Made by a program: the position numbers and the translations under genes. The notes under the pieces are model-generated. The model did not search any database. It worked only from the letters and a program-made list of their open reading frames with translations, and was not told where the DNA came from. Shown in pieces: positions 1 through 64,000 of a stretch of 64,000 nucleotides of DNA; the stretch's first letter is position 1, and every line of letters starts with the position of its first letter. This DNA comes from Chondrosia reniformis (Eukaryota > Porifera > Demospongiae > Chondrillida > Chondrillidae): NCBI GenBank assembly GCA_947172415.1, contig OX359199.1:4862001-4926000 (forward strand), read 5' to 3'.

Positions 1-1680
1 TTCATTTAAAGTAAAATGGAATTGGGCCCACAGCTGCTTAGCTATTTTATGTAAGTAGTAGAGCATCAAAACATGTTTTGACATTTAAATTAGAAATTTA
101 AAGTGTATATAAAATAAATTACTACTACTAAATTCTATAGTGCTGACAATTACATGAATAGCAAGATATATTATTAATAAGGTATAAATTAAGTGATTAT
201 TTAATTATATATCAGTCATGCAATCTCCTCTCATCTCATCTTTTCAATATCTGTCTCACATCTAAGGAATAAGATACATATAGACAAGGTAACGATAGAC
301 TATACTAACCTCACCTTACATTGCTTCCTAACCACTAGAATCCACGTAGGAAGAGAAATTCAGTTTATAACCTTGATCAAAGGTTTTTCTTAGACCAAAA
401 GAATCAGAAATTTACTCGAATATATATACATGTAGATACCATTTTTAACGGGATGAATCACAGCACATATACTTGGGTCGATCCTATATATATGTATATA
501 TATCCAAGTATATATGTTATAGTTTCTATCATACTAATTATACTGCTACAAACTAAATAGTCATTTGGTCAATTCATTATATATATGAAATTATCATGCC
601 ATCTTTCTCCATATGTATAAATGTATATAATGCCAACTATTCAATTCACTGTTGCAAGCACTGCCATTCTGATACATATATACATATCTACTTCTACAAT
701 GATCATTTAACTGGGATATATAACCTATAACCACATGCATTTTAGAAAATATAGTAGAGCATCTAAATGTGTTTTGACAATCAATAAGAAGAGCGTATAT
801 AAATGACTGCAAATAGTGCTAACAATTACATAGGAATAACAATGTACGTATATATCCAAGTGTCTGACTTATAGTCTATCATTGCATTTTGTATACACAC
901 ATGTACATTCATCAAAGAACCACAGGCAGCTGTTTCGTCCTCATTTGGGCTCATCAGTTTGGTACACAATGATATGGTGAGTTTGGGAATCCCCAGCCAA
1001 GATTAGGCTGCAGTCACTGGTGGTTTGGCCTAATACATTCCAGTAATTATTTGCTTCATAGCCTTTGCACAGTGCAGTGCAATTAACTCCCCTATAGCTA
1101 GTTCATGAAACACCTTAGGGTATATATATTTAGAACATAGAATGTAAGGTATATATAATTACGTCCATATGCAATGTCTGGCTCACATCTAAAGAATAGG
1201 ACATATATATAAAGACAAGGTGATAATAGACTACTCATATCACCTTAACATATACCTTACTTCCTAACCATTGGAATCTACAAAGGAAGAAAAATTCAGC
1301 TAACAACGTTAACCTTGATCAAAGCCTTCTTAAGACAGTTAATACAAAAGTACATTACAATTTTAATGAGTACTGTACATATCATACAATATCTAGTTTT
1401 ATTTAACTGAATGAATTATACAGCGCATACTAGAGTTAACTAAAAATACATATATAGTTAAAAATAATTGATGACATATATACGAGTATACGTATATATA
1501 TATATAAGTTAGACTATACTCACTCACCTCTCTAAATATTATATATGGCTCCTTTTCATATATATTAACACTCGGGCTATCTATATATTAACTTAAAAAT
1601 CTGGCTATAGCTAATTGACATATCTGGTTAGTACTGCATGTCATGTATCTTCTTAAAGAACCAGTCTTCTATAATACTTT
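1..1680. repeat. AT-rich non-coding DNA with duplicated blocks
   Basis: No convincing gene was seen. Several stretches recur in the same order. A motif around GTAGAGCATC and GTTTTGACA occurs at about 56-84, 753-781 and, diverged, 2826-2855. 'AGTGCTRACAATTACAT' occurs at about 139 and 813. A block of about 150 bp running from 'CACATCTAA' to 'CCTTGATCAAAG' occurs at about 255-385 and again at 1187-1325. The offset between copies rises from about 680 to about 930 bp between 850 and 1170. This implies an insertion of roughly 250 bp in the second block, and the hammerhead relic lies in it. Confidence 0.6.
911..966 (-). ncRNA. Degenerate hammerhead ribozyme (type I) relic
   Basis: On the minus strand the order is ACCAAA, then CUGAUGA, a damaged stem II (GCCC...GGAC with one mismatch), GAAA, CAGCUG, CC, UGUGGU. 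The two catalytic core blocks are intact. Stem I pairs at five of six positions. The expected cleavage triplet GUC reads GCC, so the copy should be inactive. It shares the GAAACAGCUG segment with the intact copy near 18259. Confidence 0.55.
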
Positions 1681-1845
1681 TATTTGATACCAGTGCAAGC
1701 TTCTTTATATATAACAAACTGATGAGGGACAAAATCGTCTAAAACCACGGTAACCCAAAGTTTTCTTGATAACTGAGTAAAACTTTGAACAGATATATAT
1801 GTGACCATGTGATTGGACATGGTTGATGCGATTCTAAAAGGTGTT

Positions 1846-2507
1846 TCAATATTTGATTTCAACTGCATGTAATAATAGGCAGGATCCAATTGCCAGTGTA
1901 GTGATAAAGAAGTATAGTACTCCCATTGGATGATCAAAAAATGAGTTTCTCATTCTAGCATCATTTCCAAGCAAACCAGGAGCTCCAATACTAACAGGTT
2001 CACTGTTTCCCTTACTCCAAAGATTACCTGAGTGTAAGGAGAACTTCTTTATTGTTGCTTCTTGTAGCTGTATATTTGGGAAACAAAAATACTGCTTTTT
2101 AGGCACTTTGAAAAAAATCAATGCATGTAGATTGGTAGAGTATATTACTGTGTACGAAAGCGCTTATAATTGGTGTTATAACTAATTATTGTAATATGAT
2201 ATAACAGAAGCATTATGCAGGTTGATATATGAACGTATCAATAATTATAAGTCTTTAAACTGCACAAGCTTACTTCTAGGGTAATACCTTGAAAGTTAAT
2301 ATTTTCAGAAGTAAAAGGTGTGCGAATGCACACTGCTGGACTACTTATATCAAATGGAGATTCCTTTCCTGTTGCCAGTCTCCAAGTTACAACAGGCAGA
2401 AACAGTCCAATCTCCTTCATAACCTGTGGAATTGACATTATTTCTTGAATAAGGCTATTAGCTCTTATAGTTGCTATCAACAAACTGAAGAAGATCCAAA
2501 GAAGCAT
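1846..2507 (-). CDS. Possible small secreted or membrane protein, two exons
   Basis: No family was recognised. Exon 1 starts at 2507 with a hydrophobic signal-peptide-like N-terminus (MLLWIFFSLLIATIRA). It can end at a GTAAGC donor after residues 'GITLE'. Exon 2 (to 1846) can begin after an AAAAAGCAG acceptor in the same phase and ends in a hydrophobic stretch (VLYFFITTLAIGSCLLLHAV) just before the stop. That would give a protein of about 155 residues with a cleaved signal and a C-terminal membrane anchor. Support is limited to consistent phase and hydrophobic ends. There are no conserved motifs, and the region may be untranslated. Confidence 0.3.
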
Positions 2508-2974
2508 ATTTTTGCTTGACTTCGAAGGCTTATATATATATATAAGTGAATTCCCTGTTGCTATTAAATAGAAACTATATGCATTTTTAAATTATATTAC
2601 TTTGTAGTTTACAGCTAATATTCAAATTTAAACGTTCTATATTCACTACTTTCTATTTCTTTATTTTTACTTTTACTTTATATATATTCTAAGTATGTAC
2701 TTTAAATACATTACGCTTAAATCACCAGTTGTTTTACTTATAAATCGATCATGTTTTGAGCTACTGCTATAGCCTTAAAAATAGAATATTTTTTGGAATT
2801 GGGCTGGTTAACCACTTTCCCAACGTTGTAGAACATCGAAACACGTTTTGGCATTTATAACAGCATAATTGAATAACCGAAAATCGAATCGCTGTTGTTT
2901 TATTTGGTGTTGTAGTCTATATTGTACCATTTGTGACAAATGTTAACCACTTGTGGTTTGACATATCGAATAAT

Positions 2975-5900
2975 ATGGCTGAAAAAATAAGCGAAGTTAA
3001 AAAGAAGTGAGTTTCGTTCTTGCTATAAACTATGCGGACGAGATATGAACTAAACTCTCTGTTGTCCTCATGAGGAGACTGTACAATATAGACATAACTC
3101 TAGGTTGTTGACATGTATTTCATTTCCATCTGATAGGGAAGTACGAGAAGAGGCGCATTACCGAGTTCAGTGTGAGCGAAAGGCTCATGAAATAGTTGTA
3201 AAATTAGTGGAAGCAGACAAGATTTCAGCTGAAGAATTTACAGCTATAGTAAATCTTTGAAACAGACCTAGACCTAATCGTTTTTTTTTCAACAACACTG
3301 TGTATTGCCTACTAAGGAGCACATACTACTCAATTTATTAACCCATACATAGTCCTCTGAATAACATAAAGTGTCATGAAAACATTGAATCTCATTCTTA
3401 TAGTGTTGAAGGACTACAGTATTTAGTCATACCTTTGGGAAATTTATCTTCATGCATTCTAGAAAGTTGAAAATTATCCCATAAACTTATTTTAGATGCC
3501 GATAAAATAAGTTAATCTGCTGAAATATGTTGAAGTTCTGTTTAATTGTTTTATTATGTGACTATGGCTAGCCAAATCTAATTGTTACATGTTCCTCTGA
3601 CACTCCTCTCCATTGAAGGCCGACCTGATTTCTCCTTCTCATTACGATGATATAGTTGATGAGAGGGTCATATCCAAGATATGTGGCTACCCTTTGTGTG
3701 GCAAGGAACTGGTTAATGTGCCACAACAAAAGTACCACATTTCCGTTGAAAGAAAACAGATAGTTGATCTCACAGAGAGAAAGGTACCGACAAATCATTC
3801 ATGTTCTCTGCATGGCTTAGATAAAGGATAAAGTAGCATTCAAGGGCAGATACCTCCGCTTAGCTAAGGTATTACCCTCCTAGATGAATGCCCTTGAATC
3901 TGTTGTTGTTGCTGCGAGGTTTAAAATTAATTACACTATTTTGGTTAAGTGCTGGCTATGTGTTTGTTTTGTTCATTTAGAAATTTTGTTCATCACTTCA
4001 CTATAAAGCATCAAGATATTACAGTTCTCAGCTTTCAGACCTGCCACTCTGGCTCAGAAGTGACACCAAGTATGCTGTGTCCAGGCATTGAACTATCATT
4101 ATATTTGTTGTTTTACTGTACAAGTGGGATTACATATTCTGTATATAGACAATACTGTATATAGGCCAATACTGTATATAGGCCAATGCTGTATATAGAC
4201 CAATGCTGTATATAGACCAATGCTGTATATAGACCAATGCTGTATATACATAGATCAATGCTGTATATAGACCAATGCTGTATATAGACCAATGCTGTAT
4301 ATAGGCCAATGCTGTATATAGACCAATGTTGTATATAGGCCAATGCTGTATATAGACCAATGCTGTATATAGACCAATACTGTATATAGACCAATACTGT
4401 ATATAGACCAATGCTGTATATAGGCCAATGCTGTATATAGACCAATACTGTATATAAGCCAATGCTGTATATAGACCAATACTGTATATACATAGGCCAA
4501 TGCTGTATATAGACCAATACTGTATATAGGCCAATGCTGTATATAGACCAATGCTGTATATAGGCCAATGCTGTATATAGGCCAATGCTGTATATAGACC
4601 AATGCTGTATATAGACCAATGCTGTATATAGGCCAATGCTGTATATAGACCAATACTGTATATAGACCATTACTGTATATAGATCAATAGGCCTTTAAAT
4701 TAATACCTTCACCTTTACTTTCACAAAAAAGACTTCTGCTTAAAAGCCATGCATAACCAAACTTCATGTAAAACATATTTCTAACACTTTTTCATATACC
4801 ACTGACTGGTAACTGATTTTTCATTCAATGTTGTGTTAAAAGGTTACTGCTGTACAAAAAGTATAGCTAATGTAGGGATCAAGTCTTTTGCATGTATTAA
4901 GTAAAAAATTTGTGTTTTTCACAATTAAGGATTCACTATACATATAGACACGATTCTACTGTATATTATATACATATACTGTATTAATTGTACGTATATA
5001 CAGTATATACGTAGCCCTAATTGCATATAATGTAGACATACAGCAGAACTTGTGTGTGCATAGGCCAAACACAATAAGATTGCTTGAGAAGAATAATGAT
5101 GAGTCGCAGTTACGATATCAGTCTAGTAATGATGTACTGAAAGATGAGATGGATAACAATCAATCTCACAAGGAAAAATTACTAGAAAATGTTTCACTTG
5201 TAGCTGCTACAGTTGAAGAAAAGAATGTACATGGAAAGAAGGATGAGCCTCATAAAGGAAGTAATGTTTTAGAAGAAGTAACTCAAATAACTACAGATTT
5301 ATCTAAATGTGATATTCAAAAAGGTAGCTCTGGAAAGTCTTCAAATCTAAGGACCAAACCTGTACTTTTACGCAAGACAGAGAGTGTACCCATCAAGCAT
5401 GGTACAACAACTAAACAACAGGTATCACCTCAAGTTAGAGTATACCATGTGTTGTCCAAATGGTACTCCACCAACACTGCAATGTTCTTTAACAGAAGTA
5501 GGCATGGAAATGTGGAGAATAAGGTTAACTTCTCAGATACTCATCTGATTGAAAGCTTCAGTAGTAGCTCTCCTTCTTCTGGTGAAAGGGAACCAGCTCT
5601 TCCATTAGTAGATAGCACATCACAAATGGTGATCAGACAGCGACTTGTACTTCAAAAACTGTAAGTTCTTCATAACTGTGATAAGCAAAACTACATATTT
5701 AGTCTTCAAGTTTTTGTTATTTGATTAAATTAATTATTAATTGTAAAAGTATATTCATACAAGAAGCATACAGGGTCACTGATGAAGGGTGGAATTACCA
5801 GAAATAGCTGTCTGGCCCAGTGGAGAAGAAGAGAAGTAGAAGGAGAAAACTCTTGTATCCTCATCCAAAGCTAGTTCCCTATAGACGTTAACTCTAAAGT

Positions 5901-6862
5901 AGATGTACCATATACGTAAAAAATGGTGTGTTATATTAATCATATGTACGATCTTGTAAGTTCTGTTGCTTGAAAATCATTAATATTTTATATATGAGAT
6001 ATAGCATTTTCATTTATACTGTATTGACATGCATGTCTTACCTGCAGACTTCCACTCTCCCAAAAGGTGGCTCTAATCTCTCCCTACCAAATCAACAATG
6101 ACCTGACAGCATTAGTAAAGACTTTCAAGTAAGGGATAATATAGACTAGACAATACATACTTTAAACTATACAAACCCATAACTTCTGGTTTCACATTTC
6201 TATTTTTGGAGCGACTGAGGATGCAATTGATACATTTGAAATGGAGGTTTAACCAAATTTGTGTTTCCAAGCATTCAAAACTTGTTGAAAATCAATATGT
6301 ATGATTTATTACAGAGTAGACATAGCATGTAAGAAAATGGTGTATTAGATTATTAATGTAGTTGTGTACCTTAAAAACATGTACTATGTACGTACAGCTA
6401 TGTAGCATTTTCTAAGTAGTACCGTATTTAACTCTATTCAGTTTAGAAGCTGACAATATAGTTCTGAAGCCTACAGAATGGATCCTTGCCACAATTATAA
6501 TACTAAAAGTGTAAGTATGTTATTTGAGAATCAGGCTAGACTAGGCTACACATATATATATACGTATATATAAGAGGGAATACATGAAGGGAGCATTGCT
6601 GTGGCAATTGTAGCTCAGTGGCAGAGCACTGGTGTTCATTACCAGCTGTCCTGGAATTTATTCCCACCCATTGCTTCTTCCTGTTTAAGAATGATTACTT
6701 GTGGTTTGATTATCATTCATATGTCTGTTATATATAATTTATAGTTTAGCCAAAGTGAATCCAACCATTCAAGCAATTCTTAAAAATGATCAACTCTTAG
6801 CTCATTTGACAAAGATGAACTTAACTGAGCAAGATATTACACCTTTGATTGATATATTCTGA
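2975..6862 (+). CDS. RPAP2: RPAP2, RNA polymerase II CTD phosphatase (Rtr1 family)
   Basis: Rtr1/RPAP2 proteins bind RNA polymerase II and remove Ser5 phosphate from its C-terminal domain; they also aid polymerase assembly and import. Eight exons fit in phase: 2975-3006, 3137-3248, 3619-3783, 3981-4069, 5064-5660, 6048-6128, 6442-6510 and 6745-6862, giving about 420 residues. The Rtr1 zinc module is plain: 'HYDDIVDER', then 'CGYPLCG', 'DLTERK' and 'KFCSSLHYKAS'. The zinc ligands read C-x4-C...C-x3-H, with His last as in yeast Rtr1, whereas vertebrate RPAP2 has Cys (recalled from family knowledge). The large fifth exon is a low-complexity charged linker. The last exons encode a hydrophobic C-terminal helix region resembling RPAP2. 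Intron 4 holds a minisatellite and intron 5 a hammerhead motif. The gene is convergent with SARNP (131 bp apart). Confidence 0.9.
3843..3898. repeat. Small foldback (MITE-like) in RPAP2 intron 3
   Basis: The ends 'ATTCAAGGGCA' and 'TGCCCTTGAAT' are perfect inverted repeats. Inside them 'ATACCT' and 'AGGTAT' also pair. The whole element is about 56 bp, so it is probably a miniature inverted-repeat remnant. Confidence 0.55.
4138..4690. repeat. 17-bp minisatellite in RPAP2 intron 4
   Basis: About 32 tandem copies of a 17-bp unit of the form GTATATAGACCAATGCT. Variation is mostly AGACC/AGGCC and GCT/ACT, plus occasional units lengthened by 'ACATA'. Because 17 is not a multiple of three and the unit lacks stops on the minus strand, all three minus-strand frames stay open and mimic proteins of up to 185 residues. 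These are artefacts. Confidence 0.95.
5764..5822 (+). ncRNA. Hammerhead ribozyme-like motif (type I) in RPAP2 intron 5
   Basis: The order is GGGUCA, CUGAUGA, a stem II region (AGGGU-GGAAUU-ACCA), GAAA, UAGCUG, UC, UGGCCC. Stem I (GGGUCA with UGGCCC) pairs over all six positions with one G-U. The cleavage triplet GUC is kept. Stem II retains a GGU/ACC helix, but its closing pair next to the core is lost (A opposite A) and one base is extra, so activity may be weak. The short palindromic stem III (GAAA-UAGCUG-UC) matches the copy at 18259. Confidence 0.6.
6590..6725 (+). repeat. tRNA-derived SINE-like element
   Basis: A tRNA-like head carries an A-box-like 'TAGCTCAGTGGCAGAGCA' and a degraded B box (GGAATTTATTCCC). 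It is followed by 'ATTGCTTCTTCCTGTTT' and the tail 'CTTGTGGTTTGATTATCATT'. A relative lies at 39340-39480. It is not a functional tRNA because no cloverleaf or intact B box can be drawn. It lies in the last RPAP2 intron. Confidence 0.55.
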
Positions 6863-6992
6863 TGAACCACACCTAATGATATGAAGCATGTATGTGAATG
6901 TCTAGTTATCTTTTAGTGGTAATAACAAATGATTTTAATGTCATCCTAGAGCATATAAAGAAGTCTTGTTATTGTAGTTCATAAAATATGAA

Positions 6993-8522
6993 TTAAGATG
7001 AAGAACTAAATCTTTCTTGTCTCTTTTTAACCTTTTCTGCATCAGCTCCAGCAAATCTTTCTAGTCTCTTTACTTTTTTCTCGTCATCTTCCACCTAAAT
7101 GACAATGATTACACTTAAATGACAACGATTACACTTAAATGTACTAATTGAGAATGTATGCATAATTAATCTGAATAAATGTACCTACCATCTTCAGAGC
7201 TGGGGCCACAACCTCTCCAAAGCGTTCAGCTCTTTTCTTCATTTTTTCAAGTTCCTACAGAAATCAATATTATGGTATACAGCTACATGTAGGTACATAT
7301 ATATATACAGTTATCTACAGGTACATGTATACATTAACTACAGACACATATAACAGTTAGCTACAGGTACATACATATATACAGTTATCTACAGGTACAT
7401 ACGTATAACAGTTAGATAGCTACAGGTGGATTAATGTATAAAAGACATCTCACTTCCTCTGTTGCTTTAGGCCTCTTGCTAGCAGGGGCTGCAGTAGTAC
7501 TTGCCAGACCAAACCTGAAATGCAGTAATCACTACAAGTTATAAGATTTCAGATTTTGTAATATTAAAAAGTTAATTTAAACCTCTTAGCTCTTGCTAGC
7601 TTCTTTAAATCTTCACCTTCAGCTCCAAACTTCTTCTCCCGGGCTTGTTTTCTCTAGGGAGAGAATCACATCTCATTTTCTAAAGTACTAGATTTTTACT
7701 ATACATCATCTTCATAACAGCAGAAACCTCCAAGTTATACTGCTCTTATATATAAGTGGGATCATCCCTCAACATCTTGGAGGACTAAAGGACACAGTTG
7801 GTTAAAACCTTCATCAAGTTAGTCATTATCAAGAGAAATACACTCGGTTGAAATGTAGGAACCAAAAAAGAATTCATCACCTCAAGCTATCCTTGGAGGT
7901 TCCAAAAAAATTTAAGATTAACCTCCAGATAGGAAGCATGGTACAGTAAAAAGATTCTATATTTCTGATCACTGTACCTCTAGATCACTCATTGCCTTTA
8001 CTTCAGTTATGCTGAAACTCTTTGAAATGTTGGCATCACTATTGGACTGCTCCTCGTTGCTAGGATCTGTGTGTGTAGGCTGTTGATTGGCTGACTCACT
8101 ATTATCACCTTCTATTATGTCACCCTCTTCCACTGCCACATCCTCGTCCTCTAAAAGACCATCGTCCACTACATTGGTAAATGCAAATTATTGATCTCTC
8201 CTGTCATTACAGTAAAGCTAAGTGCACTCAAGGTTTAACACCACAATCAGAACAATACGAATATCGAAGGAAATGGATACGTACAAAATGCAAGTTTTTG
8301 CACGATTTCTGACCTTCTGCGTTGAAGTATTCTTCTAGCCTTGCAAGAAGTTCATTTTTGGTGCCTTTGGAAGGAAGACCAAGTTCAACAAGCTTGGCTC
8401 TTAAATCTGCTACCTAATTAACCAGATATATGTCTCTGTATTAATATGAAAATTGTGAATACACGCAATTTTACCTTTAGTTTCTTCAATTCGTCCATAT
8501 CAAAAACTTCCTCAGTCGCCAT
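6993..8522 (-). CDS. SARNP: SARNP/Tho1-like SAP-domain ribonucleoprotein
   Basis: SARNP (CIP29; yeast Tho1) binds RNA and the TREX helicase and helps couple transcription to mRNA export in the nucleus. Exon 1 (8475-8522) and exon 2 (8314-8413) encode the SAP motif (KVADLRAKLVELGLPSKGTK, then NELLARLEEYF). An acidic exon follows (7978-8168). Downstream exons give repeated basic 'R/KRFG' segments: 'AKRFGLAS', 'RAERFGEV', 'RLERFAGA' and 'RQERFSSSS' before the stop. This alternation of acidic middle and ERFG repeats is diagnostic. Total length is about 200 residues, like human SARNP. The gene starts 58 bp from SPC25, so they probably share a bidirectional promoter. Confidence 0.88.
7270..7432. 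repeat. Short degenerate tandem repeat in SARNP intron
   Basis: A unit of about 35-45 bp built on 'CAGTTATCTACAGGTACATA' recurs four to five times with length variation in the intron before the penultimate SARNP exons. Confidence 0.6.
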
Positions 8523-8580
8523 TTTGAATTAAATGGGGATTTCCGTGACCTAGGGAACAGATTGAACTTTTGGCGGTAAA
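8523..8580. promoter_or_regulatory. Compact bidirectional promoter, SARNP/SPC25
   Basis: Only 58 bp separate the divergent start codons. No TATA box is evident. 'TTTTGGCGG' at about 8568-8576 resembles an E2F site, which would suit the cell-cycle gene SPC25. The E2F reading is inference. Confidence 0.45.
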
Positions 8581-9516
8581 ATGGCAACTAGAGAAGAATT
8601 GCGCATGCTTACTGAAAATCTAAAATCAACTGACTGCATTAAAGAATTAAGAACAAAAGAAGGCATTTTAAACCCTATTGAATTTATTAGTGAAGGACGT
8701 GACAAAGGTAGCTTTTGCGGCTTAAGTAAGTACAATACAACTGACAATTTGAAATATTCTTTAGAAAATGTAGAAGTGGTCTTAAAAAGAATCAAAAAAC
8801 TGAAAGCAGATATAACTTTGAATCGTACAAGTAAGAAATTGGTTTTGTTATTTGAACTTAAAAGTGTTAAAACTTTATTCTCACATCCAGTGACTGCCAA
8901 ACTAGTCTCCTTGGAATCAGAAAGGGAAAGATTAAGGAATAAAGGTCTGTTAGATGTAATGTATTCTTTTCAATAGGTTTGCTACCTATTATTTTATTAA
9001 TTCCTTATGAAATTATTTTAGTGAGTGATATGCCTTCAAGCGCTGAGAGAGAAAGCAAGTTAGATGATCTGAATACTCAATTTCGGCTATTTGAAAAGTA
9101 CATGGGTGTTCGAATACTGACTCTTGGTAAGAAGAAAGCACTCATTAACCCTTTATCAGCCACTATAGTGGCTACAAATTGTAAGCCTCTTCACCAAGTT
9201 TATTATTTACCTGTAGACTATGGTAGAATGAAGTTGATATTCTCCAATATTGATAAAATTGATCCAGAAAGGAAATTTATAGTTGAAATGAAAATAGAGA
9301 AAAGCAACCAGGGGAAGAAAATATGGTCTGGTAAGGTTTCTAGTAGACAATTATTGCTGCACGCACAAGTACTTCACATTTATTTATGCAGTTTTAGAGT
9401 GCATTCCTGAAGTGAGTAATTTGAACAATCTTGTTGAAGAATTGAACAAAAGTGATCAGTTGAGTGGATTTTGCAAGGAGATTCGAGAAGCATTTTCCAG
9501 AATAGAAATAAAATAA
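8581..9516 (+). CDS. SPC25: SPC25, Ndc80 kinetochore complex subunit
   Basis: Spc25 pairs with Spc24 to anchor the Ndc80 complex to the inner kinetochore. Six exons splice in phase: 8581-8707, 8765-8830, 8891-8944, 9022-9126, 9217-9330 and 9392-9516. They give 196 residues (human about 224). The N-terminal part is charged and coiled-coil-like. The C-terminal globular domain is recognisable from 'MKLIFSNIDKIDPERKFIVE', then 'VLECIPEV' and a final amphipathic helix ending 'GFCKEIREAFSRIEIK'; human SPC25 has FIFTNIDP at the same place. Several introns are only 46-90 bp and stay partly open, so unspliced reading gives misleading longer ORFs. Sequence is diverged, as usual for kinetochore proteins. 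Confidence 0.82.
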
Positions 9517-9781
9517 CTTATCCATACCAAAAATATTTTTGTAGCATGCTTAAATATTTGGACTGAAAATGAAAAAAATAATCTACTACTGCCATTTCTG
9601 ATGTAATAGTTAAATTAAACCTGGCCAGAAATGTTTGTAGTAACAATTAAATGTCAAATTAATATATTTTATTCTTACATGTTTTTCTGTACTACATTTG
9701 AACAACTTGAAATTATCGATTCAAAAGAACTACAAATCAACTACAGCTTGTTAGACTAAAGTAGACTAAGTTTAGAGTGTG

Positions 9782-11345
<1,564 letters not shown>

Positions 11346-11745
11346 TTCGAATGCGCTTCGTATCTCCTATAGCTATCTAGTAAATAGCTAGGTTGTTCTG
11401 ATCCGTTTTTATTTAAATTATTTAAGTCGTGATCAGTGACGTTATAACATTAAGCTAGCGTTGTGTCACCATATTTTATAGCATGATCTGTGACGCCATA
11501 CAATTCTGTTATTGATACCATATAGACTAACCACTACATCTAGTGGGTTAGTCTATGCTAACACACTGTAATAATAACATGACTTATTTCCCTATAAAGC
11601 AGCTCTCACAACAATAACTTATACCTAGTAGGTCCTCTACTATGGGATAACTTATGATCACACAGAATATTTTAGAGAAGTGTCTTTATTATGATGATTA
11701 CACTTTACACATGCATGTAAATAAGACTTTAGGATATATTGTCTG
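11346..11745. other. Intergenic spacer with a short hairpin
   Basis: This separates the PTGR1-like and PSMC5 genes. The only structure seen is an imperfect inverted repeat at about 11525-11551 ('GACTAACCACTA' and 'TAGTGGGTTAGTC'). No coding signal was seen. Confidence 0.5.
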
Positions 11746-15103
<3,358 letters not shown>

Positions 15104-15411
15104 TTTGACAACGCAGCATGAACTGATTGCGTAATCAATGTTCTACATTTTTTTATTCTTTGCTGGTATCTTTAAAAGAAAAGTAAACGTTGTATTAGAA
15201 AGTGGCATTTAGAAAACCGTGCGTAAATGGTTGAATGTTTGCTTCGTTGCTGATTTACGGGATGTTAATTGATGATACATTGCATGTTTTTTTTCGGTCA
15301 ACCTCTCTGGATAATGACTAGCTATTAGTTATATATATTCACAGAGTCAAGATGAACATCATAATTTATAATGCATGTGCAAATGAAAGTTTTTAAGGTT
15401 ATTGACAAAAA

Positions 15412-15996
15412 TCACAGTCTTCTTTGAAAGGTGACATAAGCACCATTCAATGGACGCAATGTGAATGCCAAGTCTGTCTCTAAAGGAACCTGTACATATA
15501 TGGATGAAAAGAAATGATTACCTTTAATACTGTGACACATATAAAACACATTTCTATACTAGACAAGATGATATACCTTAGTTTTTGGAGAGAGGATCAC
15601 TTTGTAGTTCTTGAACACTTCAATTAGAGTCATTTTAGCCTCCATGAGAGCAAACCTCATTCCAATGCAGTTTCTGGGTCCAGCACCAAAAGGCATGTAA
15701 CTACAGGAGTGACGGTGAGCCTTCTCTTCAGCTGTAAACCTGTAAATATATATATCAAGACACCTTAAAGAATAGATAACATATATTATAAGCTATAGAA
15801 AGTTTACATATATAATAGTACACCCAATGAATTCAATATGACATATATATACACACCTTTCTGGTTTGAACTTCTCAGGTTCATCCCAAACCTTTTCATC
15901 CATATGGAGTCCGTATGTTGGAATAAAAATACTATCTCCCTTCTTGAAATTCAATTCCTCTATACTGCAATCATCAGTACAGTAGCGAAAGTTCCT
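15412..15996 (-). pseudogene. Cytochrome P450 (CYP3-clan-like) 3' fragment
   Basis: P450s are haem monooxygenases of the ER membrane. Three C-terminal exons are intact. The first (about 15857-15994) has 'IPTYGLHMDEKVWDEPEKF' then 'KPER', the PERF region. The second (about 15578-15738) contains the haem-binding loop '[19 protein letters not shown]' with its cysteine. The last (15412-15490) has 'PLNGAYVTFQRRL' and a stop. The helix I and ExxR exons that should precede them are not seen before the next gene at 16365-16835. The fragment cannot encode a whole enzyme unless very distant exons exist. The tail of this locus is duplicated at 17690-18550. Confidence 0.75.
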
Positions 15997-16059
15997 GTAG
16001 CAACAATAAGTGATTGACATTACATAGAGATCCACAGCTGTACAAACTAAATACAATGT

Positions 16060-16135
16060 TAGCCTAGCAACCAATACGTACTTAATGTTAGCCTAGCAAC
16101 CAATACTTAATGTTAGCCTAGCAACCAATTGAATT
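16060..16135. repeat. Short tandem repeat 'GTTAGCCTAGCAACCAATAC'
   Basis: Three imperfect copies of a unit of about 26 bp lie just upstream of the P450 fragment. They recur diverged at about 17885-17955 as part of a duplicated segment. Confidence 0.75.
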
Positions 16136-16364
16136 AATAGCTGTATATAGATATTTCACAAATCTACAAACTAACCAGTTTCATTTTATGAGCACTAAAA
16201 GTAGTAGAAAGGACCTGTGTGCACTAATCGTAAAGTGCAACTGTCTGACGACCACTTAACACCTGTTAGAGTTTGCTTTGGCGGCGCATATGCTAATAAC
16301 TCGCCGGGAAACTTCAAAGCCTGCGGCCTATCTATGACGATGTATATCGTCAACGGTTATCGGC

Positions 16365-16835
16365 TCATATAATTATCATTTCATGCATCATTTGTCTCAC
16401 TAGCGCGTCGGCAGGCTTAGTTGTTTGGCCTCCGTCGACCTTAAATTCTTTTATACCATTTCCATTGTTTACATAGGAATTATGGCGGTAAGTAACTTCA
16501 TCGAAGCTTTTGCTTAGGAATATTTCAATCTTGTGGCCTTTGGGTGCATATTCATCTGGTACTAAATGAGCTAGAGCATAATTGTACTTTTTCTTAGAAC
16601 TCGTCCCTTGTAGTACAGTAATCACATTTTTAAGTACAACACCGCAGTGTGGATATTTTTCTTCTTTAGAACATGCACACCCAATCCAATAGACTGTAGA
16701 AGCGTCAGACACCGAAAAATGGTAATCTCCTATCTTAATCGCCTTGATTCCATCAGGGGTCATTTGAGAATTGACGTCAACTTCAATCTTAAAATCTCCG
16801 TCTTCTACTGGAGCTGCACTAGATTTATTGCCCAT
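16365..16835 (-). CDS. Unknown 156-residue protein, possible N-myristoylation signal
   Basis: This is a single open exon of normal amino-acid composition that I do not recognise. It begins 'MGNKSSAAP', which fits an N-myristoylation signal (Gly2, Ser5/6) and would place it at the cytoplasmic face of membranes. The body is mixed alpha/beta in character, with 'YWIGCACSKEEKYPHCGVV' suggesting a Cys/His cluster (CxC...HC) that could bind metal. There is no signal peptide or membrane span. No intron is needed, unlike most neighbours, so it may be a retrocopy or a lineage-specific gene. It sits between P450 remnants and a RecQ fragment. Confidence 0.6.
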   Translation of the reverse strand: MGNKSSAAPVEDGDFKIEVDVNSQMTPDGIKAIKIGDYHFSVSDASTVYWIGCACSKEEKYPHCGVVLKNVITVLQGTSSKKKYNYALAHLVPDEYAPKGHKIEIFLSKSFDEVTYRHNSYVNNGNGIKEFKVDGGQTTKPADALVRQMMHEMIII

Positions 16836-17189
16836 GTCAGCTTTCTATATAATTATAATAATTATTGGCTGCCAGTAGCAATTAGTCTTCAGAGCTGTTT
16901 GGAAGTATAACTCGATCGGCTAATAGAATAATCTGTGTTGAATGAATATATGTATAGGAAACGTGTCACTCCATCGGAAGTTGGGGTGGTCGCCGTTCCG
17001 CCTTCCGCAATCTATGCACATCAACAACCTTGGAAGGCGATCTCCAGGCAAGCTGCAGCTGGTAGCCCAGAACTTCAACACCATGCACAATAGCAAATTC
17101 TATATATAGTATGTAAACCTAGAAGTTTGTTGCTTGTTCCATCCATCAAAAGCTGTCAATCTCTGACTTGCTTGCCTTATCACATCAAT

Positions 17190-17392
17190 TAAGCTCCTAT
17201 AATAGGTCTGTAATATCAACCAGGGACAAACTAGACTTTTGTATAGTGCTTACTGTCCCATTAACAGACTCCTTCTGCAGTGCTGCAGTGGCACACACAT
17301 GCATGCACATGACATCACAGTCAGCTACAGTCTGCTTCCAGACATCCCCAAAATGCTTGGCTAAACAGGCTCTTCTGCACTCCCCATTGCCA
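17190..17392 (-). pseudogene. RecQ-like helicase zinc-domain fragment
   Basis: The minus-strand reading contains 'ECRRACLAKHFGDVW', then 'CDVMCMHVC' and 'DITDLL' before a stop. This resembles the zinc-binding domain after the helicase core of RecQ enzymes, especially RECQL1 (CRR...HFDEVW...C..MCDNC...NIT from memory of the family). No helicase motifs lie nearby, and the frame stops soon after. I read it as a stranded exon or pseudogene fragment. Confidence 0.5.
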
Positions 17393-17689
17393 TGGGAATA
17401 TCCCATATATATAATTATGGAGTATAGATTCCTCAGTCCAGTGAAAGTTCATGACACTTTTGTTTAAAAGGTCAAAAGGTCAATAAAATATGATGCAGTG
17501 TAAGGAGTCTTAATTATAACAAACATTTCAAGGTATAAATATTAACATTCAGCGTGTGTGCCTGATCAAGAAATTAGATGATCAATTAATAAATTTACCT
17601 AGTAAGTAATTAAGCAGGCTATATATTTATGGAGCAAACATGTCATGATCATAAATATTATTGAATATATGCATGTATTATATGTCAAT

Positions 17690-17970
17690 GAAAGTTTAAT
17701 TTTTTTAGTTAATTGGCAAAAATCACAATCTTCTTTGAAAGGTGACAAAAGCACGGTTCAGTGGACATAGTGCACCCAAGTCTGTTTCTAAAGGAACCTG
17801 CAGTACATGTATGGATGAAAGGAAATGAATTTAGTTTACATAATATATTTCTATACTAGATAATAATACTATATACCTTAGTTAGCCTTAGGCTACCAAT
17901 ACTTAATGTTAGCCTAGATAGCAACCAATACTTAACGTAGGCCTAGCAACCAATTGAATTAATAGCTGTA
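17690..17970 (-). pseudogene. Duplicated P450 terminal exon and flank
   Basis: The block repeats 15385-15560 and then the tandem-repeat flank of 16085-16160, skipping the two internal P450 exons. The copy of the last exon still ends 'FVTFQRRL' and a stop, but upstream residues are altered and shifted. Its right half continues at 18489-18545 after the hammerhead-bearing insertion. Confidence 0.7.
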
Positions 17971-17982
17971 TATAGATATGTC

Positions 17983-18488
17983 TTCATCATTTAACTCTGG
18001 ATATTACCCCTGCCCACTCATGTCTCCTGAGGAGCGCAATGAGCTAATGGGCGGAACCGAAGGGTAATACCCAGAGTTAAATGATGATGACATCGATGCT
18101 CTAAGATCGGCTTTAGATCTTAAAGTTCCCCTATTTTTTTCCATATTTGTGGTCAGCCACACTTTTGGCTGTACCCCATATCTGGAAACCACAAGCTTTT
18201 TTGCTTCTGGGAGTACTTATTAGCAGACTAGCCACTCAAACTTCCATCATATGCCATACTGATGAGTCCTAATAAGGACGAAACAGCTGTCTATGGCTTG
18301 ATCATCTTTTTGAGTGGCTAGGAGGAGACTCTGGTTCCAATCAAGCGAACTTCGGTTCCGCCCATTAACTCATTGCGCTCCTCAGGGGACATGAGTGGGC
18401 AAGGGTAATACCCAGAGTTAAATGATGATGACATCGATGCTTTAAGATCGGCTTTATATAGATCTTATAAAGTTCCCCTATATTTTCC
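17983..18488 (+). mobile_element. Retrozyme-like element with hammerhead ribozyme
   Basis: The insertion interrupts a duplicated segment whose unbroken version is at 16120-16205. It is flanked by imperfect 15-bp duplications, 'GTATATAGATATGTC' (17968) and 'GTATATAGATGTATC' (18489). Inside is a direct repeat of about 75 bp (18062-18135 and 18403-18480, period 341 bp), so it is about one and a half monomers. The first 77 bp (17984-18060) are an inverted copy of 18347-18429. A type I hammerhead lies between the direct repeats. There is no coding capacity. Size, direct repeats, ribozyme and target duplication fit the non-autonomous circular-RNA retroelements called retrozymes. Confidence 0.7.
18225..18322 (+). 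ncRNA. Type I hammerhead ribozyme, apparently intact
   Basis: Every core element is present. Inner stem I is GCCAUA (18253-18258) with UAUGGC (18292-18297). CUGAUGA is at 18259-18265. Stem II is GUCC with GGAC around a UAAUAA loop (18266-18279). GAAA is at 18280-18283, then CAGCUG, and UC at 18290-18291. Predicted self-cleavage is after C18291. Stem III is tiny and palindromic (two pairs and an AGCU loop), which in known metazoan and Penelope hammerheads favours cleavage as a dimer. An outer stem I of about 13 bp, CUAGCCACUCAAA with UUUGAGUGGCUAG, encloses an internal loop that could make the tertiary contact with loop II. Confidence 0.9.
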
Positions 18489-19040
18489 GTATATAGATGT
18501 ATCATGAATCTACAAACTAACCAGTTTCATTTTATGAGCAGAAAGGATGTGTCTTCTAACTCTCCAAGTCTCTCCAAGAGCCTGATTAGGCCTCTTTGTT
18601 TCTTTCCTTCATATATAGACCAAAGGGTTAACACCTGGATTAGCCTGCATGTTATTGATAACACTTTAAGATCATGCACATGCATTACACTTCAACTTAT
18701 ATACCAATCTGTCAGTGAATTTGTCAAAGTACTTTATCAGTATTTGTTTTAGATTTTCTGGATCAGACACAATATAGGCATGACTTAAGCCCATATAAAT
18801 CAAGAATTCATGATCGATACCATTACTTACGGTAATATTTTTGACTATCTAGATACGTATATGTGCATGACGTCATGCCATGCCAGCTATATGGATGTGG
18901 ATAGGACGCTGCTTGATGTCGTTATTATTATAATAATGTAAAGTGAAAAGCCACCAATTGACAGCTAACCAAATTCTACAGTAAAAATATTGTGCAATGT
19001 CATCAATACACATACAATTAGATCTAAAATTGATGTGAGT

Positions 19041-22000
19041 TTAATCTGACAGCTGGATAGACTTGATTAAATCCTTTTTGCTAGTCTTTCCCAGAATATT
19101 CTTTGGTAATTCTTTGACAACATAGATTTGTTGAGGTATTTTATAGTGAGCAAGGTATAACCTACAAAATTCTTTTATGCCATCCATAGTGAGTGTCTAT
19201 AGGTAGAGAAGGTTAAAGAACCAATGAAGAAGTTGAACCTACAGTTTCTGCTCAGTTAAGTGAAGTACGTAGCTTAGAGGCCAACATTAAGTGATCCAGA
19301 GAATTTACAGAAAATACAACAAATGTTGACAAAACATTATTATAACCATAAAGGGACATACGTACATGTTATCAATGGGGCTATATATATACGTATATAT
19401 GATATGCAACAGTTAGTAATTAATTAAAAAACTTCTATTAAAGGAGCTAAATGGGAAGACGAACATACATGATACTAGGCTAGTTAGAATGATAATAGAC
19501 TATTATGCATATACGTACGTATATTATAGATGAGATTTAATGAATTATTAAAGTACATACATTGACATAAATAAATTTAAACTCCTCTCTTTCAGTTTTA
19601 GATAAGCCTGTTACAATGGCACTCACTATGTCATTCTGGAGAACTATTACAGCCACGATTGATTCTCCATTCAGTGCATCTGGTACTCCAATTACAGCAC
19701 ACTCCTTGACTCCTTGGTGATCACAAAGAACATGTTCAATTTCCAAAGCACTATAATAGAGTGACAGTAATTTATAAACCATATATATATTCTATGACTG
19801 CACAATACATAGCCACAGACAATATGTGACGAATTTAAACAAATATTGGTTAAAAAATTAACAGAATTTAGAACTTTTACATATACAATATATCCAACAG
19901 CACAGAGTAACAAATCTTGCTATGGCTAAACTACAGTGAATTTTAAATACTACTTTATGGCTGATGCAGACCACGGATCAAATATTCTAAAGATAATCTA
20001 TTCAATTATAGTGTTGCCAAATTCCCAAAAAATAATAACGACCGCAAGTCATCATTTCATGCTACTAAATAGACAGATCTCAAAGAATTAAGGAAGCATA
20101 CACACGTTGAAACACCTTATTTTGTATCCTTTTGACTTTATTATATCTGAAGACATCCTTCCCTTCAAATAGTAGTAACTGGAACAGAGTGCTATAAAGT
20201 AAAAAAACATTTATAGTCCTGAATAAATATTCCACATGATGAAGGGGGAAAACAGCATTTGTGGGAAGTCAAAGCCAGATCACTGTCACTGAGCTACAAA
20301 TAGACTCCATTCACACTTCACTCTTACACTATATACAAAGTAATTAATCTACAGTCATAATAATTTGAGATGATTCTATTTTCACATTAACCACTACTGT
20401 ATAATCATACAATATATGTACAAACCTGCTACATCTCCTGTTTTAAACCAACCATCATCCGTGAAGGAAGCTCTAGTTTCTTCAGGTCTGTTCCAGTATC
20501 TAAGGTGGACCAATACTAGAACATATATCTGTATTCATCAACTATAAACACAATATACACAATACTCCTTTCATTTCAAGTATTGTAAGTAATAAATAAA
20601 TGTTTTCAATTGAAATGCTACTGTTCAAGTCACTTATTCCCATCACAGAGGTATAGAAACAAATTTGACCACTTCCTATATGATCCTGCAGTCGGCTTAT
20701 AAAGCCCCATGAAGTACTGCCAGTTCATCATACCCAGTAAATATGGCGGGTCCTTTCAACTGCAGTTCTCCTACTGATTCTGATGTATTTTTGGGTCCAT
20801 TTTGTGTCAGTTGACTTTGTTCAACTCCTGCTAATCTTACACTTACAGTCGGCAGAGCCTGCCCTACAGATCCCTAGAGAAAGGAATGATTGACACATGC
20901 CTTGCATAACAACTTCCACAATACATACACACTCATCCTTACTGGTATTCGTTCTCCATTGGTAGGATTTGATAGTGCCATTCCAACTTCAGTCATACCG
21001 TATCTTTCCAACAACTTATGACCTATAAAAGTACATAAGATGGAGTAAGAGAATTCCTTAAACTTCTTTGATATTGTTTATCTTTTGATTAATTTAGAGC
21101 ATACTCATGCAGACTCATTAAAGTAGCTACTGGGGGTTAAAGTGTCCAAAATAAACTCCTGTAATAACTAACTGAGTCTTTATAGACACTCAACCTTCCC
21201 ATAAAAGATGAATCACATCATACTACAGTACTCCACTATTCATTAAACACTTAAGTCTTTAAGCATTGCTGTACTACCTGTAGTAGTACTACTGTATTAG
21301 CTGATATTTTTGGACACTGTCTAAAACATACTACAGCAATCACCACATACACATCTAGTCCAGTACTCCACTATTCATTAAACACCTCAGTCCTTAAGCA
21401 TTGCTGTACTACCTGTAATATCTGCCCATTTCTTAAACAAGGTAACTGGAAGTGGTGCAGAACCAGAGATCATCAATCTGTAAACAACAAATAGAAAGAC
21501 ATACTACTGTAATTTGGGAAATTTTCATGTGATAAATTTTCGTGCTGAAATATTTTTGTGGTCTAAACCAACAGCACTTCTTGATTCGCACAAACAGATG
21601 AACAAAGAAACATTTCATACGAGAAATTTTTGTGGTTTGGGCCAACCACAAAAATATTTAACACGGTATTACCAGGTACTACAATCTATGATCTACAGCT
21701 ACCGATTTTATATATTAGTAAACTGACACCTAAGTACATGGGGAGGTGACTGTCAATGGCTGGAAGTATGGCCATGACTACTATAGTAATATCTAGACAC
21801 ATACGTAAGGAGTCAACAGGATAAGGTGAGAAATGTCACCTGATGTTCTCTTTCAGATATTCCTTGATATAATGTTTCTGCCCCTGATAGTGCTCATTGT
21901 AATATTCCATTAGTTTAGCATACATGGTAGGTACTCCAGTGAATACAGTCACTTTTGGGAGAGACGGGTCTTCATTTAACAGAACTTTCCATACCTAAAA

Positions 22001-23562
22001 ATGTCAAAACTAATGTTCTGATGTGGTTGCCTCTACTTTAGTAAATTTAAAGAATTGAAAAAGGATTTGCTCATATATCTACCACTGATGCAACATAAAT
22101 ATTTACTTCAGAATAGTAGAATACTAAACAATCAATTGTTTAGTATTCTTAAAATATGGGCTACTAAGTGCATTAACAATCTATGACGTCACTTTCTTAT
22201 AGATATGGTTTACATCAATATGAAGTTTAGGAAAAATAATTACTGTAGAATACACTGTTTTCATAATATATACCAAAGGAATGCCTAATCTTGCATGTAT
22301 GTACATGTGTGTATGTGTGCATACATACCCAGTGCCACTATTACACACAACTTATACTATGATAATCAATGGTTTTTTGACTTATGCTAGTCTAGGCAAA
22401 CACTTACATCTGCTGGTTGAAACTGTCTCATCATCAAACATGTAGCCCCCACTGCAAGTGGACAGAGCAATGCATTCAGTACCCCGTGAACGTGATGTAG
22501 CGGGAGGGCGTGTAGAACGGTATCATCCTTAGACCAATGCCACGCCTCCAACAGCATTGACATCTGTGCACTATAGCAACAATAGGTAACTATTTTTATT
22601 ATTATTATTACTCACCACAGTTATTCTACTTATGTCTCTCTTTCTCTCAATTAATTACCCATTATTCCATTTAATGATTATTTTACTGTATAAAACAGTT
22701 TATTAATTTGTCCTCTGAAAGATGGCTCTCTTACGACATACACTTAAGTCCTCCAGATAGTCCTAAATACATAGTAGCCACTTTACATTCATTTGAAGGA
22801 GATGCAGGTGAAGTTAGTACCAGAAACCAAATTGCCCTTTGAAATACACTTGCAAAGATAAAAATATTTAAAATAAATGAGATCTACCTACCTGAGGTTT
22901 CTGTGAGTCGTGAGTACTCCTTTCGGTTTACCCGTCGTACCACTGGTATACATTATCATAGCGCCCAGTGATTGGTACTGAGACGCACTCAACTCAGTCA
23001 CACAATTAAATGACCGGGGTTGCCCGTTTGTTACCGCATCAATAGCTAGTACTGGGAAGATATAATCAATTTCGCATATTCTGCCTAATTCTCTTGCTCG
23101 TTCCTGAAACTCTTCAGAAGCAATGATTAGAGAAGCAGCCGAGTCCTTCAACACATAAACTTGCTCTTTAATGGGATGTGACTTGCATAAAGGAACTACA
23201 ATACCCTTTACCATCCACACTGCGAAAGCTGCAAATGTGAAATCTTCACACTCACACAAAAGCGCAACTCTAGGTTGATCGAAGAACGTGCTTACGTTTC
23301 CTGTCCTGTTACTGTCAGACTTTTCACACATGCTTCGCAATAATTTAGGAATATTTCTGAGAGGCAAAATAGAATTGATACTTACTGCAGTTTGTACAGC
23401 ATCATCTCTCAGTTGTCCATAAAGCGTGTAACTTTTACCGGCATAAGAATAAATAGCAGGAAGGTGTGAAGGGACGTTGGTCAGGAAAGCTGGACTACAA
23501 TATGCATATGATGCATACATTCGTGGGAAGTATCTACTAAGCTGGGCGCCCGGATTGAGCAT
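19041..23562 (-). CDS. ACSF3: Acyl-CoA synthetase, ACSF3-like
   Basis: Members of this adenylate-forming family activate carboxylates to CoA thioesters; ACSF3 makes malonyl-CoA in mitochondria for fatty acid synthesis. The large 5' exon (from about 22892) contains the AMP-binding loop '[20 protein letters not shown]'. Later exons read '[18 protein letters not shown]', '[20 protein letters not shown]', 'MISGSAPLP', '[15 protein letters not shown]', '[16 protein letters not shown]', '[10 protein letters not shown]', '[10 protein letters not shown]', '[20 protein letters not shown]' and '[14 protein letters not shown]', which includes the C-terminal catalytic lysine. Ten exons are inferred. I start at the ATG at 23562 ([16 protein letters not shown]), which gives an Arg-bearing leader compatible with mitochondrial import. 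The frame runs open further upstream but without an ATG. Confidence 0.87.
21505..21690. repeat. Inverted-repeat insertion in ACSF3 intron
   Basis: Related palindromic pieces built on 'GGGAAATTTTC', 'GATAAATTTTCG' and 'GTGGTTTGGGCCAACCAC' suggest a degraded MITE. It produces short open frames on both strands that are not genes. Confidence 0.45.
22126..22159. repeat. Perfect hairpin, 15-bp arms
   Basis: 'GAATACTAAACAAT', a two-base CA loop and its exact complement form a near-perfect palindrome in an ACSF3 intron. No function is apparent. Confidence 0.85.
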
Positions 23563-23922
23563 CACCCTTTTCTTATCAACTCTATGAAAATTTGACTGCG
23601 GCCATTTTGTGAGAAATACCCAGGGAAATATTTTTAGGGGGCCCGGGGGCGTCCTCACATTTCCTAGGGGTCTTCTGAGATTGCAGTATTACTTATCCAG
23701 AAATAAGGCAGAATAATTAATAATCTGACCTTAATACAGCTTCTAGAGATGTACATACCTCGGGACATCTAAATCGACCATTTTGTCCTTATACTTTACA
23801 TTGCATTATATATGAAATTAATAATACATTATCACATCTAATAATTAATGTCTGTACATGTGTCACTACTGTATGTAGGATGTATGTATATAAATTAACA
23901 CACTGTCTAAAATATGTTCACT

Positions 23923-26900
23923 TTAACCAGCACTGGCTACCACATGGATCACAGTTTCCAGGCGATGAAATATCAAAGCTATAAACTGAACAAGAAGGAT
24001 TCCAAAATAAAGACCAGCAAACAGAACAGGAAGAAGACTTTCCTCTAGGCCGAGGGTTTTCAGAAACTCTAAATTAAATGAAAGGAGCAGAACCATCCAA
24101 AGTAGATTGATAACAGCCATAGCAATAAGAGTGGTGTTTCTTAGTTCTTCAAGTCCTTCCTTTAACTCATCAGTGTTGCCTCCTTGAAGGTAAGTTGGCC
24201 TAAGATGTCTTTCTATCAGGTCATCCCAAAAGGTCTCCTCTGACGGATCAGTAACTGTCAAGGACATTTCTGGGGCATTTTCTATTCTAATTCTAGTGTC
24301 ACTTATCTCTCTATCCCCTACAACATGTTGAAGAACATGCAGGTAAATTATAAATAATAATAATAATAATAGAGGGTAGTGCTGTAAACATATATACATA
24401 TACATATACATGCAGGTACATACGATTGGTAGGATCATGGAGTGTATTCAATGCCTTCAACAACATGTTCAAATGAGCTGCATGTCAAAAAGAAATATAA
24501 ATGTATCATATAAAGGGTTGTATATACACAATATGCATGCAATATGCAATATTATCACCAATACAGTATATACGTATTCGTATACATGTACATATACTGA
24601 CCTCTTTTTGTGATTCCCATAGCAACCAGTTTCTCCTTTGAGAGGAATGGTAGATTTACTACATCTTCCTTAAGATAATACCCTTCAGCTTCAAACAGAT
24701 GAAGATACTGACTAAGATTTAGAGGCACAAGAAAGTCAGCAACATCATTCTGTATACAATGAAATAACAACACTAAACCAGAATAAAATAACAACAATAA
24801 AATTGGTGGACATTAGTTACTGACAGGTATTGATGTTCGTCCCAAACAGATTGGGGTTGGAATAGTCTTAATGGCAGCTGTTAGACGTAGAATAAATCCT
24901 TCCTTTTTCACACCAATAGCCTCCAAATCAGCAGGCTTCATTCCATAGATAAACTCCTTGTGTGTGTAGCCATAATCTTCAAAATTTCTTATGTAATCCT
25001 ATTTTTTTATATTTGTAGATTAAGGAATGGTGAACTCCATTCTGAAGCAAAATTGTATGCTTAAAGATTTAATAACTCACTTCACATCTTAAGTCACTGA
25101 GCCATTGAATGACTGAGATATGAATAGGAGGCTGCACAATAGAAGAAGCTAAATTGAAGAATATAAAGAACATGTCAATCAATAGAGGGATCAATATATT
25201 GTTACTTCTAAAACATGCTAAACAGATTTTGTCTATATATAAATGATTCCAACTTAGAAAATATGATTATTTACCAGAAGAAGAGCTCTTTTCAAGCAAG
25301 TGTTTAGGACTTTCTTTCTTTGGCATATCTTTAACTTCAGGCTGAAGCTCGGGATCTTTATCTTCATTAATCCTTCTGCTCACTTTCCTCTTTATGCAAG
25401 CTATGCATGGTGTGATGGCAGAAGACCAGCAGGACTTCATCTTAGCCATAAACTCGTCATATTTGGTCCCTTGTGACGTCTTTTTCTTCTCAGCAGTTCC
25501 CACTCTAGTACCCCAACTGCGGTTGTTGAGATTACCTGCTGAGTAAATCAGCAGAAGGAGGTAGGCAGATGGAAGAGCAAGTATGTACCAAACAAAATGA
25601 AGGAGAACAAGAAATTCACTGGGGTGCATTAAACCACAGATGATAACAATCAAGGAGAAACCCCAGAGATAAACTGCATCTACAGAGATTGCTTCTATGA
25701 ACTCAGATTCTATTGTAGCATTGGGGTTGTCACTTGGTTGAAGGAAGGAAAAGGTTTCCGCAACTATTCCTGTGAAGGCAGCTGCCATAATAATCACAAA
25801 TGCTACCGTAAGAACCTTTGCAATACCTAATTGGATTTTCTCAGGAAAATAGATACACACTAGCCCATACAGAACAGAGATAGCAGAGAGAATACCAATT
25901 GATATATGGACATTGACCTGGTAGGCTGTAAACATCCCTGATGCCACTATTAAAATGACAGTAGCTGGAGACACAGCAGTAGAAAATATAATGATCACCT
26001 GATAGAGGACAAATAGATAGCTGATGGAATCATTCTTGCCGGCAATCTTGCCACTGTTTGCAATCAGTTGCATTAGATTAGCCATGGTGGAGGGAACCCA
26101 TCTCCTTCTTTGGTTAAAGAATTCATTAAAGCTCTCTGGACAATATGTACTGTTTTCCGATAGTGCAGCATATTCTAATCTCCAGCCACTTTCAATCAGT
26201 AGAGTACAAAGCCATCTATCCTCACCCATGTCCTTTGTTAAGAACTCTGCAGCCGATGTCACTTGTGAACTGTAGGTTTCCAGGACATCTGTAAGGGCTT
26301 TTGCTCGAAACACAGCAAAACAACCGGGACAACAGAGAACACAACCCAAAACATGCTCAGCAGACTTTTGAAACCAATGACCAAATGCATACTCAAAGAC
26401 CTGATACCATCCCAAAGGACCAGTCCCAATCGGATGAGTCCTAGCACATACAGCCCCAACCTGTTCATCATGGGAGAGAAAATCCAAAAGTGCAGCCACT
26501 GCATCTGCTTTGAAATGAATATCAGCATCAGTGGTGAGAATGTACGATGTATGTGGATCAAACTTTTTCCTCTGTAGGTCATCCAGCTCCTTCATTCTAA
26601 AATTGATGACATAGTTCATGTACATTACCTGGCTCCATCTCTTCTTATTCTTGACCTTGGTATTGTCCTTAAAGTGAATAAAGAAAGGTAGCATGCCAAC
26701 CTGCCAGAAGAGCTCATATCCATATGGTGTTTTTGTTTTCCTGACCTGTTCCAGCTCTATGTGTAGCGTGTTGCTGACTAGACTCATTAACTGCAATGCA
26801 AACTCTCCAAACTGACTCTGAGTCAGTGCACCATCAAAGAATACGTGAGATTCAAAATAAGGGGCTCTGCCAAAAACATCGTTAAAAAAATGGTCCCTCT

Positions 26901-29471
26901 TAAGTCTGGCCTGTTTAAGTGCTTCAGCTACCCGATAGATGGAACTGAGCATTTGTGTCATCTCATGTTCAGCTTCTCGATACATAGTGGAACAGATAAA
27001 CACAGCTGGCTTTCGTTCGTCACCGTGTTTACGATACCAGTCAGGCCCACTCCATGGCTCTACCTGTGCTGAATATCTATTGAGCAGCAGAAATGAATCA
27101 AGAAAGACATTGTCATAATAGGGTGAAAGCAAAAATGATTTCTCCTTGGCAACACGATGTATGGGTGATTTCCAAATGTAAGTACCTAATATTATTAATG
27201 CTCCCAGTAGCAAGGAGAAGGGAACAACGGAAGTTGCATAGTAGGCCGTGTGATATGAAATAAAGTAGTCTGTTTCTCTGTAGAAGGGAAAAAGATTAGC
27301 TCCATCGATCTGCGCAATCCAGTACCATCCAACTGCTGCTGGAGTTGACAGGAGAAGTGGAAGGGTGAAGCCTAACTTTTGTACTGTGGCCAAAAGAGCC
27401 ACTAAAGACAGGAACATTGTTGCCAGGCTGCAGAGGACTTGAACAAGGAGAACAGCAAGGTCTTCAGATGTCCATCCTGAGAAACCAAGTGAGGGGTCAA
27501 CATCAATCCCAGCCAGTCTTGCAAAACCGTAAGCAATAAATGGGATTACAAGGAGCCTTACGAAAGCATAGATTAGACCTAAGTAGAGAAGTTCATGCAT
27601 TTTAGCTGAAACTCATTTATACAAGCAAATTAAAAATCTCAATTGTAGCTATATTCAAATTCAAATATATGAACATCAATTACAGATACAGTAGTCAGAT
27701 TCCACCATTAAAAGTCTAATACAAAAGGTCTTATTATGTAAAATTCATTAATATATATATAATATATATTTGTAATAATGTAAAACCAACCTCCTTTTCG
27801 ACTAGCAGGTAGACCACCATTTTGGATGTATTGATTATCTACCTCATCGTTTTTTTTACTGATGAAACGTTTATGGCGAAATATGCATTTCTGGACTGGT
27901 CGAGACCATGTAATGGAGAGTAGGATGACAGCAAATAACAAAACTACCATATAACTGATGGTTATGTGGCTTTCCTCATGCAACGGTATGTTAGGGAATT
28001 GTACAATGGCTAGTCCAGCAACAATAAGTCCAATTATCTGCAAGAGGGATCCTAACATACTGGCTGCTGGACTGTTAAAGATGTATTTCTCCATCTTCCA
28101 ATAAAAATGTGACAGATGCTGTCCTCTATTGAATCGATGATCTTTCCTGCAAAATCCCAAAATGTCATAAATTCCAGTAAACAGATATATTCCAGAAATG
28201 AGGAAGAGAAGTAATAATGGTTCAACTATAAGAGCACCAAATATCACAAAAGCACACAGCGCTGCAGATTCTAAGAAAGATACAAAGATTCCCTGCAACA
28301 AAGAGAATATAATATAGAGTATATATATATGAGCCTGAATGTAGTGCACTGTTCAGCTATTGTGTAGTCTATATATGAGGTGTGCATGAGGAAGCAGATA
28401 GAAATTAACCGTCGTTTTTTTTCAGAGAACCGATTGAAATAAAACGATCCTTTGAAATGCTTAGAAAGGTTTATATCTATACGTATGTACATTTATATAG
28501 GAGCCAATTAACGTGTAAATTATGCCGGAATGTGGAATCGTCTTCACAGTCGAAAAGGAAACCGTACGCACGCAGCCTAAATTTATCTGAACGTATAGCA
28601 AACGATAACATTTTGGCTCTTATAGTATCGATTTGAATTTTATAGTCTAAAATCTCCACATTATGTTAATTAACAGGTGGCTTACACAGATAGTTGCTCT
28701 CATGGAGGGCCAAGGATATGTTATTGAACTCTTCCCATTGATAGCTCCAAAAAGCATTCGAATCACTGTAGTCAGTTGACATGAAACAAGAATGATTACC
28801 AATTGGACAAATGATATACTACATTGAGCAGTCCTAGTAACATCCAACAATGTTTGGTCAGCTGGCGCAACTGAATCAGAACTAGGTTGTGATTTAGTTT
28901 GATTGGTTTCAATTGAAGCATTCTCTGGATCAGTTATATTTGTCATCATCATTGAAGTAGTAGTGTTAGTAGGGTTGGATGTGGATTGATTACTGCTCAG
29001 GATAGTTGGATACACTGCATGATGTAATCTTGCTGTTACTGCAATCAAGCACACTTTGCTCAAGGTGGCACTTGTGAGTATACCAAGAAACAGGATTAGC
29101 AGAGTAATGAATCTTACCAATTTGGCCATCGAGGACACCTTGGATGATTGCTTGTTTAGTATGACGTGATTATCTTGAGCATGGGTTACTTCTGGACCAG
29201 TTAGCCTTCCTTCAGTCAGGCTTGTTTCAGTAAGAGTTGCTAATTGGTCCTGAACTACTCCAGGTTGTAAATCATCCAATTCATGGTAGTTTGAGATGAC
29301 AGATTGCTCATCTACTAATTGACTGTTTATTCTTTCATCCTGGGTTGGCAAACTTATTCTTTTTGAATTTTTAAAGACACTTAATCTTTTCTTGCTGTTA
29401 GCAAAGACACTCTTCCTCCTATTTTTTTCTGATTTTTTATTCGACTTTGGGATAATGTCCATGATCATCAA
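23923..29471 (-). CDS. CHS: Chitin synthase with C-terminal SAM domains
   Basis: This is an integral membrane glycosyltransferase polymerising UDP-GlcNAc into chitin. Exon 1 (28686-29471) has a basic cytoplasmic tail, a membrane span, an N-glycosylation-rich loop and another span. Exon 2 (about 27792-28291) and exon 3 (25275-27605) carry further spans and the GT2 core: 'CSTMYREAEHEM', 'TTDADIHF', 'MGEDRWLCTLL' and the signature 'QRRRW', then a five-span cluster. Exons 4-7 encode two SAM domains ('DYIRNFEDYGYTHKEFIYGM' and 'ADFLVPLNLSQYLHLFEAEG'). Exon 8 (23923 to about 24320) ends in two more spans. Exons join in phase: the exon 1 donor is GTAAGC after 'RATIC', and exon 2 starts 'GIFVSFLES'. 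SAM-tailed chitin synthases are known from early animals. This copy looks complete and functional. Confidence 0.93.
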
Positions 29472-30395
29472 TCAGCCTAATCAGCTACAGTTTGAGTGTT
29501 CTTAGAAGAGGGTCACTTTATATGTGTATGAACATTCTTGAAATATTTCTGACATCATGCCAGGTGTATAAAATACATTCCAGTGTTATGCTGTTCACAC
29601 TCCCGTAGCTGCAATAAGTACATGCCAAGCCTGCAGCTATGTACATGTAACTCTGATTATTTGCTTGTTCTGTTAATCAGAAATTGCCACTAATTATTAA
29701 TAGTGTGAATGGAATAAATATACCATGCCTAATATAAATGCTTAAAGTGTATTGATTGCATTAATGCAGTGAATACTTGTTGAGTGGGTTGATTTTATCC
29801 TTGAGAAGCATTATAAATAGTATAAACTTCCTCATCATGAAAATGAAAGTAAACTTATGGACTTAAATAGTCATACCATGCATATTCGTGACTATACCAA
29901 TGTGTAGGTATGCCTCATGGAATGTGCATTCTTATATTATGCAATGAGGGCCAGGTTTTAATAAGTCAGGAGTACAAAAATCAAAATCAATTAGATATAA
30001 CTCAAGTATGATCTTTATGTATATACAAAGTCCCTGTGTTTTGTGTGGCTTCACTTTAATAGGCCAGCACTTGCAACCACAGGGTTACAGCTGCCAATGG
30101 CATATCTAAGTAGCTATGGGCTAAAGGTGCTCAAGTGCCCCCTGACCTATACTGGCAGCTAGTAGTAAGGCTTGCTAATAGCTTAAACTCAATGACAAGT
30201 AAAAATCTGACAGTACAGACTGATCCTCAGATATAGGCTACTGAGCAAATTAAATTACATATAATGGCACAGGACATACTGTATGTGTACCAAAACACTC
30301 AAACTTAACTTACATTATATACCACCTGTATGTAAACCAGTTAATAAAATGATTTATGTCATTTATGCATTGAAAGTTAATCATACATATATATA
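29472..30395. other. Spacer between chitin synthase and its duplicated exon
   Basis: This should hold the promoter of the downstream first exon. No gene, clear TATA box or repeat was recognised. It is AT-rich with scattered short ORFs on both strands. Confidence 0.4.
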
Positions 30396-30411
30396 AGGGT
30401 CGAAATGTCTG

Positions 30412-31538
30412 ACAGAAAGGAGCAGAACCAGGCAAAGTAGATTCATAAAAGCCATAGCAATAAGAATAGCAAGAGAAGCAAATATCAATTGACCCTTAAT
30501 TCTTCAGAGAACTGATTGGAAACGATTCTTTGAAATGCTAAGAATGGTATACAACTACATGCATTTATAAGAGCAAACACTTAATTTGTGTTAATTGTGT
30601 CAAAGTACGAAGCCGTTCTTTAGAGTTGTTAAAAGAAACAAAACGGTACGTACACTATAGAGTCTACAGTAAACCATATAAGCAAGCAAACGACAATTTT
30701 TAGTCTCCTATGCTCCTATGCTATATATATACGTATATAGTGAACTATTTATTACACAGTATATACATTACGTATATATGTTAATTATTAGGTGGCTTAC
30801 ACAGATAGCTGCTCTCATGGAGGGCCAGGGATATGTTATTGAACTCTTCCCATTGATAGCTCCAAAAAGCATTCGAATCACTGTAGTCAGTTGACATGAA
30901 ACAAGAATGATTACCAATTGGACAAATGATATACTACATTGAGCAGTCCTAGTAACATCCAACAATGTTTGTTCGGCTAGCGCAACTGAATCAGAACTAG
31001 GCTGTGATTTAGTTTGACTGGTTTCAATTGAAGCATTCTCTGGATCAGTTATATTTGTCATCATCATTGAAGTAGTAGTGTTAGTAGGGTTGGATGTGGA
31101 TTGATTACTGCTCAGGATAGTTGGATACACTGCATGATGCAATCTTGCTGTTACTGCAATCAAGCACACTTTGCTCAAGGTGGCACTTGTGAGTATACCA
31201 AGAAACAGGATTAGCAGAGTAATGAATCTCACCAATTTGGCCGTTGAGGACACCTTGGATAATTGCTTGTTTAGTATGAAGTGATCATCTTGAGCATGGG
31301 TTGCTTCTGAACCAGTTAGCCTTCCTTCAGCCAGGCTTGTTTCAGTGAGAGTTGCTGATTGGTCCTGAACTGCTAGATTATCCAATTCATAGTAGTTTGA
31401 GATGACAGTTTGTTCAACTTCAAAATTCCTTACACCTGGTAGGCTTTGTCTTCTTCCATTCTCATCTGCATAAATCTTCTTCTTTCTGAAAGCCAGGCTC
31501 TTTCTAAGCGACTTTCTTAATCTCTCCATTATTACCAA
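30412..31538 (-). pseudogene. Partial second chitin synthase: first exon plus scrap of last exon
   Basis: From 31538 to about 30826 the first chitin synthase exon is repeated. The membrane and glycosylated-loop part is nearly identical to the main gene, including the same GTAAGC donor after 'RAAIC'. The first 50 or so residues differ ('MVIMERLRKSLRKSLAFRK'). Downstream intron sequence (30475-30600) matches that at 28405-28515. Then 30412-30478 matches codons of the last exon (compare 'LIAMAVINLLWMVLLLS' with 'LIAMAFMNLLCLVLLLS'). All catalytic exons are missing. It is either a tandem gene copy gutted by deletion or an alternative first exon spliced to the main gene. Confidence 0.75.
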
Positions 31539-31729
31539 AGTGTCGTCGCCCCACGGTATTAGCTTTTATAATTTGTGGTATGCTTAGCACAGACAGATAA
31601 ACTTCTAGACTAATTGGCGCATATGTGTATTTCTTGAATTCCTATAAAATAAGCTCAATTGAAATAAATCGGTAGGTAAATGGCGTATCGTACAAAAGAA
31701 AACCATGCAAAAAGGGGAAAACAAACAAA

Positions 31730-31801
31730 CTCCCGTGCCGGGAATCGAACCCGGGCCGCGGCGGTGAGAGCGCCGAATCCTAGCCACTAGACCACACGGG
31801 A
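31730..31801 (-). tRNA. tRNA-Glu (anticodon CTC)
   Basis: A 72-nt tRNA with a perfect acceptor stem (TCCCGTG with CACGGGA, discriminator G), A box 'TGGTCTAGTGGCTAGGA', anticodon loop around CTC in 'GCGCTCTCACCGC', and B box 'GGGTTCGATTCCC'. It closely resembles animal tRNA-Glu(CTC). No intron is present. A T-rich run follows the 3' end, as expected for RNA polymerase III termination. It lies 58 bp upstream of, and divergent from, the ELP2 start codon. Confidence 0.96.
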
Positions 31802-31859
31802 ACTCGAATAAAGCTTCCTCCTAAGGATAATTTATACTTACCAGAGGTCTCTTCGAAAA

Positions 31860-34800
31860 ATGGAAATTGTTTGCGAGTACTGTAGTAATGCTTGTAATCG
31901 TACTCCGAAGAGCTTTAGATGGGCCCCAACCAAAGCTGAAGCAATATTTGGGGGCGGGAAATCTGTTTTTCTTGTAACTCTGCATGAAGAAGTAGCTCGT
32001 GTTTTGTATACCTTGCCTGGACATAGAGAAAGGGTCAATTGTGTATCGTATTTGAGGTTTAGAGGCAACGTTGCTGGTGTGTAGAATGCAATTTGTTATG
32101 TACGTAGATGTAATACTTGTACGTAACTCTTTTCACAGCTGAGGACTGCTCCAATAGCAACGAATTTATTTCTGGATCTGTTGACAACAGTATTATACTC
32201 TGGCAGCGCAAAGCTGACAGGGTACGTGCACTTTTTTAGTGATAATATATAACTATATAGCTGGCTGTATATGCATGAGCCCTCCGTACATGCATACATA
32301 TAGTTAACATGATATCCTGTAACTCAATATCTATTAAATACTCCATTTAAAGCTTAGAGCAGATGAACCTCCCCATCCTCTGTCAGATTAGAGTACTCTG
32401 GACATGACATTTTTATTTAGGCTATTCCTAAACTCATACTGATATCTCTTTAAGGGGTGGATGTATGCGAAAATGCTCTCCAAATATTTGATAAACAATC
32501 CTTTTTCCAACAGTTTAAGCAAAAGCAGATGTTGGAAGGTCATGTTGGTGCAGTAGTAGCTCTAGCTGCCTCCTACTTGCCACCAAGTGACAAGCCAGTA
32601 AGTGACATAGAAGACTGGACCGGACAACCCTCCATTATTGTTTCGGCATCATCTGACTCAACCATCAAAATTTGGGTCAGAGAAGTTCAAGATGGTGAGT
32701 GTCTTCATGCATTGTATGATGACTACACCCATTGTCTGTATGTCTCTACCTAATAAGGGCAAGGTTATCCTTGCTAGTGCGAGTGTTCAGTGGGTAATGT
32801 ATTAATATGTGTATTTTAGCATGCAAAGATTTGGACACTGTTGCTGTTTTCCATATATGTATGACACAGCCTAGGTATATTACACCAAGCCAGTGAAGTT
32901 AGATTCTTATCTCTGTGTGTGGTATTCTTATGATATTACAGATATCGGATTCACATACTTTACATACCTCATGCTGTTTTAGGTGAATTTAACATGGAAC
33001 AGTCACTTTCACTCAACCGTGGCTTTGTGATGGGACTAGATGTCTACTTTATGAAGAATAGCAAAAGTATAGTTATTTATCTTTGATATGGTACCAATAG
33101 CTTCCAAACCTTTTAAATGTCTAAAGATAAAATCACTGATGAAGACCCATGACAACATCAATAAGATGTATCCTGTACATGACTTAAAACAGTATGGCAC
33201 TCTACAGTTTTGGATGTTCTTTGCATGTTTTTCTTTGAACTTTCTCCACTGGGCCAGATACGTAGCTGGAATTTGGAATCTATTCTTCAACAATGACCTC
33301 TTCTAAATATGCTGAGTATTACTTTGGAAAAGTTATATGTTTTCTGCATAGGACCTATATTAGCTGCTGGTGGAGATGATTGCAGGGTTTCACTCTTTGA
33401 ATGGCAAGATGGTCAGGTACACTGGAATTCATCACATGACAAACACTGAGATACTATTAATTTTTGAACCTGTACTTGCAGTTGTTGAAATTGATGACCT
33501 TAACTGGACACGAAGATTGGATAAGGGATCTACAATTTGCATCTTTAAGTAAAAATAAATGTATTTTTGCCCAGTTATAAAGTATTTTCTTTGTTTTGTA
33601 AGCATTCCAGCATCAGCAGTTTCTATATTATGCACCAACACAAGTAGCTATGATTAGTAGTACGTATAATTATATCTAACAATGTGATGGTTTTATCAAA
33701 TTACCCTATAGCTAATTCATTACACAATAACAGTTGTAACCAATTGATAATTGCTGAGATTTATTTCTAGTACTGTTAAGTACATTAAAGTAAATTTATC
33801 AGGTGTGGTTCACATACGCATGATGTCTGTAGTTCCAGCAGTGTAGGAGTGATTGGGAGCCTCCAATTGCATTCTTAATTGCTTCAAGTTTCCTTGTATA
33901 ATTTCTGTTGTAGATAACGGGGATATCCTCTTGGCCAGTGCCTCTCAGGATACATACATCCGTCTGTGGAATATTACCACTTTACAGATTGATACTGAAA
34001 AGGAAGACTCCGAAGAAATACAATTAAAGAAAAAAAATTTTACTTTAAGTTGCCAAGGAGACAAAGTAAAGGAAAGGAAGTATACAGTTTCATTAGAGGC
34101 TGTTCTGATTGGCCATGAAGATTGGATCTACAGTGTAGATTGGTATCCACCTCTTATAAGAGGTGAATACCTGCCTCATATGTGTGACAATATTTTATGA
34201 ATAATCTGCAATACCTTTTTCCTACCCACTATGCTTATTTCATGGTAAAGGCCTATAGGAAACTAAACTTAGTGGAGCTTTGGATGAGGATATAAGAGAC
34301 TTCTCTTAATCAGTAATCCTGGAAGTCTTTTTGGAAGTTCTTCTTTGAATCTTCCTTAGATCCTTCTATTTGTACTGTAGCACTGCCTTTCTAGCTTGTG
34401 CAACTGTTTATATTTTAATAAGAATGTCTCACACCTCAAGCTAACAGTAGATTTTCAATATCCTATATGTGTAGATGGCATAGTTTACCAGCCTCAGCAA
34501 CTAATAAGTGCATCTATGGATAAAACTGTAATTGTATGGAGTTTAGACAAGGAGTCTGAAATGTGGATGGAACAGGTACTGATCAACCAACTAGTTTGCT
34601 TGACAACCTAATTACTGTAGCTCTTCTCTTTGCACAGGCTAGGGTTGGTGAGGTAGGAGGCAATACCCTAGGGTTATATGGTGGGGTCTACTCTAATGAT
34701 GGAGAAAGATTTGTTGCTCATGGTTACCAGGGTGCTTTCCATATTTGGAAGTTAGATCAGGTGAGTCAATATTAGCCATTCACTCAGCGAGTACAGAGTT

Positions 34801-37800
34801 AGTTTCAAAACCCAGACCTAGCTTATTTCCCATGTTTATGCCATCAGGGAAACACTTGTGTTTTCAGAACAGATATACAGCAAATGATGTCTGGGTGTAA
34901 GATTATTTACATTTCAATCAGGATTGGCCAGCCCACTTTAGAAACCTACAGCAAATAGGTTTTATCGTTTTTTAATTGTATAAATTCTTTTGCATCATAC
35001 CCCCATTTAGAATTTCAAATGAAAATGGGATCAGTATGAAGTTATATGTATTTTTATTTCTTTGAAAGGAAAACCAGAAGTGGTGCCCACAAGTAGCTCT
35101 AAGTGGCCATTTTGGGTCAGTTTTGGACCTGTCATGGGATCCTCTAGGACTCTTCTTCCTATCAGTGAGCTCTGATCAAACAACAAGGCTACATGCTCCA
35201 TGGAAACAAGAAGACAAAATGGTAGGTTGACAGAATGGTAGGTTGGTTAGCAGACAGAATGGTACATACAGGTTAATATATACAAAGTATAGGATCAACC
35301 TTATATACTGTAGGTACATGTGTACAATGCTGATGAAGACCTTAGGGTCAAAATGTTCAATTCTAAAGAATATTTCTGTTTCTATAGCTCAATAATCATC
35401 AACTAGTGTACTATATTTCCCTTCTTGTTGCTCCTCCGAAGGTCACATGGCATGAGATCAGTCGTCCTCAGGTGCATGGCTATAACATGCAATGTGTTGC
35501 CATGACTACAAGTTCTCAGTTTATATCAGGTGGCGATGAAAAGGTATGCTAAACAATTGACCTTTTGGTAAACAATATACATTACTTCCTATTTCTTTAA
35601 ATGTATTATTACAGGTTTTACGTGTGTTTGAGGCTCCGACTTTGTTTTTTGAAAGTATGAGGAGCATCTCAGGAATTGATCTTTCTCAGGTACACCTCTT
35701 TGACCTCACCTATGAGGTTACAAAACCTATTGGCTATTTGATATAGTGCTTTATAATATGTCTTATATCTTAACATACTTTCTCTTTACCATCTCATCTT
35801 ATTGTATTTTATATATATATGTACCTATACTGTACATACGTATGTACAGTATTATTTAAATATGTATCCATATATGTGTGTATATTTGTGTACTAATGTA
35901 CACTTATTATACATAAACATTGTATACAAAGTGTGGTAAACCTAATAGTGTATATATAGGATAAATAACCTATTACAATGACTGTGTATAATATTACAAT
36001 GTCGAGTAGACGTGTACTGCTGTATCTCTGGGTGCCAGCATTCCTGCTCTCGGATTATCCAATAAAGCAGTACTTTCAGGTATGTATTGTATCTGATAAG
36101 TAGAGAATGTTGAAGGCAGACAATCTTATCTCACGACACATGCTGATCATTACTTCTTTTTCAGAAGCTGTAATTCCAGAGCCAACTGAGGATCAAGGGC
36201 CTGTCAAGAACCTCTTCAGTGACCACCAGATTCCATACTTCATGCCAGTCAAACTAACAGGTGCAGTGTAGCTAGGGGCTCTCTTGTGTTGTATACATAT
36301 GTAGCTAGGGGCTCTCTTGTGTTGTATACATATGTAGCTAGGGGCTCTCTTGTGTTGTATACATATGTAGCTAGGGGCTCTCTTGTGTTGTATACATATG
36401 TAGCTAGGGGCTCTCTTGTGTTGTATACATATGTAGCTAGGGGCTCTCTTGTGTTGTATACATATGTAGCTAGGGGCTCTCTTGTGTTGTATACATATGT
36501 AGCTAGGGGCTCTCTTGCGTTGTTGTATACATATGTAGCTAGGGGCTCTCTTGTGTTGTATACATATGTAGCTAGGGGCTCTCTTGTGTTGTTGTATACA
36601 TATGTAGCTAGGGGCTCTCTTGTGTTGTTGTATACATATGTAGCTAGGGGCTCTCTTGTGTTGTATACATATGTAGCTAGGGGCTCTCTTGTGTTGTATA
36701 CATATGTAGCTAGGGGCTCTCTTGTGTTGTATACATATGTAGCTAGGGGCTCTCTTGTGTTGTATACATATGTAGCTAGGGGCTCTCTTGTGTTGTATAC
36801 ATATGTAGCTAGGGGCTCTCTTGTGTTGTATACATATGTAGCTAGGGGCTCTCTTGTGTTGTATACATATGTAGCTAGGGGCTCTCTTGTGTTGTATACA
36901 TATGTAGCTAGGGGCTCTCTTGCGTTGTTGTATACATATGTAGCTAGGGGCTCTCTTGTGTTGTATACATATGTAGCTAGGGGCTCTCTTGTGTTGTTGT
37001 ATACATATGTAGCTAGGGGCTCTCTTGTGTTGTTGTATACATATGTAGCTAGGGGCTCTCTTGTGTTGTATACATATGTAGCTAGGGGCTCTCTTGTGTT
37101 GTATACATATGTAGCTAGGGGCTCTCTTGTGTTGTATACATATGTAGCTAGGGGCTCTCTTGTGTTGTATACATATGTAGCTAGGGGCTCTCTTGTGTTG
37201 TATACATATGTAGCTAGGGGCTCTCTTGTGTTGTATACATATGTAGCTAGTACGTTAAGAGATCTATGTACGTACGTACTGTACTTGCAAAGTTATCAGT
37301 CTATGCTATATTTAATCAATAATAAAGTACCTGAATAATATGGAGCCACCTTTAAATCTACTAATATAGCTATGTTAATGTTCTGCAAACACTTGTAAAG
37401 TACTACTGTTTTGGGTTTACTTACAGCTGTAAGTCTCCAATAATGTGGATGAAAACTAGGTTGTGTAGCCACTTTGGAGGAGTATGTGTATTTGAAATAG
37501 TTTAGATACCAAAGAGCAGCTTGCTTCATAAATGTTTGTTCTGTATACTCACATATATGTGCCTAAACCCTTACTGTTACATAGCTCCTCCAGTGGAAGA
37601 GACACTTCTTCAAAACACACTTTGGCCTGAAGTTCAAAAGCTGTGAGTTTTTTGAAGAGGATGTTGCCATAGGACAGTGTTTGATTTTGTTAATTTTTGT
37701 AGGTATGGTCATGGGTTTGAGGTGTATTCGGTGGCTGCTAGTTCTGATGGTAAACTGATAGCCTCAGCTTGTAAAGCCTCCAAACCAGAGCATGCTTCCA

Positions 37801-40224
37801 TTAGAGTGTGGGACACAGCAACTTGGAAACAGATAGACCTTTTGTCTCATCATTCACTCACTATCACACAGATTGCTTTTTCTCATGACTCTAAGCGTAT
37901 ATTGGCAGTATCTAGAGACAGATGCTGGTCACTATGGAATCAGAAAAATTCAATAGATCAAGCAGATAGTAGGCTTTTTTCTTATTGGTGATTCATTTTT
38001 GTGTGACATCATCTTGACTGCCACTTTCTTCAGAAATATCATTTTCATTGGAAGCTGCATTGGACAAATCAGCTAAGAGTCATACTAGAATTATTTGGAG
38101 TTGCAGCTGGTCACCTGACGATTGCTGTTTTATTACAGCTTCAAGGGATAGAAAGGTACGTAGTTACTACTAAAATATTGGTGTATACATCGACTAAAAT
38201 GTAGACTTACATTTTAGCATTATATGATAGGACTTGTGCTGCAAACATTTTCTCAGTGAGAGGGTTCTAGATAAATCTTTTTTTGAATGTTATACATACC
38301 AGACCTTGGGTACTAGTGCTTCCCCTTAGAGCTAGTCAAATTGCAATATTTTAATAGACTAAACAAATAAACTTATTGAACTGGTTTATCCCCTCAAATT
38401 GTACTATCTAGTATTTGTTCCCTCTCTTGGGATATTTTTAAAAGAAACCTGTACATACCAGAGTTTCTTTGGGGGATAAAGAAACCCTGTACATGCATAC
38501 CACAGTTCAGTACTCAGATTACTGTCTTCCTTTCCATATTAACATCTGATCAGGCATGCGTGTGGAGCATGGGAACTGGAATGGAATGTGACTGTGGGTG
38601 GAGGCTAGTGGGGGAAGCACTCATATGTGAAGTTGCAATTACAGCTGTGGATTTTGCCCCAATTACTTTGAGCAGTAGAAGGTAATTGCTATAGTACACT
38701 GTGTACATTACTATACTATAGCACACACTGTGTACATTACTATACTATAGTACATATCCAATATGTTTTGCCTACCACAGACTTCTAGGGTTTATGTAAT
38801 ATATATAAGTCTTAGCAAAAGTTACTAAACAATTGTACTTACTAATTTAATAAATGTACTTTATCCAAAAAGACATATAAACGCAACAAACAGGATAAAA
38901 TGCTTTACTAATAATGTCACAGCATATTTGTAATAGTCCATACCAGTATATCTAGCTCATTTATTCCCATGAATGTTGGTTAAGTATGGCTTCTCAAGTT
39001 ACATGCATCTTCCACGAGAGACATTCACATTTGTACTGCACATGTGTATTGATGTTCCATTTTGTTAGTGCTTTAAGCATGCTCTTCAGCTTTGATTCTT
39101 TTAGGTATGCAGTAGCACTTGGACTGGAAGATGGACAGATTAAACTGTACCACTTTGATCTTAACTCAGGAAAATGGAGTCTCCTTGCTAATGTAGACCC
39201 AATGTATCCACTTGGGCCATTTCAAGCATGCCAAAGCTGCCAGGCGTAGATCACACCTACGTAGGGTTTATAACCTTGATTTTGCCTTTTAAGCCTTGAA
39301 TAATGTGTACAGCCTTGATTATGACTATATGTACGTATATGAATAATTGAGATGATAATCAAACCACAAGTAAATTCCATCAAACATTATGAAGAGGGAA
39401 CTGCAGCTCAGTGGGAGAGCACTGCTGGTGAATAGGCTCAAATCCCAGTAATTGCTTCTTTCATGTTTTCCCCCAGTAATGCTCTATTTATGCTTCTCTA
39501 TTATGTATATAGTTAGTACCAGGGAAAGACCTAGCAGGGCTAAATGACACCATGTAATGTATGTAATTTTTCTGAGAGCACCTCTTTAACTCCATCTTGG
39601 TTAACTAGGATGGTCTGTGTATGTACATATATGTACATACGTATCTGTAAAGCTTTAATTGTAAGATGGTTCAAAAGTTTCTTACATATTTTAAATTGTG
39701 TACTATTGTACATAGAAACGTTTGAATATACACCACTAGAACTATTACCGAATCAGCCAAGTGACCAAAGTCTTGTCTTGCCAAGGGGGACTGAACAACT
39801 GTCCTTTGATGATCTTGGGTAACTTATCACAATCGTCGGTCACCAATTTAATGGTATTTCAGTCCTCCATCCAAGGTAAGACTTTGGTCATTGGATGGTT
39901 TGGCTTAATAATTCTAGTACTTATTCATATTTTCTTCATTATATCCCTTGCACAACCATTTCATATTGTACATGTACGTATAATATGATTATAATGTGAT
40001 TCTCTTTTGGGGCCCTATTTTTCTTTTTTGGTGTACAAGCAAATGCATATGTAGCCAAGGTATTTTCTTTAGCTTGCTTCAGTATTTCTCCTTGTGATGC
40101 TATCAAGTGCTTGAAGTGGCAACCTGTACCTTTCTCTGAAATTGGTGAACTTAATGGTCGGGGTATCCTCTTGGCAGCATGCTGTAGTGATGGATCAGTG
40201 CGCTTATATAACATTAAATTTTAA
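31860..40224 (+). CDS. ELP2: ELP2, Elongator complex WD40 subunit
   Basis: ELP2 scaffolds Elongator, which adds carboxymethyl-type groups to wobble uridines of tRNAs. Twenty exons splice in phase: 31860-32076, 32139-32221, 32514-32694, 32983-33066, 33352-33416, 33482-33548, 33914-34162, 34475-34575, 34638-34760, 35069-35221, 35442-35543, 35615-35689, 36010-36079, 36165-36260, 37585-37642, 37703-37968, 38034-38155, 38554-38681, 39105-39203 and 40083-40224. That gives 826 residues, the same length I recall for human ELP2. Markers along the two beta-propellers: '[14 protein letters not shown]', '[14 protein letters not shown]', '[15 protein letters not shown]', '[14 protein letters not shown]', '[15 protein letters not shown]', '[12 protein letters not shown]', '[20 protein letters not shown]', '[11 protein letters not shown]', '[12 protein letters not shown]' and '[14 protein letters not shown]'. 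The acceptor of the last exon is the least certain boundary. Confidence 0.94.
36265..37253. repeat. 33/36-bp minisatellite with higher-order structure, ELP2 intron 14
   Basis: About 29 copies of a unit reading GTAGCTAGGGGCTCTCTTGT then GTTGTATACATAT. Most are 33 bp. Some gain an extra GTT (36 bp), and two of those read TTGCGTTGTTG. The pattern of variants repeats: the TTGCG unit at about 36513 is followed by the same series as the one at about 36919. This gives a higher-order period of about 405 bp (12 units). The plus strand is open across it, but it is intronic. Confidence 0.95.
38690..38755. repeat. Two-copy direct repeat in ELP2 intron
   Basis: A segment built on 'ACTGTGTACATTACTATACT' occurs twice in tandem, about 30 bp apart. 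Confidence 0.7.
39340..39480 (+). repeat. tRNA-derived SINE-like element
   Basis: The head contains 'GCAGCTCAGTGGGAGAGCA' (A box) and 'GGCTCAAATCCC' (near-consensus B box), then 'ATTGCTTCTTTCATGTTTT'. The flanking 'GATAATCAAACCACAAGTAA' is the reverse complement of the tail motif of the element at 6590-6725. It lies in the last ELP2 intron. Confidence 0.55.
39716..39821 (+). other. Coding-like stretch in the last ELP2 intron
   Basis: Between a TACATAG acceptor and a GATCTTGG/GTAACT donor the frame reads '[20 protein letters not shown]' and ends '[11 protein letters not shown]'. The composition is protein-like. It is not needed for the ELP2 model, whose phases join without it. It could be an alternative exon or a gene relic. 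Confidence 0.3.
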
Positions 40225-40629
40225 ACATGTACACAAATACGTAGGTACGTATGTAATATTTTCTGATGTATGATGAATTTTAATATGGAAAAGTAGGGGA
40301 CTTTGATACCAAAAGCTGATCTTAAGCTTGGATGGATCATCAGTGGACTCTGGATTTCCCCCACCCACTCACTTGCCAAGTAGCCTCTCAGACGTATACA
40401 TTGAGAATTTTAATATCTTAATTAATTGTCCATTGACAGACTAAATCTATACAGCAACCAAAAACTTAAATTTAATTTAATGCAAACCAATTAACCTATA
40501 GCTACCATGCATATGTACGTAGGTATGTACGTATGCATTAATATTACTCGTGTGATGTTTGTTCCTGCATGAAATATACACATGATTAAAACTTTAAAGC
40601 TGATTACTTTTCTGGACCATTAGCAGTTA

Positions 40630-43600
40630 TCATTGAGCTTCAGTGTTTATCATTGTGTAAAGAGGATTATCAATCTCCTGACTTGCTTTCTTGTATAAGG
40701 GATTTCCCCCCTGCATAAGGTGTACATCATGAATAGAAACGTACATAATGGAAAACTGCTAAAAATAATTATTGCATTCAGAATCAATAATATATATGAA
40801 TTTTTTAGCAGAGTTCATAGTATGTATGTTAAACCTTAGCTTAGTCATTAGTACATGTTTTCTGTTACTAAACACACTCACAACATAAAATTGTGTTCCT
40901 GCAACCTCTTTTTTGAAATGTTTATACTCTCGCCAATCCTATACAATCAGATCAGTACATAAAATTATAATTATAATAGATTATCTTCATTAAGAAAGCC
41001 AAACAGAAATTACAATCTTACCAGATACATCAAGATTAACTTAGTGATGATAATAGTCAATATCCCAATGACCAGCATTCCAACAACAATAGGAATAGCA
41101 ATGATATAGGCTGGTGTATTTGCATTTACGTTTACAGCACAACCTGCAAGAAGATTATCATTACAGAATATCTGGAATATACATACAGTATATGGAAGGG
41201 TCATGATAACCAATTTGTTTTAGTATATATATCCTTACTTCCTGGCGACTCTCGTACTAAGACAGTGTTTCTTTGGCTGCTGTCTTGTGGAACAAAGAAA
41301 AGAATATTACCATTGCAGTTATCTCCTTCAACATTAGCGATACAGGAAAATGTACCTACAGTAGATAGATATTAAAATGTGTTTATTAAAAGGTTCAACT
41401 AAAGATTAACTTTATAACTACATACTGTATGTACATATACAAAAGCAAGTAAATGTGTTAAGTCTAGAATTATTCACTTTCATCCTCCTCAGCAGTTAGA
41501 TCCCTGCCAATTAATGTGATATTTGGACAGGAGGCAGAACATTTGTTTGAAGTTATTACAACCTTTTCATTCACAACTGAAACTAAACATGAAATACATT
41601 CTTCACTGAATAGTTGACAATTCTGTGAACTGCAGGACTGTTCAATAGAGAAAAGAGATGTATCTATTTTGTAAACCAATTAATTAATAGTAGATTGATT
41701 GAGCAATGGATGGATGGGTGGTTGAATGCAAACAGATAAATAGATATAGGTGGATGGATGCATATGTATATTGTACATATTGTTGGAACATAAGGACAAA
41801 TATATAGAATGGAATGAACTGATTACAGAAGGACTAACAGATGATCAATTATAAAACTTACACTTTCAGAATTACAAAGTTCACAGAAGTCTCCAGTGAA
41901 GCCATTTTCACACACACATTGATTGCATTCACATTCACCAACACCATTACAAAGTCTCTGTTAAAGAAACCGAACTGAATTTAAGTCCTTGCCATTTTTC
42001 AATTTCAAAACATACATACATTTCCAATGTCACTTGGATCTTTACAGCTGTCAGTGTCGGGTGAACATTGACATAGTTCTCCAGTGTAGGGAAGACTGGA
42101 CAGTGGAGAGATGTCACAAATGCACATCCCTGCACAGCCACATGTACCCTGACCTGAAGGAGAAGAAGGATAGAGCATGCTGATCTGTAGCGACACATGT
42201 AGCAGACAGTTAAATGGCACTAATAATGTTCAAGTACCACTGCATCTTCTTCCTAATTCATCAATGGGACAATTGAAGTTGTTGCATTCACAAGCCCTTC
42301 CAAAGTAATATTCGTCCTCATTCTAAAGTGTACGCATATATAGGTACATTGTCAAGTACGTATATACTTTCTCTACTTATCTGTCATGTATTATTTAATG
42401 TACTTTGAAATCTACTGGAGTCAAATCTATGTATGTTCATGCAAAAAATATGGTGACTTACTAAACTATCACACAAGCACCTTCCACAAATGCATTCTCC
42501 TTTTCCAGAACATTCTAAATCATTAACTCCAACTCTGTTAGAAAGAAGATCAAGAAATTATTGCAATCCATTTTGTCTCTAATGTGTGTTACATTTAGAG
42601 TTAGCTCTCTTACGGGCAATTTTGGTTGATTTCATTACCAGTAGAGTTACAAAAACAGTCTTTCCCAACTCTATAAGAATGCAAGACAAGCATATATACA
42701 ATTACAATTTATATTATAATTCATGTAACAAGAGCAGGTATATACCTTCCAGTATCACACTGACACAATCCACAAGCTAATTTACCACCTCCAAAACATA
42801 TTTCAGGTCCTCTTGACTATACATAAACAGTTTAAGACAAGGATAAACATACTGTACATTACTAATACTCAAGATAAAAGAATGAAATGCATAATTATGT
42901 TTCCTTATAGCAAGGTTTTATGTCGATATCAGTACATACAGTAACTGTCAATATGCACATACAGTGTATACGTTTTCAGTCAAAAAATAACAATATAAGG
43001 TTTGGCGCCCCAAAAATTGGAGCTATAAAAGATAACAAGGAAAATTCAGTATTCATATCATAATGATGAGTCTGTGTTGAAACATTAATTAAGCTTGTAT
43101 ATGTTACTGATATAATACAGTTATAAAATTTTTTCATAGTGGTGTAGGAATTATCTAATCAACTTACTACATTGTTGTCACAACTGCAGTCCAGTAGTAC
43201 ATCAAGCAAAACTTCAACATTCCCAAAGAATACAACTCTAATATCTAACCTATAAAGGAGCATGTATACATGCTAGTATATACGTATATTATGTATTTAG
43301 TATATGTACACATGCCCTGGCATTCAATTTCAACTAAAAAAAATTTATAGGTACATATATAGAGAGTTTCTGAAAGATTTCTGTAGATCACATAACCATA
43401 CACAAGACTGTAAGTTCACTGAATATGTATACATATTAGAAACAAATTATGGTTGGTATATATATGTATGTACGTACATAGTGCAGCCACACATAGCCAT
43501 GCACAGTATATATACACAATTAAGTGTGAATGTATATACTGTACGTATGTAAGTGTAATATAAACTAATTCTAACCTTTCAAGATTAAGGATTTCTTTGG

Positions 43601-46600
43601 TAATTTCAGCAATTTCCAATGATACATTAAATTCAACCTAATGGATAGACAAATGAGTAATATGTATGTATAATATATTAATAATATCTAGTATAATCCT
43701 TTTCGAACTATTTACTATACTATTTCACCTTTTCATTGATCTGTACATCTTCACAAATAGCAGGATCATTCTCGTTTGGCCTATATCCATCCGTAACATT
43801 ATATATATCGATAAGAAATTACAACCAACACTGCCAACAAAACACTCTTAATCTAACAACTCACGTTGGACAAGATGCTGCTTCAATATTAACCTTCAAA
43901 CCGGGAACTGCATCTACACTAACCTGAACCCTTTGGGATATTTTCTACATTTAGTAAGAACTTATATTATAACTATTTATGATATACAAGTTAAATAAAA
44001 CATTCAAAAAATAAAGTTAGAAATACGTACATACATAGGTATGACAGTGCATGCAACTGCAACTGACACATCTGGAAAAAGTATTCGAATTTAAACAGGA
44101 CAGTGATCATATGGTAAGGCTAACCATGTAGAAGTGGCATACTTAAAACTTTATCATACATATATACATCATCATTTCTATGTTTGGGTGCATCATCCCT
44201 ACTTACACTATATATCATAATGAGCCCAAGAAGTGATACATATGATTAAGTTTCAATATACATACGTATGTCACTTCTGTATAGTTATCTGTATACATGT
44301 ACGTATCTCTCATGATCACTATCTGCTATATATTCATTGTCGCAACACTGGCCATCCCTACTTCTAATAATTTCTATTTTTAAATTTCTTTATATATTTA
44401 AATGAAGCCATGCATTTGGTAAGACATACGTACGTACGTATAGTCTATTAACATTATTTAAGGAATTCTTACTCTGTATTCATCTTGAATAATTTGTACT
44501 ATGTTGTCAGCATTACTAGACAGTGCTGCAGCAGTTGCTCCAGGTATCACTGCAGCCAATCTCTATACAAATACAAAGTATACATATAGCAAAGAGTGAA
44601 ACTACAGAAACAGTATATAACTGCATGTTACAGTACTAATATTTATTACATTAAAAGATGGTTAATTGATAAGAAATTGAAAATTGACCAAGATCCCATT
44701 AAGCCCATATAAAGACAAAATACTAACCCACAAGTGTAGTGTAATGCATACGTATGTTCTGACTATTACATAGTTATTACTTAGAATCAATACACTTAAT
44801 TTAAGGATTTATATGCATGTTTCTTATAAATCAAATCTAAAGCAATAGCATACAATTTACTTGCAAACCTCATAAAGAGGCAAAACTCTGTTGGCACATA
44901 AGATAGGAATAATGTCATACTCAACCAGAAGAGAGTATATTTGAGACACGGACGGATAGTCCTATACATAGAGATGAAAACACCTTTAAAAGTATATATC
45001 CATGCAGAAGTGTATAATACTCCTAGGTCTTAAGGCTTAGGAGAACACATAATTAAAAGAGAAGGTCGCTCTGTTTACAATGCTTGCTGAGAGTTCCAGG
45101 TCATAGTAAACAGGAGGAGTAGAGTCCTGAGGCATTAAGCATTCTCCCTGGTTAGGCCTCACAGCTCCTGCAAGCTACAAATATAAGATTCATGTCTTAA
45201 TGTTTGTGGTATATACTGTATATAGGACACAATTGCCTTACAATGCCATCATAACCAATATGGTATTCTGCATCAGTGATATAAACCAGAATATGCCTTG
45301 AGTTGTTTCTCCAGCCAATCAACTGTGTAATGCATATGTACGTACATAAAGGCACCAATATTTTGTTCATTTGTATCAAAGTCAAATGATACAATACGGA
45401 ATATATGCATGTAATGCATAGAAATGTAAACACTATATAGTGCATAGTACTCTTATGAAAACTTTAAACAAATGTCAGTACTTCTATACTAATTCTATAT
45501 AGTTATAGTACCTCTCTGCATTTAATAACTTGTAGTAAGCCATCAAATCCACCTTCAGGACGATCATTGTTGCCAAAGGTTCTCTCATCTTTTACAGCAT
45601 TCTATAGCGGGACATAAAGGTAAATATAATTTGTCATACTATCTATTCATCAAACGCAAGTGATAATTTTTATTTACTGTAAAATCATCTGCAGAATTTG
45701 TCATGCTTAGAATGTGCTTGAAGCTGTAACTTCCGCTAATTGGTCAACCGGAAATATAGACACAATTATATTGTATGTATATATAATACATGTAAATAAC
45801 AGCTTGATACAGTCTAATATTCTAACCTGACTCTGAGGAATGGATCAGTATATTTCTCAATAAATGAACCAAAGCCAATTCTGAAATCACCTGTAATAGA
45901 TCCAATTGTATCAGCTACAAAACATTATATGTATATATATGTAAATCGATATCAGTGTTTATTTGATGAGTAATCATTACTGCTCGATCTTTACCAATGG
46001 TGTCAGCAAGATTCTTAACACTGTTTAAATCATCTCCCATTGATGCTGAGAAGTCCATTAGAAAGTACACATCTAAAGGATAATCTCCAGCAGGTCTAAC
46101 CTCGAGAGTGAATGATTCTGGACTGCCTGAAGAATAGAGAGAATCACATCTCACGATCATTTACATTATATTTGCACATGTATACACTTGATACTGTATG
46201 CATGGCTAGCTGAAAAGGTGCATGGATATGAAATGTACATTTTAATTCATTTCATTTTGACAGGTTATGGGTATCATAATAATAAAAGTATTTAAAAATT
46301 TCTTGTATATTATTATACGTAATTTGGAATGAAGCACTGAACATAATATAGAGGTCCTTACCTGGTCTCAAATTAACCATTACTTTTTGTGGGGACACCA
46401 ATACAGTTTCTGAAAGTTCCAAGTTCTATAGAGAAGTTATTACCTTATTACTATCTTGTCGTATATACGTATACATGTACATAAATACGCAAATTGTTGG
46501 TGTTAAAAGGAAATAGGGTTGATAGATATTCAGGGCTGAGATTATTCATACAGGAAAAGACCTGTCTTGTAGTAGATGCAGCTGCTGTTGCTCAGGCAGA

Positions 46601-48382
46601 GTGGTCCATCCTAACTTCTTCCTTATGGCCATGGCTGAGGTCGTCCTAGATTCTTCAGCCTGGTCTCTCTTCTACGCATCTGTAGTAAACTGATTGAACA
46701 TGCTGTATGGTCCCTTAATCAGGCCACTAGGCTTGAAAGGCTCCAGTCTATAGTTGCTAAACACGTCCTTGGGATCACCCTTGTGGAGAATTTTGACCCA
46801 GGATTGCTTCCAAGCGGTTGGAAAACAGCCAGAGGAGAAGGAGGCTAGTTATATTGTTCCATTGGATCTTGCATGTAGACCAGACAATCATCATTCAAAA
46901 CTTCTTGAAATAGGACAAAAGTCAGTTCCTTGGGTCGATGGCTCTTTGGACCGGTTTATTAATCCATGGTAGTGACTTTCTTCTAGTTCTTGTGGTTTTC
47001 CAGGGTGCATTCGAAGTGAAAAGATGCTGAAATGCAAACATCTTGTCATCAAGGGAATCAAAGACCTCATGAACAGACCAGCAAGGTCAGCAAGGAAAGC
47101 AAGTTTGTCAAAAGTTTTTGAAAGATTTTTTTCTAAGACAAGTGGCATTGGCTTTGGAATATATATTTCCATGATATATAGTTGAAGGAAAATCATGGAG
47201 TGATCAGATATAGAAATATCCGAAGTATCGGCAGGCACAGGTCAGAAACAAGGAAGGTTCCAGGAACGAGATTCATGAGTAGGAGCTGAGATAGGTTGCA
47301 ACAAAGAATGTAATTGAATAAAATATAGAAGCCTATCTTTATGAAGATGGTTATCACTGGAAAGGTTTATGTTAAGGTCATCACAGATAAGCACATGTTT
47401 TCTAAATAAATTATAAAAGTGTAGTCTGAAATTCAGAAAGGAGATGTTCAACAAAAGTGACAGAACAATTGGCTGGAAAGCAAAGAAGAGGAAAGGATAC
47501 TCATAGTATGCCTATATAATTTCACCCCAAACGGACTCAGGAATGGAAGGATATATACAGGAAACATGCAACACCACCGGTACCCATGACGGTTTCGGTC
47601 ATGTGGCGGCTATATGTCTGAAATTCATAAATTTGAATTTCCGAATCAGTAGCTCATGATCTAGTTGGCTAACCTGAAGAGGTGTTACACTACCAACGGG
47701 ATCTTCTATACGGGAATATTCGCAGCTATCCCGTTCTGACGCAGGGAGACAGCTAGCTCCTGAAGTGGTCTGTAAAAATGGGAATTTATACGCGTCTTAT
47801 AACGATTATAATAATATACCAACAGGGCTCGTCCTTGGCGTTAGAAGGTAAAGGAAAGCTTTGCTCCAAGTAATCTGTCGTTTAAATTACCCCACTTGTA
47901 AATATAACGGTTCATTTTATGCTATAATAATCCTTTACCTTCTTTAACGTCAAAACGAGCCCTGTTGGTGCAGCCTATATTTAAAGTCAAGCAAGTGTAT
48001 ACTTTCTGAAATACTAGCTAAAAAGGTCGCTTCCAAGTTACCACACGTTCCAAATAACCCCGTTTAGACCTTATAGGCCTATAAATATGTGTTTTCGCTC
48101 TTACATTGCCGCTGTAGCACCAAACACAACTTTGGGTGGACTGGATACAAGTGGAACAGTTAACTAGTCCTGAGCATCCGTTCATTGATCCAACACTTTG
48201 GGCTATATATTATATGAAAAGAAAAGAACACTTTAATTAATTGGGTATATAGCTAATATAAGGCGTATAACGAAAATTATATATATACATGACCGTTATA
48301 TAAACTACAAATTTTGTATGCATGCTTACTAACCTGAAACAGTCAAGACGGCAATACATAAGAATATCAAGGGTCTCTTCAT
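40630..48382 (-). CDS. Integrin beta subunit, copy 1
   Basis: Integrin betas pair with alphas as adhesion receptors. Signal exon at 48382 (MKRPLIFLCIAVLTVS), then a PSI domain (C..C..CI...C.WC at 48105-48202; 47670-47770). The betaI domain has the MIDAS 'DFSASMGDD' (about 46030-46060), 'NNDRPEGGFDGLLQV' (LIMBS-type D/P/E) and 'IGWRNNSRHILVYITDAEYH'. A hybrid region follows, then Cys-rich I-EGF exons ('CGLCQCDTGR', 'GECICGRCLC', 'GTCGCAGMCICD', 'GECECNQCVCENGFTGDFCE'). Next come the beta tail, one membrane span ('VVGMLVIGILTIIITKLILM') and the cytoplasmic 'DWREYKHFKKEVAGTQFYV' with two NPLY motifs. The tail stops at 'INTEAQ', shorter than copy 2, although sequence beyond the stop still resembles copy 2 coding. 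More than 20 short exons are inferred. All key sites are intact. Confidence 0.92.
46550..47520. mobile_element. Non-LTR retrotransposon fragments in integrin copy 1 intron
   Basis: Plus strand, about 46650-46800: 'EHAVWSLNQATRLERLQSIV' resembles the region downstream of the reverse transcriptase core (family pattern YA..VW......L..VQ). Minus strand, about 47010-47454: 'LICDDLNINL', 'LLQPISAPTHES' and 'ISDHSMIFL' resemble the apurinic endonuclease (GDFNI, TR, SDH motifs). Both are broken by stops. Their opposite orientation suggests inversion or nested insertions. The intron interrupted lies between the PSI and betaI exons. Confidence 0.6.
47818..47968. mobile_element. MITE with 37-bp terminal inverted repeats
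   Basis: The ends read 'CCAACAGGGCTCG' ... 'GAAGGTAAAGGA' and their complement 'TCCTTTACCTTC' ... 'CGAGCCCTGTTGG', enclosing about 75 bp. Total length is about 150 bp with no coding. It lies in the PSI intron of integrin copy 1, and the matching intron of copy 2 lacks it. No clear target duplication was seen. Confidence 0.8.
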
Positions 48383-48749
48383 TACAATTTCGCAGAAAAT
48401 TATATATTAAGGCAATCACAAAGGAGGACCCACGTACTTTCTTGAAAATAATTTTGCCTGACAAGTTTTCAAAGAAACTGTTTACAATTCACTCCAGCCA
48501 GCACGCGGGCTCAAAAGACGCGAACTTATATATATATACTAATCGCTAGCTTGTGGCAAGTCAATTTATATGTATACAACTTAGCAGGCTTCAGTTTTTA
48601 TTTATGAGTAATCCAATTTATAAGAGACAATTTCCTATATAATGCATGCCCCATGTAACTGTACAGAAAATTTATCAACGTGAAAACGACAACAATTGGT
48701 TCACATGCACGATCAAATATTTAGTCAGCTGACATCAGTATTCTGTTCA

Positions 48750-50115
48750 AGAGAACCTGTGACACCACATGCATCTTCTCTAGTGCTCTTCCCACTCTTC
48801 CTTCATTGCAGGCACTATCTTATTCTTTTCTCTCATCTCCTGGAATCCTCCCACTATGTCCCTATGGCTTGCATCAACTCCTTCCTTTTCTCCACCAGCT
48901 AGTGATGGCCACCTGCCTGTTTCTACTCTTATAGCCCAGCAGTTCCCCCTCTTAATTAACTCTAATGATTGGGAGTATGACTGCAAAGCAAGGTGTGGGA
49001 GTACAGGAAGGAATAGAGCTTTGAATGTATCTTCCAGTTTCAGTCAACATATACACTTAACCTCCTCCAAGGACATCCTTCTTAAGTCTTCCATTCTCAT
49101 ATTTCGCCATTCAATCATCTTCCAACTCCTTCAGCCATCATAATTTGCCACTCATTCTTAGAACTTCTAGTGCTACCTATGTCACTAGTCTGTCCTCACT
49201 CAACCTTAAGACCCTCCACCAGAATTCAATGCATCTCTTTTTGACTTCCCATTCTAATGGGGGTATCCCCATTTATTCAAACTGCATGCAAAGAAATCTG
49301 GTGTTGCCTACTCGCTCCCGGAAACATTCTTGCCACCCTTAACTGCACCTCTTCAACTACTCCTAACTTTCTGCCACAGCCCCATATACTTTGGCTCCAT
49401 TTATACAGAAGGACAGACTGCACCAGTGCTTTTAGTAGTTTAACAAATGTTTCTCCTTTGACCACCCCCATGCACGCTCATTCTACATCTTCTCAGTCAT
49501 GCAGCCAGTGCTCTAGCACCAGCCTTAGCTCTCTCTCCTCCAACATTACTTAATACTGCAGGTGCTCTGTCAGACTACATCCTATATAGATACTTGTAAT
49601 GGTCCTATTGTTTCCTCATCAATGCTAAATTTCTCAACAGTTTTCTTCATCCCCTTCTTCCTCTGTCTGCATACAGCAAAGCGGATATTCTTTGCCTTCT
49701 ATACATGACACCCATTCCCCTTGCTTTCATTTCTCCTACCATGCACATATATCAAAAATAGCAATACATCCTTAATTGTCTTAATCCATTTGTTACACTA
49801 AAAGCATCACTACACTGCTCTCACACCTTCACCTCACAGCTCAGATTTGAGTATGCTGCCTTCAGAAAGCTTGTTAATCTCCCTCCCAGGCCCAGTCTCT
49901 CAGTTATGTAGTTTCCCCTATCCACTCTGTCATAGACCTTCTTGAAATCAAAAAACCAATACAGTAAACATCCCTCCTTTTGTCGTCATAATGTATACTA
50001 CCCTAATAGGTTAAGTGTTAACATCAGGTCTCGGCACCCTCTCCCTTTCCTAAAACGGTCTTGCTCTTCTGCTAGTAGTTATCTCCCCTCCCCTACCTGT
50101 GTCAGTCTATTACAC
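48750..50115 (-). mobile_element. Degenerate non-LTR retrotransposon (reverse transcriptase)
   Basis: Minus-strand pieces in order: 'EEQDRFRKGRGCRDLMLTL' (finger region, consensus EQ.GFR.GR.C.D), 'FFDFKKVYDRVDR' (motif A, FxDF.KAFD), then 'GERAKAGARALAA', 'LLKALVQSVLLYKWSQSIWG', 'EEVQLRVARMF' and 'KRCIEFWWRVLRL' (thumb and C-terminal region). Stops and frameshifts are scattered throughout, so it is dead. It lies between integrin copies 1 and 2 and is somewhat less AT-rich than its surroundings. Confidence 0.75.
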
Positions 50116-50130
50116 ATTGTCTTATACACT

Positions 50131-51534
50131 GTATAGATACGTATATATATACCAGGGAGATACCTCAATACCTATATATACCACATCTATATTCTATAAT
50201 TAATGGCCTATATATAGGACACCTATTGAGCTAGAGCTTTGGATTACAAGTCGTCTTTTTACTTTTCTGCTCCACTGAATCAGATAGTGCTGTTTCTGGG
50301 TAATACTTCTTTACTGCATGACCTTAGTTGTTTTGAAGTGTTTCCTTCAGAAATCACACATGCAATCATCCAAAACATGCATGGCGATAATGCATGGAAA
50401 TGGTGATGATGGTGATATTAACAACAACAACAACGTTAACGACAACAATGAAATCTTTCCAATTATACTCTTATATACATAGCGTATATATAAATAATAA
50501 TAAGCCATTATGAGTAGTGGGAATATTGGATGAAATGCATGCTTACGGTATCCATGCATGCACTATATATAATATAGTATATGGGTAAGCATACATTGCT
50601 TTTATCATGTACACCAACACATGTACATACATGTACAACTAACTTCTGTATTATAAATTCAAAGGACAGTTCCTATATATATAATATATGTACTGAAAAG
50701 TACTAAAATATTTATAAGTGTGTTAAGATATATACATTGAAAATACTAATGTATAATAATGATAACTTAAAATTGAAATAGATAAGTTTAAAAAAACAAC
50801 TCTAAGTAGAGGAAATCCTATTATATTTAATAACACTGAATATATTTTCAACATTCAAGTTAGTCCTTTGCATATATTGGGAAACCTTTGTTTTATGAAA
50901 ACCTATTATATGCTTTGCTGGCCATGGCTTCCTTATTAATTATATATAGAGACGTTTCAGTGTATATACATATATACTAATGAAATTTGTTCAAATAACT
51001 AACACACTAAAGTGAGAGACTATATACATATGGATAAGCCCAGTTCATCACACCACATCAGTGCATTGAATGTATTTAAGCATGCACAGTGCATGGCTTT
51101 CAATTCAAAGGAAGTCAGTGAAGAATTGCTGAATATTAGTTGGTTTGCTTCTGGCTCTCCTCAGCTTATTTTTTAACCTTAAGAATTGTCTTTGTTACAA
51201 AAAGTAGGAGTAGAAGTTTTCAATTTATTGAATTGATTATTTAAGAAGTCATTTGATATACATGTAGTACTGAAAATAGATATACAGTATATACATAATA
51301 TGTACCAGAAGCAATAGTATAATATATATGTACGTACGTACGTATGTATGTATATTATAATATTTGAATTTACTATTACTTATTATTATATGTACGTATG
51401 TACATAAATATATAATATAGTGCAGTCTATCTACTGTACTACATGGTGCATATGTATTGTTTATCTGAAGTATACACACTATAAAATCCTAGTGATTAAT
51501 CACACATTTTTTGTTAGGCACAGTTCCCAGGAAC
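50131..51534. other. AT-rich intergenic spacer
   Basis: This lies between the dead retrotransposon and integrin copy 2. It holds simple runs (ACAACAACA near 50425, GTACGTACGTACGTATGTATG near 51330) and no recognisable coding or RNA gene. Confidence 0.5.
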
Positions 51535-54500
51535 CTAGGTATACTCATTATTAAATTTTAAAGCTGATTCCTTTTCTGGAGCTTCAGTAGGCATGAACAA
51601 TGTGTAGAGAGGATTATTATGCTCCTGACTTGCTTTCTTGTATAATGGATTTCCCCCCTGCATAAGGTGAACATCATACAAGTCTGTGGAACATTGCTAT
51701 TATTGCATTCAGAATCAATATCTGAAATTTTAAACATGTACGTATATACTGTATATATACAGCAGTTTAGAGTATGAAAAACCTTAGCTTAGTCATTAGT
51801 GTATGTTTAACACTCACAACATGAAATTTTACTCCTGCAACTTCTTTTTTGAAGTGTTTATACTCTCGCCAATCCTATACAATCAGATCAGTACATAAAA
51901 TTATAATTATAATAGATTATCTTCATTAAGAAAGCCAAACAGAAATTCCAATCTTACCTGGTACATCAAGATTAACTTAGTGATGATAATAGTCAATATC
52001 CCAATAGCCAGTATTCCAACAACAATAGGAACAGCAATGGCATAGGCTGGTGTATTTGCATTTACATTTACAGCACAACCTATTATCATTACAAGACCTC
52101 CAAGTTAAAGGTCATGTGTTAACAAATTTGTTTTAGTACATATTCTTACTTCCGGGTGACTCTCGTACTAAGACAGTGTTTCTTTGGCTGCTATCTTGTG
52201 GAACAAAGAAAAGAATGTCACTGCAGTTATCTCCTTCAACATTAGCGATACAGGAAAATGTACCTAGATACGTATACGTATGTACATATGTACAAAACAA
52301 TATGTATTCAAAGGTTCAGCGGAAAGGATATATGTGTATTATTCACTCTCATCCTCCTCAGCAGTTAGATCCCTGCCAATTAATGTGATATTTGGACAGG
52401 AAGCTGAACAGTTGTTTGATATCATTACAACCTTTTCATTCACAACTGAAACTAAACATGAAATACATTCTTCACTGAATAGTTGACAATTCTGTGAACT
52501 ACATGACTGTTCATTAGAGAAAAGAGATGTATATATTTTGTAAACCAATTAATTAATAGTAGATTGATTGAGAGATGGATAGAAGGGTGGTTGGATGCAA
52601 GCAGATGAATAGATATAGGTGGATGGATGCATATGTTGTCATATTGTTGGAACATATATATGGACAAATATATAGAATGGAATGAACTGATAACAGAAGG
52701 ACTAATAGATGATCAAGTATGACTTACACTCTCAGAATTACAAAGTTCACAGAAGTCTCCAGCAAAGCCATCTTCACACACACATTGATTACACTCACAT
52801 TCACCAACACCATTACAAAGTCTCTGTTAAAGAAACCGAACTGAATTAAGTGCTTTACACTTGATACTTTAACTGCAATTTCAAAACACACATTTCCAAT
52901 GTCACTTGGATCTTCACAGCTGTCAGTGTCGGGTGAACATTGACATAGTTCTCCAGTGTAGGGAAGACTGGACAGTGGAGAGATGTCACAAATGCACATC
53001 CCTGCACAGCCACATGTACCCTGACCTGAAGGAGAAGAAGGATAGAGCATGCTGATCTGTAGTGACACATGTAACAGACAGTTAAATGGCACTAATAATG
53101 TTCAAGTACCACTGCATCTTCTTCCTAATGCATCAATGGGACAATTGAAGTTGTTGCATTCACAAGCCTTTCCAAAGTAATATTCTTCCTCATTCTAAAG
53201 TATACATAAGCACAGGTGTTAAATGACAACAGTGTAACTTGGTGTTTATATTCACAGACACCCAGACAGTATATCCAATGAGTTTCATGCATGAAAATAT
53301 TTGTCCCATCTTGATATTCTTATACTAGAATTTAATGTACATTTATAGTGATACAACCCTATCAAATATGGGCACATTGCATGTAGATATGCACTGTACA
53401 TATAGACTAACTAACTATAGGCCAAAGTATACATATTTATGCACATTGACTTACTAAACTATCACACAAGCACTTTCCACAAATGCATTCTCCTTTTCCA
53501 GAACATTCTAAATTATCAACTCCATCTCTGTTAGAAAGAAGATTATGAAATGGCAATACATATACGTATTGTCTCCTACTAACATGTTTTACATTTATAT
53601 AGAGTTACATTTAGTATAATACTTACGGACAATCTTGGTTTATTTCAGAATCAGTTGAATTACAAAAGCAGTCTTTCCCAGCTCTATAAGGATACAAGAC
53701 AAGCATATCATTATTTACATGTTATAAAGTACATCCATTAAGTGATGTTTGCATTTTAATTTATAAATTACTTTCTAGGGCACTCTGTATCAAGTCTAAA
53801 AACAAAGATTATGCAATATAGGCTTAATATTTAGTTTTTGACAAAGACATAGAATATGAGTTATAGTCACAGCTGGTAAATTTTCATATAATCTAAAAAT
53901 GAAAGTGCTACCAAAGGAATCTTTTTTCAGTCACAAATCATAAATTGTCCGAAAAAGGGAAAAAGAGGAACATTTCTTAACAATTGCTACATGAAAATCA
54001 AATGCAAACCATTGAAAGTTGAAGTCATTGTTTTTTTCACTACAGTCACCAAACCATGTTGCAATTGTTATATTTCCCTCTTATAAGTACCATGGCTACT
54101 GTGTATAAATTATCGAACAGTCTCTAATGTACGTATATATAATCAATGTAACAAGAGCAGGTACCTTCCAGTATCACACTGACACAATCCACAAGCTAAT
54201 TCACCACCTCCAAAACATATTTCAGGTCCGCTTGACTACATGAATAGTTTAAATACTAAATATAAATCATTTATTATTCACATCATGATGTATATTATAA
54301 TGGTGAAGAAGACTAATGTTACGGATACCATTATAATGATGTAGGGTGGATGTAATCAACTTACTCCATTGTTGTCACAACTGCAGTCCAGTAGTGCATC
54401 AACCAAAACTTTAACATTCCCAAAGAATACAACTCTAACATCTAAGCTGTAATGAAGTACGTACGTACTGTATACAATATATATATAATACGTACAATGT

Positions 54501-57500
54501 ACATGTACGTATGCACATATTAATATGTCCTCACTTGCACATATACAGTGTTTAAAAACTTATATAATAAATAAGGGGACAGGGCATTGGCACCTTGAAA
54601 ATATTTGTCTCCTTAAGGAATATCAAACTACCAATTTTAATAGCAAACAAATGTATTGCAACTATATAGCTAGGTTTCCCTCTTAGATCTACAGTACGTA
54701 TATTGCATTCCCCTTTAGTATTTAATAAAGAAACCCTGCATAAACACACATATACAGACATATATAATCCTTCCAACATTTATGTGGTCAACTACAGAAT
54801 CATACATAATTAATAAATATATGTATACACAAGTACAGATACTTATAAGTGATTATATGTTTATCCAACCTTTGAAGATTGCGGACTTCTTTAGTAATTT
54901 CAACAATTTCCAATGATACATTAAATTCAACCTTTTATAAATATGTTTAAGAAAGTAAATCTGGTAAAAATATACATAATGTGCAGATGTAGTTAAACAT
55001 ATATGTACTACTCACTGTTTCATTGATCTGTACATCTTCACAAATAGCAGGATCATTCTTGTTTGGGCTATATACATACAATGATAAGAATTGGATTGCA
55101 AGCATGTTTAATAACACTTTCAACTCACTTAACAAATGGAATACTTAAATAACTCACTTTGAACAGGCTATTGCTTCAATATTAACCTTCAAACCAGGAA
55201 CTGCAGCTACAGTGACTTGAACTCTTTGGGATATTTTCTACATTTAGTATGAATTTACATACAGTAACTTACAAAATTATGTAACTATTACATACGTATA
55301 CGTATACACATAACTGAAGCCAGTTGGTTATATACGTAGACGCATAATACCCTATAGGTATGCATTGCTATATAAGCTTTTTACTTTGTATTCATCTTTA
55401 ATAATTTGGACTATGTTGTCAGAATTACTAGACAGTCTTGCAGCAGTTGCTCCAGGTATAACTGCGGCCAATTTCTATACAAATACAAATGTTTGCAAAA
55501 TATGTAATATTTATGTACTTATGTAGTTACTGTAATAGCATTAATTATATTAAATTATATACGTATATATAATGTAAATTTATATTAAAAGCTTGTAAAA
55601 TGACTAGTAAGGAATAATATAATTCAAACCTCATAGAGATGCAAGTAGCCACTGACACATGTGAAGATAGGAATAATATCATATTCAACCAGAAGAGAGT
55701 ATATTTGAGACACGGACGGATAGTCCTATATAGAGATGAAAACACCTTTAAAAAGTATATATCCATGCAGAGGTGTATAATACTCCTAGGTCTTATAAGG
55801 CTTAGGAGAACACATAAATAAAAGAGAAGGTCGCTCTGTTTACAATTCTCCTTGAGAGTTCCAGGTCATAGTAAACAGGAGGAGTAGAGTCCTGAGGCAT
55901 TAAACATTCTCCCTGGTTAGGCCTCACAGCTCCTGCAAGCTACAAATATAAGATTCATGTCTTAATGTTTGTGGTATATACTGTATATAGGGCACAATTG
56001 CCTTACAATGCCATCTGAACCAATATGGTATTGTGCATCAGTGATATAAACAAGAAGGTGTCTGGTGTTGTTTCTCCAGCCAATTAACTATACATACATA
56101 AGCATAAAGAATATGTGTACATACGTATATATAGATAGATAGATAGATAAACCAACGTATGCAATATATCTATATATATGTGCTGTGTTGAAATATAACG
56201 TATATGTCCTAATTAATGTTCATGCCTTATACATATGCACCTTTCTGCATTTAATGACTTGTACTAAGCCATCAAATCCACCTTCAGGCAAATCAAAATT
56301 GCCATTGGTTGATTCTCTTTCTACAGCACTCTGTAAGTACATATATTATAGATATACGTACATCAAACGTGATAGGACAACTAATTTACTCTAAAATCCT
56401 CTGTACTCTTTGTCATGCTCAAGATGTGCTTAAAACTGTACTTTTGGCTAATTGATCCACTAAAAAGGAATTATATAAATAAATTATTATGCTGATGACT
56501 AATAATTTATTGGTCAATTAATTATGTAATACGTAGTCTGACCTTAATTGAAATTCATAGAAGAATGGAACAGTAGATTTCTCAATAAATGAACCAAAAC
56601 CAAGTCTGAAATCACTTGTAATAGATCCAATTGTATCAGCTACAATAATTCCATAGTACAGTATGTTTGTATAATCAGTCAGTACTTAATGAACATCATT
56701 GCAAACTAATATATGTTACCAATGGTGTTAGCAAGATTCTGAACACTACTTAAATCATCTCCCATTGATGCTGAGAAGTCCATTAGAAAGTACACATCTA
56801 AAGGATAATCTCCAGCAGGTCTAACCTCGAGAGTGAATGATTCTGGACTGCCTGAAGGAATAGAGAAGGAGATGCTCACAAAAAGAGTACACCACCTGTA
56901 TATACTTGCTTCAAATTAGGAATACTGTAAGACGGTTATAAATATTTGCTAAAGATGGTTATACAGCTTAAAATTTGTTTTTACTCGTCGTAGGCATCAT
57001 GAATGCATGCATAAAGCAATTCTTACAGTTGCATACTCTATTACTTTGTTCCTTAGGGATTCAAATACCATGACCAGGGCCAAGAGTTAATATAGAGGTC
57101 CTTACCTGGTCTCAAATTAACCATTACTTTTTGTGGGGACACCAATACAGTTTCAGAAAGTTCATTGTTCTATAAAAATAAATAAAAGGAACGAATATAC
57201 ACATACTAAAAAGTGTGTTGAATATATAGCTATATTTGAGTAACCACATATTCAACTAAAGCTGCTAACTTCTATTAACCGGTCCTAGTGGTATCTGTAC
57301 CTACACAGGATCACATATCAGGTTTCATCTAGCATGAAACCTTTTGAAACTTTATATGCATGAACTGCCAGGTTTCAAGAGGATGTCTATATATATGCAT
57401 GTATAATGAACCCTCTAGTACATGCAGACACTGCTATAGGACTAGCTCACAGAAGTGTCCTGATTATAGAGATTGTCTTGATTTTATATAGAGGGTGCAC

Positions 57501-58710
57501 TGTTGATGTGTTTATTTGACATTCTAAATAACTTGCAATTGCATAATCAAGAAACTAGCTGAGCACACGTGACTGTATATGTATAATATTAACTGATCTG
57601 CATTTTTGGAGATACATATGTGCATTAATGCATCGATCCGTAACTGCATGACATGAACCCTCTTTCTTCCAGGAACTCACAGATATCTCCAAGGGATTTA
57701 AGAGCATAAAAGGAAGACTTAGTCTAGCTGGGATTTAGGAGCATATATAAAAGGAAGGAGAATATCTGACTTTGAATTGCATTATTCGTTTGGTCCAGTG
57801 AACTGTCTGCTTTATGGAAATGGATTTTTTAGTATATTATGTATGCAAGCTAATAATTTGGTTTATAGGACCTGGCATAGTGGCTGGTATATACAGTTGA
57901 TGATCACTATATACAGGGTGTCTACAAATAGGGGTTCCACTGCATGTATATGTATACAGTGTATATGTATACTACATATAGGAAATTGAGGCAGATAAAA
58001 CTAACACTTAATATAAGCATCCTTTCAAAACATACTGACAGAGATTGGTCTGACCAGTGCTCTATATGCATGCATGTTCACTTTGTATGCATCTATATAC
58101 CAACCATATATATACATCTTGGTCAATTAGATGAAGCCTCTCTATACTCATGTTTCCCATGATTATGATGCTTTACATAATCGCTAGCTGTTACTAACAA
58201 TCAGCAACATAATTTGATTCACATGTAGATTTTATAGTTGGCTAACCTGAAGAGGTGTTACACTACCAAAGGGATCTTCTATACGGGAATATTCGCAGCT
58301 ATCCCTTTCGGACGCAGGGAGACAGCGAGCTCCTGAAGTGGTCTAGACAGTGTCACGTATATATATATAATGTATATGTAACAGTATACAATGAGCATTT
58401 AAGGTTTAACTTTAGAACGTTGTATGCGTGTATTCGGACGTACATTGCCGCTGTAGCACCAAACACAACTTTGGATGGACTGGATACAAGTGGAACAGTT
58501 AATTAATTGGGAGCATTCGTTCAATGAAACAACACTTTGGGCTATATGTGTCGCGGTCGGAAGGAGAAAAGAAACGGATTAAATATTAGTATTATAGCGA
58601 CAAACAATTTCATCATTGTTACAATGAAATAAACTATACATGCAGATTTGCCAACCTGAAACAGTACAAAGGGAAATGTATAAGAATATGAAGAATCTCT
58701 TCATCGCCAT
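51535..58710 (-). CDS. Integrin beta subunit, copy 2
   Basis: This has the same exon order and domain plan as copy 1, starting 'MAMKRFFIFLYISLCTVS' at 58710. The PSI exons lie at 58245-58345 and 58443-58545. The MIDAS exon (about 56710-56852) reads 'VYFLMDFSASMGDDL', followed by 'GNFDLPEGGFDGLVQVIKC', I-EGF exons, beta tail, and a membrane span near 51970-52060. The cytoplasmic exon 'WREYKHFKKEVAG' precedes two NPLY motifs and a longer tail ending 'PEKESALKFNNEYT'. Metal-binding and talin-type motifs are intact, so it should work as an adhesion receptor subunit. Several exons and some introns are almost identical to copy 1 while others are widely diverged. Confidence 0.91.
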
Positions 58711-59360
58711 TAATTGCAGCAGACAAGCCGGAGAGCTAAAACACCCAACTTCTTAAAAATAACCCATTCACATCAGTATAAAGCATATATTGTGTATGCA
58801 TTTAGCAGGTTTCAGATTAACGTTTACTTAATTAACAACGAATAGAATAATATACTGGTGCATATAGTTATAGTGGGAAATGTGACGAGCTATATAAAAG
58901 TTGAAAATGGTGTACAACAAACAGAAATCCTATCATTACACTGCATTTTTAACATCTCAAATGACAAGCAGTTATTTAATCCTTAAAAAGGTATATGAAA
59001 AGGCTTCTCATTATAATGTAGTTACCTGTTTTGAAATTTTGTATACATACATATTTTCATTTTAGAATCCCCTTAAGTGCACCACTTTATATATTATCCT
59101 GCTCCACCTTAAATGCATAATTATAAACTTATTATAAACTTGGGAACTAATACATTTGTCATACTTAGGTACTACATGCACAAACTAGGAATTTACAGTT
59201 TTCAATATCTTATTGATGCATGTTTACTCATAATCACTTAATGCAATATACGTATGTTTAATATACAACACAGGTATAATAAAGATATATCTTTATTAGA
59301 CATCTTTGAAGTTAGGGAACTCTCTTGATTGTAAAGCCTATCTGGGAATAAATTCAAGTC
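58711..59360. other. AT-rich spacer upstream of integrin copy 2
   Basis: This should contain the promoter of copy 2. No coding sequence, TATA box in good context or repeat was recognised. Confidence 0.4.
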
Positions 59361-59369
59361 AGTAATATG

Positions 59370-60215
59370 TAGTTGCCTTTCAAGAGAACTTAAGAGGGAT
59401 TGGAATGATAGTATGAATGGTAGTAGCAAGCTAAGGGACCTAGCCAGTCTGATGGATAGTGAGGAACCAAGTTATAGTACTGAAATTAGAAATAGGGAGG
59501 TTAGAAGTCTGATAGCCAAACTGAGAGGTGGTACAGCTAGACTAAGGATTGAGGAGGGAAGGTGGTTACAGATAGAAAATGCCAATTTTGTAACTTAATA
59601 GAAGTGAAAGACTGTGCCCATTTTATCTTTAGGTGTGGTAAGCCTAGTCTCAGAAATGTACGAGCTAGTCTGCTTGAAGAGTTAAAAGAAGTAGATAATA
59701 GTTTTGACAGTAACATGCATGAAGAGAAATTATTAGTTACATTAAGAGAGGCCTGTGAATTGGTTCGTTACTGTTGACAATGTACCCCCTGGCAATTAAC
59801 CCCTATGGCTCCCTCACCTGCATATCACCCTTGTTTTAGACATATACGTTTTAAATTATTCACATGTATATTCACTCACCTTATTTGTTGTATACAACCA
59901 CACCCACATACACCACACCAAACACTTATTTTCGCTTATATGATGCACCATCTCCGAACTTGGTGCTTGTATGTGGCTGTCTGGGAAGTGCGGCCTGGTA
60001 GCCTTAAGTGGTATGGCTTAATGCACCCAGGCAGTTGGCTATGTACCTGGGCGGACAGCCTGGTAGCCTTAAGTGGCGATAGTTTATACGTGTCCAGGTA
60101 TAGCCCTGTGCCCCTTAACCACCTTTGGTTTGCTTTTTATACATTCATTGTATGCATGGGCACTCTAATAATAACATTATTAATAATAATAATATATCAG
60201 AGAAGTTGATAGTAA
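59370..60215 (+). mobile_element. Non-LTR retrotransposon 3' end
   Basis: Two overlapping frames, one shift apart, read 'IAKLRGGTARLRIEEGRWLQ' and then 'RKCQFCNLIEVKDCAHFIFR' with 'CGKPSLRNVRASLLEEL'. This is the CxxC...H...C knuckle that ends many LINE polyproteins. The stop is at about 59777. An apparent 3' UTR follows, containing a repeated 'GCCTGGTAGCCTTAAGTGG' and ending in an (AATA/ATA) microsatellite at about 60165-60198, a common LINE tail. Only the 3' end is present, which suggests 5' truncation on insertion. Confidence 0.75.
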
Positions 60216-60288
60216 ATACATACTCTGAGACTCTCTAATAATAATGTTTGTTCCTGAAATATAGAAATTACCTAGACTAAAAGGCTGA

Positions 60289-63200
60289 TCACTTTAATTC
60301 CTCTGGAGCTGCAGTAGTCATCACTGTGTAGAGAGGATTATTAATCTCGTGGCTTGCCTTCTTGTACAAGGGATTTCCTCCCTGCATAAAGTGTACATAT
60401 GTAACACATATACGTACATATATGATAACAAATTTGGCCACATTTGTGAAAGTCTACGTACATTGATTCACAAATGGAACACTAATTACATTTATAGGTA
60501 CAATATACGTAATTATAATCTATTATTTTATATAAGGCAGGTAAGGGGAGAAAGGCAGCCTTGAAGGGAGGGAAAGGAAGGCAGCTGTGAAGAGAGGGAA
60601 AGGAGAAAAAACTGTTTATGGTAAGCATATGAAGCACTAAAATTAATAAATAATAATATAATGGTGAAGTTTACGTTTTACTCAGCTGAGTCATTAGTAC
60701 ATCGTTAGATCATGTTCTCTTACTAAATACTCACAACATCAAATTTTACTCCTGCAACCTCTTTTTTAAAGTGTTTGAACTCTCGCCAATCCTATATTGA
60801 TACAAGTCAATGTACGTAAATAAACCTCATTAGAAAAGCCAAATAGAGAGTTGATTCAATCTTACCAGATACATCAAGATTAACTTAATAATGATAATAG
60901 TCAATATCCCAATGATCAGTAATCCAACTATTATAGGAATAGCAATAGCAACAGCTGGTACGCTTACAACACAACCTGCATATATATACGTACATACATA
61001 AATTGTCGTTACAAGGGTTATATTAATGCTAGCCACATTGTTCTAGATTTAATTTCTCCTTACTTCCGGGTGACTCTCGTACTAAGACAGTGTTTCTTTG
61101 GTTGCTGTCTTGTGGAACAAAGAAAAGAATGCCATTACAGTTATCTCCTTCAACATTAGCGATACAGGAAAATGTACCTAGATACGTATACGTAAGTATG
61201 TACAAAACAATATGTATTCAAAGTCCAGCAGAAAGGATATATGTGTATAATTCACTTTCATCCTCCTCAGCAGTTAGATCCCTGTCAATTAATGTGACAT
61301 TTGGACAGGAAGCTGAACATTTGTTTGATGTTATTACAGCTTTTTCATTTACAATTGACACTAAACATGAAATACATCCTTCACTGAATAGTTGACAATT
61401 CTGTGAACTGCAGGACTGATCATTACAGAAAGAAATGAATAAAGTACAAATCAATGATGGATTAATAAAAGAATGGATGCTAAATTGGATGATCTCAACT
61501 GATAAACAGACGGACTAATAGAGATGAATGATATATTTTTGACTTACACCCTCGGATTTACAAAGTTCACAGAAGTCTCCAGCAAAGCCATCTTCGCACA
61601 CACATTGATTGCACTCACATTCACCAACACCATTACAAAGTCTCTGTTAAAAAAACAATACTGAATTTAAATACTTACCATTTTTCAATTTCAAAACGTA
61701 CATTTCCAATGTCACTTGGATCTTCACAGCTGTCAGTGTCGGGTGAACATTGACATAGTTCTCCAGTGTAGGGACGACTGGACAGTGGAGAGATGTCACA
61801 AATGCACATCCCTGCACAGCCACATGTACCCTGACCTGAAGGAGAAGAAGGATAGAGCATGCTGATCTGTAGTGACACATGTAACAGACAGTTAAATGGC
61901 ACTAATAATGTTCAAGTACCACTGCATCTTCTTCCTAATTGATCAATGGGACAATTGAAGTTATTGCATTCACAAGCCTTTCCAAAGTAATACTTGTCCT
62001 CGTTCTAGAGTATACACATATTAAAAATATACACATACATATATAAGTACATTAGTATAAGAATCGGTAAAATGACCATTTTAACTTTTGGTTCTAAAGT
62101 ACGTAAGTAAAATATGTAATGCATGCAAACGTATGCACCAATTGCACTAGCATATACACAATGTAGGGGTTTCAAGTATATTATCTATGTTCATGCAAAA
62201 ATATGGTGACTTACTATACTATCACACAAACACCTTCCACAAATGCATTCTCCTTTTCCAGAACATTCTAAATTATCAACTCCAACTCTGTTAGAAAGAT
62301 GATAGCCTCCTAATAAAAAGTGTTACATTTAGAGCAAGTTCACTTACAGACAATCTTGGTTGATTTCAGTAGCAGAAGTAGAATTACAAACACAGTCTTT
62401 TCCAGCTCTATAAGAATGTAATACAAAAACATGGTGTACATATATATTTACGTACATCAAATTAGGCCATTAGGACAACATATAGATGGTTTTGAAGGTG
62501 TTAGTCAATGTTGAGAAGGATGTTACAAGAATTCACTTCAAGCCAGTTGCAGGCTCTGTGGACTTTAGAACGGGACATAGAGAAGGTAAAAGGGACATTG
62601 TTTGTCCCTGTCACTAAGCACCCTCACCAAGCACCCTGCCCCTGTCCCCAGAGCAGCTGTACAAGACAAATACCGGTGTGAAATGAATTGCCAACAATCA
62701 CATTGGTCAGTTCAAGGTGTGAAATTGACAAAGGTTGCTAGATCATTCAATAGTTTACAGCATTGAGATCAAACTAATTATAAACTGATTGAAGTCAACC
62801 ATCAACCCTTAGCTTTATTTATACATATACAAGGCTACTCTACATATCCTTATGGTTATTAATATATGTATATAATCAATATAATAAGAGCAGGTACCTT
62901 CCAGTATCACACTGACACAATCCACAAGCTAATTTGCCACCTTCAAAACATATTTCAGGTCCTCTTGACTACATGAATTAAGATAAGGATAAACATTCAT
63001 TTATGTTAACCTCTTTGATCTCTGAGGTTTTATACTTATGGTATACCCATGTATATATACGTATATATATATATATTATATACATCTATTATATATACAA
63101 ACTAGCATAGAAGCCCTCCTTCGGCGGTATTCTCCGCTATGATAAAACTAAAAAAAATAGCATCTCTCCCGTACATTAATTTGAGACTGGACGCTCTTCT

Positions 63201-64000
63201 CCGCAGTGGCGAATTTTCGTAAACAGGTCACTTCCTAAGTGATACTCCATAATCCGTGAGAGTTAGACTGCATTTCATCCGGAAACGACGGAGTAATGCG
63301 GTAACAAACAAATAAACACACAAACTCTACTGAATTATATATATATAGATATAGTTATGTCAACAGATAACATATGAGTATATTAGGACTCAGTGAAAAC
63401 CTAGCTCCTTTGTGCATATAGGCCATGCAGCCATGTCCTTTGATCCCTATATGTTGCACCCTCCCTTAGACAAGAGGACACACTGGAGCTGAATATAACT
63501 GCATATAGATACTGCAGCTTTGCACAATGCATAGAGATATTTATAGCCATCTTGGGGCTTGAAACGAAAAGCAAAAGAGTAATGTTTGTATATTCAGAAG
63601 AAGTGGCCTTGAACTGATTATAAGGACCATCCTAGGTCTGTTGAGGGGGACAGCATGCTGGTAGCCAGAGAGAGAGGCAGTTCATAGCAGGGCACTCTGG
63701 ACCAAGTGAAGCACGTCCCACACAGCGCTACTTGATACCATTGATGGTAGATCTCTGAGGAGGTGGGCATGCCATGGGGCATGGGGGGGGGGGGGTATGC
63801 AGTGGAATGTAGCTATTAACAATGAGGTGACTCTTCAGACTGTGCAGCCAGCCCAGTACCGATGTCACACCTATCCCACTGGAGGTAAGAGTTTAGGTCA
63901 GCATGGAGCTAGGTGGTGGAGAGGTGGATTGCACAGAAGCTGATGGGACAGGTGTAGAAGGCCATGTTGGGACGGGTACACTGTAAATACCAAATACTAT
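60289..64000 (-). CDS. Integrin beta subunit, copy 3 (5' end beyond window)
   Basis: Only the C-terminal half is in view. I-EGF exons run from about 62970 ('CGLCQCDTGR') down to 61555 ('CECNQCVCEDGFAGDFCE'). Then come the beta tail (61250-61430), a membrane exon ('IAIPIIVGLLIIGILTIIII'), the exon with the 'REFKHFKKEVAG' pattern (about 60740-60793) and the last exon with two NPLY motifs ending 'TTAAPEELK'. The betaI, PSI and signal exons should lie to the right of 64000. Exon order and phases match copies 1 and 2, so it is a third tandem paralogue. The stretch 63000-64000 is a long intron with unclassified inserts. Confidence 0.88.
62465..62815. other. Unclassified insert in integrin copy 3 intron
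   Basis: The stretch is less AT-rich than its flanks, with imperfect repeats such as 'CACCCTCACCAAGCACCCTG'. It has no counterpart in copies 1 and 2. No coding or terminal repeats were recognised. Confidence 0.35.
63100..64000. other. Unclassified GC-richer inserts in integrin copy 3 intron
   Basis: 63115-63310 and 63400-64000 are clearly richer in G and C than the surrounding intron. They include a run of 13 G at about 63783 and a repeated 'GGTGGAGAGGTGG'-like motif. They are probably parts of transposable elements. I could not assign coding frames. Confidence 0.35.

Follow-up and report, generated by a model that had tools for sequence, protein, structure and literature searches.

A hammerhead ribozyme in the sponge Chondrosia reniformis is part of a multicopy retrozyme with an insertion-end pattern like that of Penelope-like elements

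A stretch of the Chondrosia reniformis genome (the window; 64,000 nt of contig OX359199.1) contains an apparent hammerhead ribozyme, raising the question of what kind of element carries it and how that element enters the genome. An earlier note described the motif, at nt 18225–18322, as a near-perfect type I hammerhead with an extended stem I, and it is real. The parts named there can be read from the plus strand without a mismatch: an inner stem I of six pairs (18253–18258/18292–18297), CUGAUGA (18259–18265), a four-pair stem II (18266–18269/18276–18279), GAAA (18280–18283), and the GUC whose last base, C18291, is the predicted cleavage position. The 13-bp outer stem I said to enclose an internal loop is also present in both sequence and fold, with plus-strand arms of 13 nt at 18228–18240 (5′) and 18309–18321 (3′). 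Stem III is the palindrome of two pairs that had been proposed, two pairs plus AGCU, within the self-complementary 8 nt sequence ACAGCUGU (18283–18290, plus strand, from sequence and folding). A covariance-model search, suggested in the note as a check, gave a match to the Rfam type I model RF00163 (Hammerhead_1) at 18253–18297(+) that scored 37.1 bits, above the gathering score of 34 (E = 1.1e-5 over 64 kb, both strands). The match covers all 45 model positions and puts the predicted cut between 18291 and 18292; the model does not include the 13-bp outer stem I and internal loop of the sponge ribozyme.

Folding of the 98-mer gave a z-score of −5.77, and none of 200 shuffles folded equally well. 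The predicted optimal fold (−39.1 kcal/mol) keeps both stem I helices and pairs part of the core in other ways; constrained to the hammerhead core, the fold is 5.2 kcal/mol weaker, at −33.9 kcal/mol. The ACAGCUGU palindrome is predicted to be able to pair with a second copy (−11.1 kcal/mol). When the core pattern was searched across the 64-kb window with up to three mismatches, two matches were found against 0.00 expected, the 18225–18322 ribozyme without a mismatch and another at 932–957(−) with one. At the level of sequence, the motif is confirmed as a type I hammerhead that is predicted to cleave itself, and the interpretation of the ribozyme in the note is supported. The window also carries a tRNA gene at 31730–31801(−) (57.7 bits, above the Rfam cut-off), a match to the C/D-box snoRNA snoR69Y at 13654–13755(−) that lies under the cut-off (38.6 bits against 45), and, at 36267–37250, an array of a 33-bp repeat (about 29 copies) whose higher-order period is 405 bp (100% match).

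What the earlier account lacks is that the window hammerhead belongs to a larger insertion, a copy of a retrozyme present many times in the genome. This insertion is about 511 bp long (17978–18488) and has a 10-bp target-site duplication, GTATATAGAT, which flank comparison places at 17968–17977 and 18489–18498. Mapping on the repeat unit, numbered so that u1 is the first base past the cleavage site, resolved two pieces. The first is an inverted 5′ piece (17978–18062, minus strand) running from u143 to u59, with its outer end at a position designated site A. The second is a direct piece of about 1.2 units (18062–18488, plus strand) that runs from u112 round to a second position, site B; unit mapping reaches 18486, the final two bases being taken from the sequence up to the duplication. 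Part of the unit is present twice, at 18060–18118(+) and 18401–18459 (97% identical). With one ribozyme in about 1.2 direct units, this copy could be cut once and would not release a full unit by itself. It contains no reverse transcriptase or GIY-YIG frame, and the open reading frames of at least 100 aa all lie outside 17978–18488.

The 85-nt inverted arms of the window copy (17978–18062 and 18350–18434) are 94% complementary, and together with the target-site duplication they might indicate an inverted-repeat DNA transposon (MITE or foldback) in which the hammerhead is incidental. Such an origin can hardly be right, given that 12 of 36 insertions of the family have no inverted piece, that the inner junctions are variable and that the units occur in tandem with a length of 350–355 nt. 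The reading of the arms as a DNA transposon was dropped after the copies had been mapped on the unit.

The genome searched comprises 117.38 Mb in 15 contigs. The family of the window ribozyme (the first family) has 81 exact ribozyme cores genome-wide, against 0 for the reversed control, and the 98-mer has at least 43 genome matches (best 40 of 538 candidates scored). RF00163 has at least 65 matches in the sponge genome, at least 51 of them above the cut-off (best 73 of 11,921 candidates scored); the 14 control genomes gave no match, and one scan of viral contigs for the core pattern gave 0 matches. At tandem loci the first-family unit measures 350–355 nt from cleavage site to cleavage site. 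As a circle it folds at −126.9 kcal/mol, where 50 letter shuffles average −86.1 (sd 5.4). Core letters are altered in 5 of 31 aligned first-family copies (the alignment is without L051, L053, L061, L062 and L063, where the 5′ arm of the outer stem is missing), as might be expected of a relic ribozyme that has decayed and is now inactive throughout the family. That reading is very unlikely: the core is intact in the other 26 copies, the exact cores are numerous, and copies of the 98-mer are 95–98% identical, which indicates a young family.

A second family is represented by 106 exact cores genome-wide, and its same-strand neighbours (at 100 of the 106 places) are spaced 359–364 bp apart, once 717 bp. 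Between the two families, stems I and II differ in both of their arms. Across both families, in a set of 14 hand-picked sequences, paired changes were seen in 3 of 12 pairs and in 7 cells; that count of both-side changes was reached by 0 of 500 shuffles for cells and by 28 of 500 for pairs. The same set had 96.4% of cells paired and a covariation of 0.168, each attained in 0 of 500 shuffles, and further pair types, attained in 497 of 500. Within the first family alone, 94.4% of outer-stem cells are paired, with zero double changes. The window itself holds a decayed copy of the second family at 919–1092(−); its hammerhead-like motif at 919–963(−) reads GCC in place of GUC and contains a mismatch in stem II, and an inverted piece lies at about 991–1092. 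By these sequence characters, the element is a metazoan (non-LTR) retrozyme, in a sponge, with a ribozyme that is ordinary for that kind. Among the papers listed by literature searches, none described a sponge retrozyme or analysed the ends of retrozyme insertions.

The ends of the insertions were then compared. Merging of places no more than 2.5 kb apart gave 42 loci, which are the best matches to the ribozyme rather than a random sample. Two second-family loci (L052, L055) were removed, leaving 40 first-family loci mapped on the unit, and removal of flank duplicates (L011, L015, L016 and L079) left 36 independent insertions. For L021 and L067 the left end was determined by eye, and unit positions for the end tally were entered by hand. 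Site A (u136–152) and site B (u182–205) are windows that were defined after the ends were seen, and together make up 12% of the unit. Of the 3′ ends, 34 of 36 lie at A (25) or B (9), the two elsewhere being in L004 and L070, and of the 60 outer ends 54 fall within one of the two windows. Target-site duplications scoring 9 or more flank 22 of the 36 insertions, whereas among 1260 mismatched flank pairs the rate is 1.27%; they are 10–12 bp long in 16 cases and 13–16 bp in the rest.

An inverted piece is found on the 5′ side of 24 insertions, with outer-end pairs of B/A in 12, A/B in 6, B/B in 1, other/A in 4, B/other in 1 and A/A in none. Nineteen inverted insertions are informative, having both outer ends at A or B, and 18 of them have one end at each site (P = 3.8e-5 if the odds were even). 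The one exception is the B/B insertion (L053); a further five inverted insertions have an outer end elsewhere. The window copy obeys this one-A-one-B rule, with its inverted outer end at A (17978), its direct end at B (18488) and GTATATAGAT on both sides. Close opposite-strand ribozymes are oriented −/+ in all 7 first-family and all 10 second-family cases, with no +/− pair (a tally of exact cores only, at 81 first-family and 100 of 106 second-family places). Starts of direct pieces recur at u289–297, near the 5′ arm of outer stem I (L010, L028, L051, L053 and L061–L064), so that several copies have lost this arm; these starts could reflect a reverse transcriptase stop or a single common source copy.

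All 96 ends and direct-piece starts are more than 5 nt away from the cleavage junction, so that circles or uncut multimers, and not cut linear monomers, were the templates. Three direct-only copies are about one unit long and have both ends near site A (L009, 364 bp; L014, 368 bp; L025, 354 bp), which fits one lap of a circle and equally a multimer. Either template, circle or uncut multimer, would be expected to give the same insertion pattern.

Could a LINE have copied the retrozyme? Twin or dual priming would then have produced the inverted pieces, and site A (TGATGATGA) would be a LINE-like repeat end. The genome has at least 150 RVT_1 matches, all reverse transcriptase types together (best 150 of 1688 candidates scored), and dual priming of two RNAs could, according to the available text of PMC2837659, yield 3′-type ends on both sides. 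Standard L1 twin priming, as described there, leaves inverted fragments with an internal deletion, whereas in the sponge the inverted piece often contains sequence that is also in the direct piece. Dual priming also predicts no one-A-one-B pattern, which is nearly without exception here, and a LINE is a rather unlikely source.

Copying by a Penelope-type enzyme, the preferred reading, can be compared with the Penelope-like elements (PLEs) resident in the same genome, where GIY-YIG has at least 38 matches (best 150 of 382 candidates scored). One PLE family, P1, has RVT_1 and GIY-YIG in a single frame (L083, L084). All seven P1 insertions in which both ends and a 10–12 bp duplication could be recognised by eye (L040, L081, L082, L083, L084, L106 and L107) have one short end and one tail end. 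Additional short ends at L082 and L083 were assigned to other copies, and the PLE loci L039 and L044, with one end of each type and no clean duplication, were not counted. The short end of P1 lies directly after CCCAAAGAT or a near match, and the tail is about 36 nt long. This tail holds an inverted repeat, ATAAGGAATCCTTAT, the counterpart of a hairpin predicted in the retrozyme unit between A and B (about u149–u175), though the two have no sequence similarity. In five comparisons of the unit with PLE 3′ ends for shared sequence, the best scores were matched by 6–166 of 200 letter shuffles; an 11-nt match, AGTTCCCCTAT, between the unit and the L085 PLE was discarded, being equalled by 26 of 200 shuffles. 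Five of the seven P1 insertions (L081, L082, L083, L107 and L040) are in ACAACTAGTACATA-type satellite, compared with 1 of 20 random 500-bp pieces, and this satellite is possibly a target preference of the P1 PLE. A satellite target common to retrozyme and PLE was also considered and rejected, with no clear enrichment for the retrozyme (5/36 against 1/20 random pieces and 7/65 distal tiles).

A second PLE family (L085) is abundant. Its representative, L085:2647–6258, has GIY-YIG at frame residues 182–215, near the N-terminus, a position known from Naiad-type PLEs. It carries a hammerhead-like motif at 6068, its copies diverge after TTTTTCAT, and three pairs of copies are 3501 bp apart among the matches listed. 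In the few L085-family copies examined the one-of-each rule was not seen: the family's two pairs of neighbouring copies on opposite strands are +/− and lack a large tail, and a solo copy in L108 shows no inverted piece and no tail.

If the retrozyme behaves as its published counterparts do, transcripts of its tandem copies would be cleaved by the ribozyme into 350–355-nt units, and these would be sealed into circles. A Penelope-type reverse transcriptase with its endonuclease would cut the two strands of the target roughly 10–12 bp apart, and would extend both from two fixed internal positions in the unit RNA, A and B, each strand usually from a different one. The outcome would be a head-to-head insertion with the A-to-B stretch of about 50 nt as a tail on a single end. 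That the element is a non-LTR retrozyme whose circular units are copied by a Penelope-type enzyme from sites A and B is, on balance, probable. Counting against it are the lack of sequence similarity to either PLE, the satellite with no clear enrichment at retrozymes, the L085 copies, the 12 insertions with no inverted piece, the six inverted insertions that depart from the rule, end windows set only once the ends were known and the abundance of other reverse transcriptases. The ribozyme, the unit, the duplications, the two end sites, the one-A-one-B rule, the unbroken cleavage-site sequence and the P1 rule are read from the DNA; cleavage, the circles and a PLE as the enzyme we infer, and with them the step from inserting like a PLE to being inserted by one. 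Our judgement is evenly poised on the wider proposition that the circles of animal retrozymes are copied by Penelope-like enzymes on both strands, from one fixed site each, with the ends recording this and the A–B hairpin serving as docking site.

Retrozymes are a source of abundant small circular RNAs in animals, and in the literature available the enzyme responsible for their return to the genome has so far only been proposed. PLEs were put forward as mobilisers in the accessible text of PMC7229834 and PMC7761336, on the grounds that both carry type I hammerheads, are arranged in tandem and coexist. The one-A-one-B rule, common to the retrozyme and the P1 PLE, adds junction evidence for this proposal. 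An end rule of two fixed sites that also holds in a resident PLE family makes the proposal testable with one protein and one RNA, and it is this end rule, rather than the ribozyme, that deserves the test.

Metazoan non-LTR retrozymes, as far as the available text of PMC7229834 describes them, carry a type I hammerhead in tandem units of 150–450 bp, are non-coding, have duplications of more than 4 bp and share their genomes with PLEs. The sponge element is like them in its 350–355-nt tandem units, its type I hammerhead, its non-coding sequence and the coexisting PLEs, and its duplications, detected in 22 of 36 insertions and mostly 10–12 bp, exceed 4 bp. It differs in its host, as sponge, porifera and Amphimedon are absent from the main text of that paper, and in its head-to-head copies with two fixed end sites, the word 'inverted' being absent from the portion of PMC7229834 available. 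Among PLEs, the purified Anolis enzyme extends on both target strands from two internal starts, with the stretch between them as the tail (PMC11167929, available text), and in a rotifer PLE the tail is optional and lies on one inverted pLTR, with a 9 bp duplication in the example given (PMC3846280, available text). The sponge retrozyme is unlike PLEs in lacking a reverse transcriptase/GIY-YIG frame, in having no sequence similarity to them and in its tail of about 50 nt against about 36 nt in P1. It resembles them in its inverted end piece, its single-end tail, its two internal start sites and a similar duplication length, and PLEs of the sponge genome also bear minimal hammerhead-like motifs. 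Judged by its junctions, the end pattern of the sponge retrozyme is that of a Penelope-type insertion, a likeness in how the element appears to work rather than membership of the PLEs.
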